From: Arthrobacter pullicola
Lineage (GTDB): Bacteria; Actinomycetota; Actinomycetes; Actinomycetales; Micrococcaceae
Reading direction: 5' to 3'
Assembly (NCBI RefSeq): GCF_014836875.1
Contig: NZ_JACSQC010000007.1
Span: 2,555 to 66,554 of the forward strand
DNA length: 64,000 nt
This document shows positions 1 through 64,000 of the stretch, piece after piece (position 1 is the stretch's first letter; every line of letters begins with the position of its first letter). The position numbers were made by a program, and so were the translations under genes. The notes under the pieces are model-generated. The model ran no database searches. It was not told the DNA's origin and was given only the letters and a program-made list of their open reading frames with translations.

Positions 1-330
1 GGTCGGGATGAGCGTAAGTCGTACGGTGATCGTCCGGCTCGTGATGGTGAGCGTAAGCCGTTCAGCAGCGATCGTGGTGAGCGTAAGCCGTTCGCTGGTC
101 GTGACGATCGTGGTGAGCGTCGTTCGTTCGGCGGTGGTCGGGATGAGCGTAAGCCGTTCAACAGTGACCGTGGCGACCGCAAGCCTTATGCCGGTCGGGA
201 TGAGCGTAAGTCGTACGGTGATCGTCCGGCTCGTGATGGTGAGCGTAAGCCGTTCAGCAGCGATCGTGGCGACCGCAAGCCGTTCGCTGGTGGCGATGAC
301 CGTGGAGCCCGTAAGCCGTTCCGCAAGGAC
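1..330. repeat. Coding tandem repeats with a 192-bp duplication
   Basis: The first ~85 bp (from ggtcgggatgagcgtaag) recur almost exactly from position 193, a period of 192 bp or 64 codons, so the duplication keeps frame. Within each unit, shorter degenerate modules encode RxERKPF/SDRG motifs. Codons in the repeats (cgt, gat, ggt) are more T-ending than in the flanking gene. Confidence 0.85.
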
Positions 331-1419
331 TCAGATCGACGTCCGTCGTCTGGCCGTCCGTTCCGGAGCAATGATTCCCGGAGCAATGACCGGGCCCGAG
401 GCGCCGAGGAAGCACCGGTTACCGAGCGCAAGCACAACGCCCGCGACCTGCGCAGCGCAAACCGCGCAGATCGGGAACGGTCACCGGAAATTGATGATGA
501 CGTCACAGGTCAGGAGCTGGACAAGGTCACCCGAGCCCAGCTGCGCAACCTCGAAGAGGTCAATGGTGAATGGGTTTCCAAGCACCTGGTGATGGCCGGA
601 CGGCTGATCGACACCGATCCGGAGCTGGCTTTCCAGCACGCTCTCGCTGCCAGCCGCCGCGGCGGACGCATGGCGGCAGTCCGTGAAGCGGTGGCCCTGA
701 CGGCTTACGCCGCGGGGGAGTTTGGCGACGCGCTGCGCGAGTTCCGCACCCACCGGCGGATCAGCGGTTCCAACGAATACCTGGCCATGATGGCTGACTG
801 CGAACGCGGCCTGGGCCGTCCTGACCGTGCGCTGGACCTGGCCCGCTCAGAAGAAGCGGCGGAAATGGATCCTGCCGGCAAGGTGGATATGGCGATCGCA
901 GCCTCCGGTGCCCGGATGGATATGGAACAGTACGACGCCGCCGTCCACGCCCTGGAAATTCCGCAGCTGGATAAGAACCGTGCGTTCTCCTACAGCCCCC
1001 GGCTGTTCCGCGCCTACGCTGATGCCCTGGAGCTCGCAGGCCGCGGCGGCGAAGCTGAGCCTTGGCGCCGGCAGGCGCTGCTGGCCGAAAGTGTGCTGGG
1101 CATGGGAGAGTTCGCTGAGCCCGAGATTATGGACCTGGGCGACGACGACGAAGCGCCCGCCAAGCCGCGGTTCCGCCGGGACAGCGAAGGGAACTCCGCC
1201 GAAGGGGACACCGGTGCCTCCGCTGAGGACCGCTCCGGCAACTATGCGCAGGCTCCTGAGGCTGCCGTTCCGGAATCTGAAGAGGACGAGTCCGACGACG
1301 CCCTTCCCGGCGACGAGCGTGAAGCCCTCCTCGGTGCGGAAGAAGCCGAGGAATCCGAGGACACCGCGGATACTGAACACGATGTGAGGACCGAGGACAC
1401 CGCGGGTCGTCATGACTAA
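1..1419 (+). CDS. Tetratricopeptide-like protein with Arg/Asp-rich repeat N-terminus (5' end outside window)
   Basis: The frame is open from base 1 to the TGA at 1417-1419, so the start lies upstream of the window. About the first 110 visible residues are low-complexity, made of variants of RDERKPF, SDRGERKPF and GDRPARDGE. Residues ~150-370 are alpha-helical with TPR character (AFQHALAASRRGGR, FGDALREFRTHRR, GRPDRALDLARSEEAAEMD, EQYDAAVHALEI). The last ~100 residues are very acidic (Glu/Asp/Ser). Basic repeats, helical scaffold and acidic tail suggest a scaffold or RNA/ribosome-associated protein, but no enzymatic motif is visible and I assign no function. It overlaps the next gene by 8 nt, so both are probably co-transcribed. 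The internal ATG at 589 is not a convincing start because the same frame is clearly coding upstream. Confidence 0.85.
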   Translation, partial: GRDERKSYGDRPARDGERKPFSSDRGERKPFAGRDDRGERRSFGGGRDERKPFNSDRGDRKPYAGRDERKSYGDRPARDGERKPFSSDRGDRKPFAGGDDRGARKPFRKDSDRRPSSGRPFRSNDSRSNDRARGAEEAPVTERKHNARDLRSANRADRERSPEIDDDVTGQELDKVTRAQLRNLEEVNGEWVSKHLVMAGRLIDTDPELAFQHALAASRRGGRMAAVREAVALTAYAAGEFGDALREFRTHRRISGSNEYLAMMADCERGLGRPDRALDLARSEEAAEMDPAGKVDMAIAASGARMDMEQYDAAVHALEIPQLDKNRAFSYSPRLFRAYADALELAGRGGEAEPWRRQALLAESVLGMGEFAEPEIMDLGDDDEAPAKPRFRRDSEGNSAEGDTGASAEDRSGNYAQAPEAAVPESEEDESDDALPGDEREALLGAEEAEESEDTADTEHDVRTEDTAGRHD

Positions 1420-2407
1420 GGCGCTGGTAGAGAACTTCGACGCGGTCTTTGCGGACCTCGACGGCGTTGTTTATGCCGGACCGCATGCCATTCCGGGTGC
1501 ACCGGAGGCGCTGCAGGGGCTCGAAGCTGCCGGTATCAAGCTGGCCTACGTTACGAATAACGCTTCCCGCTCCTCGGAGACCGTTGCGGAGCATCTGCGG
1601 GAGCTGGGGGCGCCGGCCACTGCGGAGACCGTGTTCGGCTCCGCACAGGCTGGAGCCGAGCTGCTCGCCGGCCTGATCCCTGCCCGAAGCCGGGTCCTGG
1701 TGACCGGCAGCGCCACGCTGGCCGACCAGGTCCGCGCTCAGGACCTGGAACCGGTGAGTTCCGCGGATGATGAGCCGGTGGCTGTTATCCAGGGCTTCGA
1801 TCCGGGGCTGGGCTGGAAAGACCTGGCGGAGACGGCCTTCGCCGTCGCCGCCGGCGCCGTCTGGGTCGCAACGAACACGGATCTCTCCATCCCGCAGGCC
1901 CGCGGCATCGCACCGGGCAATGGCACCCTGGTTGCGGCGGTAGCGGCTGCCACGGGCAGGACGCCGCTGGTCGCGGGGAAGCCTGAGGCGCCCTTGTTCA
2001 CGACGGCGGCCCGTCACCTCGGTGTCTCGCGGCCGCTCGTCGTCGGCGACCGCCTGGATACCGACATCCTCGGCGGCAACACTGCGGGTTATGCGTCAGC
2101 ACTGGTGCTCACCGGGGTGGACAGCCCCGCCACCGCGCTGGCAGCCCGCACCGCGGAACGGCCGGTCCACCTGATCCCGAATCTGGCTGCCCTCTATGAG
2201 CCCTACCCTCAGGTGGTCCGGGCCGGGGAAGGATTCCGCTGCGGGGATGCCCTGGCCCGCGTCACGGGCGGCGCGGTGGAAATTACCGCGCCTGAAGAGT
2301 CTCTTGACGGATGGCGGGCTGCCTGCGCCGCGTGGTGGGAAGCCCACCCCGACGCTCCGGTGGCGACCAGCCCTGAAGTCCGCTGGACTGTCGGCAGCGG
2401 CAGTTAG
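1412..2407 (+). CDS. HAD-IIA family phosphatase (NagD / glycerol-3-phosphate phosphatase type)
   Basis: 331 aa. Class IIA HAD phosphatases hydrolyse small phosphorylated metabolites. Motif I is DLDGVVYAG at residues 15-23 (nucleophile Asp15, acid/base Asp17). Motif II is the TNNAS stretch near residue 46, followed by the C2-type cap. The lysine of motif III is in VAGKPEAPLF and motif IV is GDRLDTDILGGNTAG near residue 212. The gene occupies the place of Rv1692 in Mycobacterium (a glycerol-3-phosphate phosphatase) directly before tlyA, which makes glycerophosphate a reasonable but unproven substrate. Its ATG lies inside the end of the TPR gene (8-nt overlap), suggesting translational coupling. 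Confidence 0.88.
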   Translation: MTKALVENFDAVFADLDGVVYAGPHAIPGAPEALQGLEAAGIKLAYVTNNASRSSETVAEHLRELGAPATAETVFGSAQAGAELLAGLIPARSRVLVTGSATLADQVRAQDLEPVSSADDEPVAVIQGFDPGLGWKDLAETAFAVAAGAVWVATNTDLSIPQARGIAPGNGTLVAAVAAATGRTPLVAGKPEAPLFTTAARHLGVSRPLVVGDRLDTDILGGNTAGYASALVLTGVDSPATALAARTAERPVHLIPNLAALYEPYPQVVRAGEGFRCGDALARVTGGAVEITAPEESLDGWRAACAAWWEAHPDAPVATSPEVRWTVGSGS

Positions 2408-2416
2408 GCTTTGTCC

Positions 2417-2698
2417 GTGGACAAAAACGATGAGGAACCGGGCACGGACGCGGCTCCGGACACCGAAACCGGCCCCGCCGCCCGGGAAGGCACTCCCGGG
2501 CGCATCCCGGGCGGTCCGGTCCTGACCGGCGATCCCCGAGTGGACGCTGTCCTGGCCGGGCTGGACCGGGTGCCCGATCTCCCGGTGGCAGAACACGCTG
2601 CCCTCTATGCCGGACTCCATGACGGGCTGCTCGCGGCCTTGAACGAGGAGCCGCCGGGCATCAAGGGGAGCCCCGTTCCCGGTCCGGGAGCCGGGTAG
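2417..2698 (+). CDS. Small conserved protein between the HAD phosphatase and tlyA
   Basis: 93 aa from GTG 2417; a TTG at 2411 is in frame but follows the previous stop too closely to carry a ribosome site. The first ~35 residues are disordered (Asp/Glu/Pro/Thr), then comes an ordered helical segment DPRVDAVLAGLDRVPDL followed by LPVAEHAALYAGLHDGLLAALNE. A small protein of this kind sits at the same place (Rv1693) in mycobacteria. It ends 2 nt before tlyA, so it belongs to the same operon. No known domain or function; the PVAEH...LHDGLLAAL part resembles a two-helix interaction module. Confidence 0.7.
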   Translation: MDKNDEEPGTDAAPDTETGPAAREGTPGRIPGGPVLTGDPRVDAVLAGLDRVPDLPVAEHAALYAGLHDGLLAALNEEPPGIKGSPVPGPGAG

Positions 2699-2700
2699 CC

Positions 2701-3558
2701 GTGGCCAGGCTTGACCAGGAACTCGTGACCCGGGGGTTTGCCCGCTCCCGTACCCATGCCGCAAAACTCATCGCAGCCGGCCGCGTCGCCCGCGGCGGCA
2801 CTGTCCTGACCAAACCCTCGGCGTCCATCCAGCCGGATGACCAGCTGAGCGTCGCGGACGACGGCGGTCCGGATTACGTCAGCAGGGCAGGGCACAAACT
2901 TGCCGGCGCGCTGGCCGCCTTTCCCGGGGTGTCGCCCGCCGGGCTTCGGTGCCTCGACGCCGGTGCCTCCACGGGCGGATTCACGGATGTGCTGCTGCGT
3001 TCCGGGGCAAAGGAAGTCGCGGCCGTGGACGTCGGCCATGGCCAGCTGGTGGACTCGCTTCGTGCTGATCCCCGGGTCCGTGTTTTCGAAGGGATGAACG
3101 TCCGGTACTTCACCCCGGACCAGATCGGCGGCACCGTGGAGCTCACGGTCGCAGACCTGAGTTTTATTTCGCTGACCATGGTTGTCGGACCGTTGGCCGC
3201 GGCCACGGCCCCCGGTGGCAGCCTGCTGCTGATGGTCAAGCCGCAGTTCGAGGTTGGCCGCGAACTGCTGGGCCGCACCGGCGTGGTTACCGACCCGGCC
3301 CGGCACCGCCTGGCAGTGGAGCGCGTGGCGGAGGCCGCCGTCGGCGCGGGTCTGGAAATTGCCGGAATCGCCCGCAGTCCGTTGCCCGGGCAGAACGGGA
3401 ATGTGGAATTCTTTATGTGGATGACGGTCCCAGAGAGTTCCGTCCGGGCTGCCGCTGATCGTTCAGCGGCAGCATCAGCGCTGGTCAGTTCCGTCTTCCA
3501 CGAACCTTCCCAGGAAGTTCCGGCGTTTGCGGAGGTGCCGGAAGGCATAGAAGACTGA
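2701..3558 (+). CDS. tlyA: TlyA family rRNA 2'-O-methyltransferase
   Basis: 285 aa. TlyA methylates ribose 2'-hydroxyls of rRNA (16S C1409 and 23S C1920 in mycobacteria), and its loss gives capreomycin/viomycin resistance. Residues 1-60 form an S4 RNA-binding domain (RLDQELVTRGFARSRTHAAK, then AGRVARGG). A FtsJ-like Rossmann domain follows, with the signature YVSRAGHKL at ~60, the SAM-binding loop CLDAGASTGGFTDVLL at ~83, VDVGHGQL, and ADLSFISL near residue 156. The GTG start lies 2 nt after the upstream stop. The last ~40 residues (Ala/Ser/Glu) are a non-conserved tail. Confidence 0.93.
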   Translation: MARLDQELVTRGFARSRTHAAKLIAAGRVARGGTVLTKPSASIQPDDQLSVADDGGPDYVSRAGHKLAGALAAFPGVSPAGLRCLDAGASTGGFTDVLLRSGAKEVAAVDVGHGQLVDSLRADPRVRVFEGMNVRYFTPDQIGGTVELTVADLSFISLTMVVGPLAAATAPGGSLLLMVKPQFEVGRELLGRTGVVTDPARHRLAVERVAEAAVGAGLEIAGIARSPLPGQNGNVEFFMWMTVPESSVRAAADRSAAASALVSSVFHEPSQEVPAFAEVPEGIED

Positions 3559-3609
3559 CCGGACGGCAACACACTTGCTCCCCCGTGGGCAGAACAGGAC
3601 TGGAAAGAT

Positions 3610-4566
3610 ATGAGCAGACGAATACTGGTGCTCGCGCACACCGGCCGGAAGGCCGCCATGGCTGCGGCCCAGGAAGTCTGCACCCAGCTGCACGCCGCCG
3701 GGCTGACCCCGGTAATGCGCTCCCAGGACCTGGAGGACATCCAGGCCGAATACGGGCAGCTCACGGCGCCAACCGAGATCCTGCACGACGACGTCCCGCT
3801 CGATGGGGTGGACCTGGGCATGGTGCTCGGCGGCGATGGCACCATCCTGCGCGCCGCGGAGCTGGTGCGGGGGACCGGGGTTCCGCTGCTCGGCGTGAAC
3901 CTGGGGCACGTGGGTTTCCTGGCCGAAAGCGAACGCGAAGACCTGGAAAAGACCGTGCGGTGGGTCGTGGACCGGTCCTACACCGTCGAAGAGCGCATGA
4001 CGATCGACGTCAAGGTCTGGCTGGACAGCAAGCTGCTGGCCCATACCTGGGCCCTGAACGAAGCAGCTGTGGAGAAAGCCGACCGCCAGCGCATGCTGGA
4101 GATCGTGATGGAGGTGGACGCGCGCCCCATTTCTTCCTTCGGCTGCGACGGCGTGGTCATGGCCACCCCGACAGGCTCCACTGCTTACGCCTTTTCGGCC
4201 GGCGGCCCTGTGGTCTGGCCGGAGGTGGAAGCCCTGCTCATCACCCCGATCAGCGCCCACGCCGTGTTCTCCCGGCCCCTGGTTGTGGCACCGGAATCGA
4301 TTCTTGCGGTGGAGATCCTTGCCCGGAACGCAGCTAACGGTGTGCTCTGGTGCGACGGACGGCGCAGTTACGATCTTCCGCCCGGAGCCCGGGTTGAAGT
4401 CACCCGGTCGGCCGTGCCGGTGCGCCTGGCACGAACCCATGAAACTCCGTTCTCGGAACGGCTGGTCCGCAAGTTCCAGCTGCCCACGCAGGGCTGGCGC
4501 GGACCCATGAACCATCCTGCAGACGCAGACGCAGACGCAGACGCAGGCGGAGGAGTAATTCCGTGA
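3610..4566 (+). CDS. nadK: NAD kinase
   Basis: 318 aa. It phosphorylates NAD+ to NADP+ in the cytosol. The diacylglycerol-kinase-like fold is shown by the GGDGT loop at ~74-78, GVNLGHVGFLAE near residue 97, and the NAD-binding DGVVMATPTGSTAYAFSAGGPVV segment near 178-200. The start ATG 3610 has a GGAAAG site just upstream. The C-terminus is unusual: after the conserved core it ends in (Asp-Ala)n encoded by a GCAGAC hexamer repeat, and the coding end overlaps recN by 4 nt (GTGA). Confidence 0.95.
   Translation: MSRRILVLAHTGRKAAMAAAQEVCTQLHAAGLTPVMRSQDLEDIQAEYGQLTAPTEILHDDVPLDGVDLGMVLGGDGTILRAAELVRGTGVPLLGVNLGHVGFLAESEREDLEKTVRWVVDRSYTVEERMTIDVKVWLDSKLLAHTWALNEAAVEKADRQRMLEIVMEVDARPISSFGCDGVVMATPTGSTAYAFSAGGPVVWPEVEALLITPISAHAVFSRPLVVAPESILAVEILARNAANGVLWCDGRRSYDLPPGARVEVTRSAVPVRLARTHETPFSERLVRKFQLPTQGWRGPMNHPADADADADAGGGVIP
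4519..4548. repeat. In-frame GCAGAC hexanucleotide repeat
   Basis: Four perfect GCAGAC units (4519-4542) plus a fifth degenerate one (GCAGGC). It encodes an alternating Ala-Asp tail of NAD kinase and ends just ahead of the GGAGGAG ribosome-binding site of recN. A six-base unit can change in number without shifting frame. Confidence 0.9.
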
Positions 4567-6311
4567 TTGAGGAAATACGCATTCGGGACCTTGGTGTCAT
4601 CACCGATGCCACGCTGACGCTGGGGAGCGGGTTTACCGTGGTCACCGGCGAAACCGGTGCCGGCAAGACCATGGTGATCACCGCCCTGGGGCTCCTGCTG
4701 GGAGCCAGGTCGGACGCCGGGGCCGTGCGCACCGGTGCCAAATCCGCGCTGGCCGAAGCCGTGGTCCGGCTCCCGGAGCAAAGCCCGGCCGTGCTGCGTT
4801 CCGTGGAAGCCGGAGCCGAGATCGAAGCCTGCGACGGCGGTGTCGAACTCCTGGTGGCCCGCACCGTCAATGCCGACGGCCGCAGCCGCGCCCACCTGGG
4901 CGGCAGGGCGGCCCCCGTCGGTGTCCTGGGGGAAGTGGGCAGCCACCTCGTTGCCGTGCACGGGCAGACCGACCAGCTGCGGCTGAAGAGTGCCGCGGCC
5001 CAGCGCGAGGCACTGGACAAGTACGCGGGGGAGTCCCTGCGCACTGCGCTGGAGGAATACCGCACCGGGTACGCCCGCTGGCGGGCAGCTGCCGCGGAGC
5101 TCTCCGAGCTGCGGGAGACCGCACGGGAACGGCTCCGGGAGGCGGAGTTCCTGGCAGCCTCGCTGGAAGAAATCGACGCGGTGGCACCCGAGCCGGCGGA
5201 AGACGAAACGCTGAAGACCGAGGCCATGCGCCTGGGCAACATCGAAGAGCTCCGGACCGCGTCCGTCAAAGCGCACGAGGCCCTGGTGGCCGGGGACTTC
5301 GCCGACGGTTCCGACGCGACGTCCCTGGTGGACGCCGCCAAGCGCCAGCTTGAGCAGGCCGGAGAGCATGACCCCGCCCTGGCGCAGGCCGGCCAGCGGC
5401 TGGCCGAGGTCGGCTACATTCTGACGGACATCGCTGCGGAACTCTCCAGTTACAGTGCCTCGCTCGACGGCGAGGGGCCGGGCCGGCTGGCTGAAGTGGA
5501 GTCCCGGCGGGCTGAGCTGGCAACGCTGGTGCGCAAGTATGCGCCGTCCATCGACGAGGTCCTGGAATGGGCCGAAACCAGCCGGGTTCGGCTGGCGGAC
5601 CTGGGTGACGACGGCAACCGGATTGAATCCCTGGAAGCCGAGCTCACCGAACTCGAGGCCAGGCTCCGCGACCAGGCTGCCGGACTGACGAAACTGCGCA
5701 CCGAGGCCGCGGGGGAACTCTCCAGCCGGGTAAGCGCCGAACTCGCCGCCCTGGCCATGCCGGACGCCCGCCTGGTCATCAACGTGGAGAACACCGGCGA
5801 GATGGGACCGCACGGCGCGGACACCATCGAATTTCTCCTCGCCCCGCATCCCGGAGCGCCGCCGCGTCCGCTGGGCAAGGGTGCATCCGGTGGTGAACTC
5901 TCCCGGGTGATGCTCGCGATCGAAGTGGTGCTGGCCGAAGTGGACCCTGTCCCGACGTTTGTCTTCGACGAGGTTGACGCCGGCGTCGGCGGCAAGGCGG
6001 CCATCGAAATCGGCCGGCGGCTGGCTATGCTGGCCCGGCACGTTCAGGTCATCGTGGTGACGCACCTCCCGCAGGTGGCGGCCTTCGCCGGCCACCACAT
6101 CCGCGTGATTAAAACCTCAACCTCGGCAGGTGACGGATCCGGCGTAACCGCCAGTGACGTCGTCGTGCTGGACCGCGAGGCCCGGATCAGGGAACTGGCC
6201 CGGATGCTCGCAGGCCACGAGGACTCGGAGTCGGCCCGTGCCCACGCCGAGGAACTGCTGGCGACGGCTGCCGTCCCCGCTGAAGCAACGACACAGACCA
6301 ACAAAAGGTGA
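4563..6311 (+). CDS. recN: DNA repair protein RecN
   Basis: 582 aa, SMC-like ATPase acting early in double-strand break repair. The N-terminal ATPase lobe carries Walker A GETGAGKT at ~29-36. A long coiled-coil region (~150-400, rich in Glu/Ala/Leu/Arg) follows. The C-terminal lobe has the ABC signature [11 protein letters not shown] near residue 440, Walker [14 protein letters not shown] near 465 and the H-loop [12 protein letters not shown] near 500. Length and domain order are normal. GTG start 4563 overlaps nadK by 4 nt and is preceded by GGAGGAG. It lies in the same tlyA-nadK-recN order as in mycobacteria; Rv1697/Rv1698-like genes that follow recN there are absent here. Confidence 0.96.
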
Positions 6312-6317
6312 TAGGCT
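6288..6317 (+). promoter_or_regulatory. Putative promoter for a leaderless pyrG transcript
   Basis: TAGGCT at 6312-6317, preceded by TGA, matches an actinobacterial -10; ACGACA at 6288-6293 is an 18-bp-spaced weak -35. The -10 ends 8 nt before GTG 6326, which is where leaderless messages begin. It overlaps the recN stop codon. Inference from sequence only. Confidence 0.4.
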
Positions 6318-6325
6318 CGAATTCC

Positions 6326-8002
<1,677 letters not shown>

Positions 8003-8007
8003 GCAAC

Positions 8008-8676
8008 ATGAGCGAAGACCGGGGGTTCGCCGACGAACAAAGTCCGCGACGGCTGCTGGAATCCACAGTTGCCTACAGCGGTCCCATCTGGGACGTGGTG
8101 AAGGAAAAATTCACCCTGACTGACGACGGCGAGCCCCTGGTCCGCGACTTCATCGCGCACCCCGGTGCCGTGGCCATTTTGGTCATGAACGACGCCGGCC
8201 AGGTGCTGCTGATTAACCAGTACCGGCATCCGGTGCGCATGACGCTCTGGGAAATCCCGGCCGGCCTGCTGGATGTGGAGGGTGAAGACTACCTGGCCGC
8301 CGCCGTGCGCGAGCTGGCCGAGGAGGCCGACCTGGTGGCCGAGGACTGGAACGTCCTCACGGATCTGTTCCTCTCGCCCGGGTCGTCGCGCGAAGAGCTG
8401 CGCATTTACCTTGCCCGGGGGCTGCACGAGATTCCCGAAGCGGAACGCCACGAACGTTTCCACGAGGAAGCCGAAATCAAGATGCTCTGGGTCGACCTGG
8501 ATGACGCCGTCACGGCCGTCCTCGAAGGCCGCCTGCACAGCCCTTCGGCGGCCGCCGCCGTCCTGGCCGCAGCTGCTGCGCGCCCGTCCGGCTATAAGAA
8601 CCTCCGGCCAGCCGACGCGCCGTGGCCGGAGCATCACTCGGAGCACCACGCCTGGCCCAACGGTTCTGTCCGCTAG
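8008..8676 (+). CDS. Nudix hydrolase, ADP-ribose pyrophosphatase type
   Basis: 222 aa. It should hydrolyse ADP-ribose or a related nucleoside diphosphate derivative. The Nudix motif spans [24 protein letters not shown] (~residues 87-110), with the metal-binding RExxEE core intact, although the usual Gly near the end (EETG) is replaced in EEAD. The upstream [20 protein letters not shown] segment is typical of ADPRases, as is [15 protein letters not shown] downstream. It starts 5 nt after pyrG and ends 8 nt before the proposed xerD start; pyrG-nudix-xerD is the usual actinobacterial order (Rv1699-Rv1701). Confidence 0.9.
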
Positions 8677-8684
8677 GGGAATGG

Positions 8685-9911
8685 GTGCCCACCGCCGTCC
8701 CCGCCGCAGGCAGCGGCCCCGGTAGCCGGTCCGCGCAGGACCGGACTTCCATCAACGACACGATCGACCTGGTCCTGCAGTCCCAGCTCAATCCCACCCT
8801 CATCCTGGAGACCTCGGAGCTGACGGCCGGGGCCGTTGCCGCTTCGACCCCCGCCACCGGGGGAGCCAGGGGGCCGGCTGAGGAACCCACTGGGGAGAGT
8901 GCCGCGCCTCCGGAGCCCGCAGGCGCCGCACGCACCGCCGCGCGCAGCTCCCGGTCAGCCGAGGAGGAGCTGCGCTCCACCGCCGTGGGACGGGCGATCG
9001 GCAGCTACCTCCAGCACATGGCCGTTGAACGCGGGCTGGCCAGGAATACCGTTGACGCCTACCGCCGCGACCTGCTCCGGTACGCCCGGTTCCTAGCCGC
9101 CGGCGGCCGCACCGACGTCACAGCCATAACCCGTCATGACGTCACCGCGTTCGCCCGGTCGATCGTTGAAGGCTCGGACGGCTCCGCAGCGCTGAGCATC
9201 CGGTCGGCTGCCCGGACCATTGTGGCGGTCCGCGGCCTGCACAAGTTCTGGGCGCTCGAAGGCCTAACCCCGGTGGATCCGGCGAGCGACGTCCATCCGC
9301 CGATGCCGGGCAAACGCCTGCCCAAGGCGATCAGCGTCAACGAAGTCACCCGCATGCTCGAGGCCATTCCACTCGATACGCCTACCGGCCTGCGCGACCG
9401 CGCCCTGCTCGAATTCCTCTACTCCACGGGCGCCCGCATCAGCGAGGCCGTGGGGCTGGACATCGATGACCTGTCCCTCGAACGGATCCCTGCCAACGGC
9501 CCCGACGTCGTGCGCCTTTTCGGCAAGGGGTCGAAGGAACGCCTGGTGCCGCTGGGCTCCTACGCCGCCCGCGCACTGGACGAATACCTGGTCCGTGGCC
9601 GGCCCGGTGCGGCTGCCAAAGGCAAAGGCACTCCGGCGCTGTTCCTCAATGCCCGCGGCGGACGGCTGAGCCGGCAAAGCGCCTGGACCATCCTGAAAGC
9701 GGCTGCTGAACGCGCCAAAATCGACCGGGATGTTTCTCCGCACACCCTGCGGCATTCCTTCGCCACCCACCTGCTGGAAGGTGGAGCCGACGTGCGCGTG
9801 GTCCAGGAACTGCTGGGTCACGCATCGGTGACCACCACGCAGGTTTACACCCTGGTCACCGCCGACACGCTGCGCGAAGTCTACGCAGCCGCCCACCCCC
9901 GCGCACTGTGA
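8685..9911 (+). CDS. xerD: Site-specific tyrosine recombinase XerD with N-terminal extension
   Basis: 408 aa from GTG 8685, which has AGGGGA upstream. XerD with XerC resolves chromosome dimers at dif. The SAM-like core-binding domain starts at [20 protein letters not shown] (~residue 103). The catalytic set is complete: Arg in [11 protein letters not shown] (~250), Lys in [12 protein letters not shown] (~280), HTLRHSF (~352-358), His in [10 protein letters not shown] and Tyr in QVYTLVT (~386). The first ~100 residues are Pro/Ala/Glu-rich and not part of the family (usual length ~300). An alternative start is GTG 8985, giving 308 aa, but no ribosome site lies at proper distance there. Confidence 0.9.
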
Positions 9912-9941
9912 GCTGGGCGCCGGGCTGAGTCCAGCCGCAGG

Positions 9942-10274
9942 TCAGCCTGCAGGCGCCTTGGACGCGGCACGGACCACGGACTCAAGGAACCCCGGGAAGG
10001 CTTCCTCAAGATCATCGCGCCGCAGCACGTTCATGCGCGCGGTGCCGGAGTAGTACTGGTGGATTACCCCTGCCTGACGCAGCGCAGTGAAGTGATGCGT
10101 AGCGGTGGATGGGTGGACCGGCAGATCGAACGAGCCACAGCGAAGCTCGGTCGAGCCCTCAGCGAGCTGGACGACAATCGCCAAACGAATCGGATCCGCT
10201 ATGGCGTTCAGGACCCGGGAAAAATCGAAGTCAGCCAGTTCAGGCTCATCGGTAATGTCCCGTCGAGGCGCCAT
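9942..10274 (-). CDS. ArsR-type winged-helix repressor
   Basis: 110 aa. The winged HTH reads FSRVLNAIADPIRLAIVVQLAEG, then the recognition segment VHPSTATHHFTALRQAGVIHQYYSG. The cysteine pattern of metal sensors is missing (a single Cys in ELRCGSF), so the ligand is more likely an organic or redox signal. It is transcribed away from the MDR reductase at 10474, and a perfect TTTGATA-AC-TATCAAA palindrome lies between them, so it probably represses both itself and the reductase. Confidence 0.85.
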   Translation of the reverse strand: MAPRRDITDEPELADFDFSRVLNAIADPIRLAIVVQLAEGSTELRCGSFDLPVHPSTATHHFTALRQAGVIHQYYSGTARMNVLRRDDLEEAFPGFLESVVRAASKAPAG

Positions 10275-10372
10275 GTCCTACCTTCCATACTGTCCCCGGC
10301 TGCGGTACAGACGGGCCTCACTAGGATAGCCTGCCCCGGCCTCTGCTCCAGCATTATTTGATTCCAGTCTAT

Positions 10373-10388
10373 TTTGATAACTATCAAA
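10373..10388. promoter_or_regulatory. Perfect palindrome, probable ArsR operator
   Basis: TTTGATA (10373-10379), AC, TATCAAA (10382-10388). It is AT-rich in an otherwise GC-rich window, centred in the 199-bp divergent intergenic region. Arm length and spacing suit an ArsR-family dimer. Confidence 0.65.
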
Positions 10389-10473
10389 CTAATGGTTACT
10401 GTTGACTCCTGCCCGGCGGCCGACGGCTCGCCGCGGCGGCAAAGCACCCCCATGAACATGAAGGATCAACAGC

Positions 10474-11484
10474 ATGCGCGCCTGGACACTCGACAACTTC
10501 GGACTCGAAAACCTGAACCTTCGCGAGGTGGACGTACCTTCCCCGGCACCGCACGAAGTGCTGGTCAAGGTCTCCGCAGTATCGCTGAACTACCGGGACA
10601 AGGCACTGGTGGATGGCATCTATGCTCCGGAAAAAATGCCGAAGGGACTGATCCCCGGGGCGGATTCGGCCGGAACGGTCGCCGCGGTGGGCAGGGACGT
10701 GACAAAGGTCGCCGTGGGCGACCGTGTAACCTCCCATTTCTACTCCACTTGGCAGGACGGGCCCTGGTTGCCCGAATACGCGGACTTCCAGTTGGGTGGA
10801 CCGCTGGATGGTGGTCTGGCCGAGTATCAGCTCCTTAGTGAGGACAGTGTCGTCCCGACGCCGCCGGACATGACCGACGTTGAAGCCGCCACCTTGCCGA
10901 TCGCGGGACTGACCCCTTGGTTTGCCATGCGTGAATACAGGAACCTGAAGGCGGGGGATTCGGTCCTCATCCAAGGCACCGGCGGCGTGTCCATCTTTGC
11001 CATCCAGCTCGCGTCCGCCATGGGTGCCCGGATAATTGTGACCTCGAGCAGTGACGAGAAACTGCTCCGTGCCCGGGAGCTGGGTGCAACTGACACCATC
11101 AACTACCGCACATCCCCGGACTGGGCCGGCGCCGTCCTGGAACTAACGGACGGTGCAGGCGTGGATGTTGTTCTTGACGTGGTGGGCGGCGACGGGCTGC
11201 GGAACTCAGTTCGTGCAGCCAAGGGGAACGGACTGGTTGCTGTCATCGGATTCCTCGATGGCCAGACGACAACTCTCGACCTCATGGATGTGATCTGGCA
11301 CCAAACACAGATCCAGGGCATCGCTGTTGGCCACCGGCGTTCCTTCAATGACCTCGTCCGCTTCCTGGATAAGCACGCGATTCACCCGGTCATCGATTCC
11401 GTCTTCCCATTCGAGGAGGCCCCCCGCGCCTATGAGAAGCTGGCCCAGGGCGCCTTCGGCAAGATTGTCATTGAGGTGGCGTGA
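10474..11484 (+). CDS. NAD(P)-dependent zinc-independent MDR oxidoreductase (quinone reductase-like)
   Basis: 336 aa medium-chain reductase. The N-terminal GroES-like domain has HEVLVKVSAVSLNYRDKALVDG and GADSAGTVAAVGRDVTKVAVGDRV. The Rossmann domain has QGTGGVSIFAIQLASAMGARIIVTSSSDEK with the glycine-rich GTGGV turn. The Cys cluster of structural-zinc alcohol dehydrogenases is absent, so this is a quinone- or enone-reductase-type member. ATG 10474 is preceded by AAGGA. The divergent ArsR repressor suggests induction by an electrophile or quinone; the substrate cannot be read from sequence. Confidence 0.85.
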   Translation: MRAWTLDNFGLENLNLREVDVPSPAPHEVLVKVSAVSLNYRDKALVDGIYAPEKMPKGLIPGADSAGTVAAVGRDVTKVAVGDRVTSHFYSTWQDGPWLPEYADFQLGGPLDGGLAEYQLLSEDSVVPTPPDMTDVEAATLPIAGLTPWFAMREYRNLKAGDSVLIQGTGGVSIFAIQLASAMGARIIVTSSSDEKLLRARELGATDTINYRTSPDWAGAVLELTDGAGVDVVLDVVGGDGLRNSVRAAKGNGLVAVIGFLDGQTTTLDLMDVIWHQTQIQGIAVGHRRSFNDLVRFLDKHAIHPVIDSVFPFEEAPRAYEKLAQGAFGKIVIEVA

Positions 11485-11545
11485 TGAGCTCGTGAGGGTC
11501 CAGGGATGCGGATCCCGGATCTACAGACAGCGGTAGATTGGGGGG

Positions 11546-12037
11546 ATGCTCAGACACCCTCAAGTCTCACCGGTCGTCCTGTGCTTCCTGTTCCGCGAAA
11601 CCCCGGACGGCGGGCAGGAAGTACTGCTGGGCCTGAAGAAGACGGGGTTCGGCGTCGGCCGGATTGTCACCCTTGGCGGGCACGTCGAGCCGGGGGAGAC
11701 CGCTGCGCAGGCCGCTGTGCGGGAAGTCTTCGAGGAATCCGGGGTCTCCGTGGCAGAGGAGGACCTCGAACCTGCTGGAAGCATTGAGTTCATGTTCCCG
11801 GCCCGGCCGGACTGGGACATGTCCACCGTGGTCTACCGCACCTGGAACTGGTCCGGGGAACCGGCGCCGTCCACGGAAATCACGCCTGCCTGGTATTCCG
11901 TGGACGCCGTGCCGTATGCGCAGATGTGGGAAGACTCAGCGTACTGGCTGCCCAAGGTCATCGCCGGTGACTACTTCGCCGCCGCCGTCACCCTCGCACC
12001 GGACAACGAGTGCGTGGGCAGCGTCGTCTTTTCCTGA
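11546..12037 (+). CDS. Nudix hydrolase, MutT/MTH1-like (8-oxo-dGTP diphosphatase candidate)
   Basis: 163 aa. A full Nudix box GGHVEPGETAAQAAVREVFEESGV lies at ~residues 43-66, with GFGVGRIVTLGGH in front of it, as in MTH1-type enzymes that cleanse oxidised purine nucleotides. The aromatic segment TWNWSGEP...WYSVDAVPYAQMWEDSAYWLP matches the MTH1-type C-terminal half. It probably has its own promoter: TAGATT at 11534-11539 ends 6 nt before the ATG, so the message could be leaderless, although the GGGGGG in between could serve as a ribosome site. Confidence 0.85.
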   Translation: MLRHPQVSPVVLCFLFRETPDGGQEVLLGLKKTGFGVGRIVTLGGHVEPGETAAQAAVREVFEESGVSVAEEDLEPAGSIEFMFPARPDWDMSTVVYRTWNWSGEPAPSTEITPAWYSVDAVPYAQMWEDSAYWLPKVIAGDYFAAAVTLAPDNECVGSVVFS

Positions 12038-12058
12038 CGCCGCTGCGGTATGCCGTTC

Positions 12059-12119
12059 TGCTGCCACTTTGGAACTTTGCTCCGCGGCGCTCTGGCAGCA
12101 AAGTCCCAAAGTGGCAGCA
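12059..12119. repeat. 23-nt inverted repeat between convergent genes
   Basis: The left arm 12059-12081 (TGCTGCCACTTTGG...) and right arm 12097-12119 (...CCAAAGTGGCAGCA) are reverse complements with a single difference over 23 nt; the spacer is 15 nt. It sits between the Nudix gene and prpC, which converge. It could terminate both transcripts, but no T-tract follows. It may also be a copy of a dispersed palindromic repeat. Confidence 0.75.
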
Positions 12120-12149
12120 ACACCTCAGCCAGGCGCGTGAGCGGCCAAG

Positions 12150-13283
12150 CTAGCCCAGGTGCCGCTCGTCCGCGCCGTTGTATTCGCTCAGCGGCCGGAT
12201 CAGCGCGTTGGCTTCTAGCTGTTCCATGATGTGCGCCGTCCACCCGGTGATCCGCGCCGCGACGAACAGCGGCGTGAAGGTGGCGGTGTCGAAGCCCATC
12301 AGGTGGTAGGCCGGGCCTGCAGGGTAGTCGAGGTTCGGCAGGATGTTCTTCCGCTCGGCCATCGCTGATTCCAGGGCCGTGTAGAGCTCGCCCAGGTCCG
12401 GCCGGTCGTAGTGCTTGACCATGGCGTCCAGGGAGGCCTTCATGGTCGGTACCCGGGAGTCGCCGTTTTTGTAGACCCGGTGGCCAAAGCCCATGATCTT
12501 CTTTTTATCCGCCAGCGCCGAGTCCAGCCAGGCCGCGGCGTGGGCCGCGACGTCGTGGTCCTGGGCGCTGGCGGTAATCTCCTCGAACGTGTGCATCACT
12601 GCTTCGTTGGCCCCGCCGTGCAGCGGGCCCTTGAGGGCACCGATGGCGCCGGTCACCGCGGAGTGCAGGTCCGACAGGGTGGAGGTGATCACCCGCGCCG
12701 TGAACGTCGAGGCGTTGAAGGAGTGCTCGGCGTACAGGATCATCGAGACGTTGAACGCCTCCACCACCTCCGGCGCGGCTTCCTCGCCGAAGGTCATCCA
12801 CAGGAAGTTCGCCGCGTAACCGAGGTCTTCCCGCGGTTCCACCAGGTCCTCGCCGCGGCGGCGGCGCTGATCGTAGGCGACGACGGCGGGCATGGCGGCG
12901 AACAGGCTGACAGACTTCTCCATGTTGGCCAGCCGGGAGGAGTCCTCGGCCTTTGGATGCTCGGCGCCCAGGACGGACGCCGCTGTCCGGCAGACATCCA
13001 TCGGGTGGCACGTCGACGGCAGGGCGTCGATCACCGCCTTCAGCTCCGGGGTCAGCGCGCGCTGCGACCGCTCGCCGCTGGTGAACTCCGCAAGTTCCTC
13101 CGCGGAGGGGAGTTCGCCGTTCCACAGCAGATAGGCCACTTCTTCGAAGCTGCAGCGGGCCGCGAGCTCCTGGACCGGGTAGCCCCGGTAGAGCAGCGAA
13201 TTCGTTTCGGGATTTACCTTGGAAATGCTGGTGGTGTCCACCAGCACTCCGGCCAGGCCCTTGTGAATGGTTGTGTCTGTCAT
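12150..13283 (-). CDS. prpC: 2-methylcitrate synthase / citrate synthase
   Basis: 377 aa. It condenses propionyl-CoA (and often acetyl-CoA) with oxaloacetate. Citrate synthase signatures: ILYAEHSFNASTFTAR near 187, the catalytic-His loop GPLHGGANEAVM near 222, and MGFGHRVYKNGDSRVP near 262. The length is that of the short type I methylcitrate synthases rather than the ~430-aa housekeeping citrate synthase. It is last in the gntR-prpD-prpB-prpC operon, which supports the propionate role. The start has a clear GAAGGAG ribosome site. Confidence 0.92.
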   Translation of the reverse strand: MTDTTIHKGLAGVLVDTTSISKVNPETNSLLYRGYPVQELAARCSFEEVAYLLWNGELPSAEELAEFTSGERSQRALTPELKAVIDALPSTCHPMDVCRTAASVLGAEHPKAEDSSRLANMEKSVSLFAAMPAVVAYDQRRRRGEDLVEPREDLGYAANFLWMTFGEEAAPEVVEAFNVSMILYAEHSFNASTFTARVITSTLSDLHSAVTGAIGALKGPLHGGANEAVMHTFEEITASAQDHDVAAHAAAWLDSALADKKKIMGFGHRVYKNGDSRVPTMKASLDAMVKHYDRPDLGELYTALESAMAERKNILPNLDYPAGPAYHLMGFDTATFTPLFVAARITGWTAHIMEQLEANALIRPLSEYNGADERHLG

Positions 13284-13356
13284 CTTTTGGACTCCTTCGT
13301 CGTGGTGCGCAGATCAGGGTGGGGCGGCGCCTTCTTCTTGGTGATGGACTCTGGAC

Positions 13357-13381
13357 GGTCAGGTCAGGTCAGGTCAGGTCA
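13357..13381. repeat. Five tandem GGTCA units at the prpB stop
   Basis: Five perfect copies of the pentamer GGTCA (TGACC on the coding minus strand). The first TGA in it is the prpB stop codon, at 13379-13381, and each further unit carries another TGA in a different frame. Confidence 0.9.
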
Positions 13382-14302
13382 GGCCGGGGCCGGTGTGCCG
13401 GGGGAGCCTGGGACCTGGAAATTGAACACTGAGGTATCGAAGCGGTTATACGCCTCATAATCCACCAGATCGTACAGGCGCGCACGTGTGAGCATGCTGG
13501 GAACCTCTGCCGCCTGCGTGCCGTCGGCCCTGATCGCGTCCAGGGTCCGCTCCGCCGCCCCCATGGCACTGCGCAGCAGGGTCACCGGATAGATGACCAT
13601 GTTGACGCCGGCGGCGGCGAGCTGGTCATAGGTGAACAGTTCGCTCTTGCCGAATTCGGTCATGTTGGCCAGGATCGGGACGTCGACGGCGGCGCGGATG
13701 GCTGCGAACTCGTCCACTGTTTTCATGGCTTCCGGGAAAATCGCATCGGCGCCGGCCTCGACCAGGGCGCGGGCCCGGTCCTGGGCAGCTTCCAGGCCTT
13801 CAACGGCGCGGATGTCGGTGCGGGCCATGATCAGGAAGTTCGGATCCCGCCGGGCGTCCGCCGCTGCACGGATCCGCTTGGTGGCGGTGTCCAGGTCCAC
13901 CACGTTCTTGCCGTCCAGGTGCCCGCAGCGCTTCGGATTGAACTGGTCCTCGATATGGCACCCGGCCAGGCCGGCGTTTTCCAGTTCCTGGATGGTGCGG
14001 GCCACGTTCATCGGCTCACCGAAGCCGGTGTCGGCGTCGACAATGGCGGGCAGGTCGCTCATCCGGGCGATCTGCCCGGCGCGCGTGGCGACCTCTGTGA
14101 GCGTGGTGAGTCCGATGTCAGGCAGGCCCAGGTCATTGGCGAGGACCGCGCCGGAGATGTAGACGCCGTCGAACCCCTTTTCCTGGATCAGCCGGGCAGA
14201 GAGCGGGTTGAAAGCGCCCGGGTACTGCTGCAGCGTGCCGGAGGTGAGCCCTGCGCGCATGGCGAGGCGCTTCTGCTCGGGGGTGGTGGAGGAGTAGAGC
14301 AT
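13379..14302 (-). CDS. prpB: Methylisocitrate lyase
   Basis: 307 aa, isocitrate lyase superfamily. It cleaves 2-methylisocitrate to succinate and pyruvate. Key segments: YPGAFNPLSARLIQEKGFDGVYISGA, the metal-binding VDADTGFGEP near 90, the catalytic-Cys loop KRCGH near 125, and IMARTDIRAVEGLEAA. It begins directly after the prpD stop (1-nt junction), so translation is probably coupled. A 95-nt gap separates it from prpC. Confidence 0.94.
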   Translation of the reverse strand: MLYSSTTPEQKRLAMRAGLTSGTLQQYPGAFNPLSARLIQEKGFDGVYISGAVLANDLGLPDIGLTTLTEVATRAGQIARMSDLPAIVDADTGFGEPMNVARTIQELENAGLAGCHIEDQFNPKRCGHLDGKNVVDLDTATKRIRAAADARRDPNFLIMARTDIRAVEGLEAAQDRARALVEAGADAIFPEAMKTVDEFAAIRAAVDVPILANMTEFGKSELFTYDQLAAAGVNMVIYPVTLLRSAMGAAERTLDAIRADGTQAAEVPSMLTRARLYDLVDYEAYNRFDTSVFNFQVPGSPGTPAPA

Positions 14303-15820
14303 TTAGAACAGTCCCTTCGGTGCTGCTGCCGGATCGATGACGCCGGCGGCTGCGGTGATGTTGAGCTGGTCCAGTTCTCCGGCGGCCAGCTCCGGCAGCC
14401 GTTCGGCAGCGGCGATGAAACGGTCGATCTCCTCTTCCGCCACCAGGCCGGCGGCCAGGGTGCGGAACTTGTGGATGTAGTCGGCGCGGACGAAGGGCCG
14501 GGCACCCAGCGGATGGGCGTCGGCCACGGCGATCTCATCGGTGATCACGCGGCCGTCGGTCAGGGTGATCTCCACCCGGCCGCCGAAGGCTTTCTCCGCG
14601 ATGTCCAGGGAGTGGTAGCGGCGGGTCCATTCCGGGTCTTCCACGGTGGTGACCTTGTGCCAGAGCGCCACGGTGTCCGGGCGGCCGGCCCGTTCCGGAG
14701 TGTAGGAGTCCACGTGGTGCCATGCGCCGTCCTGCAGGGCCACGGCGAAGATGTAGGGAATGGAATGGTCCAGGGTCTCGCGCGAGGCGGTGGGATCGTA
14801 CTTCTGTGGATCGTTGGCGCCGGAGCCGATCACGTTGTGGGTGTGGTGCGACGTGGAGATGAGCACCGAGGCCACGTTGGACGGGTTGGTGGCCTCGGGA
14901 TGTTCGCGGTGGATCCGGCGGGCCAGGTCGATCCAGGCCTGGGCCTGGTACTCCGCGGAGTGTTCCTTGGTGTAGGTGTCCAGAATGGCGCGCTTCGCCT
15001 CACCGGGAGCGGGAAGCGGCACCGAGTACGCGGCGTCGGGTCCGTCCAGGAGCCAGGCGATCACACCGTCCTCGCCCTCGTAGATCGGGGTGGGGGAGGT
15101 CTGGCCGCGCATCGCGCGGTCCACCGCTTCGACGGCCATCTTGCCGGCGAACGCCGGGGCGTGGGCCTTCCAAGTGGAGATTTCACCCTTGCGGGACTGG
15201 CGGGTGGCGGTGGTGGTGTGCAGCGCCTGGCCAACGGCCTGGAAGATGGTTCCGGTGTCCAGTCCCAGCAGGGTGCCGAGGCCGGCGGCGGCGGACGGGC
15301 CGAGGTGCGCCACGTGGTCGATCTTGTGTTGGTGAAGGCAGATGGCCTTCACCAGGTTCACCTGGATTTCGTACCCGGTGGCGATGCCGCGCAGCAGATC
15401 CGCACCGGAGGCGCCGGTGTGCTGGGCAGCGGCGAGGATCGGCGGAATGTTGTCCCCGGGGTGGGAGTAATCGGCGGCCAGGAACGTGTCGTGATAGTCA
15501 AGTTCCCGCACGGCAACCCCGTTGGCCCAGGCCGCCCACTCAGGGGAGGTCTTCTGCCCGACGCCGAAAACGGAGGCTCCGGTTCCGCCCGACGACGGCG
15601 CGAAGGACAGTGCCTGCGCGCGGGCCGCCACGATGGGTGCGCGGTTCAGTGAGGCGGCGGCGACCGAGGCGTTGTCGATGATGCGGTTGATCACCATGTC
15701 TGCGACGTCGGCGGTCACTTCCACCGGGTCGGCGGCGACTTCGGCGATCTTCCAGGCCAGCTGGTCTTCGCGGGGCAGGTTTTCGTCGCTGCGGTAGACC
15801 CGCAGGTTATGGGTTTTCAC
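14303..15820 (-). CDS. prpD: 2-methylcitrate dehydratase (MmgE/PrpD family)
   Basis: 505 aa, cofactor-free dehydratase turning 2-methylcitrate into methylaconitate. The N-terminal all-helical domain includes [44 protein letters not shown] near 110 and [15 protein letters not shown]. The C-terminal lid carries [18 protein letters not shown] and [19 protein letters not shown]. Both length and motifs fit PrpD. Its start overlaps the end of the gntR regulator by 4 nt, so the four genes form one operon. Confidence 0.94.
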
Positions 15821-16488
15821 GAAAAAAGGTCCTCTCGGATTAAGAGCTGGTGGACAGTGTTGAAGTGTTCAAGGCTTTTGTGCAGGTGAACGGCGGTGGC
15901 TGCTGCCGCCATCGACGGGTCACCGGCGGCGATCGCGCCGGCAATCGTGGCGTGCTCGGACGCTGTCTCGCGCAGCCGGGCCGGGTTGTCCTTGGCCAGG
16001 CGGCGGACCCGGGCCAGGTGCAGGCGCACGTTGCCGAGTGCCTGGGTCAGGTAGGGGTTGGCGGCGGCGGCGTCGATCGCCGAATCAAGGCGTGCCACCA
16101 GGGCGTAGTACCCCTGGCGGGCCGGATCTTCCTCCGGGTCAGCATCCAGCCTGGCCGCTGCGGCGTCGAAATCGGTGCGGAGACCCCGGAAAACAGCGGG
16201 ATCCCGGCGGTTGGCCGCGAGTGAGGCCGCCTGGCATTCCAGGGCCTGACGCAGTTCGAAGAGCGCGCCCACGGTTTCGGCGGAAATGGGCGTGACGACG
16301 ACGCCGCGTCCGTTGTGCGCTGCGGCGAGTCCGTCCGCGGTGAGCCGGCCGAGGGCCTCGCGCAGGGGAGTGCGGGAGATCCCAAGGCGCTGGGACTGTT
16401 CAACTTCCCCCAGCACGGTTCCGGGCGGCAGCCGCCATTCGACAATGTCCTCGCGGAGCATGGCATAGGCGCGGTCGCTGGCCCGCAT
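15817..16488 (-). CDS. GntR-family (FCD type) regulator of the methylcitrate operon
   Basis: 223 aa from ATG 16488, preceded by GGGAG; the frame extends upstream to 16536 but through an operator palindrome. N-terminal w[51 protein letters not shown]. The C-terminal FCD ligand domain is helical, with [28 protein letters not shown] and [13 protein letters not shown], where Asp/His residues usually bind a metal and an organic acid. As first gene of gntR-prpDBC, with TGTATACA palindromes upstream, it most likely responds to a methylcitrate-cycle intermediate. Confidence 0.88.
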
Positions 16489-16526
16489 GGTGTGCTCCCT
16501 TCCACAGGATGTGACGCTGCGCACCA

Positions 16527-16536
16527 GTGTATACAC
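16527..16536. promoter_or_regulatory. GntR-type operator palindrome, site 1
   Basis: GTGTATACAC, a perfect 10-bp palindrome 39 nt upstream of the gntR start. GntR/FadR-type regulators typically bind short GTNTAC-like palindromes. A second TGTATACA core lies 63 bp away. Confidence 0.6.
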
Positions 16537-16590
16537 ACAATCAGGGAGTGGTGGGAAACTTCCACAACTGCCGACTTCTGGCTGCCACTA

Positions 16591-16598
16591 TGTATACA
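16591..16598. promoter_or_regulatory. GntR-type operator palindrome, site 2
   Basis: TGTATACA, the same 8-bp core as site 1. The two cores start 63 bp apart, about six helical turns, so two dimers could face the same side of the DNA and loop across the promoter between prp (minus) and the permease (plus). Confidence 0.55.
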
Positions 16599-16748
16599 CA
16601 GGTGGAAGAATGCCGAAGCGCAACGAGAACCCGTGTGAAGCCTTGCACGGTCTGGATGCGCCCTGGTCTGACAGGATGGGAACGGCCAGGCCGTGCGCCG
16701 GACTGGGCCCCGGCGGTGCTGGGACATAAGGAAACTGAGACCAAGGGA

Positions 16749-17756
16749 ATGGGGCCCACACAGGTGCTGGGAGTTGTTGAGGGATTCGCGGTCGTACTGA
16801 TCATCGTGGTGGTGGGCTACGCTGCCGCGGCCTTCCGGCTCGGCGGCGGAAAGGACCTGAAGCCGGCGCTGACCGCGGTGATCTACTACATCACCAACCC
16901 CGCCCTGATGTTCATTCTCCTGGCCGAAGCTCCCGTGCAGCAGGTGCTGGGGACGCTGGCTCCGGCCGCACTCGTGACCACTGCGGTGTGCGGGCTGCTC
17001 TACGCCCTGGTAGCGAAGGTTTTCCTGCGCCGCAACGCTGCTGATACCGCGGTGGGCGCGATGGGCGCCTCTTATGTCAATGCCGGGAACATCGGCCTGC
17101 CGATCGCGCTCTATGCGGTGGGCAGTGCCACGCCAGTGGTGTCCGTGCTGGTTGCGCAGCTGCTCATCGTGGCGCCGGCTTACCTCGCCCTGTTCACGTT
17201 CACCGCGCGGCGGCAGGCGCTCGCCCGGGAACGGCTTGCAGCGGGGCCTGGCGCACTGGCAGCGCCGGCACGCCGCCGCAGTCCGCTGGGCGCAGTCAAG
17301 GCAGCCCTGCTGCCTTTCGCCAACCCGGCGACCATCGGCACCGTCGCCGGGCTCGCCGCCGCCCTGACCGGCGCCAACCTGCCCACCGTGGTGTGGGAGC
17401 CGCTGTCCCTGCTGGGGCACGCCTCCGTTCCCCTGCTGCTGCTGGTGTTCGGAATGAGCCTGTACGGCCAGCGGCCACTCGCTGACGGGTCGGTCCGGGC
17501 CGACATCATCACTGCCACAATGCTCAAGGTCGTGGTTGCACCGCTGGTGGGCTACGCCGTCGCGCGCTGGATCTTTGGCCTGGAAGGGGAAGCCCTCTTC
17601 GGTGCCGTGGTGATGAGCGCCCTGCCCACGGCGCAGAACGTCTACCTTTTCGCCAGCCAGTTCGGCATGAAGTCCGTGATTGCCCGGGACGTTGTGTTCC
17701 TGACCTCCTTCCTCTCCTTCCCGGTGATCCTGCTCGTCGCCTTCTGGCTCGCCTGA
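16749..17756 (+). CDS. AEC family permease (auxin efflux carrier / malate permease type)
   Basis: 335 aa from ATG 16749 (the frame extends upstream without a credible start; GTG 16764 is an alternative). About ten membrane helices, beginning VEGFAVVLIIVVVGYAAAAFRLG and ending SFPVILLVAFWLA. The family fingerprint NAGNIGLPIALYAVG lies near residue 115, and YITNPALMFILLAEAP near 46. Bacterial AEC proteins move organic acids such as malate or malonate. The position between the prp operator region and prpE suggests propionate or another short organic acid, which is inference. Confidence 0.85.
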   Translation: MGPTQVLGVVEGFAVVLIIVVVGYAAAAFRLGGGKDLKPALTAVIYYITNPALMFILLAEAPVQQVLGTLAPAALVTTAVCGLLYALVAKVFLRRNAADTAVGAMGASYVNAGNIGLPIALYAVGSATPVVSVLVAQLLIVAPAYLALFTFTARRQALARERLAAGPGALAAPARRRSPLGAVKAALLPFANPATIGTVAGLAAALTGANLPTVVWEPLSLLGHASVPLLLLVFGMSLYGQRPLADGSVRADIITATMLKVVVAPLVGYAVARWIFGLEGEALFGAVVMSALPTAQNVYLFASQFGMKSVIARDVVFLTSFLSFPVILLVAFWLA

Positions 17757-17832
17757 TACCTCCGTGCCCTACCATGGCCGGAACGGCACCGGCACGCCGG
17801 GACCTGGCGGGCCGTGAATCAAGGAGGATTCC

Positions 17833-19752
17833 ATGGGCACCGAAGGCTACGCAGAAACCTACGCCGCTTCGAGCGAAGATCCGGAGAAATTCTGGCTCCA
17901 TGCCGCGGCGCTGGTGGACTGGGATGTGGCTCCGGCCAAGGCCCTGGACGACAGCAGGCCGCCCTTTTACCGCTGGTTCCCGGACGGGATGGTGAACACC
18001 AGCTTCAACGCGCTGGACCGGCACGTGCTCGCCGGCCACGGGAACCGGGCGGCCCTGGTCTATGACTCCGCCATGCTGGGCCTGGCGCGCACCTACACCT
18101 ACGCCGAGCTGCTGGCCGAGGTGGAGACCTTCGCCGGGGTCCTGCATGGCCAGGGCATCCGCGCCGGGGACCGGGTGGTCATCTACCTGCCCATGATCCC
18201 GGAGGCGGTCATCGCGATGCTGGCCACCGCCCGGCTGGGCGCGGTGCACTCGGTGGTCTTCGGTGGATTCGCCGCGGCCGAGCTGGCGGCGCGGATCGAC
18301 GACGCCAAGCCCGACGCCGTCATCACCGCCAGCGGCGGTCTGGAACCCAAACGCCGTGTGGAGTACCTCCCCGCCGTTGCCGAGGCCCTGGAGACTGCCA
18401 AACACCGGGTACGCGGCGTCGTGGTGGCTGCCCGGGAAGGGTTTGCGCACACGGTCTCCGAGTTCGAGGGCGCCGGCGGAGCACACTGGGCGGACTGGGC
18501 GCACCTGGCTGCGGACGCACAGCCGCACGGACCGGTCAGTGTGGCGGCCACCGACCCGCTGTACATCCTCTACACCTCCGGCACCACCGGCTCACCCAAG
18601 GGGGTGGTGCGGGACAACGGCTCGCACGCCGTCGCGCTGGCCTGGTCAATGGCCAACATTTACGACGCCGGCCCCGGGCAGGTGATGTGGACCGCCTCCG
18701 ACGTCGGCTGGGTTGTGGGGCACTCCTACATCGTCTACGGGCCGCTGATCGCCGGGGCCACCACGGTGCTTTATGAAGGCAAGCCCGTGGGAACCCCCGA
18801 CGCCGGCGCGTTCTGGCGGGTGGCAGCGGAGCACAGCGTGGAAGTCCTGTTCACCGCACCGACGGCGCTGCGGGCCATCCGCCGGGCAGATCCGGACCTG
18901 GCGCTCGCCGCCGGGCACGATCTCTCCAAGCTGCGGACGCTGTTCGCGGCGGGGGAGCGGCTGGACCCGGAAACCTTCCGCTGGATCTCGGGCGGGCTCG
19001 GGATTCCGGTGGTTGACCACTGGTGGCAGACCGAAACCGGCTGGGCCATCTGCGCCAACCCCATGGGCCTGGACCCGCAGCCGCTGAAGGCCGGATCACC
19101 TACCTTCCCGGTGCCGGGGTTCCGGCTGCGCGTGGTGGACGGCACCGGGACGGAGGTCTCCGCGGGAACGGAGGGCAACATCGTGCTGGACCTGCCGCTG
19201 CCGCCGGGGACCCTGGCGACGCTGTGGGGCAGCGACGAACGGTACCGGGCCTCCTACCTTGAAGCTTTCAAGGGCAGCTACGCCACCGGGGACTCCGGGT
19301 ATGTGGATGAAGACGGGTACGTGTTCGTGATGGGCCGGACCGATGACGTGATCAACGTGGCCGGGCACCGGCTCTCCACCGGGGCGATCGAACAGGCAGT
19401 GGCGAAGCATCCCGACGTGGCGGAATGCGCCGTGATCGGGGTGCGGGACAGTCTTAAGGGCCAGCGGCCGTGCGGCTACGTGGTGCTGAAGGCAGGGTCC
19501 GCAGCCACTGAGGCGGACATACAGGCGGCGCTCGCGGACCTGGTCCGCCAGCAGATCGGACCGGTGGCCGACTTCCGCGACGTCCGGGTGGTCGACGGAC
19601 TCCCCAAGACCCGGTCCGGAAAGATCCTGCGCAAGACCATGCGCCAAATCGCCGACGGCGAGGAATTCTCCGTGCCCTCCACCATTGAGGACCGGTCGGT
19701 TTTGGACGCCCTGGTGCCGCTGCTGCGCCCGGCGGTACAAAGAGGGCTTTAG
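17833..19752 (+). CDS. prpE: Propionyl-CoA synthetase
   Basis: 639 aa, ANL-superfamily acyl-CoA synthetase activating propionate via an acyl-adenylate. Motifs: PFYRWFPDGMVNTSFNALDRHV near the N-terminus, P-loop YTSGTTGSPKGVVRDNGSHA at ~245-264 (the RDNGSHAVAL continuation is characteristic of PrpE rather than Acs), YGLTE-equivalent HWWQTETGWAI near 396, and the C-terminal catalytic lysine in KTRSGKILRK (~597). The ribosome site AAGGAGG precedes the ATG. It completes a propionate-to-methylcitrate pathway with the divergent prp operon. Confidence 0.93.
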   Translation: MGTEGYAETYAASSEDPEKFWLHAAALVDWDVAPAKALDDSRPPFYRWFPDGMVNTSFNALDRHVLAGHGNRAALVYDSAMLGLARTYTYAELLAEVETFAGVLHGQGIRAGDRVVIYLPMIPEAVIAMLATARLGAVHSVVFGGFAAAELAARIDDAKPDAVITASGGLEPKRRVEYLPAVAEALETAKHRVRGVVVAAREGFAHTVSEFEGAGGAHWADWAHLAADAQPHGPVSVAATDPLYILYTSGTTGSPKGVVRDNGSHAVALAWSMANIYDAGPGQVMWTASDVGWVVGHSYIVYGPLIAGATTVLYEGKPVGTPDAGAFWRVAAEHSVEVLFTAPTALRAIRRADPDLALAAGHDLSKLRTLFAAGERLDPETFRWISGGLGIPVVDHWWQTETGWAICANPMGLDPQPLKAGSPTFPVPGFRLRVVDGTGTEVSAGTEGNIVLDLPLPPGTLATLWGSDERYRASYLEAFKGSYATGDSGYVDEDGYVFVMGRTDDVINVAGHRLSTGAIEQAVAKHPDVAECAVIGVRDSLKGQRPCGYVVLKAGSAATEADIQAALADLVRQQIGPVADFRDVRVVDGLPKTRSGKILRKTMRQIADGEEFSVPSTIEDRSVLDALVPLLRPAVQRGL

Positions 19753-19754
19753 CC

Positions 19755-20603
19755 GTGGCCGCACGCACCTGGAACACAGGTGCACGGGACCTTGCCGGGT
19801 TCGCCGGGCGGGTGCTGCTGCCCGCCGCCGGGCTCGGCATCGCGCTGGCGGTGCTGTACCGGCTGACGAGTGGAACCGACCCCGTTGCGCTGCCCACCCT
19901 CGTACTGCGGATTGCCTCCGGTGCGGTGGTTTCGGCCTGCGTGCTGGGCTGGATTATCGGCCTGGCCCACCGCCGCGGGGCGGGCACGCCAGGCCGGGCC
20001 GACGGCGTCGTGCCCTTCCTGGACGGGGTACGGGCCTTTGCTATGGGTGGAGCCGTGTGGCTGGTGCCTGCCGCCGCTGCCTTTGGAATGCTGGCGCTTT
20101 TTGGGTTCCCCCTCACTGTGGTGGCCACGCCAGCCGAGCTGGCCGCCACAGTGCTGCTTCTTTTTGCCGCCGTGCTGCTCAGCGAGGCGGTTCCGGAGGA
20201 AATCGTGTTCCGGGGCTACATGATGCGGGTGCTGGGCGAACGGCTGCGGGGACTCTGGGCCAACGTTGTTCAGGCTGCCCTCTTCGCCGCCTTCGCCCTG
20301 GTCCTGCGCGGCTGGACCGGGACCGCGGACCTCCTTCTCTTTCTTGGCATGGGGCTGGGCCTGGGCTACGTGCGCACGGTTTCCGGATCAGTCTGGACCA
20401 CTGTCGGATTCCATACTGCCTTCCAGACCGGTGCACAGCTGGTCCTCACCCACGATGCCGTGGACTTCTCCGGTGCGGACGGGCTGAGCATGCTGGCGCT
20501 TGGTGTTGTTCCCTTTGCGGCCGGCATCATCCTCGTGGATCTGCTGGCGCCGTCCCACCCCCGGCTGTTTGCCCGGCAAAGGCAGAAGGCCGCCCCGGAA
20601 TAA
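19755..20603 (+). CDS. CPBP-family intramembrane protease-like protein
   Basis: 282 aa, seven or eight hydrophobic helices. Motif 1, EEIVFRGYMMRVLGERL (~152-168), is intact, with the Glu-Glu...Arg of CPBP/Abi glutamic proteases. Motif 2 (normally FxxxH) reads FAAFALVL here, lacking the histidine. Motif 3 has GFHTAFQTGAQ with its histidine but no following Asn. It may therefore be catalytically altered. GTG 19755 lies 2 nt after the prpE stop, so it is co-transcribed with prpE, although no functional link to propionate is apparent. A strong hairpin terminator overlaps its stop codon. Confidence 0.78.
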   Translation: MAARTWNTGARDLAGFAGRVLLPAAGLGIALAVLYRLTSGTDPVALPTLVLRIASGAVVSACVLGWIIGLAHRRGAGTPGRADGVVPFLDGVRAFAMGGAVWLVPAAAAFGMLALFGFPLTVVATPAELAATVLLLFAAVLLSEAVPEEIVFRGYMMRVLGERLRGLWANVVQAALFAAFALVLRGWTGTADLLLFLGMGLGLGYVRTVSGSVWTTVGFHTAFQTGAQLVLTHDAVDFSGADGLSMLALGVVPFAAGIILVDLLAPSHPRLFARQRQKAAPE

Positions 20604-20616
20604 CCGGGGCGGCCTT
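20586..20616. terminator. Bidirectional hairpin terminator
   Basis: Perfect 13-bp stem: AAGGCCGCCCCGG (20586-20598) with CCGGGGCGGCCTT (20604-20616), loop AATAA that contains the stop codon of the CPBP gene. It lies between that gene and the oppositely oriented symporter and has A/T ends suitable for both strands. Confidence 0.85.
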
Positions 20617-20638
20617 CGATCTGTTGGGTGCGGTCAGC

Positions 20639-22156
20639 CTAAGCCGGGCTGGAGGCCTGAGCCGGTTCCGGCTCATCCTGGAACCGGCCGGCAAGCCGGT
20701 CCTCCCACGCGGTCATGACCGCGTCATCGGTCCGCGGGCTGAGCAGGGAAATGACGACGTATACGGCTGCCGAGGCAATGAGTCCAAAGTAGATCGGCTC
20801 ATTGGCATAGACGCCGTCGTACGGCTGATCGCCGGTGACTTCCAGGAAGATCATGGTTGCCAGGGTGGCGACGGTTCCGGCGACCATTGAAGCGGCAGCG
20901 CCCAGGCCGGTGCCCCGCTTCCAGAAGAGCCCGCCGAGGATGGCTACGAGGAGCCCGCCGACCAGGATGTCGTAGGCGATGGTCAGTGCCGCGACTACAT
21001 CCTGGACCACGATGGCAAGGGCGATGGCCACCAGTCCCAGGCCAAGAACCCAGACCTGGCTGCGGGCAATATCGTGTTCCGGGTTGCCGGCCGGGCGTCC
21101 GGCTTCCGGTTTGGCTGCGCCGAACCAGCTGCGGACATAAGGCACTACGTCCGTGCGGGCCACGGTGGCGGCGGCAATGAGCGCGCCGGACGCCGTGGAC
21201 ATCATCGCTGCCACGGCGGCGGCCAGCACCAGGCCGCCCAGGCCCACCGGCAGCAGGCTCATGGCGACGTCGGCGTAAACATCGTCCTTGGACTCGATGC
21301 TCGGCAGCACCACGGAGGCTGCCATGCCGATCAGGGCGCCGGCTACACCGTAGAGGATGCAGTAGATGCCGGCGGCGGTACCGCCCCAGCGGGCGATCAG
21401 CGGGGTACGGGCCGTAAAGACCCGCTGCCAGATGTCCTGGCCGATCAGCAGGCCGAGGGTGTACACAACGAAGTAGGTGATGATGCTCTGTGCGCCGATG
21501 CCGGTGATGCTGAAGAACTCCGCATCCACCCGCTCACGGATTCCGTCGAGGCCGCCGGCCGCGTTGAATGTGAAGGGCAGCATCAGGGCAAAGACGCCGA
21601 TGGTCTTGATGATGAACTGGGCCATGTCTGCCAGGGTGATGGACCACATGCCGCCGATCGTGGAGTAGATCAGCACCACGGCGCCGCCGATGGCGATGGC
21701 CAGCCAGCGCTCCCAGCCGAAGAGCACCACGAAGATGGTGGCGTAGGCGCCTGTGGACGTGGCGCACAGCATCAGGGTGTAAGCCAGCATCACAATCGAG
21801 GACATCTGCGTGGACTGCGCGCCGTAACGCAGGGAGAGCATCTGCGAGACGGTGTAGATCTTCAGCTTCTGCAGCTTGGAGGCGAAGAGCAGGCTCAGCA
21901 GCAGCACTCCCGCGCCAATTGCCACTACCAGCCACATGCCGGAGACGCCGTACTGGTAGCCCAGTCCTACGCCGCCAACCGTGGAGGCACCGCCCAGAAC
22001 GACGGCGGCCATGGTGCCGGTGTAGAACAGGGGGCCGAGCCGGCGGCCGGCGACGAGGTAGTCGCTTTCATTACGGGTGCGGGTTTTGCCCCACCAGCCG
22101 AAGGCAAGCATGCCAACGAGGTAGGCCACCACGATTGCCGCATTCAGGTAATCCAT
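20639..22156 (-). CDS. Sodium:solute symporter (SSS family)
   Basis: 505 aa with about 13 membrane helices in the LeuT-like fold. SSS features: YLVAGRRLGPLFYTGTMAAVVLGGASTVGGVGLGYQYG near residue 33, YTVSQMLSLRYG, the long helix GGMWSITLADMAQFIIKT near 168, and AAVAAMMSTASGALIAAATVARTD near 315, where Ser/Thr usually coordinate sodium. The C-terminus is hydrophilic. Likely a cation-coupled uptake system for an organic acid or similar solute; the substrate is not readable. It sits downstream of the DctS/DctR-like pair on the same strand but 152 nt apart. Confidence 0.88.
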   Translation of the reverse strand: MDYLNAAIVVAYLVGMLAFGWWGKTRTRNESDYLVAGRRLGPLFYTGTMAAVVLGGASTVGGVGLGYQYGVSGMWLVVAIGAGVLLLSLLFASKLQKLKIYTVSQMLSLRYGAQSTQMSSIVMLAYTLMLCATSTGAYATIFVVLFGWERWLAIAIGGAVVLIYSTIGGMWSITLADMAQFIIKTIGVFALMLPFTFNAAGGLDGIRERVDAEFFSITGIGAQSIITYFVVYTLGLLIGQDIWQRVFTARTPLIARWGGTAAGIYCILYGVAGALIGMAASVVLPSIESKDDVYADVAMSLLPVGLGGLVLAAAVAAMMSTASGALIAAATVARTDVVPYVRSWFGAAKPEAGRPAGNPEHDIARSQVWVLGLGLVAIALAIVVQDVVAALTIAYDILVGGLLVAILGGLFWKRGTGLGAAASMVAGTVATLATMIFLEVTGDQPYDGVYANEPIYFGLIASAAVYVVISLLSPRTDDAVMTAWEDRLAGRFQDEPEPAQASSPA

Positions 22157-22308
22157 TCAAGTCCTGTCGATAGGAGGCGGCACCGGGCGAAACCGCGGTC
22201 TGTGCCTCGAGATATGCCTCTAGGTCAACTTATGTTTACCAAACGCTATTGCTGAACGGGGGGATGGGTCAAAGGAAGTTCAGGATTGTGTCCGGATCGA
22301 AACGCGGG

Positions 22309-23004
22309 CTACCGCCGCCAGGCGTATTCCAGCTCCGGCCTGCCGGGGGAGCCGTAACGCGGTGAACGTTCTACTGCGCGCTGGCCTTCAAGATGTTCCA
22401 GGTAGCGCCGGACGGTGATGCGGGACATCGCCAGCTGCGCCGAAAGCTCCGATGCGGACAGGGGAACCGCCGACTTCTTCAACGCGCAGGACACAGCCTC
22501 GAGCGTTTCCGGCGAAAGCCCCTTCGGGAGGGCCGCGGCATGATGAGGGCGCAGGGCAGCCAATGCCTGGTCCACTTCGGACTGAGTGGCCGCCACCCCT
22601 TGCCCGGAAAGCAGCAAACGGTACTCGCGGTAGGCAGCGAGCTTGGCGCTGAAGGAAGCAAAGGTGAACGGCTTGATCAGGTACTGCGCGATCCCGGCCG
22701 ACATCGCCTGGCGCACCACCGGCAACTCCCGGACAGCGGTAATGGCGATGACGTCCGCCGGGATTCCGCGGCCCCGGATCCGCCGCAGCAGATCCAGGCC
22801 GTGCAGGTCCGGCAGGTTCATATCCAGCAGGATCAGGTCACAGGCGGACCCGGCCGCTGTCAGGAAGTCCAGGGCATCCGCCGCGGTATGGGCGATGCCG
22901 GCAAGGATAAATCCCTCGCAGCGCCGCACGTATTCGGCATGGGCCTCGGCGACCACCGTTTCATCCTCCACCACCAGGACGGCGATCTGGTCTTCCCGGT
23001 TCAC
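22309..23004 (-). CDS. Response regulator, CitB/DcuR/DctR type
   Basis: 231 aa. The receiver domain has acidic pocket residues in VLVVEDE, phospho-acceptor Asp in LILLDMNLPD (~57), Thr in AITA and Lys in LIKPFTFASF (~107). The C-terminal helix-turn-helix (LSASELSAQLAMSRITVRRYLEHLEG) is of the CitT/DcuR class. GTG start 23004 overlaps the kinase stop (GTGA). With the adjacent kinase it should control C4-dicarboxylate uptake, most obviously the divergent dctA. Confidence 0.9.
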   Translation of the reverse strand: MNREDQIAVLVVEDETVVAEAHAEYVRRCEGFILAGIAHTAADALDFLTAAGSACDLILLDMNLPDLHGLDLLRRIRGRGIPADVIAITAVRELPVVRQAMSAGIAQYLIKPFTFASFSAKLAAYREYRLLLSGQGVAATQSEVDQALAALRPHHAAALPKGLSPETLEAVSCALKKSAVPLSASELSAQLAMSRITVRRYLEHLEGQRAVERSPRYGSPGRPELEYAWRR

Positions 23005-24704
23005 TGCCGCACCGCCTCGGCCAGCGGGATCCGCACGGTAAACCGGGCCCCGCCGCCTTCCGCGGAATCCAGTGCCAGGGTGCCGCCGAGCCGCAGGACA
23101 GCCTGGCGGACCAGGGGCAGCCCGAAGCCCCGTCCGGCACCGGCGGAGAACGGCTGTCCTGTGTCCTTGGTGCTGAATCCCTGTTCGAAGATCTCCTCCC
23201 GTGCCGCCCGCGGAACCCCTGGGCCGCTGTCCTGGACACTGATCTGGAGGCCGCGTCCGTCACCTTCACCGACCACGGCCAGCTGGACGGCCACCCAAGG
23301 CGACGGAAGCCCCTGGACGGCGTCAAAGGCGTTGTCGAGCAGGTTGCCCAGAACCGTAACCAGTTCACCGGAGTCCAGCACTGCAGGGCCGGTTTCTGCG
23401 GCAGCATCATCGATGAGTTCGACGGCGACCCGGATTCCGCGCTCCCTCGCCTGTGCCTTCTTGCCGGCCAGCAGCGCTGCCAGGGCGGGGTCCCCAACGG
23501 ATGCGGCGACGTCGTCCGCCAACTGCTGGGAGTGCGCCAAATCCCGCGTCGCGAACTCCAGCGCCTCCCTGGGGCGGTCCAGCTCAATCAGGGAAACCAC
23601 GGTGTGGAGACGGTTGGCATGCTCATGTGCCTGGGACTGCAGTGCATCGGTGAGGGTGCGCATCGACTGAAGCTCACCCGTGAGGGCTTCAACCTCGGTG
23701 TGATCGCGCAGTGTGGTCACTGTCCCCATCCGCCGCGGTGCCCCGGCCGCCGGTGCCCCGGCCGGCAAGGTCCGGCCGATCCACCGCCGGCCCGGCACGC
23801 GGCTGCTTCCAGGCGGACGCACCGCAGGGGACTGATTCACGACCAGGATCCGGTCACGGGTGAAGTGGAACTCGTCCTGGGCGCTCCGGCCGGTGTGCAG
23901 CAGATCGGCCAGGGCCGCCGGCAGCCCTAGCTCCCGCGGGTCCTCGGGCTCGGTGCCGGTGCTGAGTTCCAGTCCCAGCAGTGCTGCTGCCTGCTCATTC
24001 CAGAGCACCAGGCGGCCGTCATTGTCCAGGAGCAGGAGGCCCTCGCGCAGGGAATGCAGTGCGGAGTCGTAGAACGTGAACATGTCCCGCAGCTCCTCGG
24101 GTTTCCGGTCCCGGGTGGTGTGGCGCAGGTACCGGCTGAGCCCGTAGGCAGCGAGGGACCCACAGGCCAGTGCGGCCAGCGAAATGAGGAACGCGGCAGG
24201 GAGCTGGGCGTCCCGGGCAATCCCCACCCGGTCCACCGTGATGCCGGCCGACACCAGCGCGGTCACCGTTCCGTCCGGTCCCAGGACCGGAGTGATAGCC
24301 CGCACCGAAGGGCCAAGGGTGCCGGTGTAGACCTCGGTGAAGGGTTCTCCGCGCAGCGCCTGGTCAACGGATCCCAGATAGACCCTGCCGATCTGCTCCT
24401 CGCTCCGGTGGGTGAAACGGGTCCCGTCGGGAGCCATGATGGTCAGGAAATCAATCCCCGCGGCGTCCATCACCGCCCGGGCAAAGGGCTGCAGTGAGCT
24501 GCTCGGATCCGGGGAGGAAGCGGCGGAGAGCACAAACGGATCCGCGGCCACTGTTTCGGAAATGGCGAGCATCCGTGCGGCGGTCTCTGCGTAGCTGCGC
24601 TGTTCAGCCTGGTGGTAGAGCACCCAGGACAGCCCCGCGGAAAGGCAGGCGATAAAAGCCAGCTGCCCCATGAGCAGCCGGCTGGCGAGACTCCATTTCC
24701 CCAC
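23001..24704 (-). CDS. Sensor histidine kinase, DcuS/CitA/DctS type
   Basis: 567 aa from GTG 24704 (GGAG upstream; the frame extends to 24773). Helix 1 (LLMGQLAFIACLSAGLSWVLY) and helix 2 (AAFLISLAALACGSLAAYGLS) bracket a ~145-residue extracellular PAS-like domain with TRFTHRSEEQIGRVYLGS, similar to the GSITHRHP region of citrate/dicarboxylate sensors. A cytoplasmic PAS follows, then the dimerisation box SQAHEHANRLHTVVSLIEL (His ~400) and the HATPase (N box VLGNLLDNAFDA, G boxes DSGPGVP and GRGFGLPLV). It should sense an external di- or tricarboxylate. Confidence 0.9.
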   Translation of the reverse strand: MGKWSLASRLLMGQLAFIACLSAGLSWVLYHQAEQRSYAETAARMLAISETVAADPFVLSAASSPDPSSSLQPFARAVMDAAGIDFLTIMAPDGTRFTHRSEEQIGRVYLGSVDQALRGEPFTEVYTGTLGPSVRAITPVLGPDGTVTALVSAGITVDRVGIARDAQLPAAFLISLAALACGSLAAYGLSRYLRHTTRDRKPEELRDMFTFYDSALHSLREGLLLLDNDGRLVLWNEQAAALLGLELSTGTEPEDPRELGLPAALADLLHTGRSAQDEFHFTRDRILVVNQSPAVRPPGSSRVPGRRWIGRTLPAGAPAAGAPRRMGTVTTLRDHTEVEALTGELQSMRTLTDALQSQAHEHANRLHTVVSLIELDRPREALEFATRDLAHSQQLADDVAASVGDPALAALLAGKKAQARERGIRVAVELIDDAAAETGPAVLDSGELVTVLGNLLDNAFDAVQGLPSPWVAVQLAVVGEGDGRGLQISVQDSGPGVPRAAREEIFEQGFSTKDTGQPFSAGAGRGFGLPLVRQAVLRLGGTLALDSAEGGGARFTVRIPLAEAVRQ

Positions 24705-24909
24705 ACAAACTCCGATGATTTCTTGCAGTTGCCCCGCTGCTGTGCTGCCGGGCTGCGAACAGTATGACCACAACCGTGACAGTCATCACATTACGAGGCG
24801 ACGATATTTACGAGCGATCCCGTTCCCGGGGAACAGGCCTTCTCCGCAGTGCGGAGAGTGAACGCCGGCCGGCACGGATCAACGACCAAAGCCTAGGAGC
24901 CGTACCCAT
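24705..24909. promoter_or_regulatory. Divergent control region of the two-component system and dctA
   Basis: 205 bp between the kinase (minus) and dctA (plus). The stretch around 24776-24800 (tgacagtcatcacattacg) is locally AT-rich and has the look of a response-regulator site, but no clear inverted repeat is present. AGGAG at 24895-24899 is the dctA ribosome site. Confidence 0.45.
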
Positions 24910-26286
24910 ATGGCATCTGCCACATCTCCCAACAGCGCCGGCTCACCGACGAGCCGCCGCACCAAGGACAAAACGCACTTCCTGTACATTGCCGTCATCC
25001 TGGCGGTGGTCCTCGGTGCTGTCCTGGGCCTGCTGAGCCCGGACTTCGCCAAGGGACTGAAGCCCATGGGGACGGCCTTTATTGCCCTCATCAAGATGAT
25101 GATCGCCCCGGTGATCTTCTGCACGATTGTCCTTGGTATCGGCTCCATCGCCAAAGCGGCCACGGTTGGCAAGGTGGGTGGATTGGCGTTGGGCTACTTC
25201 ATCCTGATGTCCACTTTCGCCCTTGCCATCGGACTGATCGTCGGAAACCTGATCCACCCCGGCACCGGACTGAACCTCGAAGCCAGCGCTGCCGATGCCC
25301 CTGCAGCGCCCGAGGACGGCGAAGGGCTGGTCGGCTTCGTCCTCAGCATCATTCCCGCCACGCTCCTGGCGTCGCTAACCGGTGAGAGCATCCTGCAGAC
25401 CCTCTTCGTGGCCCTGCTGGTTGGTTTTGCCCTGCAGAAGATGGGTCCCGCCGGAGCACCCATCCTGACCGGTATCGGCCACCTCCAGAAGCTCGTCTTC
25501 CGCATTCTGGCCATGGTGATGTGGCTGGCGCCCATCGGTGCCTTCGGTGCGATTGCCGCCGTCGTCGGCGAAACCGGTGTAGGCGCGATCAAGAGCATGG
25601 CCGTGCTGATGATCGCCTTCTACATCACCTGCATCCTCTTCATCGCCGTTGTCCTGGGCGGTGTGCTCAAGATCTGCACCGGCGTGAACATCTTCAAGCT
25701 GATGCGCTACCTGGGCCGTGAATACCTGCTGATTTTCTCCACCTCTTCCTCCGAGGTTGCACTGCCGCGCCTGATCGCCAAGATGGAACACCTCGGCGTC
25801 TCCAAGCCTGTGGTCGGCGTGACTGTTCCCACCGGCTATTCATTCAACCTGGACGGCACGGCCATCTACCTGACCATGGCGGCGCTCTTCGTCGCCTCAG
25901 CCATGAACAAACCGCTGGAATTCGGCGAGCAGATCTCCCTGCTGGTCTTTATGATCATCGCTTCCAAGGGAGCGGCCGGCGTTACCGGTGCCGGCCTGGC
26001 AACCCTGGCCGGCGGCCTGCAGTCCCACCGCCCGGATTTGGTGGAAGGCGTCGGGCTCATCGTCGGAATCGACCGCTTTATGTCCGAGGGCCGCGCGCTG
26101 ACCAACTTCACCGGCAACGCCGTCGCCACCGTCCTGATCGGAACCTGGACCAAGGAAATCGATAAGGAACAGGTCAACGCCGTCCTGAACCGGGAGCGTC
26201 CGTTCGATGAGGCCAGCATGGATGACGACCACCAGGCACCGGCTCCCGCTCCGGAAACGGAGCTGGAAACGACGGCGGCCCGCTAG
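24910..26286 (+). CDS. dctA: C4-dicarboxylate:cation symporter DctA
   Basis: 458 aa, glutamate/dicarboxylate transporter fold. It imports succinate, fumarate or malate with protons or sodium. Family motifs: IALIKMMIAPVIFCTIVLGIGS near 58, the serine-rich re-entrant loop STSSSEVALPRLIAKM near 278, GYSFNLDGTAIYLTMA near 310, SKGAAGVTGAGLATLA near 355 and IDRFMSEGRALTNFTGNAVAT near 388. About eight helices plus two hairpins; hydrophilic, acidic C-terminal tail. Divergent from the DcuS/DctS-like kinase, which probably activates it. Succinate produced by PrpB ties in with this substrate class. Confidence 0.94.
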   Translation: MASATSPNSAGSPTSRRTKDKTHFLYIAVILAVVLGAVLGLLSPDFAKGLKPMGTAFIALIKMMIAPVIFCTIVLGIGSIAKAATVGKVGGLALGYFILMSTFALAIGLIVGNLIHPGTGLNLEASAADAPAAPEDGEGLVGFVLSIIPATLLASLTGESILQTLFVALLVGFALQKMGPAGAPILTGIGHLQKLVFRILAMVMWLAPIGAFGAIAAVVGETGVGAIKSMAVLMIAFYITCILFIAVVLGGVLKICTGVNIFKLMRYLGREYLLIFSTSSSEVALPRLIAKMEHLGVSKPVVGVTVPTGYSFNLDGTAIYLTMAALFVASAMNKPLEFGEQISLLVFMIIASKGAAGVTGAGLATLAGGLQSHRPDLVEGVGLIVGIDRFMSEGRALTNFTGNAVATVLIGTWTKEIDKEQVNAVLNRERPFDEASMDDDHQAPAPAPETELETTAAR

Positions 26287-26302
26287 GGCCGGCTCACAGC
26301 TT

Positions 26303-26370
26303 CGGTATCCGGTGCAGGGCCCGGATACCGGGCCACAGGGCGCCCCCGCCTTCCGCGGGGGCGCCCTGTG
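26303..26370 (+). terminator. Double-hairpin terminator after dctA
   Basis: Two perfect hairpins in series. The first is CGGTATCCGG (26303-26312) with CCGGATACCG (26321-26330). The second is a 16-bp stem, 26334-26349 with 26355-26370, loop CTTCC. No U-tract follows the second stem (GTGCTTAAA). Confidence 0.85.
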
Positions 26371-26508
26371 TGCTTAAAGGGATTGCGGAACCCCTACCGG
26401 CGGGTGCCGGGCGGTAGGGATAATGGAAAAGTCAGCGCAAATCCGCCTGAAAGGGTTGAACCCGCAGGAGGAGGAACACCCTCGAGGCTCAATCAAGGAG
26501 GGGTTAGT

Positions 26509-26889
26509 TTGCTGAAAGAACGGGAGATCATGGCGGTTCTTCCCGCCGTGGACATGGCCAGGGCCAGTGATTTCTACGGGAATGTGCTTGGCCTCGACGC
26601 GCCGCAGGTTATGGATGATGAAAACCTGCTCTATCACGGCGGGAACGGCACGCATTTCCTGCTGTATAAAACCGACAACGCCGGCAGCGCAAAAAATACC
26701 CAGATGGGCTGGGAGACCACGGACATCGATGGCGAGGTGGCGGATCTTCGGAGCCGCGGCGTCGTCTTCGAGGACTATGATTTCCCGGGCCTGAAGACGG
26801 AGGAGGGCATCGCCTCCACACCGGTGGGGAAAGCTGCCTGGTTCACGGATACGGAGGGAAACATCCTTAACCTTTTCCAGCGTGCGTAA
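26509..26889 (+). CDS. VOC (glyoxalase/bleomycin resistance-like) protein
   Basis: 126 aa from TTG 26509, chosen because the strong AAGGAGGGG (26495-26503) is correctly spaced; ATG 26530 is an alternative. One vicinal-oxygen-chelate fold: MAVLPAVDMARASDFYGNVLGL (first strand and helix), then FLLYKTDNAG, WETTDIDGEVADLRSRGVVFEDYD, and AAWFTDTEGNILNLFQ. The Trp/Phe-rich C-terminal strand and single-domain length suit a dimeric VOC protein. Substrate unknown. The upstream sequence to 26371 has no gene. Confidence 0.8.
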   Translation: MLKEREIMAVLPAVDMARASDFYGNVLGLDAPQVMDDENLLYHGGNGTHFLLYKTDNAGSAKNTQMGWETTDIDGEVADLRSRGVVFEDYDFPGLKTEEGIASTPVGKAAWFTDTEGNILNLFQRA

Positions 26890-26898
26890 CCAGGAAAC

Positions 26899-26950
26899 AG
26901 ACAGCGGAACCTGCCCGGATGGACGTCCGTACGGGCAGGTTCCGCTGTCT
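26899..26950 (+). terminator. 19-bp stem hairpin terminator
   Basis: Perfect 19-bp stem, 26899-26917 paired with 26932-26950, 14-nt loop. It starts 10 nt after the VOC stop and lies 139 nt ahead of parA, so it isolates the chromosome-segregation operon from the accessory genes upstream. Confidence 0.85.
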
Positions 26951-27089
26951 CGGCGGGGGAGCTGAGACAAGGTTCGAGTTAAGGTTGAGCGTCAAGGCTC
27001 GCGGCGTTCCACGACGCTGATTCGCGGTATAGGCGTTGCACAGTTGTAATCTTGGAGAGGACAGCCGCAGGACAGCTAGAGACGGAAGC

Positions 27090-28001
27090 GTGGATTTATA
27101 CGTGAGCAGCGAACAGAGTTCCACAACTCTGCAGGGGCCAACGCAGGGCGCAACCGATGAAGCCATGGGTCCGACCGGCCGCCCCCTGACGGAATTCCCC
27201 GAGCCTCCGGTCCTGACTTCCCATGGTCCGGCCCGCATCATCGCAATGGTGAACCAGAAGGGTGGAGTCGGCAAAACGACGTCGACCATCAACCTGGGTG
27301 CCGCCCTCGCCGAAGCCGGACGCAAGGTCCTGCTGGTGGACTTCGATCCCCAGGGCGCGCTCTCGGCGGGCCTGGGCACCAATCCGCACGAGCTGGACGT
27401 CACCGTCTACAACGTCCTGATGGACCGCAAGGTGGACATCCGCGACGCCATCCAGGAAACACACGTCGAGAACATCGACCTGCTCCCGGCCAACATCGAC
27501 CTCTCCGCCGCAGAGGTGCAGCTGGTCAATGAGGTTGCCCGCGAGCAGGTCCTGGAGCGTGCCCTGCGCCGGGTCTCGGACGACTACGACGTCATCCTCA
27601 TCGACTGCCAGCCCTCCCTGGGCCTGCTGACAGTCAACGCGCTGACCGCCGCCCACGGCGTGATCATCCCGCTGATCTGCGAGTTCTTCGCCCTGCGCGC
27701 GGTGGCCCTGCTGGTGGAAACCATCGAAAAGGTGCAGGACCGGCTGAACCCGGGCCTGCAGGTCGACGGCGTCCTGGCCACCATGTACGACGCCCGCACC
27801 CTGCACAGCCGCGAAGTAATCGGCCGTCTGGTGGAAGCCTTCGGAGACAAGGTCTTTGAGACCGTTATCAAGCGGACCATCAAATTCGCCGACGCCACGG
27901 TCGCAGCTGAACCCATTACCTCCTACGCCGGCAACCATGCCGGAGCTGAATCCTACCGCCGCCTCGCCAAGGAACTGATTGCCCGCGGCGGCGCACCCTA
28001 G
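27090..28001 (+). CDS. ParA/MinD-family ATPase of the scpAB operon (PldP/Soj-like)
   Basis: 303 aa from GTG 27090; GTG 27102 is an alternative. The deviant Walker A is NQKGGVGKTTSTINLGAAL (~53-71), Walker A' is VDFDPQGALSAGLG (~86), and Walker B is VILIDCQPSLGLLTVNAL (~165). The first ~45 residues are disordered. The order parA-scpA-scpB-rluB-cmk-der matches Rv1708-Rv1713 and the pldP locus of Corynebacterium, where this second ParA homologue takes part in division or segregation rather than pairing with ParB. No parB is present here. Confidence 0.88.
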   Translation: MDLYVSSEQSSTTLQGPTQGATDEAMGPTGRPLTEFPEPPVLTSHGPARIIAMVNQKGGVGKTTSTINLGAALAEAGRKVLLVDFDPQGALSAGLGTNPHELDVTVYNVLMDRKVDIRDAIQETHVENIDLLPANIDLSAAEVQLVNEVAREQVLERALRRVSDDYDVILIDCQPSLGLLTVNALTAAHGVIIPLICEFFALRAVALLVETIEKVQDRLNPGLQVDGVLATMYDARTLHSREVIGRLVEAFGDKVFETVIKRTIKFADATVAAEPITSYAGNHAGAESYRRLAKELIARGGAP

Positions 28002-28893
28002 CCTGGCGGCGGACGCCGGGGCGGGGGAGACCCAGGAACAGGCAGCAAACGCAGACGGGCACCAGCCCGGCGGATTCGAAGTCCGGCTGGAGAACTTCCG
28101 CGGACCCTTCGATGTGCTGCTGGGCCTGATCTCCAAACACGAACTGGACATCACCGAGATCGCCCTGGCCAAGGTCACGGACGAGTTCATTGCCTATATC
28201 CGCGCACTCACCGCCTCCGGGCAGGGCTGGGCGCTCGATGAAGCAAGTGAGTTCCTGGTGATTGCGGCTACCCTCCTGGACCTCAAGGCAGCGCGGCTGC
28301 TGCCTGCCGGGGACGTGGAAGACGACGAGGACATTGCCCTGCTCGAGGCAAGGGACCTGCTCTTTGCCAGACTGCTGCAGTACCGGGCGTTCAAGGAAGT
28401 GGCATCCCTGATGGGAACGCGCCTGGCCGAAGAAGGCCTGCGGTTCCCCCGTGATACCGCACTGGAACCGCATCTGGCCGCGATGCTGCCGGAACTGGTC
28501 TGGCGGTCCACACCCGCCGAATTCGCCAAGCTGGCGCTCAAGGCACTGGAACCCAAGCCCGGACCACCCACCGAAGTTGGGCTGGCACACCTGCATGCTC
28601 CGCGCGTCAGCGTCCGGGAACAGGCGCAGATCATCAGTGCACGGTTGGCGGAGAGCAGCCCGCTGACCTTCACCGAGCTCACCGGCGGAGCCACCCCGCT
28701 GGAGACCGTGGCACGGTTCCTTGCCCTGCTGGAAATGTTCCGGGACGGCGTGCTGGCCTTCGACCAGCCCGTGCCGCTGGGTGAACTGCGGATCACCTGG
28801 ACCGGGAGGGCCGGCGCAGATGGAGCATGGTCCGCGGAGGCGCTGACCGAAGAATACGACGAGGAGATGCATGCAGAACCCGCCGACGCCTGA
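27979..28893 (+). CDS. scpA: Segregation and condensation protein A (kleisin)
   Basis: 304 aa. ScpA bridges SMC heads with ScpB to form the condensin ring. The kleisin N-terminal motif is FEVRLENFRGPFDVLLGLISKHELDITEIALAKVTDEF (~residues 33-70), followed by SEFLVIAATLLDLKAARLLP. The C-terminal winged helix is SPLTFTELTGGATPLETVARFLALLEMFRDGVLAFDQ. The TTG start 27979 lies within the end of parA (23-nt overlap) behind AAGGAA, indicating coupling. The ~30 N-terminal residues are Ala/Gly-rich and non-conserved. Confidence 0.93.
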   Translation: MPAAAHPSLAADAGAGETQEQAANADGHQPGGFEVRLENFRGPFDVLLGLISKHELDITEIALAKVTDEFIAYIRALTASGQGWALDEASEFLVIAATLLDLKAARLLPAGDVEDDEDIALLEARDLLFARLLQYRAFKEVASLMGTRLAEEGLRFPRDTALEPHLAAMLPELVWRSTPAEFAKLALKALEPKPGPPTEVGLAHLHAPRVSVREQAQIISARLAESSPLTFTELTGGATPLETVARFLALLEMFRDGVLAFDQPVPLGELRITWTGRAGADGAWSAEALTEEYDEEMHAEPADA

Positions 28894-29500
28894 GCCGGAA
28901 AGCATCCACACCAGGCCCGGCGGGCTCCGGGCGGCGGCCGAGGCCGTGCTGATGGTGATCAACGAACCAGTCACGGCCGCCCAGCTGGCTGCCGCCCTGG
29001 AGGTTCCGGCTGCCGACATGGCCCAGGTCCTGGCCGACCTGCGTGAAGAGTATGACGGTTATACTGGGGGTGGATCCAGCGGGCTGCGGGCTCCTCAACC
29101 GCGGGGCTTCGAGCTCCGCGAAGTGGCCGGAGGCTGGCGCATCTACTCGCGTCCCGGCTTTGCGGACATCGTCGGGCAGTTCGTCCTCGAAGGCCAAAGT
29201 GCCCGCCTGTCCCAGGCTGCACTGGAAACCCTCGCCGTGATTGCTTACCGCCAACCGGTGTCCCGGGGGCGGGTATCGGCTATCCGGGGAGTCAACGTCG
29301 ACTCCGTGGTCCGAACGCTTATCCAGCGCGGGCTGATCGAGGAAGCGGGCAGCGAACCGGAAACCGGTTCACTGCTCTACGTCACGACGCCGTACTTCCT
29401 GGAGAAACTGGGGCTCGGCAGCTTGGAGGAGCTGCCGCAGATCGCACCCCACCTGCCCGGGCTGGAAAACCTTGCAGAATTTGAAGAGACTACTTACTAA
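28871..29500 (+). CDS. scpB: Segregation and condensation protein B
   Basis: 209 aa; two winged-helix domains. First: LRAAAEAVLMVINEPVTAAQLAAALEV...VLADLREEYD, then FELREVAGGWRIYSRPGFADIVGQFVL. Second: LSQAALETLAVIAYRQPVSRGRVSAIRGVNVDSVVRTLIQRGLIEE, followed by LLYVTTPYFLEKLGL. The RGVNVDSVV segment is diagnostic of ScpB. The ATG overlaps scpA by 23 nt. The GGGGSSG linker (~residues 66-75) is slightly longer than usual. Confidence 0.94.
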   Translation: MQNPPTPEPESIHTRPGGLRAAAEAVLMVINEPVTAAQLAAALEVPAADMAQVLADLREEYDGYTGGGSSGLRAPQPRGFELREVAGGWRIYSRPGFADIVGQFVLEGQSARLSQAALETLAVIAYRQPVSRGRVSAIRGVNVDSVVRTLIQRGLIEEAGSEPETGSLLYVTTPYFLEKLGLGSLEELPQIAPHLPGLENLAEFEETTY

Positions 29501-29523
29501 CCGCTACACCCGAAGGATTTTTA

Positions 29524-30693
29524 ATGACACAGGCACCCCGTTCCGGAGCAGGCCGCAGCAATCCGCGCGGCGGAGGGGCCTCAGGCGGCAGCCGGGGCTT
29601 CGGCAAGGGCTCCAAGCCCTCCACCGGCCGTACCGGCGGACCGAAGTCCGCTTCGGACCGCGGCACCCAGTCAGGTGGCTTCAAGTCCGGTGCGCCCAAG
29701 TCCGGCGGATTTAAGTCCGGCGGCTCCCGGCCGGCCCGGGACGACGCTCCCGCGGCTGAGGGATTCCGGTCCGGCGCTCCCAAGTCCGGCGGCTTCAAGC
29801 CCGGTGGCCCCAAGTCGGGCGGCTTCAAGCCCGGCGGCGCCAAAAAGGGCGGCGGCGAACGTGCCTTCCGCAACGAACGTTTCGGCAAGAACCTCGGCCC
29901 GGTCACCAAGCGGCCGCACACCCGGCGCCCGGGCAAGCCCGTTGTGTCCGAGCACCACGATCCCGAGGGCATCCGCCTGCAGAAGGTGATGGCCAGTGCC
30001 GGCGTGGCCTCCCGCCGCGTGTGCGAGGAAATGATCCAGGAAGGACGGGTGGAGGTCGACGGTGAGGTCGTCACCGAGCTCGGTGTCCGCGTTGACCCCA
30101 AGACCGTTTCCATCCACGTGGACGGGATGAGCCTGCAGCTGGATGAGACGCAGAAGTACTACGTCTTCAACAAGCCCCGCGGCGTCATCTCCACCATGGA
30201 GGACCCGGAAGGCCGTCCCTGCATCAGCGACTACCTGAAGAACACCAACAAGCACGAGCGCCTCTTCCACGTCGGCCGCCTGGATAACAACACCGAGGGC
30301 CTGCTGCTGCTGACCAACGACGGCGAGCTGGCCAACCGGCTGACCCACCCCTCCTACGAGGTTCCGAAGACCTACCTGGTGCAGGTCCGCGGGCCCATGG
30401 CCCACGGCGTCGGCGCCCAGATGCGTGAAGGCCTGGAACTCGAGGACGGCTTCGCCAAGGTCGATTCCTTCCGTCTGGTCGATTCCACGCCGGGCCACAT
30501 CCTGGTGGAAGTTGTGCTGCACTCCGGCCGGAACCGGATTGTCCGCCGCATGTTTGACGCAGTCGGACACCCGGTCGAGCGCCTGGTCCGCACCCAGATG
30601 GGTCCCATCCGCCTGAACGATCAGCGCCAGGGCAGCATCCGCGTCCTCGGCCGCCACGAAGTGGGCCACCTGCTGGCTTCCGTAGGACTCTAG
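29524..30693 (+). CDS. rluB: RluB/RsuA-type rRNA pseudouridine synthase with repetitive basic N-terminus
   Basis: 389 aa. The catalytic part modifies a uridine in 23S rRNA (position 2605 in E. coli for RluB). An S4 domain begins at RLQKVMASAGVASRRVCEEMI (~residue 151), and the synthase domain has YVFNKPRGVISTMEDPEGRP, catalytic Asp in VGRLDNNTEGLLLLTNDG (~259), and GRNRIVRRMFDAVGHPV. The first ~140 residues are low complexity with repeats of SGGFKSGG, GAPKSGGFK and GGPKSGG, a probable RNA-contacting disordered tail. Start ATG 29524 follows AAGGA. Conserved operon position (Rv1711). Confidence 0.92.
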   Translation: MTQAPRSGAGRSNPRGGGASGGSRGFGKGSKPSTGRTGGPKSASDRGTQSGGFKSGAPKSGGFKSGGSRPARDDAPAAEGFRSGAPKSGGFKPGGPKSGGFKPGGAKKGGGERAFRNERFGKNLGPVTKRPHTRRPGKPVVSEHHDPEGIRLQKVMASAGVASRRVCEEMIQEGRVEVDGEVVTELGVRVDPKTVSIHVDGMSLQLDETQKYYVFNKPRGVISTMEDPEGRPCISDYLKNTNKHERLFHVGRLDNNTEGLLLLTNDGELANRLTHPSYEVPKTYLVQVRGPMAHGVGAQMREGLELEDGFAKVDSFRLVDSTPGHILVEVVLHSGRNRIVRRMFDAVGHPVERLVRTQMGPIRLNDQRQGSIRVLGRHEVGHLLASVGL

Positions 30694-30696
30694 CCG

Positions 30697-31806
30697 GTGA
30701 CGGTACTGGTCAACGGGGGCACCCACCTGTCCGGACCGGTCCTGGTGATTGGTACCGGCCTGCTCGGTGCCAGCATCGGCCTGGGCCTGCGGGCCCGGGG
30801 GATCGACGTCGTACTCTCGGATATTTCCCCCTCCACGGAGGCAGTGGCCAAGGATATCGGTGCCGGACGGCTGCTTTCCGGAGTCGAGCCGGGTTTCGCG
30901 CCGCAGCTGGTCGTCGTCGCGGCTCCGCCGGACGTAACCGCGTCCCTGGTGGCGCAGGCGCTGAAGGACTGGCCGGCCGCCGTCGTCGTCGACATTGCCA
31001 GTGTGAAGGCCGCCGTCCTGGCGGACCTTGAGGGCACGGGTGCCGATTTGTCCCGCTATGTGGGCACGCACCCGATGGCTGGACGCGAAAAGTCCGGTCC
31101 GGTGGCCGCCCTGGGCGACCTCTTTATGTCCAATCCCTGGGTCATCTGCGCCGGGGAGCGCAGTTCTGCCGAGGCAGTGAAGACCGCGGAGGCGCTGGCC
31201 ATTGATCTGGGTGCCGTTGTCTCGCGGATGGATGCCGAGGACCATGACCAGTCAGTTGCCCTGATTTCCCACCTGCCGCAGGTAATGTCCTCGCTGGTGG
31301 CCAGCCGGCTGCAGGAAACTCCGCCGTCGTCGCTGGCGCTGGCCGGCAACGGGCTGCGCGACGTGACCCGGATCGCCGCCAGCGATCCGAAGCTGTGGGT
31401 GCAGATCCTCAGCGGCAACGCCCCGCGGCTGGTGTCGATCCTGCAGGGTGTCCGCGAGGACCTGAACCGGCTGATCAACACGCTGGAAAACCCGGAGGCG
31501 GACGGGGCCAGGCTGGATATGGCCCAGCTGATCTCCGAAGGCAACACCGGACAGGCCCGCATCCCGGGCAAACACGGCACGCCGCCGCAGTCCTTTGCCA
31601 GCTTTACGGTCCTGGTCGATGACACCCCAGGCCAGATCGCGCAGCTGCTCACCGAAATCGGTGAAATCGGCGTCAACCTGGAAGACCTGCGCCTGGAGCA
31701 TGCCTCCGGACGCCAGGTGGGCCGGGCGGAAATCTCGGTTCTGCCGAGCAAGGTGGCCGGGCTGGTCAGTGAACTGACCTCGCGCGGCTGGAAGGTAGTG
31801 GAGTGA
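30697..31806 (+). CDS. tyrA: Prephenate dehydrogenase with C-terminal ACT domain
   Basis: 369 aa. It oxidatively decarboxylates prephenate to 4-hydroxyphenylpyruvate for tyrosine. Residues ~14-35 form the Rossmann turn VLVIGTGLLGASIGLGLRARG. The catalytic region has VGTHPMAGREKSGPVAA (~125) and the helical part NGLRDVTRIAASDPKLWVQIL (~215). Residues ~300-369 form an ACT domain (FTVLVDDTPGQIAQLLTEIGEIGVNLEDLRLEH), which commonly binds tyrosine for feedback control. GTG start 3 nt after rluB; its end overlaps cmk by 4 nt. Confidence 0.92.
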   Translation: MTVLVNGGTHLSGPVLVIGTGLLGASIGLGLRARGIDVVLSDISPSTEAVAKDIGAGRLLSGVEPGFAPQLVVVAAPPDVTASLVAQALKDWPAAVVVDIASVKAAVLADLEGTGADLSRYVGTHPMAGREKSGPVAALGDLFMSNPWVICAGERSSAEAVKTAEALAIDLGAVVSRMDAEDHDQSVALISHLPQVMSSLVASRLQETPPSSLALAGNGLRDVTRIAASDPKLWVQILSGNAPRLVSILQGVREDLNRLINTLENPEADGARLDMAQLISEGNTGQARIPGKHGTPPQSFASFTVLVDDTPGQIAQLLTEIGEIGVNLEDLRLEHASGRQVGRAEISVLPSKVAGLVSELTSRGWKVVE

Positions 31807-32504
31807 GCGAAGAACGTAATCCGGCCCAGTTCCGGCTGGGTAAGCCCCTGGTTGTGGCCATTGACGGTCCGTCGGGATCCGGTAAGTCCAGCATCAGCCG
31901 GGAAGCGGCCCGGCGCCTGCGCGCCGCCTACCTCGACACGGGTGCGATGTACCGTGCCGTCACCATCTCCTGCATGCGTGCCGGGATTGACCTGACCGAC
32001 GCCGTCGCCGTCGAGGCCGCCACCCGTGCCGCGGACATCGAGCTCAGTACCTCCCCGGACCAGGAATGGGTGCGGGTCGGAGGGGAGGACGTCACCCAGG
32101 CCATCCGCGAACCCGAGGTCTCCGCCAACGTCAGCGCCGTGGCCACCACCCTCGGTGCCCGCGCTGATCTGGTCCGCCGGCAGCAGCAGCTGATCAAGGA
32201 TTCCGGGCTTCGCATCGTCGCCGAGGGCCGTGACATCACCACGGTGGTGGCGCCCACGGCAGAGGTGCGGATCCTGCTCACCGCCTCGGAAGAGGCCCGG
32301 CTGCGCCGCCGCGGGGTCCAGCTGGGTGGTTCGCAGACCGCCGCGCAGCTGCGCGAGCAGGTCCTGACCCGCGATGTGAAGGACTCCACGGTGGTGAACT
32401 TCCAGAAGGCGGCCGACGGCGTGGTGACCATCGATTCCTCCGACCTGGACTTTGAGGAAACTGTCCAGGCCGTCCTGGACGTGGTCTACAGCAGCACGCA
32501 CTGA
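31803..32504 (+). CDS. cmk: Cytidylate kinase
   Basis: 233 aa. It phosphorylates CMP and dCMP. P-loop VAIDGPSGSGKSSISREAARRL (~19-40), LDTGAMYRAVTISCMRAG, the NMP-binding VSANVSAVATTLGARADLVRRQQQLI, EGRDITTVVAPTAEVRILLTAS and the lid TRDVKDSTVVNFQKAADGVVTIDSSDLDFEE. Length and order are normal. GTG 31803 overlaps tyrA (GTGA). A stable hairpin follows, so der probably has an additional promoter. Confidence 0.95.
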   Translation: MSEERNPAQFRLGKPLVVAIDGPSGSGKSSISREAARRLRAAYLDTGAMYRAVTISCMRAGIDLTDAVAVEAATRAADIELSTSPDQEWVRVGGEDVTQAIREPEVSANVSAVATTLGARADLVRRQQQLIKDSGLRIVAEGRDITTVVAPTAEVRILLTASEEARLRRRGVQLGGSQTAAQLREQVLTRDVKDSTVVNFQKAADGVVTIDSSDLDFEETVQAVLDVVYSSTH

Positions 32505-32521
32505 CTTTTAGAGCTGGTGTT

Positions 32522-32552
32522 GCGCCGGACCCCAAGGGGTCCGGCGCTCCTT
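32522..32552 (+). terminator. Hairpin after cmk
   Basis: Perfect 12-bp stem GCGCCGGACCCC (32522-32533) with GGGGTCCGGCGC (32536-32547), 2-nt AA in between, followed by TCCTT. It lies in the 181-nt gap before der. Confidence 0.75.
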
Positions 32553-32685
32553 GCCGTGTTTCAATGGACTGGTGGCTGCACGGGATTCTTCGTGTATTAA
32601 CCCCAAAATACTTACCCGGGCTGAACGTCCGGAGACGGCCGGGCGCGCACGCGCTGAGGCCTCAACGGAAAGAAAGCAATAGTTT

Positions 32686-34233
32686 ATGAACGCCAACCCT
32701 ACCTTTGACGGCGACTCCGGCGAGGAGTACGTGCCCGCAGGCGAGGACCAGATCGACGAGCGGCTTGCAGCCCTTGACGACGACGAAGCCAACCTGCGCG
32801 CGGAAACCCTGCGTGCCGGGCTCTCCGACTACGAACTCGATGAGGAAGACGCTGCGCTGCTGGCCGGCGGCTTCGACGAGATTGACGAAGACGCTCCGGT
32901 CCTGCTGGATCCCGTGGTCGCCATTGTTGGACGCCCGAACGTCGGCAAGTCCACCCTGGTTAACCGCATCCTGGGCCGCCGCGAGGCCGTGGTGGAGGAC
33001 ACCCCGGGTGTCACCCGCGACCGCGTGTCCTACCCGGCGACCTGGAATGGCGTGAACTTCACGCTCGTTGATACCGGCGGCTGGGAGCACGACGCCCGCG
33101 GCATTCATGCCCGCGTTGCCGACCAGGCTGAGATCGCCGTCGACGTTGCCGACGCCGTGATGCTGGTTGTCGATGCCACCGTAGGTATCACCGCCACCGA
33201 CGAAGCCGTCGTGAAGATGCTCCGCAGCAAGGGCAAGCCCGTCATCGTCGTCGCCAACAAGGTGGACGACATCCAGAACGAAGCCGACGCTTCGGTTCTC
33301 TGGGGCCTGGGCTTCGGCGAGCCGTACCCCGTTTCCGCACTGCACGGCCGCGGCACCGCCGACATGCTCGACGCTGTGCTGGAGGTGCTGCCGGAGTACT
33401 CCGCCTACGGTGGACTGGACCGCAGCGGCGGCCCGCGCCGCATCGCCCTCATCGGCCGCCCGAACGTCGGCAAGTCCTCCCTGCTGAACAAGCTCGCAGG
33501 CAGCGAGCGTGTGGTTGTTGATGACACGGCCGGCACCACCCGCGACCCCGTCGATGAAATGATCGAACTCGGCGGCCGCACCTGGCGCTTCGTCGACACC
33601 GCCGGCATCCGCCGCCGCCAGCACATGGCCCAGGGCGCCGACTTCTACGCGTCCCTGCGCACGCAGGCCGCGCTGGAGAAGGCGGAGGTCGCCGTCGTCC
33701 TCCTGGCCGTTGACGAAGTCCTCTCCGAGCAGGACGTGCGTATCCTGCAGCTGGCCATCGATTCCGGCCGCGCACTGGTCCTCGCCTTCAACAAGTGGGA
33801 CCTGCTCGACGACGAACGCCGCCGCTACCTGAAAACCGAGATCGAGCGCGACCTCGCGCACGTCGAGTGGGCGCCGCACGTCAACATCTCGGCTAAGACC
33901 GGCTGGCACAAGGACCGCCTGGTTCCCGCGCTGGACACGGCCCTGGAGAACTGGGACAAGCGCATCCCGACCGGCAAGCTCAACGCCTTCCTGGGTGAAC
34001 TGGTGGCGGCGCACCCGCACCCCGTGCGCGGCGGCAAGCAGCCCCGTATCCTCTTCGGCACCCAGGCCTCCTCGCGGCCGCCGAAGTTCGTGCTCTTCAC
34101 CACCGGGTTCCTGGATCCCGGATACCGCCGCTTCATCACCCGCCGCCTGCGGGAGACCTTCGGCTTCGAAGGCACCCCGATCGAGGTCAACATGCGTGTG
34201 CGCGAAAAGCGCGGCAAGCCGGGCAAGCGCTAA
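32686..34233 (+). CDS. der: Ribosome biogenesis GTPase Der (EngA)
   Basis: 515 aa, tandem GTPase needed for 50S assembly. First G domain: G1 [16 protein letters not shown] (~82), G2 [15 protein letters not shown]3 DTGGWE, G4 NKVD. Second: [16 protein letters not shown] (~259), [29 protein letters not shown]. The C-terminal KH-like domain ends [17 protein letters not shown]. The first ~75 residues are very acidic, an actinobacterial extension absent from the E. coli protein. ATG 32686 follows GGAAAGAAAG. Confidence 0.96.
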
Positions 34234-34248
34234 CCTGCTCTAGCATGG

Positions 34249-34288
34249 GGAGCGGCCGCGGAGCCAATATGAACTCCGGGGCCGCTCC
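34249..34288 (+). terminator. Interrupted-stem hairpin after der
   Basis: GGAGCGGCC (34249-34257) pairs with GGCCGCTCC (34280-34288), then after one G/G mismatch CGGAG (34259-34263) pairs with CTCCG (34274-34278). It lies 15 nt after the der stop, with no T-run. Confidence 0.6.
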
Positions 34289-34372
34289 GATGCGGGGAAA
34301 TCGGCAAGTCTGTTGTAGAGTATTTGAGTTGGTTCGGCCGGGAACGCTCCGGCTTGAGGGTCAATGAAGTAA

Positions 34373-34446
<74 letters not shown>

Positions 34447-34450
34447 CGAT

Positions 34451-34485
34451 AAGCCTGACGGAACGCAAGTTCTGTCGGGCTTTTT
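34451..34485 (+). terminator. Intrinsic terminator of tRNA-Pro
   Basis: AAGCCTGACGGAAC (34451-34464), loop GCAA, GTTCTGTCGGGCTT (34469-34482), with two G-U pairs, followed by TTT. One of the few classic U-tract terminators in the window. Confidence 0.85.
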
Positions 34486-34665
34486 GTCGTTTCCGGGGTT
34501 GGTTGTCGCTGTGCGGCCCAGGTGCCGGGTGCTGAGCGTGCAGGTATGGCGGCGATCTTGGCCGTTGAGGCCACCAGGGCTGCACCCTCGACGCCAGGAA
34601 GACGACGCGCGGCGGTCTGCGCGGGGTGCTCAGCGGTTCCTGCCGCCCTTGCTAGCGTTGGGTTC
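34486..34665. other. Intergenic, nothing recognised
   Basis: 180 nt between the tRNA terminator and the deaminase gene. I see no convincing ORF with a ribosome site, palindrome or repeat. Confidence 0.5.
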
Positions 34666-35157
34666 ATGACCGCGTTCTATGATCCTTCGCCCACCGAACT
34701 GCACCATCTGCGCCGCTGTGTGGAACTTGCGCGCACCGCCCTGGACGGCGGCGACGAGCCTTTTGGCTCCCTGCTGGTCGACGCCGAAGGCCGGGTGCTG
34801 TTCGAAGACCGCAACCGGGTCAAGGACGGTGACGCCACCCGCCACCCCGAGTTCGAGATTGCCCGTTGGGCTGCGGAGCACCAAACTCCCGCCGAACGGG
34901 CGGCAAGCACGGTCTTCACCTCAGGGGAGCACTGCCCGATGTGCGCCGCTGCGCACGGCTGGGTGGGGCTCGGCCGCATCGTTTACGCCAGCAGCAGCGA
35001 GCAGCTGTCCCAGTGGCTGGCCGAGTGGGATGTTCCTGCAGGCCCGGTGGCCGCGCTCCCGATCGCGGCTGTGGTGCCGGGGCTCGACATCGCAGGGCCG
35101 GTTGCGGAGCTGAGCGGGGAAGTCCGGGCGCTCCAGGCCCGGCTGCGGGGCCGCTGA
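34666..35157 (+). CDS. Nucleoside/cytidine deaminase-like protein
   Basis: 163 aa from ATG 34666. Zinc-dependent CDA fold: the H-x-E-equivalent segment TRHPEFEIARWAAE (~60; HPE with catalytic Glu) and the second zinc motif SGEHCPMCAAAHGW (~86), where CPMC supplies two Cys ligands. GDEPFGSLLVDAEGRVL and LGRIVYASSSEQLSQWL fit the guanine/cytosine/tRNA-adenosine deaminase branch. The proline that usually precedes the first Cys is replaced by His (HCPMC). The substrate, a free base or nucleoside, is undetermined. Stand-alone gene downstream of tRNA-Pro. Confidence 0.82.
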   Translation: MTAFYDPSPTELHHLRRCVELARTALDGGDEPFGSLLVDAEGRVLFEDRNRVKDGDATRHPEFEIARWAAEHQTPAERAASTVFTSGEHCPMCAAAHGWVGLGRIVYASSSEQLSQWLAEWDVPAGPVAALPIAAVVPGLDIAGPVAELSGEVRALQARLRGR

Positions 35158-35281
35158 CATCCCGCTGCACCCGGGGGTCGTGCTCAGTTATGGCTATCCA
35201 CAGGCGGCCGATCGCAAACCGAAGGGCTCTGGCGGCGGCGCGGCGCCCGTCGGTAAACTAGCCACGGCCGTGCAAGCGAAT

Positions 35282-35384
35282 GAGGAGGTGGTACCCGTGA
35301 ATACATCGACGTGGGTGCTCCTCTCTGGAGTCATGGCCGGACGATAGGTCGTCCGGGAGCGCCATTCAAAGCACTCCCGAAAGG
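35282..35384 (+). promoter_or_regulatory. Candidate leader-peptide attenuator with alternative hairpins
   Basis: Strong SD GAGGAGGT (35282-35289), 16-codon ORF (35297-35347), hairpin A CCGGACGA/TCGTCCGG (35337-35344 with 35349-35356, loop TAGG containing the stop), and hairpin B CGGGAG/CTCCCG (35354-35359 with 35374-35379). A and B share 35354-35356 and cannot coexist. B abuts the GAAAGG SD (35379-35384) of the downstream hydrolase. CTCCTC at 35318-35323 can also pair with the leader SD. Confidence 0.6.
35297..35347 (+). CDS. 16-residue leader peptide MNTSTWVLLSGVMAGR
   Basis: GTG start 7 nt after one of the strongest Shine-Dalgarno sequences in the window (GAGGAGGT), and TAG stop at 35345-35347. 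The peptide is mostly Thr/Ser/Val/Leu with one Trp; there is no run of a single amino acid, so this does not look like a classic biosynthetic attenuator. The stop codon sits in the loop of a perfect 8-bp hairpin, so a ribosome terminating or stalling here would open it. It precedes the hydrolase ORF by 44 nt. Interpretation as a regulatory leader is inference. Confidence 0.6.
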   Translation: MNTSTWVLLSGVMAGR

Positions 35385-35391
35385 CACGACC

Positions 35392-36123
35392 ATGCACTTC
35401 ATTTCCGAACGCCATCTCGATGACGGTGTCCTCGAACGCGAATTCACCCTCGGCGGCATCCCGGGCATCCTGTGGACTCCCGCCTCCGTATCCACACCAG
35501 CGCCGCTGATCCTGCTTGGGCACCCCGGCGGGCTGCGCCCAATGTACCCCCGGTTGGCGGGGCGGGCCCGGAGCTCAGCGGCAAGCGGTTTCGCTGCAGC
35601 CAGCATCGAACTCCCCGGAGCCGGCAGCCGGCCCCGATTGCCCGAGGCCGAGCAGGCCCGCGCCGATCTGCAGGCGGCGCTGGCCGCCGGAGAACCGGTC
35701 GCCGCTGAGATTGTGGACCGGCTGGTCCTCCCGCTGGTGGAGCAAGCGGTCCCGGAATGGCAGGCAACCCTGGACGCACTTCTGGCCCTGCCTGAAATCC
35801 GCGGGCCGGTCGGGTTTTCGGGCGGAGTGATCGCCATTGGGATCCGGCTGGCGCTAAGAGAGCCCCGCATCAAGGCTGCAGGGCTCTTCGCCGGGAGTTT
35901 TGTGCCCCGCGCGATGATCGACGAAGCCCGTCAGGTCACCATTCCGCTGCACATCCTGCTGCAGTGGGATGACGAGGGAAACGACCGGCAGCTGGCACTG
36001 GACCTGTTCGACGCTTTCGGATCAAGGGAGAAGACGCTGCAGGCCAACATGGGCGGACATGCCGGTGTTCCGCCGTACGCGGGGGAAGATGCGGCCAGAT
36101 TCTTCGCCCGGCACCTGATCTGA
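35392..36123 (+). CDS. Alpha/beta hydrolase (dienelactone hydrolase-like)
   Basis: 243 aa. The oxyanion strand is PLILLGHPGGLRPMYPRLAGRA (~42-63), with the nucleophile elbow in GPVGFSGGVIAIGIRL (Ser ~145), an acidic residue in HILLQWDDEGN (~190) and the catalytic His in MGGHAGVPPYAGED (~224). It lacks a signal peptide, so it acts in the cytosol. Substrate not identifiable; candidates are esters or lactones, including drug-like ones. The gene follows a leader peptide with alternative hairpins, an arrangement known for translation-inhibitor-inducible genes, so its expression may respond to ribosome stalling. That link is inference. Confidence 0.8.
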   Translation: MHFISERHLDDGVLEREFTLGGIPGILWTPASVSTPAPLILLGHPGGLRPMYPRLAGRARSSAASGFAAASIELPGAGSRPRLPEAEQARADLQAALAAGEPVAAEIVDRLVLPLVEQAVPEWQATLDALLALPEIRGPVGFSGGVIAIGIRLALREPRIKAAGLFAGSFVPRAMIDEARQVTIPLHILLQWDDEGNDRQLALDLFDAFGSREKTLQANMGGHAGVPPYAGEDAARFFARHLI

Positions 36124-36186
36124 TGACGAGCCGCCAGGGGAGCCCGATGTCCCCTGCTGCGGCGGATGACACAGGTTCGCGGCAGC

Positions 36187-36708
36187 CTATGAGATGAGAA
36201 GTCCGACGTCGTCAGCGACAGCAGCCATCTGTCCCGCAAACTGATGGCCACCGGTCTCGTGCCGGCGTACGACGGCGCCGGGCAGCAGGGCTGCCAAACG
36301 GTCAAGATGGTCGACGGGCACAGTGTCGTCGTCACGGCAGTGGTGCAGGTAAAGCGGAAGGCCCGCTGGCAGCTCGTAGCCAGCCGGCAGAGCGTACTCG
36401 GCCTGCCAGCCCTCGGATCCCCAGAATGGTGTCGCCAGCAGGACGAGCCCCCGCGGCAGGGGACCATGCCACCCTCCACCCAGGCGAAGGAGCGCCATCG
36501 ACGCCCCGAAGGAGTGTCCGATGATCGCCAGGTCCGGCCCCAGGGCATCCCGCTGGCGGTCCAGCTCAGCGAACCAGGCCGCAGCGGACATATCCTCTTC
36601 GGGGTAACGGGCCATCGCCACCGGAACGCCCAGCCGGGTGCGCAGCTCTTCGGCCAGCGGCTGGTCGTCGAGCCAGCCGCCGGCGCCGTGGATAAAAAGG
36701 AAGTCCAT
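36187..36708 (-). CDS. Small alpha/beta hydrolase (RBBP9/YdeN-like)
   Basis: 173 aa from ATG 36708, preceded by GGGAG; the frame continues to 36807 without a better start. The N-terminal strand is MDFLFIHGAGGWLDDQPLAEEL, the nucleophile elbow LAIIGHSFGASMALLRLGG (Ser ~66), the acid in HHCRDDDTVPVDHLDRL (~137) and the His in RHETGGHQFAG (~161). The compact size and second-half RDDD-VP...GGH layout fit the serine hydrolase RBBP9/YdeN group. Function unknown; it converges with the leader-controlled hydrolase. Confidence 0.8.
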   Translation of the reverse strand: MDFLFIHGAGGWLDDQPLAEELRTRLGVPVAMARYPEEDMSAAAWFAELDRQRDALGPDLAIIGHSFGASMALLRLGGGWHGPLPRGLVLLATPFWGSEGWQAEYALPAGYELPAGLPLYLHHCRDDDTVPVDHLDRLAALLPGAVVRRHETGGHQFAGQMAAVADDVGLLIS

Positions 36709-36815
36709 GAGTTCTCCCACGGAGTTGATCCGGCCTGAGACTGCCAGTACTACTCTCCTTAGGAGGGCCGGTCCACCCAGGGCGTGCATCCTTGGTGCCG
36801 GAAACACGTTGCGTG

Positions 36816-36832
36816 ATACCCAGCGGGGGTAT
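36816..36832. promoter_or_regulatory. CsoR-type copper box 1
   Basis: ATACCC-AGCGG-GGGTAT, perfect 6-bp arms. It matches the TACCC...GGGTA pattern bound by the copper-sensing repressor CsoR. Confidence 0.8.
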
Positions 36833-36846
36833 ACAGTCGGTTACGG

Positions 36847-36863
36847 ATACCCAGTAGGGGTAT
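36847..36863. promoter_or_regulatory. CsoR-type copper box 2
   Basis: ATACCC-AGTAG-GGGTAT, starting 31 bp (three turns) after box 1 and ending 21 nt before the copZ start. The overlapping TATATG (36861-36866) might be the -10. Confidence 0.8.
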
Positions 36864-36884
36864 ATGTCGATGAGAGGAAACGCG

Positions 36885-37097
36885 ATGACCACGAACGAAT
36901 ACCAGGTGACCGGAATGACCTGCGGGCACTGTGAACTGTCGGTCCGCGAAGAGGTTGAGCAGATCCCCGGCGTCGAAGACATTCAGGTCAGTGCCCAGAC
37001 CGGCCGGCTCGCCGTGACGGCGTCTGAGCCGCTCGATGATTCCAAGGTCCTGGCCGCGGTGGAGGAGGCGGGCTATTCGGCGGTGCGGACAGCATGA
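36885..37097 (+). CDS. copZ: CopZ-like copper chaperone (HMA domain)
   Basis: 70 aa from ATG 36885 behind AGAGGAAA. Single ferredoxin-like heavy-metal-associated domain: YQVTGMTCGHCELSVREEVEQIPGVEDIQVSAQTGRLAVTA, with Cu(I)-binding Cys in MTCGHC (~12 and 15). It should carry Cu(I) to the CopA ATPase encoded two genes downstream. Its stop overlaps the next gene by 4 nt (ATGA). Two CsoR boxes in the promoter imply induction by copper. Confidence 0.92.
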   Translation: MTTNEYQVTGMTCGHCELSVREEVEQIPGVEDIQVSAQTGRLAVTASEPLDDSKVLAAVEEAGYSAVRTA

Positions 37098-38098
37098 ATG
37101 CCGGCGCTCGCCTGGCGCTCTATGGTGCCGGGCTGGTGGTGGTGTTCGGCGGTGCGTTCGGAATCGCCGGAGCCGTTGCGCCTGAGAACGCGGTCACCGG
37201 CTGGATGGAAGAAGGCCGGTCCGGAGGGAATGCGATGACGGACCACGCCGAAGGCCCGGGCTCCGCGGGCACCGAGCCTGCCGCGGCCGCCCCGGACGCT
37301 GTGAAGGGACTCGCCGCCGGCGTCGGCGGTTATCTGCTTTCACCCGTCCAGGCGCCCGAAACAGCGGGGCAGCCCGGCACGCTGAGCTTCCAGATCCAGG
37401 ATGCCGCCGGCAATCCGGTCAGGGAATACGAAACCTCGCACGACAGGGACCTGCATTTGATTGTGGCCCGGACGGACGGCAGTCTGTTCCGCCATGTCCA
37501 CCCGGTGCTGGATGAGTCAACGGGCACCTGGTCGGCACCATGGGAGTGGGCTGAAGCCGGGAGCTACCGGGTGTTCGCTGACTTCACGCCTACGGCTGCC
37601 GAATCCGGCGCGGCTTCACTGACCCTGACACGCACGGTGCAGGTGGCCGGGGAGTTCACGCCGGCAGCGCCGCAGCCAACAAGGGTTGACCAGGTGGATG
37701 GCTTCACCGTCTCGCTCGACGGCGACATGGTGGCCGGGTCCTCGAACCCCCTCACCCTCTCGGTTGCCCGGGACGGCGAACCCGTAACCACCCTGGAACC
37801 GTATCTTGGCGCCTTTGGCCACCTCGTCGCGCTTCGCGACGGCGACCTCGCCTATCTGCACGTCCACGCCGAGGGGGAGACCCCGGAAGCGGGGCAGACA
37901 GCCGGGCCGGATATCCGGTTCGCCGCCCAGGTTCCCACCGCCGGACGGTACCTGCTCTATCTGGACTTCCAGGTTGACGGCCAGGTCCACACCGCCGAGT
38001 TTGTGCTGGACGCGGCGCACAGCCGCAGCAACAGCACCACCGGCAACACGGAATCCACCGACACCGGGAGTGGGCCGCATTCGGAGCCCGGCCACTAA
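37094..38098 (+). CDS. Membrane-anchored His-rich protein of the copper operon
   Basis: 334 aa. An N-terminal helix (LALYGAGLVVVFGGAFGIAGAVA) anchors or exports it; the rest should lie outside the membrane. Two beta-rich Ig-like stretches each carry HxH motifs: LFRHVHPVLDESTGTW (~138) and GAFGHLVALRDGDLAYLHVHAEGE (~240-263), plus a His-containing end (PHSEPGH). Met/His clusters of this kind often bind copper. I recognise no enzyme motif and the family has no established name to me. ATG start overlaps copZ; copA follows 45 nt later, so a periplasmic-side copper-binding role in efflux is the best inference. Confidence 0.78.
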   Translation: MNAGARLALYGAGLVVVFGGAFGIAGAVAPENAVTGWMEEGRSGGNAMTDHAEGPGSAGTEPAAAAPDAVKGLAAGVGGYLLSPVQAPETAGQPGTLSFQIQDAAGNPVREYETSHDRDLHLIVARTDGSLFRHVHPVLDESTGTWSAPWEWAEAGSYRVFADFTPTAAESGAASLTLTRTVQVAGEFTPAAPQPTRVDQVDGFTVSLDGDMVAGSSNPLTLSVARDGEPVTTLEPYLGAFGHLVALRDGDLAYLHVHAEGETPEAGQTAGPDIRFAAQVPTAGRYLLYLDFQVDGQVHTAEFVLDAAHSRSNSTTGNTESTDTGSGPHSEPGH

Positions 38099-38143
38099 TC
38101 TGCCAACCCGCCCCAGCAAACCAGCTAAACGAAGGAACACTAC

Positions 38144-40408
38144 ATGAGCACCTCAACATCCCCGGGCGTGGGTACCGGCATCGAGCTGGAGATCGGCGGA
38201 ATGACCTGTGCCTCCTGCGCCATGCGGATCGAGAAAAAGCTCAACAAGCTCGACGGCGTCACGGCAACCGTGAACTACGCGACCGAGAAAGCGAAGGTCA
38301 CCGTCCCGGAAGGCTATGATCCCGCGCAGCTGATCGCCGAGGTCGAAAAAACCGGGTACACCGCCGTCATGCCCGCACCCAGGCGCGGCAAGGACGACGG
38401 CGCTGCCGCCGCCGGGGACGAAGATCCGGAGCTGATATCGCTCCGCCACCGGCTGATCGGGTCAGTGGTGCTCACCGTCCCGGTGATCGCCATGGCCATG
38501 ATCCCGGCCCTGCAGTTCACCTACTGGCAGTGGGCGTCCCTGGCGCTCGCCGCCCCGGTGATCGTCTGGGGAGCCTGGCCCTTCCACAAAGCGGCCTGGG
38601 CAAACCTCAAGCAGGGTGCCGCCACCATGGACACGCTCATCTCCATGGGCACCTCAGCCGCGTTCCTCTGGTCCCTGTACGCGCTGTTCTTCGGCACCGC
38701 CGGCACCCCCGGCATGACCCACCCCTTCGAGTTCGCCCTGGCACCGTCCGACGGCGCCGCGAACATCTACCTCGAAGTCGGGGCGGGGGTCACCATGTTC
38801 ATCCTGGCCGGCCGCTACTTCGAGAAGCGGTCCAAGAAACAGGCCGGTGCCGCCCTGCGCGCGCTCCTCGAACTCGGCGCGAAGGAAGTCTCCCTGCTGC
38901 GCAGCGGGGTAGAGACGAAGATCCCCGTCGAGGAGCTGCAGGCCGGGGATGAGTTCATCGTGCGCCCGGGCGAGAAGATCGCCACCGACGGAGTGGTGGT
39001 TTCCGGCACGTCCGCCGTGGACGCCTCGATGCTCACCGGAGAATCGGTGCCGGTCGAAGTGGCCGAAGGCGACACCGTCACCGGTGCCACCACCAACGCC
39101 GGCGGCCGGCTCGTCGTTCGGGCCACCAGGGTCGGCTCCGACACCCAGCTTGCACAGATGGCGAAGCTGGTCGAGGACGCCCAGACCGGCAAGGCCGAAG
39201 TGCAGCGGCTGGCGGACCGGATCTCCGGCGTGTTTGTGCCAGTCGTCATCGTGATCGCCGTGATCGCCCTCGGTGGCTGGCTTGGTGCGGGCTTCCCCGT
39301 CACCGCAGCCTTCACCGCAGCTGTTGCTGTCCTCGTAATCGCCTGCCCCTGCGCGCTGGGGCTGGCAACGCCGACAGCGCTGTTGGTCGGAACCGGCCGC
39401 GGGGCCCAGATGGGTGTGCTCATCAAGGGCCCGGAGATCCTGGAATCGACCCGCAGGGTGGACACGGTCGTCCTGGACAAAACCGGCACAGTCACGACCG
39501 GCAAGATGACACTGGTCGACGCCGTTGTTGAGCCCGGTACCGGCCGGGCAGAGCTGCTGCGGCTGGCCGGCGCCTTGGAGGATGCGTCCGAGCACCCGAT
39601 CGCGCAGGCGATTGCCCGGGGTGCCACCCAGGAGGTGGGCGCGCTGCCGGCCGCTGAGGACTTCACCAACGTTGAAGGCAAGGGCGTCCAGGGCGTTGTC
39701 GACGGGCACGCCGTCGTGGTTGGCCGTGAGTCACTGCTCGCCGAATGGTCCCTGAAGCTCAGCCCCGAGGTAGCCGCAGCGAAGGCGCAGGCCGAAGGTG
39801 AAGGCAAGACCGTGGTCGCGGTGGGCTGGGACGGGCAGGCCCGCGGCATCCTGGTCGTGGCGGACACGGTCAAACCAACCAGCGCCGAAGCCATTGCACA
39901 GTTCAAGGCGATCGGCCTCACCCCGGTCCTGCTTACCGGCGACAACGAGGCCGTTGCCAGGCAGATCGCCGCCGAAGTAGGCATCGACGAGGTGATCGCC
40001 GAGGTTCTCCCGCAGGACAAGGTTGACGTCGTCCGCCGGCTGCAGGGCGACGGCAAGGTTGTCGCCATGATTGGCGACGGCGTCAACGACGCCCCAGCCC
40101 TGGCCCAGGCCGATCTTGGCCTGGCCATGGGCACCGGTGCCGACGTCGCTATCGAAGCCTCCGACATCACCCTGGTGCGCGGCGACCTGCGCAGCGCGGT
40201 GGATGCCATCCGGCTCTCCCGGAGGACGCTCGGAACCATCAAGACCAACCTGTTCTGGGCCTTTGCCTACAACGTCGCGGCGGTACCGGTCGCCGCGCTC
40301 GGCATGCTCAATCCCATGCTCGCCGGAGCTGCCATGGCACTGTCCAGCGTCTTTGTGGTCGGTAACAGCCTGCGGCTGCGCGGCTTCAAAAGCACCGCCA
40401 AGCAGTGA
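38144..40408 (+). CDS. copA: Copper-exporting P1B-type ATPase
   Basis: 754 aa. N-terminal HMA domain with GMTCASC (~19-25), eight membrane helices, the actuator motif [10 protein letters not shown] (~305), CPC in the sixth helix ([22 protein letters not shown], ~400), phosphorylation motif DKTGTVTTG (Asp ~444), the P1B His-Pro in [29 protein letters not shown] (~644), and the C-terminal helices with [16 protein letters not shown]. These Asn/Met/Ser residues mark the Cu(I) subclass. Last gene of the CsoR-boxed operon copZ-X-copA. Confidence 0.96.
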
Positions 40409-40444
40409 CGCAGTACGGGTAGCGGAACGGGCGAGGGACAAAGG

Positions 40445-40624
40445 ATGACGATTCCACAGCCGAAGGCGGAGCTGGCGCAGGCAATCTGGCGTCGGGAACT
40501 CGAACAACCCCTGTCTCAGAACAGCCAGCTGCAGGGGTTGACAGCCGGACAGGGGTACAGCGGTCCGGTCCATAATCCGCCGGGGCAGCGGCACCCGGGT
40601 GACTGCCGGCGTCCGCACTGCTAG
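40445..40624 (+). CDS. Small ORF downstream of copA, uncertain
   Basis: 59 codons, ATG 40445 to TAG, inside the 276-nt gap between copA and the SDR gene. The product starts MTIPQPKAELAQAIWRRELE, plausibly helical, and ends in a Pro/Gly/His/Cys-rich stretch. AAAGG is too close to the ATG to be a good ribosome site. TTGACA at 40538 resembles a -35 but no correctly spaced -10 follows. It may be a real small protein, a remnant, or a chance frame. Confidence 0.25.
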   Translation: MTIPQPKAELAQAIWRRELEQPLSQNSQLQGLTAGQGYSGPVHNPPGQRHPGDCRRPHC

Positions 40625-40684
40625 CGTTCTTCCACCGGGAACCGGTCTGGGCTCCCGCGTCTGCCTCACGACAGGAGCCGGTCC

Positions 40685-41452
40685 ATGGCCGCTGACGCGC
40701 AAAAGGTCATCATCCACGGCGCCGGCGGTGCGATCGGCGGTGCAGTGGCGGAGGAATTCGCCCGGCAGGGCGCGGAGCTGTTTCTTGCCGGACTGCACCT
40801 GAACTCCGTGAACGCAACAGCGGCCAGGATCCGTGCGGCCGGCGGGGAAGGCGTGCACGTGAGCGAAGTGGATGCCTACGATCCGCTGGCAGTGGAAGCC
40901 CATGCCAACGCCGTCGTGGATGAGGCGGGCAGGGTCGACGTGATGCTCAATGCCGTATCCATTCCGCTGATCCAAGGGACCCCGCTGCTTGACATGGCGG
41001 TGGAGGATGTCACTGCTCCGGCAGCGGCCTGGCTGCGGACCCAGTTCATCACGGCGAGGGCAGCAGCAGCTCACATGGTGCCGCGGGGGAGCGGGACCAT
41101 CCTGACGCTCTCTGCCTCACCGGCACGGGTTGCGATCGCCGGGGTGGGCGGCTTCGCTGCGGCTTGCTCTGCCGTTGAGGCGCTGACCCGCACCCTCGCC
41201 GCCGAGGTTGGGCCCGCCGGTGTCCGCGTGGTCTGCCTGCGTCCCCAGCGCATCCTGGAAACCATCGGCAGCACCCCGGACCTGCCCATGCCCTTGGACG
41301 ACTTCACCCGGTTCCTGGAATCCCTGACCACCACGGGTAAACTTCCCACGCTCAGCGACGTGGCCAAGGCTGCAGTCTTCCTGGCCCAGGGCGGCGCGGA
41401 AAGTCTGAACGGTTCCGTCCTCAACCTGACCGCCGGCATGAGCACGGACTGA
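40685..41452 (+). CDS. SDR-fold protein lacking the catalytic Tyr-Lys
   Basis: 255 aa. The Rossmann turn is VIIHGAGGAIGGAVAEEFARQGAELFLAGL, and VMLNAVSIPLIQG stands for the NNAG strand. The active-site helix, normally YxxxK, reads VGGFAAACSAVEALTRTLAAEVGPAGVRV here: Tyr is Phe and Lys is Cys, although the preceding Ser is present (LTLSASPARV). The C-terminal GSVLNLTAGMSTD is SDR-like. It probably binds a nucleotide but may not be an oxidoreductase. The next gene starts 14 nt later, so both may be co-transcribed. Confidence 0.82.
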   Translation: MAADAQKVIIHGAGGAIGGAVAEEFARQGAELFLAGLHLNSVNATAARIRAAGGEGVHVSEVDAYDPLAVEAHANAVVDEAGRVDVMLNAVSIPLIQGTPLLDMAVEDVTAPAAAWLRTQFITARAAAAHMVPRGSGTILTLSASPARVAIAGVGGFAAACSAVEALTRTLAAEVGPAGVRVVCLRPQRILETIGSTPDLPMPLDDFTRFLESLTTTGKLPTLSDVAKAAVFLAQGGAESLNGSVLNLTAGMSTD

Positions 41453-41466
41453 GGCGGCTGCAGGCA

Positions 41467-42579
41467 ATGAATGGACGACGGCGTTTGACGGCCTGGATCG
41501 CAGCCGCCGCAATCACCGCCGGCGCTGGAGCGGGCTGCACGCCGGAATCGCCGGAAGTGCCGGCGGCCTCCCCGGCCTCCCCGGGAGAGGAAGCGACCAG
41601 AGGAACCGCCACCGGGGCGGACAGCGCACCGGAAGTCCTCGCCACGGGTCTCGACGCGCCCTGGTCGATCGCTTTCCATAACGGGACCGCACTGATCAGC
41701 GAACGTGATACCGCCCGCATCCTGGAACTCGGCGGTGACGGAAACCTGCGTGAGGCCGGCACCATCACCGACGCTGCCGGGCGGGGCGAAGGCGGCCTTC
41801 TTGGCATCGCTGTGCAAGATGGATTCCTCTACGCCTATGTCACCGCCGGTGCGGAGAACCGCATTGAGCGCCGTGCATTGACCGGATCCCCAGGCTCCCT
41901 GGCCCTCGGCTCACCCGACACGGTCCTGGACGGGATCCCTGCCGGTCCCACCCACAACGGAGGCCGGATCGCGTTCGGTCCGGACGGGCAGCTGTACGCC
42001 ACCACGGGCGACGCCGGGAACCGGGACAGTGCGCAGGATACCCGGTCCCTGTCCGGCAAGATCCTGCGGATGACGCCCGACGGCGGAGTCCCGGCAGACA
42101 ATCCGCTTCCCGGATCGCTGGTCTACAGCTACGGGCACCGCAACCCGCAGGGCATCGCCTGGGACGCGGACGGCGTTCTCTACGCCAGTGAGTTCGGGCA
42201 GAACACCTGGGATGAACTGAACGTGATTCAGCCCGGCGGGAACTACGGCTGGCCGGAGGTGGAGGGCATTGCCGGCGTGGACGGCTATGTCGATCCCGTC
42301 CAGCAATGGGCGCCGGACCAAGCCAGTCCCAGCGGCATCGCCGTCGCGGGCGGGTCCCTCTTCATCGCGAATCTGCGGGGTGAGAGGCTCCGGCAGGTGC
42401 CGCTGGATGGACTGGGAACATCAGCGGAACACCTGACAAGCTGGTACGGGCGGCTGCGCGACGTCGTTAACGCACCAGACGGCACCCTCTGGATCCTGAC
42501 GAACAACACGGATGGGCGGGGCGATCCCGGGCTGGACGACGACCAGGTCCTCCGTCTTGACGCGGGTGAGGCGGGCTGA
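41467..42579 (+). CDS. PQQ-dependent sugar dehydrogenase-type lipoprotein
   Basis: 370 aa. The N-terminal signal MNGRRRLTAWIAAAAITAGAGAGC ends in a lipobox with Cys24, so it is a lipid-anchored extracellular protein, followed by a Pro/Ser/Thr linker. The six-bladed beta-propeller of soluble glucose/aldose dehydrogenases (GSDH family) is seen in LATGLDAPWSIAFHNGTALISERD, GEGGLLGIAV, PTHNGGRIAFGPDGQLYATTGDAGN (His near 165), YGHRNPQGIAWDADGVLYASEFGQNTWDELNVI and GGNYGWPEVEG. It may oxidise aldoses with PQQ; whether the host makes PQQ cannot be seen here. Confidence 0.88.
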   Translation: MNGRRRLTAWIAAAAITAGAGAGCTPESPEVPAASPASPGEEATRGTATGADSAPEVLATGLDAPWSIAFHNGTALISERDTARILELGGDGNLREAGTITDAAGRGEGGLLGIAVQDGFLYAYVTAGAENRIERRALTGSPGSLALGSPDTVLDGIPAGPTHNGGRIAFGPDGQLYATTGDAGNRDSAQDTRSLSGKILRMTPDGGVPADNPLPGSLVYSYGHRNPQGIAWDADGVLYASEFGQNTWDELNVIQPGGNYGWPEVEGIAGVDGYVDPVQQWAPDQASPSGIAVAGGSLFIANLRGERLRQVPLDGLGTSAEHLTSWYGRLRDVVNAPDGTLWILTNNTDGRGDPGLDDDQVLRLDAGEAG

Positions 42580-42583
42580 CCGC

Positions 42584-43213
42584 TCAGTCCAGGCTGAGCT
42601 GCATCAGCCACCGCATTTTGCCGCCGGAGGTGGACGTGGTTGGGACGATGCGCTGGAACCCGGCTGCTTCGAACAGCTCGGTGGTGCCGGTGTAGGCAAA
42701 CGCAGCGCTGATGCGCTCGCCTTGCGGATCTATCGGGTAGGCCTCGAGGACTGGTGCGCCCTGCGAGCGCGCGTAGCTGACCGCGCCGCCGAGCAGCTGA
42801 TGTGCCATACCCCGCCTGCGGAATTCAGGGCGGATGACCAGGCAGACAACACTCCACGCCGGGACGTCGTCCACGGCGGGAATGGTCTGCGAGTGTGCCA
42901 GCCGGGAGTGGGAGGCGCGCGGGCTGACCGAACACCAGCCGGCGGGCTCACCGTCAACGTAGGCGATGACTCCCGGAGGAACGCCGTCTTCGGCGTAGCG
43001 GCGCAGGCGTGCGGGGCGTTCTTCCCCCGTGAGGGCTCGGAATTCCTGAGGCGGGATCCGGTAGCTGAGGCACCAGCACGCCGCGGCGGCGGGATTCTGC
43101 GGCGACAGAATGGCGGTGAGGTCATCGAAGCGGTCCACGGTTGCCGGATGGACCTCAAAACTCCATTGCTTTGGGCCGTCGGGTTCCCGGGGTACGCGCG
43201 CATCGGCGTTCAT
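42584..43213 (-). CDS. GNAT-family N-acetyltransferase
   Basis: 209 aa from ATG 43213. The acetyl-CoA-binding signature is VVCLVIRPEFRRRGMAHQLLGGAVSYARSQGA (~122-153, RRRGMA pyrophosphate loop), followed by LEAYPIDPQGERISAAFAYTGTTELFEAAGFQRI. The N-terminal part has CWCLSYRIPPQEFRALTGEERPARLRRYAEDGVPPGVIAYVDGEPAGWCSVSPR, similar to proteins annotated as GNATs near drug-resistance genes. Substrate unknown. It is divergent from rox, and the intergenic region holds a rifamycin-associated element, so the two might be co-regulated. Confidence 0.82.
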   Translation of the reverse strand: MNADARVPREPDGPKQWSFEVHPATVDRFDDLTAILSPQNPAAAACWCLSYRIPPQEFRALTGEERPARLRRYAEDGVPPGVIAYVDGEPAGWCSVSPRASHSRLAHSQTIPAVDDVPAWSVVCLVIRPEFRRRGMAHQLLGGAVSYARSQGAPVLEAYPIDPQGERISAAFAYTGTTELFEAAGFQRIVPTTSTSGGKMRWLMQLSLD

Positions 43214-43226
43214 CGCCCCACTGTAA

Positions 43227-44903
<1,677 letters not shown>

Positions 44904-44913
44904 TCGTTTGGGG

Positions 44914-45321
44914 ATGACTTCCATCCAGCGCCTCCGTCCAGAGGGGCTCGTTGTGAGCCCTGCCTTCAGCCACGTTGCCGTTGTGCCGCCCGGAGCGGCC
45001 ACCATTTACATTGGCGGCCAGAACGCCGTTGATACCGCCGGTTCACTGATCGGCGGCAGCGACACCGGCGCGCAGTCGGCCCGGGCCCTGCAGAACGCCA
45101 AGACCGCGCTCGCGGCCGCCGGGGCGACCCTTGCCGACGTGGTGCAGTGGACCGTCCTTTTCACCGACGGCGCGGACCTGGCCGCGGGGTACGGGGCGGT
45201 GGCGCAGGAACTCGCCGCCGACGAGCCAGCCCTGGTGCTGGCCGCCCGTGTCAGCGAACTGGGTGTGCCGGGCGCACTGGTGGAGATCAGTGCCATCGCT
45301 GCCGTACTCCCTCACGGTTAG
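44914..45321 (+). CDS. RidA family (YjgF/YER057c/UK114) protein
   Basis: 135 aa from ATG 44914. RidA proteins hydrolyse reactive enamine/imine intermediates. The fold is shown by HVAVVPPGAATIYIGGQNAVDTAGSLIG, SARALQNAKTALAAAGATLADVVQWTVLFTDGADL, and LVLAARVSELGVPGALVEISAIAAV, with the conserved Glu near the C-terminus and the position-105 Arg-equivalent in AARVSELG. It starts 10 nt after rox, so it is probably in the rox transcript; whether it contributes to rifamycin breakdown is unknown. Confidence 0.88.
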   Translation: MTSIQRLRPEGLVVSPAFSHVAVVPPGAATIYIGGQNAVDTAGSLIGGSDTGAQSARALQNAKTALAAAGATLADVVQWTVLFTDGADLAAGYGAVAQELAADEPALVLAARVSELGVPGALVEISAIAAVLPHG

Positions 45322-45330
45322 GAGCTGGAT

Positions 45331-45714
45331 GTGTCTGCGGGAGTCTCAGCTTTTGCCGTGTCCTTGAACGTTCCCAACCCGGAAGCATCGGCGTCGTTCC
45401 TCACCGCTAACTTTGGCTATGGCGTAGAGATGCAGGATGAGGGTTTTGTCTCGCTCAAGCACCCCGACGGCGGCTCGAACATCATCTTCCTCCGCACCGG
45501 CCTGCCCACCTTCAAACCCGCTGATATCGCGGGCAGCGCCGGCGAGGGCCTCCTGTTGGTGCTGGTGGTCGAAGACCTCGATGAGCGCCACCGGCAGCTG
45601 TCTGCCCGGAGCGTGGAGGTGGTGACAGCCCCGGAAACGGAGCCATGGGGTGAACGTTTTTCCCAGTACCGCGATCCCAACGGACTCATAGTGCAGCTGG
45701 TGCAGTGGATGTAG
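45331..45714 (+). CDS. VOC-family protein (glyoxalase/bleomycin resistance-like)
   Basis: 127 aa from GTG 45331, 9 nt after the ridA stop. Typical VOC order: AFAVSLNVPNPEASASFLTANFGYGVEMQ, FVSLKHPDGGSNIIFLRTG, LVLVVEDLDERHRQLSARSVEVVTAPETEPWGERFSQYRDPNGLIVQLVQWM. The WGERFSQYRDPNG-Q segment is shared with drug- or toxin-binding VOC members. Apparently the third gene of the rox-ridA-voc unit. Function unresolved. Confidence 0.83.
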   Translation: MSAGVSAFAVSLNVPNPEASASFLTANFGYGVEMQDEGFVSLKHPDGGSNIIFLRTGLPTFKPADIAGSAGEGLLLVLVVEDLDERHRQLSARSVEVVTAPETEPWGERFSQYRDPNGLIVQLVQWM

Positions 45715-45728
45715 CAGGCATCACCGCG

Positions 45729-46118
45729 TCACTGGTGGGCCAGGACCTCCGCGTCGCGGGCGTCGTCGTAACTGTCCCGTGCTTCCAGGATGGTGGGAAC
45801 ATGGTTTTCGGCCCAGTTCCTCAGCTGGGCCAACGGCTCCAGCAGTGAACGGCCCGTGTCCGTGAGCTCGTAGTCGACTCTGGGCGGCACCTGAGGATGA
45901 ACGGTCCGGGAGATCAGGCCATCGCGCTCCAAAGCCCGCAGGGTCTGGGTGAGCACCTTGGGGCTCACCGCGCGGACCCTGGAGCGCAGGTCGGTGAACC
46001 GGACAGGCCCGTCGGCGAGAACCTGAACAATGAGTCCAGTCCACTTGTCACCGATGCGCTGGAAAATCACGCGCGACGGGCAGTCCGGGTCAAAGATATT
46101 CGGCTCATTAGTATCCAC
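45729..46118 (-). CDS. HxlR-family winged-helix regulator
   Basis: 129 aa, GTG start 46118. HxlR signature CPSRVIFQRIGDKWTGLIVQVLADGPVRFTDLRSRVRAVSPKVLTQTLRALERDGLISRTVHPQVPPRVDYELTDTGRSLLEPLAQLRNWAENH. The single Cys13 near the N-terminus is where redox- and electrophile-sensing HxlR members (YodB, QorR) carry their reactive thiol. Divergent from the NAD(P)-binding protein at 46215, with a clear inverted repeat in between. Confidence 0.9.
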   Translation of the reverse strand: MDTNEPNIFDPDCPSRVIFQRIGDKWTGLIVQVLADGPVRFTDLRSRVRAVSPKVLTQTLRALERDGLISRTVHPQVPPRVDYELTDTGRSLLEPLAQLRNWAENHVPTILEARDSYDDARDAEVLAHQ

Positions 46119-46146
46119 GAGGTAACTCAGTTTCTTTGAGGCTATC

Positions 46147-46163
46147 AGTATCCAAAAGATACT
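46147..46163. promoter_or_regulatory. Inverted repeat, probable HxlR operator
   Basis: AGTATC-CAAAA-GATACT, perfect 6-bp arms, 5-nt spacer, located between the start codons of the HxlR gene and its divergent partner. HxlR proteins such as YodB bind comparable AT-rich repeats. Confidence 0.65.
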
Positions 46164-46214
46164 CTCATGGTGTCAGAAGGACAGCAAGACGGATAGCAAT
46201 CCAGAGGAGCACTC

Positions 46215-46820
46215 ATGAAAATCGCCGTATATGGAGCCACGGGCATGGTTGGCAGTCAGATCGCCGCAGAGGCCCTGCGTCGCGGACATGACGTAACGGC
46301 TGTCTCCCGCCGTGTCTCGGAGGTTCCCGGAGCACTCAGCCGCCAGGCGGACCTCGCGGACGCTGAGACGTTCGCTGAGATTGCCGGTGCGCACGACGTC
46401 GTCGTCCTCGCCACGGGACCCAGCCGCACAGGCGGGGACCACAGTGAATGGCTGGAAGCGATGAAGCAGGCCTACGCCAGTGCCGGCAGCACGCGGCTGC
46501 TCGTAGTGGGCGGCGCCGGAGCCTTGGAGATCGACGGTAAGCGGCTCGTAGACACGGACGGGTTCCCGGAGGAATACCGGGCTGAGGCTCTCACCTTGGC
46601 TGAGGCCCACGAAGCGATCCTGGCTGCTCCGGCAGAGCTGGACTGGACCATGCTCGCCGCTGCGCCGGAGATTGCTCCGGGCGAACGAACGGGCGTCTAC
46701 GTCACTGCCAAGGACTCTCCGGCAGGCGACCGCATTTCCACCCAGGACTACGCGGTGGCCATGCTCGACGAAATTGACCGTCCCGCCCATCGCAAGGAGC
46801 GCTTCACCGCCGCGAACTAA
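46215..46820 (+). CDS. NAD(P)-binding protein (NmrA/SDR-like)
   Basis: 201 aa, ATG 46215 behind GAGGAG. Atypical SDR: MKIAVYGATGMVGSQIAAEALRRGHDVTAVSRR (GATGMVG nucleotide loop), VVVLATGPSR, RLLVVGGAGALEIDGKRLVD, EALTLAEAHEAILAAPAELDWTMLAAAPEIAPG, STQDYAVAMLDEIDRP. The Tyr-x-x-x-Lys pair is absent, as in quinone-oxidoreductase/NmrA-type members. With a divergent HxlR repressor, a role in quinone or electrophile response is the natural guess. Confidence 0.83.
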   Translation: MKIAVYGATGMVGSQIAAEALRRGHDVTAVSRRVSEVPGALSRQADLADAETFAEIAGAHDVVVLATGPSRTGGDHSEWLEAMKQAYASAGSTRLLVVGGAGALEIDGKRLVDTDGFPEEYRAEALTLAEAHEAILAAPAELDWTMLAAAPEIAPGERTGVYVTAKDSPAGDRISTQDYAVAMLDEIDRPAHRKERFTAAN

Positions 46821-46892
46821 CCGCCGGTTCGGCGCGGGGCCGCCCGGGTGTGGGTGGGGAAGGGTGGCACGGACCTCGCCTTCGCGGTGCCG

Positions 46893-48458
46893 TCAGTGCT
46901 GGTGGCCGGCGTCGTGCTCATGCCGCCGCTGGTCCGGCTCCTGCTCAGGTTTCCCAACCCCGCCGCCGTCGGTCTGCCCGGACCCGCCGCTGCCGGTCTC
47001 CGTGACCACGAATTGGCCCATCAGTCCCTGGTCCTCATGCAGCAGCAGGTGGCAGTGGTACATGTACGGGTTGTCCGGGTCGGCATAGTCCTCGAACCGC
47101 ATGATTAGCCGGTATGTACGTTCCGGTTCCAGATAGATGGTGTCCTTGCGCCCCTGCAGCTCCGGCGGCGGTTCGGCGCCGTCGATATCGAGGACTTCGA
47201 ACTGCACGTCGTGCACATGCCAGTTGTGCGGAACGCCATGGGTGTTGGTGACCTCCCAGATTTCCGTGGCTCCCAGTGCCACCTCGGCGTCGATTCGGTC
47301 CATATCCATGCTGCGGCCGTTGATCTGCCGGTCCTGGACCTGGAAGGTGCGGGTGACACCGGCGTCGGACTCCGGAATCCCGTACTCGGCGAGCCGGTCC
47401 GGCAGAGGAGCGGAGGGCTGCAGCTGGGGTGCAGCCTGGAGCTTCAGGACATCCAGGCGGTCCGCCGCGCCGAACGCCGACGGCGCCGCGGCGTCGCCAA
47501 GGTCCGGCGGGAAGGAGGTGAGCATGGTGTCCTCCCCGGGTTCCACCGCGACGACGATTTCCGCCCGTTCGCCGGGGGAGAGCCGGACCCGGGTGGTTTC
47601 GTGCGGTTCCCGGAGCAGGCCGCCGTCGGTTGCTGTCTGGGCGAAGCTGCGGTTGTCATCGAACCCGAAGTCGTAGGTCCGGGCGGTGGAGCCGTTGAGC
47701 AGGCGCAGCCGAATCCGGGTGGTCTCCACCTGCTGCACCGCACCGGCCACCCCGTTCGCCAGGATGGTGGTGCCCAGCATGCCGATCTCATTGCCTTGCG
47801 AGTCAGTGATGAGGCTGCCGTCCTGGGCCAGGCGCTTGTCCTGGACAATCACGGGAATGTCGTCCACCCCGTAGTTCTGCGGGAGGCTCAGGGACTGGGA
47901 CAGGGGGTCGTCCAGGATGAACATTCCTGCCAGCCCGCGGTAGACATGTTCCTCGGTGTTTCCATGGGGGTGGGGGTGGTACCAGAGAGTGGCGGCCGGC
48001 TGGTCAATCTGCCAGCTCGGATTCCAGGTGCTGCCCGGATCCACCGGCTGGTGCGGGCCGCCGTCCATCGCGGCAGGCAGATGCATGCCGTGCCAGTGCA
48101 CCGTGGTCGGCTCCGGCAGGTTATTTGCCACTTCGACGGCGATGCGCTCGCCGGCCTGCGCCCGCAGCGTCGGGCCGAGGACCGGTCCATTGAAACCCCA
48201 GGTGGGTGTCTGCAGACCGGCCACGAGTTCACTGCTGCCCTCCTGGGCGTCGAGCGAAAACGTCCTGGTGCCGTCCATCAGCCGTGATTCCGCCAGCGGA
48301 GGGATGGGCAGCGGGCGGTCGAAGGCAGTGGTTGCCTGTTCCAGGGGTGGAGCGGACGGAACGCAGCCTGCGAGCGCCCAAAGAAAAATGACGGCACAGA
48401 GGAGCAGCCCGTGGAAGGGGGTGGCCGCACGGGGCAGTGGAGCTGGACGTGACTGCAT
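46893..48458 (-). CDS. Multicopper oxidase lipoprotein with His-rich tail
   Basis: 521 aa from ATG 48458 (GTG 48464 possible). Lipobox LWALAGC near residue 32. Three cupredoxin domains with all four copper motifs: HWHGMHLP (~118), WYHPHPHGNTEEHVYRGLAG (~158), HGVPHNWHVHDVQFEV (~408) and YHCHLLLHEDQGLMGQF (~467). The HCHxxxHxxxG-M pattern provides T1 Cys, His and Met. The C-terminus ends in Gly-rich then RRHEHDAGHQH, a possible extra metal site. CueO/bilirubin-oxidase-like; may oxidise Cu(I), Mn(II) or phenols. 6.5 kb from copA, without a CsoR box of its own. Confidence 0.9.
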   Translation of the reverse strand: MQSRPAPLPRAATPFHGLLLCAVIFLWALAGCVPSAPPLEQATTAFDRPLPIPPLAESRLMDGTRTFSLDAQEGSSELVAGLQTPTWGFNGPVLGPTLRAQAGERIAVEVANNLPEPTTVHWHGMHLPAAMDGGPHQPVDPGSTWNPSWQIDQPAATLWYHPHPHGNTEEHVYRGLAGMFILDDPLSQSLSLPQNYGVDDIPVIVQDKRLAQDGSLITDSQGNEIGMLGTTILANGVAGAVQQVETTRIRLRLLNGSTARTYDFGFDDNRSFAQTATDGGLLREPHETTRVRLSPGERAEIVVAVEPGEDTMLTSFPPDLGDAAAPSAFGAADRLDVLKLQAAPQLQPSAPLPDRLAEYGIPESDAGVTRTFQVQDRQINGRSMDMDRIDAEVALGATEIWEVTNTHGVPHNWHVHDVQFEVLDIDGAEPPPELQGRKDTIYLEPERTYRLIMRFEDYADPDNPYMYHCHLLLHEDQGLMGQFVVTETGSGGSGQTDGGGVGKPEQEPDQRRHEHDAGHQH

Positions 48459-48535
48459 ACCCACACGTTAGGTCTGGGCTGGAACCGGTCTAATCCGGCT
48501 GGAGTCTACTTCCGGGTCGCCCAGGGGCGACTGTG

Positions 48536-48580
48536 CCCCCGGGCCCCGGGCCCCGGGCCCCGGCCCCCGGGCTCCGGCCC
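48536..48580. repeat. GGGCCCC low-complexity tract
   Basis: Three perfect GGGCCCC heptamers (48541-48561) followed by degenerate GGCCCCCGGGCTCCGGCCCC. Pure G+C, between the multicopper oxidase and the MFS gene. It could form stable hairpins on either strand. Confidence 0.8.
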
Positions 48581-48606
48581 CGTTTGCCGACCAAAGGGTT
48601 GTCTCT

Positions 48607-48624
48607 GCCGACCATATGGTCGGC
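48607..48624. promoter_or_regulatory. 18-bp perfect palindrome, TetR-type operator
   Basis: GCCGACCATATGGTCGGC. It lies just upstream of the -10-like TAGACT (48625-48630) and downstream of TTGTCT (48599-48604). A half site GCCGACCA also occurs at 48586-48593. The ATG is 6 nt after the -10, so the message is probably leaderless. Confidence 0.8.
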
Positions 48625-48636
48625 TAGACTGGGGAA

Positions 48637-50259
48637 ATGACCCAGCCGACCACCCCTCACCTCTCCGCCGGCCCGCGTGAATGGGCCTCCCTGGCCGTTC
48701 TCACGCTCGCTGTGATGCTCCTGGCCGTCGACGGGACCGTCCTGGCGCTGGCGGTGCCGTCGCTGAGCGCTTCCTTGGCGCCGACCTCCACGCAGCTGCT
48801 CTGGATCGGGGATATTTACTCCTTCGCGCTGGCCGGGCTGCTGGTCACCATGGGCAACGTCGCCGACAGGATTGGCCGCAAACGGCTCCTGCTGATCGGC
48901 TCGGCGGGCTTCGGCATCGCCTCGGCCCTGGCCGCGTTCGCCCCCACGCCCGAGGTCCTGATTGCAGCCCGGGCACTCCTGGGTATCAGCGGCGCAACGA
49001 TCATGCCCTCGACCCTGTCGATCATCCGGCACGTCTTCCCGGTGCCGGCCGAACGTACCCGTGCAATCGCCATCTGGTCCGTCGGAGCCGGCGGCGGCGC
49101 AGCGCTGGGACCGCTGGTTGGCGGCATCCTCCTGGAAAACTACTGGTGGGGTTCCGTGTTCCTCATCAATATTCCCGTGATGCTCCTCCTGCTGGTCTCC
49201 GGCGCCATCCTGCTGCCCGAGTCCCGGAACCCGGCCCCGGGGAAGCTGGACCTGGTCTCCGCGGTACTGTCCATTGCGGCAATCGTGCCAATTGTTTACG
49301 CGGTTAAACGGACGTTCGGGTACGGGATCGAACCGGTCGGCATCGCAGCGCTGCTGGTTGGTCTGCTGTCCGGATGGGTGTTCCTCCGCCGGCAGCGGCG
49401 GGTTCCGGATCCCATGCTCGATGTCGAACTGTTCAGTCTGCCGGCGTTCCGTGGCGCCGTTATTGCCAACGGCCTCTCGATTTTTGCGCTGAGCGGCCTG
49501 CTGTTCTTCTTCTCCCAGTACCTGCAGCTGGTACGCGGCTTCGGACCGCTTCAAGCGGGCCTTGCCGAGCTGCCGGTGACCCTGGCGATGATGGCCGTAG
49601 TGTTCGTGATCGGCTCCCTCGTGGCCCGAACGGGAGTGGGTCCGGCCATTGGCGGCGGGCTGATGCTCGGCGGAGTGGGGCTTGTGCTGCTCGCGGTTAC
49701 CGAGGGCTTCGAGGGTTATGTGGGCATTGCGGCCGCGCTGGTCCTCACCGGCCTGGGGATCGGCGTAGCCATGACCCTGTCCACCGATGCGGTGGTGGCC
49801 TCGGCTCCGCGGGAGCGCGCCGGTGCCGCCTCCTCCGTCTCTGAGACAGCTTATGAACTGGGCGTGGCACTGGGGATCGCCGTGCTGGGTTCGATCCTGA
49901 CAGCGCTCTACCGGACGGGCCTGCCGGACCTGTCGGCGCTGTCGGCAGACACCCGTGCCGCTGTCACCGATTCCCTGGCCTCCGGGCTCCAGGCACTGCA
50001 GGGCGGCCCGGCCGAAGCCGTCGCGGACGCCCAGCACGCCTTCACCGGCGCCATGCAGATCACGGCATTGGTCGCGGCCGGTATCCTGCTGCTGGCAGGG
50101 TTCATTGCCTGGCGGGTGATCCCCAAGGTCCTTGAGAGCAACGACGGCGTCGGGCCAGCTCCGGAGCGCAGCGCCGGAACGGCGGCAGCCGCCGCACCGG
50201 AGATTGCTGAAGGAAAGATGGCCGAACCGGAGACCGTGGAAGGCGGCGAGCAGCGGTGA
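48637..50259 (+). CDS. MFS drug exporter (DHA2, 14-TMS type)
   Basis: 540 aa. Fourteen helices are predicted from hydrophobicity. MFS motif A is in GNVADRIGRKRLLLIG (~75-90), motif B-like in AARALLGISGATIMPST (~113), and motif C in GAGGGAALGPLVGGILLENYWWGSVFLINIP (~150-180), which mark proton-driven antiporters such as SmvA/LfrA/QacA. The C-terminal ~40 residues are Ala/Glu/Pro-rich. It overlaps the TetR gene by 4 nt (GTGA) and is probably repressed by it through the upstream palindrome. It should export cationic or hydrophobic drugs. Confidence 0.9.
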   Translation: MTQPTTPHLSAGPREWASLAVLTLAVMLLAVDGTVLALAVPSLSASLAPTSTQLLWIGDIYSFALAGLLVTMGNVADRIGRKRLLLIGSAGFGIASALAAFAPTPEVLIAARALLGISGATIMPSTLSIIRHVFPVPAERTRAIAIWSVGAGGGAALGPLVGGILLENYWWGSVFLINIPVMLLLLVSGAILLPESRNPAPGKLDLVSAVLSIAAIVPIVYAVKRTFGYGIEPVGIAALLVGLLSGWVFLRRQRRVPDPMLDVELFSLPAFRGAVIANGLSIFALSGLLFFFSQYLQLVRGFGPLQAGLAELPVTLAMMAVVFVIGSLVARTGVGPAIGGGLMLGGVGLVLLAVTEGFEGYVGIAAALVLTGLGIGVAMTLSTDAVVASAPRERAGAASSVSETAYELGVALGIAVLGSILTALYRTGLPDLSALSADTRAAVTDSLASGLQALQGGPAEAVADAQHAFTGAMQITALVAAGILLLAGFIAWRVIPKVLESNDGVGPAPERSAGTAAAAAPEIAEGKMAEPETVEGGEQR

Positions 50260-50825
50260 CAGAGCAGGAGGGGACCCGCAATGCCGAACGGACCCGGCGC
50301 GCCGTGCTCGACGCGGCGGTCGATGTCCTGGCAGAGCGGGGGACTGCTGCAACCGTGCAGCACATTGCCACGGCTGCCGGGCTTTCCAAGGGCGGGCTCC
50401 TACACCATTTCCCGGACCGGGACGCGCTGCTGTACGCGGTGGCAGAGGATCACCTGGAACGGTTCCGCCTGCGGGTTCTGGACCGTGTGGATCTGTCCGA
50501 AAACCGGCCGGGCAAAGTGCTCCGCGCCTATGTGCGGGCGCTTTGCGGATCGGATACCAGTCTGCTGGCAGAGTACGGAACTTTCAGTGGAATCTGGCCG
50601 GCGCTGGAAAAAGTCCCCGGTGTGCAGACCCTCAGTGACGAGGACAATGACAGTTGGTTCAAGCTGTTTGAACAGGACGGCCTGGACCCGGACCGGATCC
50701 TGGTGGTCCGGTACGCCACTGAGGGCCTGGCCATTGCGCACTCCTATGACGCGAACGTCTCCACCCGGGTGCTGGAGCGGGCACGTAAGGTGCTGCTCGG
50801 CCTTATCGACGAGGCGGCGGACTAG
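50256..50825 (+). CDS. TetR-family repressor of the MFS exporter
   Basis: 189 aa, GTG start overlapping the exporter stop. N-terminal HTH: RNAERTRRAVLDAAVDVLAERGTAATVQHIATAAGLSKGGLLHHFPDRDALLYAVAEDHLERF, the classic TetR helix-turn-helix plus the LLHHFPDRDAL segment. The helical ligand domain (LLAEYGTFSGIWPALEKVPGVQ...DDPDRILVVRYATEGLAIAHSYDANV-like) is of the QacR/BetI-like size. Co-transcription with the exporter means derepression raises both. Confidence 0.9.
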   Translation: MTEQEGTRNAERTRRAVLDAAVDVLAERGTAATVQHIATAAGLSKGGLLHHFPDRDALLYAVAEDHLERFRLRVLDRVDLSENRPGKVLRAYVRALCGSDTSLLAEYGTFSGIWPALEKVPGVQTLSDEDNDSWFKLFEQDGLDPDRILVVRYATEGLAIAHSYDANVSTRVLERARKVLLGLIDEAAD

Positions 50826-50831
50826 CGCACC

Positions 50832-50879
50832 CGGCCGGCGCACCCTGGCACCGTGGGTGGTGGCTTATTGCGCCGGCCG
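50832..50879. repeat. Inverted repeat after the TetR gene
   Basis: CGGCCGGCGCA (50832-50842) and TGCGCCGGCCG (50869-50879), perfect 11-bp arms separated by 26 nt, between the TetR stop and the methyltransferase start. Possibly a weak terminator; no T-tract. Confidence 0.55.
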
Positions 50880-50916
50880 CGGGACGCCGGGCCGGTTCAG
50901 TAGTACCTTCGACTCC

Positions 50917-51492
50917 ATGACGAAGGTCAGCTACGCGGAGTTCGAGAGACGCTGTGCGCTTGTGATCGGCACCCTGCGGGGCACGGTGCTGGAGATCGGT
51001 GCGGGCACGGGAGAGAACCTGGGGCTGCTGGCCGCGGATGCCGAGTGGATTGGGCTTGAGCCGGACGCCGGGCGGCGCCGGGAACTTGACGCGGCCGCTG
51101 CCGCTTACGGACACCCCGCCGCACTGGCCCGGGGCGCTGAGGACACCGGCCTGGCTGCGGGAAGCATCGACGCTGTGCTGGCAACGAAAGTGCTGTGCTC
51201 GGTCGCGGATCCGCAGGCAGTGCTCGCGGAGGTCCTGCGGGTGCTGAAACCGGGTGGCCGCGCCGTCTTCGCCGAGCATGTCGCCGCCCCGGAAGGAAGC
51301 TTCAAGCGCGGCCTGCAGCGAGCGGCGTCGCCGTTCAGCGCCAGGTGGGATCATGGATGCCGCTGGGACCGGGATTCCGCCGTCCTGCTGGCAGATGCCG
51401 GCTTCCGCGGACGGATGGAGAGCCTGGATGTCAGCCAGGGAATCCTCCCGTCGGTCCCGGTCATCCTCTTCGACGGTACGTCGGCCGGGTAA
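50917..51492 (+). CDS. Class I SAM-dependent methyltransferase
   Basis: 191 aa from ATG 50917. Motif I is TVLEIGAGTGENLGLLAADAEWIGLEPD (~26-53), motif II in LAAGSIDAVLATKVLCSVADPQ, and motif III in VLRVLKPGGRAVFAEHVAAPEG (~107). The layout, with LEP after strand 2 and HVAAPEGSF...WDHGCRWDRDSAVLLADAGF, resembles METTL7/UbiE-like small-molecule methyltransferases. Target unknown. Stand-alone gene at the right edge of the accessory region. Confidence 0.85.
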   Translation: MTKVSYAEFERRCALVIGTLRGTVLEIGAGTGENLGLLAADAEWIGLEPDAGRRRELDAAAAAYGHPAALARGAEDTGLAAGSIDAVLATKVLCSVADPQAVLAEVLRVLKPGGRAVFAEHVAAPEGSFKRGLQRAASPFSARWDHGCRWDRDSAVLLADAGFRGRMESLDVSQGILPSVPVILFDGTSAG

Positions 51493-51718
51493 CTTCAGCG
51501 GCTGTGGAGACTGTTCCGGTACCCGGCTGCGCGGCTGTGCGCCGCCTGCGCGGAAGGCTCCGGGGCGGGGGGCGACAATCTCCTGTGCCGCCCGGGCCTC
51601 GTAACAGGTAGGCTAAGACAGCCGGTAAGGCACGAACGGGTAAACGATTTAGATCAGGGTAAATCAGGCCAGCCGCAGTCTATGCGGGATGGCCGGTTCT
51701 TTTTGGGGAGGAAACACC
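51493..51718. promoter_or_regulatory. Upstream region of garA
   Basis: 226 nt without a gene. TAGGCT at 51609-51614 is the best -10 candidate (weak -35), leaving a ~100-nt leader that ends in GGGGAGG (51704-51710), the garA ribosome site. Confidence 0.4.
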
Positions 51719-52189
51719 ATGGCGGGCGAGGACTACAACGCCGCACGTGCGGATGATCAGCGTGGCTTCAGTGCGGAGGACACGACTTCGATCAGCCTTC
51801 CGCCAATGTCGGATGCGACGTCGATTGAGCCCAAGCTCAGTGTCGACGAGCGCGCCGCGGTTGCTGCCCTTCCCGCAGGCTCCGCCCTCCTCATTGCACA
51901 CTCCGGGCCCAACTCCGGAGCCCGCTTCCTGCTGGATCAGGACGTCACCACGGCCGGACGCCACCCGAACGCGGACATCTTCCTGGACGATGTCACCGTC
52001 TCGCGAAAGCACGTTGAATTCCGCCGCAGCGCGGAAGGATTCCGCGTGGTTGACTCCATGAGCCTGAATGGGACGTACGTCAACAACGACCGGGTGGACA
52101 GCCTGCTGCTGCGCACCGGCAACGAAGTCCAGATCGGCAAGTTCCGGCTCACTTTCTACGCTGCACGTCCGGCTGCCGGCACGGCCTAG
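51719..52189 (+). CDS. garA: FHA-domain regulator GarA/OdhI
   Basis: 156 aa from ATG 51719. GarA/OdhI switches 2-oxoglutarate dehydrogenase, glutamate dehydrogenase and glutamate synthase according to phosphorylation by Ser/Thr kinases. The FHA domain has the phosphothreonine-binding residues in AGRHPNADIFLDDVTVSRKHVEF (Arg, Ser, Arg-Lys-His; ~79-101) and SLNGTYVNNDRV (~115). The N-terminal regulatory Thr-Thr pair is present in EDTTSISLPP (~residues 20-24), corresponding to the ETT motif. First gene of the garA-ftsR-BFN cluster (Rv1827-Rv1829). Confidence 0.92.
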   Translation: MAGEDYNAARADDQRGFSAEDTTSISLPPMSDATSIEPKLSVDERAAVAALPAGSALLIAHSGPNSGARFLLDQDVTTAGRHPNADIFLDDVTVSRKHVEFRRSAEGFRVVDSMSLNGTYVNNDRVDSLLLRTGNEVQIGKFRLTFYAARPAAGTA

Positions 52190-52201
52190 AGGCGGAATCG
52201 G

Positions 52202-52957
52202 ATGCCAGGACCAGAGGCTGCGCGGCGCGCCGTCGGCACCGCCGCGGAGCGTGCGCGTCCGCGCGTGCTCAACATCGGCCAGGTCCTCGCCGACCTCAGT
52301 GGCGAGTTCCCCGGGATCAGTGCGTCCAAAATCCGCTTCCTGGAGGAAAAAGGACTGGTCGCACCGCAGCGCACTGCTGCCGGCTACCGGAAGTACTCCC
52401 TTCAGGACGTTGAACGGCTGAGGTTCGTCCTGGCGCTGCAGCGGGACCAGTACCTGCCGCTGAAGGTCATCAAGGACTACCTCGACGCGATCGACAGGGG
52501 AGAGCGCCCCGAATCGCTGCCCGGCGGCATCACGCTGGCGCCGCGGGCAGTCTCGAGCCAGCTGGCAGAGGAGCTTGCGGCCCGGACGCGGGCCCGCCTG
52601 TTCACCTTCGATGAACTGGTTGCCGAGTCCGGTGCCACGCCGGACCTGGTCCGAAGCCTCATCAGTTTTGGCCTTATCACCGCTCCGGCCCAGCAGTATG
52701 ATGAACACGCCCTGAAAGTCGCCAGAGCCTGCACGCAGCTGGAAGCCCACGGGATCGAGCCACGCCATTTGCGGCCCTTCCGTGCCGCTGCAGACCGGGA
52801 ACTGGGGCTGGTGGAGCGGGTCATCGCACCCGTTGCCTCACGCAGGGACGTCGCCTCCAAAGCACGGGCGGCGGAAACAGCGCGGGAGATCAGCGAGCTT
52901 TGCCTGAACCTGCACAGTGCCCTGGTCAACGGGCAGATAGCCCGGATGGAGAGCTGA
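52202..52957 (+). CDS. ftsR: MerR-family regulator FtsR (Rv1828 type)
   Basis: 251 aa. The N-terminal MerR HTH is LNIGQVLADLSGEFPGISASKIRFLEEKGLVAPQRTAAGYRKYSLQDVERLRFVLALQRDQYLPLKVIKDYLDAIDRG. A second, C-terminal domain (LFTFDELVAESGATPDLVRSLISFGLI...YDEHALKVARACTQLEAHGIEPRHLRPFRAAADREL) is the DNA-binding-like double-MerR arrangement of Rv1828/FtsR, which in Corynebacterium activates ftsZ. It starts 12 nt after garA. Its own target sites are not evident here. Confidence 0.9.
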   Translation: MPGPEAARRAVGTAAERARPRVLNIGQVLADLSGEFPGISASKIRFLEEKGLVAPQRTAAGYRKYSLQDVERLRFVLALQRDQYLPLKVIKDYLDAIDRGERPESLPGGITLAPRAVSSQLAEELAARTRARLFTFDELVAESGATPDLVRSLISFGLITAPAQQYDEHALKVARACTQLEAHGIEPRHLRPFRAAADRELGLVERVIAPVASRRDVASKARAAETAREISELCLNLHSALVNGQIARMES

Positions 52958-52962
52958 AGCCG

Positions 52963-53460
52963 ATGCAGGAAGTCGAAGTTGTAGGCGTACGGATCGAGCT
53001 GCCGTCAAATCAGCCCCTGGTGCTGCTGAAGGAACTTGAGGGTGAGCGCCACCTGCCCATATGGATCGGAGCCCCCGAAGCCAGTGCCATTGCCTTTGTG
53101 CAGCAGGGGATAGTTCCCCCGCGGCCCATGACGCATGACCTGATGGTCAGCGTCATCAAGGCGCTGAAGCACCTGGTCACCGAAGTCCGTCTGGTCTCTG
53201 TGGAAGATACCGTGTTCCATGCGGAACTGGTGTTCGACGACGGCACCCGGGTCTCTTCCCGCGCCTCCGACGCGATCGCCGTCGCCCTGCGGGTTCCCTG
53301 CCCGATCTTCTGCGCCGACACCGTGCTGGATGAAGCCGGTGTGCGCATCACGGAGGCCGACGCAGACGAGGATGAGGACGAGCAGGAGAATGCCGAGCAG
53401 GAACTGCGCCAGTTCCGGGAATTCCTTGCGGATGTCGAACCCGAGGATTTTGAGCGCTGA
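52963..53460 (+). CDS. Bifunctional nuclease family protein (DUF151, Rv1829 type)
   Basis: 165 aa from ATG 52963, 5 nt after ftsR. DUF151 core: VVGVRIELPSNQPLVLLKELEGERHLPIWIGAPEASAIAFVQQGIVPPRPMTHDLMVSVIKALKHLVTEVRLVSVEDTVFHAELVFDDGTRVSSRASDAIAVALRVPCPIFCADTVLDEAGV. The SRASDAIALAL-like helix and PIWIG-EA are the family fingerprint; related plant and Thermotoga proteins have DNase/RNase activity. The C-terminus is very acidic. Conserved gene of the garA cluster; cellular role unknown. Confidence 0.92.
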   Translation: MQEVEVVGVRIELPSNQPLVLLKELEGERHLPIWIGAPEASAIAFVQQGIVPPRPMTHDLMVSVIKALKHLVTEVRLVSVEDTVFHAELVFDDGTRVSSRASDAIAVALRVPCPIFCADTVLDEAGVRITEADADEDEDEQENAEQELRQFREFLADVEPEDFER

Positions 53461-53785
53461 GCGGCTCGACACGCCTGCAAAAATATAGGCCGCATCTTTG
53501 ACCTTGGGCGTCCACGGATCTAACGTCGAAGCATAGAGTTCCCATTGCGCTAATGGGTTATCAGGAAGACACTTAGACAGGCCTAAACAGCTCTGGACAA
53601 ACCAGGACAAACCTGGACAAACCTGGACAGACACACAGAAGGTCCGCCAAGGACGGTTGAGACACCGGCTGAGGCACAGGGTTAGAATCCAGTCTGAGTG
53701 ACCACCCAGTGAATAACTGGAATGGACCAGTCCCGATGGCCTCTGGCAGCCGCCGACTTAACGGGGACCGTTACTAGGAGGAACA
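53461..53785. promoter_or_regulatory. Upstream region of the MerR gene
   Basis: 325 nt with no gene. It contains the 10-bp-period GGACAAACCT repeats (53595-53634) and a promoter-like pair GAGACA (53659-53664) / TAGAAT (53683-53688), spacer 18, about 100 nt before the GTG start, whose ribosome site is AGGAGGAAC. Confidence 0.5.
53595..53634. repeat. GGACAAACCT direct repeats with 10-bp period
   Basis: GGACAAACCA, GGACAAACCT, GGACAAACCT, then degenerate GGACAGACAC. Each copy sits one helical turn from the next, ~25 bp upstream of the proposed -35 of the MerR gene. Confidence 0.85.
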
Positions 53786-54376
53786 GTGAGTCCGAAAGGC
53801 GATGCCGGCGAAAACCGCGCCGTTGCACCCGGAAAGGTACTTCCGGCCAGTGCCCAGGGACTGCTGTTCACCGAAGACCTGCCGGTCCTGGATGAAGACG
53901 CGGGCTACCGCGGCCCCACGGCCTGCAAGGCAGCCGGCATCACGTACCGCCAGCTGGACTACTGGGCCCGAACGGGACTGGTGGAGCCCGCCGTCCGCGG
54001 CGCTTCCGGCTCCGGCACCCAGCGCCTCTACAGCTTCCGCGACATCCTGGTCTTGAAGGTCGTCAAACGGCTTCTGGACACCGGTGTTTCCCTGCAGCAG
54101 ATCCGGACCGCCGTGGAGCACCTCCGGGAGCGCGGCGTGGAAGACCTGGCCCAGATCACTCTGATGAGTGACGGCGCCAGCGTTTATGAGTGCACCTCGG
54201 CTGACGAGGTCATCGACCTGGTGCAGGGCGGACAGGGAGTCTTTGGGATCGCCGTCGGCCGGGTCTGGCGCGAGGTCGAAGGAAGCCTGGCCCAACTGCC
54301 CAGCGAGCACGTCGACGAGCATTCATATGCTGAGGATGAACTCAGCCGGCGGCGTGCCGCCCGCAAAATCAGCTAG
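53786..54376 (+). CDS. MerR-family regulator (Rv1830/ResR type)
   Basis: 196 aa, GTG 53786. N-terminal tail ~40 residues including GLLFTEDLPVLDEDAGYRG, then MerR HTH: GPTACKAAGITYRQLDYWARTGLVEPAVRGASGSGTQRLYSFRDILVLKVVKRLLDTGVSLQQIRTAVEHLRERGVEDLAQITL. The C-terminal part (VYECTSADEVIDLVQGGQGVFGIAVGRVWREVEGSLAQLP) is the Rv1830 family extension, which has no metal-binding Cys. In mycobacteria this protein (ResR) affects growth and drug tolerance. Separated from BFN by 325 nt with its own promoter-like elements. Confidence 0.9.
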   Translation: MSPKGDAGENRAVAPGKVLPASAQGLLFTEDLPVLDEDAGYRGPTACKAAGITYRQLDYWARTGLVEPAVRGASGSGTQRLYSFRDILVLKVVKRLLDTGVSLQQIRTAVEHLRERGVEDLAQITLMSDGASVYECTSADEVIDLVQGGQGVFGIAVGRVWREVEGSLAQLPSEHVDEHSYAEDELSRRRAARKIS

Positions 54377-54392
54377 CCAGTCCACATACGTA

Positions 54393-54423
54393 AAAGGCCG
54401 CTTCCTCCGGGGAAGCGGCCTTT
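54393..54423. terminator. Bidirectional hairpin terminator
   Basis: Perfect 13-bp stem AAAGGCCGCTTCC (54393-54405) and GGAAGCGGCCTTT (54411-54423), loop TCCGG. It lies between the MerR gene and the convergent ParA-like gene, with A/T ends on both strands. Confidence 0.88.
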
Positions 54424-54467
54424 CGCGTGTTCAGGGTGGCTTGACCGGCCGGAGCCGGCAGTGGCTC

Positions 54468-55310
54468 TTAGCCGGCCGGCCGGCGCATGACGCGGTTGCG
54501 GACGCTGCCGGACTGCACCAGGTTCTTGAGCAGGGCATCGAACATTCCCGCAGCCTGCTTGGCGGATTCGCCCGGCCAGTGATGCACCGAATGGGCAGCG
54601 CCCTGGATCTGCTGCCAGTTGGCCTGCTCGGCAATCGTCGGCTCCAGCAGCAGGTCACCGAACATCTGCTTCATTTCAGCGAGGCGGAAGGTGTGCTCGT
54701 TCGACGTCGAACGGACCCGGTTTGCCACAATGCCCGCCGGTGCCAGGTTCGGTGCGAACTCCTGCCGGAACAGGTCCAGGGCGCGCATGGTCCGTTCGGT
54801 GCCCGCTACGGAGAAGAGCCCGGGTTCAGCTACCAGGAGCACCCGGTTGCTGGCCGTCCACGCCATCCGCGTAAGGCCGTTAAGGGACGGCGGGCAGTCA
54901 ATCAGGACCAGGCCGTAGCCGCTGACCTTCGCGAGCAGGGTGGAGAGGCGTTTCAGGTCCCGCTTGCCGAGGTCCGGGCGGTCGTAAATACCGGAGAATG
55001 CCGAGCCCATGGCGACGTCGAGGACGGGCTGCCCGGGGGCTCCCTGCCCGTTCAGCTTCCGGGCCGTTTCGGTCCATCCGCTGGGAACCACGTTGGCTGC
55101 CAGATCCGCCTTACGTGCGGTGCGGAGCATGTCTCCGATGCCCAGGTGGTCACCCGCAGAGACAGCCAGGCCAGTGGTGGCATCTGCATGTGGATCCAGG
55201 TCCACAACCAGGGTAGGAATTCCGGCAGCCAGTGCGGCTGATGCCAGGCCCAGCGTCACAGAGGTCTTGCCGACGCCGCCCTTCAGGCTGCTGATGCTCA
55301 CTACTTGCAC
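54468..55310 (-). CDS. Stand-alone ParA/MinD-like ATPase
   Basis: 280 aa from GTG 55310 (MQVVSISSLKGG); TTG 55322 would add four residues. Deviant Walker A SLKGGVGKTSVTLGLASAALAAG (~6-28), A' LVVDLDPHADATTGL (~34), Walker B LVLIDCPPSLNGLTRMAWTASNRVLLVAEP (~133). HEHTFRLAEMKQMFGDLLLEPTIAEQANWQQIQGA-type C-terminal part is ParA-like. No ParB, so a role in positioning of a cargo other than oriC is possible. TTAGGT just upstream (minus strand) may be a -10 for a leaderless mRNA. Confidence 0.87.
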   Translation of the reverse strand: MQVVSISSLKGGVGKTSVTLGLASAALAAGIPTLVVDLDPHADATTGLAVSAGDHLGIGDMLRTARKADLAANVVPSGWTETARKLNGQGAPGQPVLDVAMGSAFSGIYDRPDLGKRDLKRLSTLLAKVSGYGLVLIDCPPSLNGLTRMAWTASNRVLLVAEPGLFSVAGTERTMRALDLFRQEFAPNLAPAGIVANRVRSTSNEHTFRLAEMKQMFGDLLLEPTIAEQANWQQIQGAAHSVHHWPGESAKQAAGMFDALLKNLVQSGSVRNRVMRRPAG

Positions 55311-55554
55311 TTGTTGAACCAATACCTAACGTGTCGAGGATCACGGGCGCCGGGTCCGTGCCGGGGAACCACACTCATTCTATGTGACGTGTGCCGACAA
55401 GCCGGGCAGGCTCGGGTTTGCACATCTGCGTCCGGCGCTGAACTATGCTCTTTGTGAGCTGTCTCACTGATTCTTGCCGTATGCGGCAGCCGTCAGGAGA
55501 CTGAAAGCTGATGGCTGGTCCGCTTCACCCACCCGCAACCCGTGCAGGAGTGCA
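55311..55554. promoter_or_regulatory. Divergent region between parA-like gene and pyc
   Basis: About 240 nt. TATGCT (55444-55449) preceded by TTGCAC (55418-55423; long 20-nt spacer) might be a pyc promoter, and AGGAG sits 5 nt before the pyc ATG. No strong palindrome seen. Confidence 0.35.
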
Positions 55555-58500
55555 ATGTTCTCGAAGATCCTGGTCGCCAACCGCGGCGAAATCGCCATCC
55601 GCGCCTTCCGCGCAGCCTACGAACTTGGCGCCAAGACAGTCGCGGTGTTTCCCCATGAGGACCGCAACTCCATCCACCGGCAGAAGGCCGATGAGGCGTA
55701 CCTGATCGGCAGTGAAGGCCATCCGGTCCGGGCCTACCTGGATGTGGACGAGATTCTCCGGGTGGCACGCGAGGCCGGCTGCGACGCTATCTACCCGGGG
55801 TACGGTTTCCTTTCAGAGAACGCGCAGCTGGCCAGGGCCGCCAAGGAAGCGGGCATCACCTTCATTGGTCCCGGCGCGGACGTGCTGGAGCTGGCCGGGC
55901 ATAAGGTGCACGCCCTCAATGCGGCACGGACGGCCGGCATTCCGGTCCTGCGCTCCACCGAGCCCAGCGCCGATGCCGATGAGCTGCTGGCCAAGGCCGA
56001 GGACATCGGCTTTCCTATCTTCGTGAAGGCCGTTGCCGGCGGCGGCGGCCGCGGCATGCGGCGGGTGGACACTGCCAAGGACCTCCCGGAGGCGTTGAAC
56101 GCTGCCATGCGGGAGGCGGATACCGCCTTCGGCGACCCGACGGTTTTCCTGGAACAGGCCGTGCTGCGTCCGCGCCACATCGAGGTGCAGATCCTGGCGG
56201 ACAACGAGGGCAACGTTATCCATCTCTTCGAACGCGACTGCTCGCTGCAGCGCCGCCACCAGAAGGTCATTGAGATCGCTCCGGCGCCGAACCTGGACGA
56301 GGAGATCCGGCAGGCGCTCTACCGGGACGCCGTGACCTTCGCCAAGTCGCTGAACTACGTCAACGCCGGGACGGTCGAATTCCTGGTGGACACCATCGGT
56401 GAACGCGCGGGCCAGCACGTGTTCATCGAAATGAACCCCCGTATCCAGGTGGAGCACACCGTCACCGAGGAAATCACCGATGTGGACCTGGTGCAGGCGC
56501 AGATGCGCATCGCCGCAGGGGAGAACCTGGCGGACCTCGGCCTGGTGCAGGACGAACTGCAGATCCGCGGCGCGGCCCTGCAGTGCCGCATCACCACCGA
56601 AGATCCGGCCAACGGCTTCCGGCCCGACGTCGGCAAGATCAGCGCCTACCGCTCCGCGGGCGGAGCAGGCGTACGGCTCGACGGCGGCACGGTCTACGCG
56701 GGTGCGGAGATCAGCCCGCACTTCGACTCCATGCTGGTGAAGCTCACCTGCCGCGGCCGGACCTATCCCGCCGCGGTGAACCGGGCCCGCCGCGCGCTGG
56801 CGGAATTCCGGATCCGTGGTGTTTCGAGCAACATTTCCTTCCTCCAGGCCGTCCTGGATGACCCGGACTTCATTGCCGGGGACGTTGCCACCTCCTTCAT
56901 CGAAGAGCGGCCGGAACTGCTCAACGCCCGTGGACCAGCCGACCGCGGGACCAAGCTGCTGAACTGGCTGGCCGATGTCACCGTGCACAAACCGCACGGC
57001 GAACTGCCGGCGCAGGTCAATCCCCTGGACAAGCTGCCCCAGGACCTGCCGGAGCCACGCCCCGGGTCACGCCAGCGGCTGCAGGAACTGGGGCCGGAGA
57101 AGTTCGCTGCGGCACTTCGTGCCCAGCAGGCCCTTGCCGTCACCGACACCACCTTCCGGGATGCCCACCAGTCGCTGCTTGCCACCCGGGTCCGTACCCG
57201 TGACCTGATCAAGGCGGCGCCTGCCGTGGCCGCGCTGACACCGGAACTGCTCTCCGTGGAGGCCTGGGGCGGGGCGACCTACGACGTCGCACTCCGCTTC
57301 CTGGGCGAGGATCCGTGGGAGCGGCTGGACGCGCTCCGCCAGGCGCTGCCCAACGTATGCATCCAGATGCTGCTGCGCGGGCGGAACACGGTCGGCTACA
57401 CGCCGTATCCCACCGAGGTGACTGATGCGTTTGTGGAGGAGGCGGCGGCAGCCGGAGTGGACATCTTCCGCATCTTCGACGCCCTGAACGACGTCAGCCA
57501 GATGGCCCCCGCCATTGAAGCGGTGCGCCGCACGGGCACCGCCGTCGCCGAAGCGGCCCTTTGCTACACCGCCGACATGCTGGACCCCAAGGAAACCCTT
57601 TACACGCTGGACTACTACCTGGACCTGGCGCAGAAGATGGTAGACGCCGGGGCCCACATCCTGGCAATCAAGGATATGGCAGGCCTGCTCCGTCCGGCTG
57701 CCGCAGCGAAACTGGTGGCGGCCCTCCGCGAACGGTTCGACCTGCCGGTCCACCTCCACACGCACGACACCGCCGGCGGGCAGCTTGCCACCCTGCTGGC
57801 AGCCGCTGAAGCCGGCGTGGACGCGGTGGACGTCGCCAGCGCCACCCTGGCCGGCACCACCAGCCAGCCCTCGGCGTCGTCCCTTGTGGCCGCCCTGGCC
57901 AACACCGAACGCGATACCGGGCTGAGCCTGGAAGCCGTCAGCTCGATGGAACCGTACTGGGAAGCGGTCCGCCGCGTGTACGCCCCGTTCGAGTCCGGCC
58001 TGGCCGGCCCCACCGGACGCGTGTACCAGCATGAGATTCCCGGCGGCCAGCTCTCCAACCTGCGCCAGCAGGCGATCGCCCTCGGGCTCGGGGAACGGTT
58101 TGAAGCCATCGAAGACATGTACACGGCCGCCGACCGGATCCTGGGCCGGCTGGTCAAGGTGACGCCGTCGTCCAAGGTCGTCGGGGACCTCGCGCTCCAG
58201 CTCGTCGGCAGCAACGTCTCCCCGGATGACTTCGAAGAAAACCCGCAGAACTACGACATCCCTGACTCCGTCATCGGTTTCCTCAGCGGCGAACTGGGCG
58301 ATCCTCCCGGCGGGTGGCCGGAACCGTTCCGCACCAAGGCGCTGCAGGGCCGCACGGCCAAGCCGAGGCAGGTGGAGCTCACCGACGCTGACAAGGAGGG
58401 CCTGGCCGGAGATCCCGCGACGCGCCGGGCAACCCTGAACCGGCTCCTCTTCGCCGGCCCCGCCCGCGAGTTCGCCGCGACTCGGGAAACCTACGGGGAT

Positions 58501-58953
58501 GTCTCGGTCCTGGACACGCGGGATTACCTGTACGGGCTGAGGCCGGGGGTGGAGCACGTCGTCGAACTGGAAAAGGGCGTCCGCCTGATCGCCACGCTCG
58601 AAGCCGTCTCCGAGCCCGATGACAAGGGCATGCGCACAGTGATGACGACCTTGAACGGGCAGATGCGCCCGGTCATGGTCCGGGACCGACGGGTGGAAAG
58701 CAGTGCCAAGAGCGCGGAACGTGCCGATCCGGCCCAGGCCGGGCATGTAGCCGCGCCCTTCGCCGGAGCCGTGACACTGACCGTCGAGGAAGGCGCTGAG
58801 GTTGCTGCGGGGGAGACGGTCGCCACCATCGAGGCCATGAAGATGGAGGCTTCGATCACGGCGCCGGTCGCGGGAACGGTCAAACGGCTCGCCATCGCCG
58901 GCGTGCAGCAGGTGGACGGCGGCGATCTGCTCGTGGTGCTGGAGCCCAGCTGA
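55555..58953 (+). CDS. pyc: Pyruvate carboxylase
   Basis: 1132 aa from ATG 55555 (AGGAG upstream). It carboxylates pyruvate to oxaloacetate. Biotin carboxylase domain (1-~450): KILVANRGEIAIRAFRAAYELG, YPGYGFLSENAQLA, KAVAGGGGRGMRRV (~161), RDCSLQRRHQKVIEIAPAP, EMNPRIQVEHTVTEE. Carboxyltransferase (~525-980): TDTTFRDAHQSLLATRVRTRDL, IFDALNDVSQM, VHLHTHDTAGG (metal-binding His). The biotinyl domain ends with the biotinylation site EAMKMEASI (Lys ~1095). Full length. It supplies the oxaloacetate consumed by PrpC. Confidence 0.97.
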   Translation: MFSKILVANRGEIAIRAFRAAYELGAKTVAVFPHEDRNSIHRQKADEAYLIGSEGHPVRAYLDVDEILRVAREAGCDAIYPGYGFLSENAQLARAAKEAGITFIGPGADVLELAGHKVHALNAARTAGIPVLRSTEPSADADELLAKAEDIGFPIFVKAVAGGGGRGMRRVDTAKDLPEALNAAMREADTAFGDPTVFLEQAVLRPRHIEVQILADNEGNVIHLFERDCSLQRRHQKVIEIAPAPNLDEEIRQALYRDAVTFAKSLNYVNAGTVEFLVDTIGERAGQHVFIEMNPRIQVEHTVTEEITDVDLVQAQMRIAAGENLADLGLVQDELQIRGAALQCRITTEDPANGFRPDVGKISAYRSAGGAGVRLDGGTVYAGAEISPHFDSMLVKLTCRGRTYPAAVNRARRALAEFRIRGVSSNISFLQAVLDDPDFIAGDVATSFIEERPELLNARGPADRGTKLLNWLADVTVHKPHGELPAQVNPLDKLPQDLPEPRPGSRQRLQELGPEKFAAALRAQQALAVTDTTFRDAHQSLLATRVRTRDLIKAAPAVAALTPELLSVEAWGGATYDVALRFLGEDPWERLDALRQALPNVCIQMLLRGRNTVGYTPYPTEVTDAFVEEAAAAGVDIFRIFDALNDVSQMAPAIEAVRRTGTAVAEAALCYTADMLDPKETLYTLDYYLDLAQKMVDAGAHILAIKDMAGLLRPAAAAKLVAALRERFDLPVHLHTHDTAGGQLATLLAAAEAGVDAVDVASATLAGTTSQPSASSLVAALANTERDTGLSLEAVSSMEPYWEAVRRVYAPFESGLAGPTGRVYQHEIPGGQLSNLRQQAIALGLGERFEAIEDMYTAADRILGRLVKVTPSSKVVGDLALQLVGSNVSPDDFEENPQNYDIPDSVIGFLSGELGDPPGGWPEPFRTKALQGRTAKPRQVELTDADKEGLAGDPATRRATLNRLLFAGPAREFAATRETYGDVSVLDTRDYLYGLRPGVEHVVELEKGVRLIATLEAVSEPDDKGMRTVMTTLNGQMRPVMVRDRRVESSAKSAERADPAQAGHVAAPFAGAVTLTVEEGAEVAAGETVATIEAMKMEASITAPVAGTVKRLAIAGVQQVDGGDLLVVLEPS

Positions 58954-58993
58954 CACTGCCGGGCCCGGAGCCGGCCGCCGATAGACTGGCGGG

Positions 58994-60421
58994 GTGACTC
59001 ATTACGACCTCGCCATTATCGGCTCCGGCTCCGGCAACTCCCTGATCACCCCGGAATGGGATGGCCGCAAGGTGGCCGTCATCGACGGTGGAACCTTCGG
59101 TGGAACCTGCCTGAACGTCGGCTGCATCCCCACCAAGATGTTTGTCTATCCCGCCCAGCTTGCCGGCTCCACGGAGGAGGCTGGCCGCCTTGGAGTGGAC
59201 CTGCGGGTCGACGGCGTGCGGTGGGAGGAGATCCGGGACCGCATCTTCGGCCGGATCGACGCTATTTCCGACGGCGGGCGGCGTTACCGTGCCGAGCAGC
59301 TGGAGAACGTCACCCTCTACAGCGAGTACGTCCGCTTTACCGGCCCCCGCCGCCTCGAAACGGCATCGGGCGAGGAGATTACCGCAGACCAGATCGTGAT
59401 CGCCGCCGGCTCGCGGCCGGTGCTTCCGGACATCCCCGGCATCGATCTGCCGCAGGTCCACACCTCGGACACAGTGATGCGCGTCGATGAGCTGCCCGGG
59501 CGGGTGCTGATCCTGGGCGGCGGCTACATCGCGGCCGAGTTCGGCTTTGTCTTCTCTGCGTTCGGATCGCAGGTCACCATGGCCGTCCGGTCCGGTGCGC
59601 TGCTCCGCGCGCAGGACGAAACCGTCTCGGAACGCTTCACCGCCGCCGCTGCAGCCCAGTGGGACGTACGCCTGCACCACACAGTCGAATCGCTGGCGGA
59701 AAACACCGACGGCTCGGTCCGTGCCGTGCTGTCCGGGCCCGCCGGCCCTGCCGAAATCGACGTCGACCTGGTCCTGGTTGCCACCGGTCGGACACCAAAC
59801 ACCGACCGCTTGGGCGTTCAGGCTGCCGGCCTCGACCTCGAGGAGGACGGCCGGCTGGCCGTCGATGAGTACCAGCGCGTGCTCAGCGCCGGGCAGCCCG
59901 TCTCCGGGATCTGGGCGTTGGGGGACGTGAGCAGTGAGCACCAGCTCAAGCACGTCGCGAACCACGAAGCCCGGGTGGTCAGCCACAACCTGCTGCATCC
60001 CGGGGATCTGCAGGCAGCTTCGCACCGCTTCGTCCCGGCCGCGGTCTTCAGCCATCCGCAGGTTGCCTCGGTGGGCCTCACTGAGGCGCAGGCGAGGGAT
60101 TATGCCGCTGCGGAAGGCCTTGACCTAATCACAGTGGTGCAGGACTACGGCTCCACTGCGTACGGCTGGGCCATGGAGGACACCACGGGTTTTGTGAAGC
60201 TCTTGGCCGACCGCTCCAGCGGTCGGCTGCTCGGGGCACACATCATGGGCCACGAGGCGTCCATGCTGCTGCAGCCGCTGGTTCAGGCGATGGCCTTCGG
60301 TCTGGACGCGCACACCATGGCCCGCGGCCAGTACTGGATCCACCCGGCCCTGACCGAAGTGGTGGAGAACGCGCTGCTGTCCCTGAACACCAAGCCGCGG
60401 AGCGCCGAGCCGCAGCCCTAG
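58994..60421 (+). CDS. mtr: Mycothione reductase
   Basis: 475 aa, pyridine nucleotide-disulphide oxidoreductase keeping mycothiol reduced. FAD loop IIGSGSGNSLI, redox disulphide GGTCLNVGCIPTKMFVYPA (Cys ~38 and 43), NADPH loop LILGGGYIAAEFGFVFSAFGSQVTMAVRS, second FAD site GIWALGDVSSEHQLKHVANHEARVV, and the C-terminal dimer interface with active-site His in YWIHPALTEVVENALL. The GSGSGNSLI start and WIHPALTEVVENALL end separate it from lipoamide dehydrogenase and mercuric reductase. GTG start, 40 nt after pyc. Confidence 0.93.
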   Translation: MTHYDLAIIGSGSGNSLITPEWDGRKVAVIDGGTFGGTCLNVGCIPTKMFVYPAQLAGSTEEAGRLGVDLRVDGVRWEEIRDRIFGRIDAISDGGRRYRAEQLENVTLYSEYVRFTGPRRLETASGEEITADQIVIAAGSRPVLPDIPGIDLPQVHTSDTVMRVDELPGRVLILGGGYIAAEFGFVFSAFGSQVTMAVRSGALLRAQDETVSERFTAAAAAQWDVRLHHTVESLAENTDGSVRAVLSGPAGPAEIDVDLVLVATGRTPNTDRLGVQAAGLDLEEDGRLAVDEYQRVLSAGQPVSGIWALGDVSSEHQLKHVANHEARVVSHNLLHPGDLQAASHRFVPAAVFSHPQVASVGLTEAQARDYAAAEGLDLITVVQDYGSTAYGWAMEDTTGFVKLLADRSSGRLLGAHIMGHEASMLLQPLVQAMAFGLDAHTMARGQYWIHPALTEVVENALLSLNTKPRSAEPQP

Positions 60422-60461
60422 CTGGATTGCGGTCGGCTCCCGCGGGATACCTGCCCAGGAC

Positions 60462-60503
60462 AACGGCGGAGGGCACCGGATTCCTCCGGTGCCCTCCGCC
60501 GTT
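60462..60503. terminator. 19-bp stem bidirectional terminator
   Basis: Perfect 19-bp stem, 60462-60480 with 60485-60503, loop TTCC, between convergent mtr and fadD. The longest loop-tight perfect hairpin in the window. Confidence 0.9.
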
Positions 60504-60518
60504 CGGTTAATCAGCTTT

Positions 60519-62327
60519 TTAGACGCGCTGGCCGGAGTAGATTTCGTCGACCACGTCCGAGAAGTCCTTGAGCACCTGCGCACGCTTGATCTTCATGGAC
60601 GGCGTCAGGTGGCCGCTCGCCTCCGTGAAGTCGGTGGAGACCACCCGGAAGACCTTGATGGACTCGGCCTTGGATACGGCCTGGTTCGCTCCGTCCACCA
60701 GCGCCTGCAGTTCATCCTGCAGCTGCTGGGTCTGCGCGGCTTCGGCTACTGTCGTTCCGGCCGGCAGGCTGTGCCGTTCCAGCCAGCCCGGCAGCGCTTC
60801 CTCATCCAGGGTGATGAGGGCGGAGATGAACGGCCGGTGGTCGCCCACCACCACACACTGCGAAACTATCGCGTCTGCCCGGATGGCGTCTTCCAGCACC
60901 GCTGGAATAACGTTCTTGCCGCTGGCTGTGACGATGATTTCCTTCTTGCGGCCGGTGATTTTCAGGAAACCGTCGGAGTCGAGCTGGCCGATGTCCCCGG
61001 TGCGGAACCAGCCGTCGACGAAGTTCTCTTCGGTCAGGTCCGGGCGCTTGAAGTACCCCTTCATCACACTGACCCCCTTGGCCAGGATCTCGCCGTCGTC
61101 GGCGATCCGGACCGCGTTGCCCGGGAGCGGTGCACCGACGGTGCCGATCTTGATCAGCTTCGGCGTGCTGACGCTGACCGGAGCGGTGGTCTCGGTGAGT
61201 CCGTAGCCCTCCAGGACCATCACGCCGATGCCGTTGAAGAAGTGGCCCAGACGTTCACCCAGGGGTGCGCCGCCGGACACGGCGTACTGGACCCGCCCGC
61301 CCATTGCCGTGCGGATCTTGGAATAGAGCAGTTTGTCGAACAGGGCGTGCCGCAGCTTCAGTCCGAGCGGAATCTTGCCCTGCTCCTTGGCCTTGGACCA
61401 TTCAATGGCGGTTTTGGCGCCGGCATGGAAAATCTTGCCCTTGCCGCCGTCTTCGGCCTTGAGCATCGAAGAGTTGTAAACCTTCTCAAAGACCCGGGGC
61501 ACCACCAGCAGGAAGGAGGGCTGGTAGCTCTGCAGGTCCGGGAGCAGGCTCTTGACGTCCGGGGTGTGGGCCACCGTGGCTCCGGCCGCGACGCACAGCA
61601 CGGAGATGAACCGGGCGAAAACGTGGGCCAGCGGCAGGAACATAATCGTCTGGGCGCCCTCCCGGGCCACCTCCGGCAGTGCCGCCATGGCATTGCGGGA
61701 GAGCTCCACGAAGTTACTGTGGGTCAGCTCGCAGCCCTTGGGCTTTCCGGTCGTTCCGGAGGTGTAGATGATCGTGGCGGTGTCTTCCAGGTTCGCCAGC
61801 GACCGCCGGGCCTCGAGCTCCTCATCGGTGACAGCAGCGCCGGCCTCGCGGAGCTGGTCCAGTCCGCCGCCGTCCAGCTGCCAGACATGCTTCACCCCCG
61901 AGAGATCCTCATCGGCGGCAGCCTGGCGGACGACGTTCTCATGCCGCGCTGCCTCGACGAAGATGGCGCTGGCTTCGGAATCACCCAGGATCCAGGCAAC
62001 CTGTGCGGGGGAGGAGGTCTCGTAGACGGGCACGGGGATGCCGCCGGCAAACCAGATGGCGAAGTCCACCAGCGTCCATTCGTACCGGGTGCGGGCCATG
62101 ATGCCGACGCGGTCTCCGGCACCTATGCCGGAGGCGAGGAGGCCCTTGGCGATCCGGGTGACATCGGCGAGGAACTCGGTGGCACTGATGTTCGTCCATG
62201 AATCGCCGGATGAGCGCACGGCGAAGAGAGCGGGGTTGGAGGCCTTGGCGGCCTGTTCCAGAAGCAGGTCCGTTGTGTTCGTGTCCGGCGAGGACTCCAC
62301 CAGGACAGGAACGCTGTATTCGCGCAC
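60519..62327 (-). CDS. Long-chain fatty acid-CoA ligase (FadD15-like)
   Basis: 602 aa, GTG 62327 behind GAAGGAG. ANL-superfamily: P-loop ATIIYTSGTTGKPKGCELTHSNF (~188), LPLAHVFARFISVLCVAAGATVAHTPD, the SGGAPLGERLGHFFNGIGVMVLEGYGLTETTAPVSVSTP (~345), GWFRTGDIGQLDSDGFLKITGRKKEIIVTASGKNVIP (~455) and the C-terminal Lys in GHLTPSMKIKRAQVLKDFSDVVDEIY (~580). The motif set is that of long-chain acyl-CoA synthetases, here supplying acyl-CoA for lipid synthesis or turnover. Confidence 0.92.
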   Translation of the reverse strand: MREYSVPVLVESSPDTNTTDLLLEQAAKASNPALFAVRSSGDSWTNISATEFLADVTRIAKGLLASGIGAGDRVGIMARTRYEWTLVDFAIWFAGGIPVPVYETSSPAQVAWILGDSEASAIFVEAARHENVVRQAAADEDLSGVKHVWQLDGGGLDQLREAGAAVTDEELEARRSLANLEDTATIIYTSGTTGKPKGCELTHSNFVELSRNAMAALPEVAREGAQTIMFLPLAHVFARFISVLCVAAGATVAHTPDVKSLLPDLQSYQPSFLLVVPRVFEKVYNSSMLKAEDGGKGKIFHAGAKTAIEWSKAKEQGKIPLGLKLRHALFDKLLYSKIRTAMGGRVQYAVSGGAPLGERLGHFFNGIGVMVLEGYGLTETTAPVSVSTPKLIKIGTVGAPLPGNAVRIADDGEILAKGVSVMKGYFKRPDLTEENFVDGWFRTGDIGQLDSDGFLKITGRKKEIIVTASGKNVIPAVLEDAIRADAIVSQCVVVGDHRPFISALITLDEEALPGWLERHSLPAGTTVAEAAQTQQLQDELQALVDGANQAVSKAESIKVFRVVSTDFTEASGHLTPSMKIKRAQVLKDFSDVVDEIYSGQRV

Positions 62328-62461
62328 GATAGCTCCTTCGATATCATTTCGGACGGCGGGGTGTTCCCCACCTTATAACTTAGATCACATTTTCGTACTC
62401 GCTGGTAACTTTCGAATCCATAACGCTTGACGGTGCCGGATCCGAGTGCTGTCAGGGCGCT

Positions 62462-62467
62462 TAGAAT
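62462..62467 (+). promoter_or_regulatory. -10-like element for leaderless ROK kinase mRNA
   Basis: TAGAAT ends 9 nt before ATG 62477, the spacing of an initiating start codon; no Shine-Dalgarno lies in between. The -35 region is weak. Confidence 0.4.
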
Positions 62468-62476
62468 TAGTTGTTG

Positions 62477-63544
62477 ATGCCTCCAGTAAATCCAGCTCCT
62501 GTTCCTCCCTTCCCTGCTGCCCGGTGGTCCCGGCGTGCGGATCCCTTCCGTCCGCGCCGGTCCGCGCGGCTTTCCAGTCCGATGCGCCGGCGGGGGCTGG
62601 CCATCGGCATCGACATCGGCGGCACGAAGGTCGCGGCCGGTCTGGTCGATTCCAGCGGCCGGGTCCTCGCGGAGGTCCGCCGTTCCACCCCGGGACAGAA
62701 CCCCCGGGAGGTTGAACAGGTCATCGTGGAACTTGTCCGCGAACTCTCGGCCGAGAAACACGTCTGGTCCGTTGGAATCGGCGCTGCCGGCTGGATGGAT
62801 CTGGCCGGCAGCACAGTACTCTTCAGTCCGCACCTGGCCTGGCGGAATGAGCCGCTCCAAGCCAACCTGGAACGGCTGCTCAAGCGGCGGGTCTACCTGG
62901 CCAACGACGCCGACGGCGCGGCGTGGGCGGAGTGGCGTTTCGGCGCCGGAGCGGGGGAGAGCAGGCTGGTCTGCATCACCCTGGGCACCGGGATCGGCGG
63001 GGCCATGATCATGGACGGGCGGCTGGAGCGGGGCCGTTTCGGGGTGGCCGGCGAGTTCGGCCACCAGATCATCATGCCGCAGGGCCGGCGCTGCGAATGC
63101 GGCAACCGCGGATGCTGGGAGCAGTATGCCTCGGGAAACGCGCTGGGCCGGGAAGCCCGTGAACTTGCAGAAGCGAATTCGCCGGTGGCCCAGGAACTGC
63201 TGCGCAGCGTTGACGGCCGGATTCCCGACATCACCGGCGCCGTGGTGACCCGCCTCGCGCTGGCAGGGGACCGGACCGCAATCGAGCTCCTCGGCGAAGT
63301 GGGCGAGTGGCTGGGCCTGGGACTCGCGAATCTCGCGGCGGCCCTGGACCCCGGAATGTTCGTCATCGGCGGCGGCCTCAGCGACGCCGGCGACCTGCTC
63401 CTGGAACCGGCCCGGCGGTCCTTCTCCCGGAACCTGACCGGCCGGGGGTTCCGGCCTGAGGCGAGGATCGAGAAGGCCGCCCTCGGTCCCGCCGCCGGCA
63501 TGATCGGCGCGGCGGATCTTTCCCGGGTGGCTGCCCGGCGCTGA
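62477..63544 (+). CDS. ROK-family glucokinase
   Basis: 355 aa from ATG 62477 (TTGs at 62471 and 62474 precede it; ATG 62582 would begin just before the conserved domain). ATP-binding IGIDIGGTKVAAGLVDSSGRVL (~39-60), VGIGAAGWMD, FSPHLAWRNEPLQANLERLL, NDADGAAWAEWRFGAG (catalytic Asp), LGTGIGGAMIMDGRL, zinc site GEFGHQI...RRCECGNRGCWEQYASGNAL (~197-218, CxCGxxGCxE), and GGGLSDAGDLLL. Polyphosphate-glucokinase motifs are absent. The N-terminal ~37 residues (Pro/Arg-rich) are not part of the fold. It should phosphorylate glucose. Confidence 0.9.
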   Translation: MPPVNPAPVPPFPAARWSRRADPFRPRRSARLSSPMRRRGLAIGIDIGGTKVAAGLVDSSGRVLAEVRRSTPGQNPREVEQVIVELVRELSAEKHVWSVGIGAAGWMDLAGSTVLFSPHLAWRNEPLQANLERLLKRRVYLANDADGAAWAEWRFGAGAGESRLVCITLGTGIGGAMIMDGRLERGRFGVAGEFGHQIIMPQGRRCECGNRGCWEQYASGNALGREARELAEANSPVAQELLRSVDGRIPDITGAVVTRLALAGDRTAIELLGEVGEWLGLGLANLAAALDPGMFVIGGGLSDAGDLLLEPARRSFSRNLTGRGFRPEARIEKAALGPAAGMIGAADLSRVAARR

Positions 63545-63560
63545 CTGGTTTCCGCTGCGG

Positions 63561-64000
63561 CTAGACCGCAGCGCCGTCGTCGTCCTCATCCCGGTTCTGG
63601 GGGAGCCGGTAAAGCAGATAGCCGGAGGACGCGACGAATAGAGCCACGATGCCCAGCACAACGGTCAGCGGAGCGCTGCGCCAGAACATGGCGAAGAGCA
63701 GGAGCAGCAGCGGCCCGCCGGCGGCCCCGAGCCAGGCGAGGATGACCAGGGGTTCGCCGCTGCCCAGCGGCGGCGGTTCCTCCGGGACGAAGCTTCCGTC
63801 GGACTCGTCCTCCTGGGGGCTGTAGTCGCGCGGCCCGGCACTCGGACCGGTACCCGGGTCCCGGCGCAGCGGCTGGTTCTCGAAGATGGCACGTGTCCGT
63901 TCGGCCGCGGAGCGCGGATCGGGCGGTGTGCGGGAGTCCGGCTGTACGGCGGCCGCCGGGCCGGAATGCGGGCTCCGGTCAGGGTTATTCTCCCCGGGGT
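63561..64000 (-). CDS. Conserved membrane protein with disordered N-terminus (5' end outside window)
   Basis: The minus frame is open from the TAG at 63561-63563 to the window edge; no start is visible, so about 146 residues of the C-terminal part are seen. Order: Pro/Ser/Arg/Asp-rich disordered stretch containing TRAIFENQPLRRD and SAGPRDYSPQEDES, then two hydrophobic helices (PLVILAWLGAAGGPLLLLLFAMFW and PLTVVLGIVALFVASSGYLLY), and a short acidic tail RDEDDDGAAV. The topology, acidic or Pro-rich cytosolic part plus two TM helices, is common in actinobacterial hypothetical proteins. No function can be assigned. Confidence 0.75.
   Translation of the reverse strand, partial: PGENNPDRSPHSGPAAAVQPDSRTPPDPRSAAERTRAIFENQPLRRDPGTGPSAGPRDYSPQEDESDGSFVPEEPPPLGSGEPLVILAWLGAAGGPLLLLLFAMFWRSAPLTVVLGIVALFVASSGYLLYRLPQNRDEDDDGAAV

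Follow-up and report, generated by a model that had tools for sequence, protein, structure and literature searches.

How is a gene controlled when it is preceded by a short open reading frame (ORF) with its own ribosome site and by two hairpins that share part of their bases? An earlier note on the stretch of Arthrobacter pullicola DNA analyzed here (64,000 nucleotides, referred to as the window) had raised this question for a hydrolase-like gene and had suggested a peptide-dependent ribosome-stalling switch, controlling an esterase that might remove a translation inhibitor or other stress compound.

Layout and conservation of the leader

As read from the sequence, the leader spans positions 35266 to 35391 of the window and directly precedes the gene for a 243-amino-acid alpha/beta-hydrolase-like protein (35392 to 36123; this gene and all leader features lie on the forward strand). 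Upstream lies a promoter-like pair (35229 to 35259) that matches a pattern chosen post hoc, with a -35 element CTGGCG (35229 to 35234) and a -10 element TAAACT (35254 to 35259) separated by 19 nucleotides; the transcript would be expected to begin near position 35266, yielding a leader of approximately 126 nucleotides. The leader ribosome site, the 16-codon ORF and both hairpins were found where the earlier note had put them. At the 5' end, the alignment showed a conserved GGCCGTG (35266 to 35272), predicted to pair with 35332 to 35338 in the minimum-free-energy (MFE) structure. The ribosome site GAGGAGGT (35282 to 35289) belongs to a Shine-Dalgarno (SD) region, GAGGAGGTGGTACCC (35282 to 35296), that we named segment 0 on the basis of sequence and alignment and whose CCC (35294 to 35296) can pair with the GGG of segment A. 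The ORF itself (35297 to 35347) begins with GTG (35297 to 35299), ends with TAG (35345 to 35347) and encodes the peptide MNTSTWVLLSGVMAGR; segment A (GGGTGCTCC; 35313 to 35321), of which the first base is nucleotide 17 of the ORF, is near-invariant in the alignment of five leader classes (A2) discussed below.

Hairpin 1 (35337 to 35356) is a perfect stem of 8 bp (35337 to 35344 with 35349 to 35356) around the loop TAGG (35345 to 35348). The earlier placement of the stop region in this 4-nucleotide loop is right, except that the loop contains the complete TAG and not just its first bases. The second hairpin, B:C, could likewise be read directly from the sequence as described earlier: 6 bp (35354 to 35359 with 35374 to 35379), sharing the three bases 35354 to 35356 with hairpin 1 and adjoining the target SD. 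Segment B (GGGAGCGCC; 35355 to 35363) may pair with either A or C; segment C (GCACTCCC) is followed by the target SD, GAAAGG (35379 to 35384; segment and SD together 35371 to 35384), which ends 7 nucleotides before the target ATG at 35392. Finally, the MFE structure contains a closing stem between GGTCGT (35347 to 35352) and ACGACC (35386 to 35391), by which the target SD is enclosed. This stem, the pairing of the leader SD and start with A and that of A with B are further possible pairings absent from the earlier note.

A scan of named genomes yielded at least 388 relatives of the target gene (class 1 in what follows), of which the best 80, with proteins 73 to 83% identical to that of the window, were used, so that divergent homologues are undersampled; all class-1 relatives among the matches listed were from actinobacteria. 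Together with three loci from the window's own genus, these made up 83 homologue loci, and the leader was present before 82 of them (the exception being L035). Within the genus, the gene was found in 3 of 29 genomes and the leader in the same 3. All 81 homologues parsed had a leader ORF of 16 or 17 codons plus stop, and mean column identity over 80 aligned class-1 leaders amounted to 88% (alignment A1 was made without L058, which contains an insertion). The earlier note had named the lack of the ORF or stems in relatives that keep the gene as evidence against its reading; in the 80-leader alignment, both were conserved in such relatives. Two loci, L004 and L005, were not counted, since both are pieces of an additional, disrupted hydrolase-like gene in a related genome (G012:C6:183416-183754), located approximately 9 kb from the intact one.

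Folding of the window sequence was compared with that of shuffles: region 35266 to 35394 had a z score of -2.86 (1 of 200 shuffles equally stable) and region 35348 to 35394 a z score of -3.72 (0 of 200), while the longer region from 35266 to 35420 was only weakly better than its shuffles (z of -1.66; 12 of 200). Conservation is the stronger evidence for the leader. No leader match was found in Rfam at E values up to 1 (five loci, 14778 bases), the sole match in the window at gathering score being a tRNA, and a literature search that included peptide and DNA strings, subscription papers and supplementary tables being outside its scope, retrieved no paper on it. In summary, the leader is a real and widespread element that, to judge from these Rfam and literature searches, is uncatalogued.

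Gene families behind the leader

Variants of the leader precede at least five gene families, for the most part unrelated to one another: class-1 hydrolase-like, class-2 hydrolase-like, rifampin-monooxygenase-like (rox), GNAT acetyltransferase and PrmC-like methyltransferase (prmC). A covariance model built from 80 leaders (R1) matched 12 of the 396 genomes searched within the phylum, and four of its five weakest matches preceded other genes, namely two hydrolases (41 to 46% identical to that of the window) and two GNAT genes. The core from SD to start, GGAGGTGRKACCCRTGAAC, was found with at most one mismatch in 218 of 295 Streptomyces genomes, an upper bound that includes chance matches; the reversed control occurred once among the matches listed. 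Nine of the 70 pattern loci (L102 to L171) were judged to be chance matches and excluded (L112, L115, L135, L143, L150, L154, L161, L166 and L169). Outside the named genomes, the set comprised 33 class-1, 20 class-2, 14 rox-like, 22 GNAT and 8 PrmC-like loci, counts in which four loci were assigned by hand, two are repeats and one is the window itself. Repeated loci (L102 = L099, L114 = L087, L094 = window = L001, L100 = L003 and L101 = L002) were retained in the hydrolase alignment, and hence in the serine counts, and in the spacing counts given below. A pattern scan across the phylum (396 genomes) did not bring up any further target class; several matches resemble chance occurrences, and in 2 genomes the reversed control was matched as well. 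On these sequence comparisons, actinobacteria appear to have one uncatalogued switch in common for several stress and drug-modifying genes.

For the target protein of the window, no Pfam or NCBIfam match was obtained at an E value of 0.001. Its nearest solved structure is the esterase 4ao6 (E value of 6.2e-18), in which the serine of the GLSMG elbow is, by the GxSxG rule, presumably the nucleophile. At the position of this serine, the class-2 proteins have Asn (12), Gly (2), Ala (2), Thr (1) or Arg (1) and never Ser (0 of 18, with the incomplete proteins L162 and L168 excluded). In class 1, where the elbow is remodelled and shorter by two residues, the counts over 113 rows were Ser 98, Ala 12 and Glu 3; the hydrolase-like alignment retains the Asp motif and, for the most part, the His motif. 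With Ala or Glu at this position in 15 of 113 class-1 rows and no serine in class 2, the proposal of an esterase that removes a translation inhibitor has become doubtful, as has the name esterase for the target, which might possibly bind or sequester a compound instead of catalyzing its conversion.

The rox-like targets match the NCBIfam family rif_monoox, and their nearest solved structure is a rifampin monooxygenase (5vqb). Two leader-bearing genes passed the cutoff of 800 for NCBIfam NF033145 (G454:C27, 830.1; G430:C1:6272985, 819); L103, whose gene is truncated at the locus end, scored 751.2. Several leader-bearing rox proteins start like a class-2 hydrolase, with MDSPQFTAEPSSNDTVERDFTVGDVPGLRSP in L103 and a similar sequence in L128, compared with MHSLQFTAESSSNGMVERDFTVGDVPGVLWSP in the class-2 locus L138. 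Among the 30 top-scoring rox genes of 61 Streptomyces genomes, the leader was found at none of the 28 that were read (the gene starts of L210 and L219 were not located), and a script flagged, at 14 of these leaderless genes, a GGGCTTGC-type repeat, which we take to be part of the rifamycin-associated element. Both kinds of rox gene, with and without leader, are present in G454 as well as in G430. The simplest reading of these sequences would be that the leader moved as a cassette, a class-2 leader, start and first codons having been fused to a rox paralogue; the class-2-like N terminus of the rox-class proteins is probably a trace of that transfer.

The GNAT gene was followed by an IF-1-like gene in all 22 leader loci (21 distinct; e.g., L097, L099 and L139). 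The PrmC-like target scored 427.8 bits against TIGR03704, the cutoff of which is 248.8, and a PrmC-like gene was found in 59 of 61 Streptomyces genomes.

A pair consisting of a TTGGCG-like element (at least four of six positions) and TANNNT was present before the leader SD in 103 of 110 class-1, 17 of 20 class-2, 20 of 21 GNAT, 11 of 14 rox and 0 of 8 prmC loci, mostly at 24 nucleotides from the SD (26 in GNAT); the pattern, picked after the sequences had been viewed and applied upstream of the leader only, also matched 131 of 3460 shuffled regions. A generic sigma-70 scan of 34400 to 36900 returned no promoter-like site. As for a transcription start downstream of 35297, which the earlier note had regarded as unfavorable to its reading, the pattern search, confined to the upstream side, places the conserved promoter-like pair before that position, at 35229 to 35259. 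That mutually exclusive hairpins precede the gene might also suggest transcription attenuation by an intrinsic terminator. This we consider extremely unlikely: no run of T residues follows the B:C hairpin, and the terminator scan gave no terminator-like site from the promoter-like pair up to the target gene. Features of trp- and leu-type attenuators, i.e., a run of regulatory codons in the leader peptide and a terminator with a T run, were absent as well.

Peptide, reading frame and start codon

Another reading would be that a specific nascent peptide arrests the ribosome, as in the erm or cml type of drug-induced arrest. The class-1 leader peptides do have an almost constant S-T-W-V-L and V-G-R, and either STWVL or the GR-stop end might be read as an arrest motif. 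However, of the 61 distinct codon variants in 74 class-1 leaders of 17 codons, 17 were synonymous and 44 non-synonymous (19.1 and 41.9 expected without constraint on the amino acids), and R or G takes the place of the tryptophan in L012, L028 and L049. The other sets gave 13 synonymous and 35 non-synonymous variants in 36 leaders of 16 codons (15.6 synonymous expected), 14 and 32 in class-2/rox leaders (14.3 expected), 7 and 39 in a second class-2/rox set (13.2 expected) and, for GNAT, 8 of 52 synonymous and 44 non-synonymous (15.6 expected). The test is crude, in that distinct variants are held against one consensus under an assumed transition bias and the same bases are under RNA constraint. 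In addition, 18 of the 22 GNAT leaders (17 of 21 without the repeated locus) combine a different spacing from start to segment A, and a different peptide, with the same RNA: A begins at nucleotide 19 and is therefore read in another frame (e.g., MNTVTHGCSLNPSRSGG). Because the codon test gave no sign of amino-acid selection and most GNAT leaders are in another frame, we conclude that it is the leader RNA rather than the peptide that is conserved. The peptide-specific stalling switch of the earlier note was not borne out; in view of the codon test, peptide arrest was given up as the leading explanation and is in our estimation very unlikely.

The distance from the leader start to the first base of segment A was 17 to 20 nucleotides wherever it was measured, with one exception (23 nucleotides); 10 rows, 9 of them class 1, were not measurable. 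In class 1, the spacing is 17, 20 or 23 nucleotides, i.e., in frame, in 105 of 105 measured rows, which we read as a possible need for the ORF to end within hairpin 1.

In the PrmC class, the leader start codon is AUU in 24 and AUC in 5 of 30 Streptomyces loci (L235 to L264; the core is lost in L259), with AUG, GUG or UUG in 0 of the 30, whereas the other leader classes have AUG or GUG at this position. Of these starts, 26 were parsed by script and three (L254, L261 and L264) by eye. The frame that begins with AUU or AUC closes after 14 to 21 codons in the 26 parsed leaders, and after 16 to 21 codons in 25 of them, the remaining two frames being mostly open or irregular. That the first eight prmC loci all had AUC is due to the search pattern, from which AUU-ACC differs at two positions. 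A pattern with a free third base matched in 110 of 199 Streptomyces genomes, with ATTACCGC as the commonest form among the matches listed, beside ATGAACGC, the class-2/rox form of the core. Beyond Streptomyces, the leader precedes PrmC-like genes in L269, L270, L272, L273 and L288, while many PrmC-like genes there are without it, including L294 of the window's own genome.

These observations bear on the idea that a protein, small RNA or small molecule binds the conserved RNA, the ORF being incidental. A mean column identity of 88% is more than an ORF requires, and the outcome of the codon test would fit. Against this, the class-1 frame is kept in every measured row (9 more being unmeasured), the PrmC-class frame closes after 16 to 21 codons in 25 of 26 parsed leaders despite its AUU or AUC start and a strong leader SD is conserved across all classes. 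We therefore regard a mere binding site as quite unlikely.

Alternative pairings and the proposed switch

In alignment A2 (111 sequences from five classes), the proportions of cells paired were 96.8% for 0:A, 97.5% for A:B and 92.7% for B:C, values that are lowered by the misplacement of segment B in L191, L194 and L195. The pairings are mutually exclusive, since A pairs with either the SD segment or B, and B with either A or C. For B:C, both-sided changes from G-C to A-U occurred in 14 sequences (G-U in 8), a number reached by 0 of 500 shuffles; all of these changes affect one pair in the GNAT class and may go back to a single event, and the count of covarying B:C pairs was not above that of shuffles (487 of 500 had as many). 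The covariation score of 0:A was matched by 1 of 500 shuffles. The measures for A:B were matched by 41 to 268 of 500, none being clearly better, so that the case for this predicted pairing rests on near-invariance. A conserved leader ORF and mutually exclusive pairings do precede the target start, and in that respect the logic of ribosome-controlled attenuation, put forward in the earlier note, is supported by alignments and pairings.

At a probability of roughly 0.55, our main reading is that the leader is a cis-acting translation attenuator, set by ribosomes arrested at its first codons, and a member of an actinobacterial leader family; leader translation, the arrest itself, the inducers and the direction in which the switch works are inferred. 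The target would be kept off in two ways: a free leader would pair its own SD and start with segment A, and ribosomes traversing the short ORF without arrest would cover A. In both cases, B would be free for C, and the B:C hairpin together with the closing stem would enclose the target SD and start. A ribosome held at codon 1 or 2 would cover segment 0 and stop just short of A, which would then take B once B had been transcribed and before C existed, such that C and the target SD would stay free. The signal would be ribosome occupancy of the leader start, such as arises when initiation or the first steps of elongation are inhibited, and not the sequence of the peptide. The footprint of an initiating ribosome extends approximately 15 to 16 nucleotides past the start; since A begins at 17 to 20 nucleotides, it would lie just outside.

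Spacing and the folding of nascent transcripts agree with such a dependence on start-codon arrest; equilibrium folding of the full-length leader disagrees. When transcripts from 159 loci were cut after B (another 14 were skipped because A or B was unlike the search string), the mean A:B probability was 0.82 to 0.99 in the five classes with a ribosome at codon 1, 0.70 to 1.00 at codon 2, 0.01 to 0.09 at codon 3 and 0.00 at codons 4, 6 and 10, a codon dependence that is partly a product of the assumed ribosome footprint. Without a ribosome, 0:A reached 0.79 to 1.00 and A:B 0.00 to 0.15; with a ribosome at the stop codon, A:B was 0.23 to 0.44 in class 2, gnat and rox. At equilibrium, however, the full leader (106 loci) with a ribosome at codons 1 and 2 gave A:B probabilities of only 0.00 to 0.13, prmC excepted (0.49 to 0.67). 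Forcing A:B on the full transcript (155 loci) cost 3.4 kcal/mol in hyd1, 8.3 in hyd2, 4.9 in gnat, 10.4 in rox and 1.2 in prmC, and rendered the target SD less open in hyd1 (0.46 versus 0.62), hyd2 (0.41 versus 0.52) and rox (0.58 versus 0.62); it became more open only in gnat (0.55 versus 0.44) and prmC (0.50 versus 0.38). With equilibrium folding against the start-codon step and nascent folding in favor of it, the model needs cotranscriptional folding.

A different and weaker effect emerged from the equilibrium scan, one that agrees with the two hairpins of the earlier note and with arrest in the middle of the ORF: a stall before approximately codon 11 would allow hairpin 1 to form and free the target start, while a ribosome at the end of the leader would break hairpin 1 and let the closing stem hide the SD. 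In the window, the SD was 0.72 to 0.82 unpaired with a ribosome at codons 7 to 11, compared with 0.25 at the stop and 0.62 without a ribosome. The class means likewise fell toward the end of the ORF in hyd1 (from approximately 0.65 to 0.47), hyd2 (0.59 to 0.45), rox (0.63 to 0.46-0.52) and gnat (0.55 to 0.37-0.45), though not in prmC, and the leader stop of classes 1, 2, rox and gnat lies inside or beside the loop of hairpin 1. On the other hand, the SD is about 0.6 open even without a ribosome (0.55 to 0.64 in four classes), no stall site is marked by peptide or codon conservation, and the closing stem is weak in part of the loci: its longest run is at least 5 bp in 103 of 110 class-1 loci and only 3 to 4 bp in the other 7, as it is in 7 of 20 class-2 loci. 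Swapping of closing-stem halves had a mixed outcome (class 1, 5.80 bp with its own half versus 4.28 to 5.55 with those of other classes; class 2, 5.00 bp versus 5.85 with rox), in a test from which a regular expression omitted 16 GNAT, 3 prmC and 2 class-1 loci. We regard mid-ORF arrest as unlikely and place the start-codon model ahead of it on three grounds: the spacing, the lack of peptide selection and the start-codon arrest published for upstream ORFs (uORFs) of S. coelicolor (PMC12421871).

Compared with known systems, the leader is one that, judging from its sequence, works like a translation attenuator lacking the peptide that defines the erm type. In erm and cat attenuators, a drug has to act together with a specific nascent peptide while the ribosome is at a mid-leader codon. 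Both they and the present leader have an upstream ORF served by a separate SD as well as mutually exclusive hairpins, although the target SD is enclosed here rather than fully paired; in contrast to them, no arrest peptide is conserved, as indicated by the codon test and the GNAT peptides. The WhiB7/WblC leader senses ribosome stress and controls a regulator acting in trans. Ribosome-stress sensing before actinobacterial stress or resistance genes would be common to both, whereas every target considered here has its own copy of the leader in cis. The WhiB7/WblC leader is also mentioned in PMC12421871, which mainly concerns us for the S. coelicolor uORFs tiaAL and are5scL1, where early-acting drugs hold the ribosome at the start codon. 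These (peptides MVGDDDISG and MLV) are similar to the present leader in combining a short uORF in an actinobacterial 5' untranslated region with competing RNA structures before a resistance gene; they differ in peptides and in targets, which are ABCF proteins, and the present leader is common to five families.

The fixed AUU or AUC would make the PrmC copy a sensor of initiation stringency or 30S occupancy (i.e., the state of IF1 and IF3). A conserved AUU start codon is also the basis of infC autoregulation. There, too, AUU makes initiation dependent on start-codon discrimination, as it would in the PrmC leader, but what it starts here is the short ORF of the leader preceding a PrmC-like gene and not the main gene. 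The GNAT copy, located before an operon with an IF-1 paralogue, would join the PrmC copy in a cis-wired response to disturbed initiation. We tentatively extend the start-codon model to a portable RNA switch that reads a ribosome parked on the start codon, independently of the peptide, before all five families, with the PrmC copy sensing the state of initiation and not drugs; this wider picture is a speculation, possible rather than probable. If true, a single stress response would connect these unstudied hydrolase-like proteins with the PrmC-like methyltransferase, the acetyltransferase and its neighboring IF-1 paralogue, and a paralogue of rifampin monooxygenase; attenuation could be independent of the peptide and movable between genes. 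It would also allow one to test directly, in soil actinobacteria, which compounds arrest ribosomes at the start codon, the conserved AUU leader would offer a handle on the sensing of initiation stringency and the leader could serve as a signature for finding more genes under the same control.

Finally, the neighborhood of the leader in the window contains a strong hairpin (34451 to 34482) that resembles a terminator and has a T run, just past tRNA-Pro(GGG), and, between this hairpin and the leader, a cytidine/deoxycytidylate-deaminase-like gene (PF00383; 34666 to 35157), a stretch that BLAST also located upstream of the related locus L003. Downstream of the target, a second, different alpha/beta hydrolase (Abhydrolase_6; 36187 to 36807, reverse strand) is encoded convergently.
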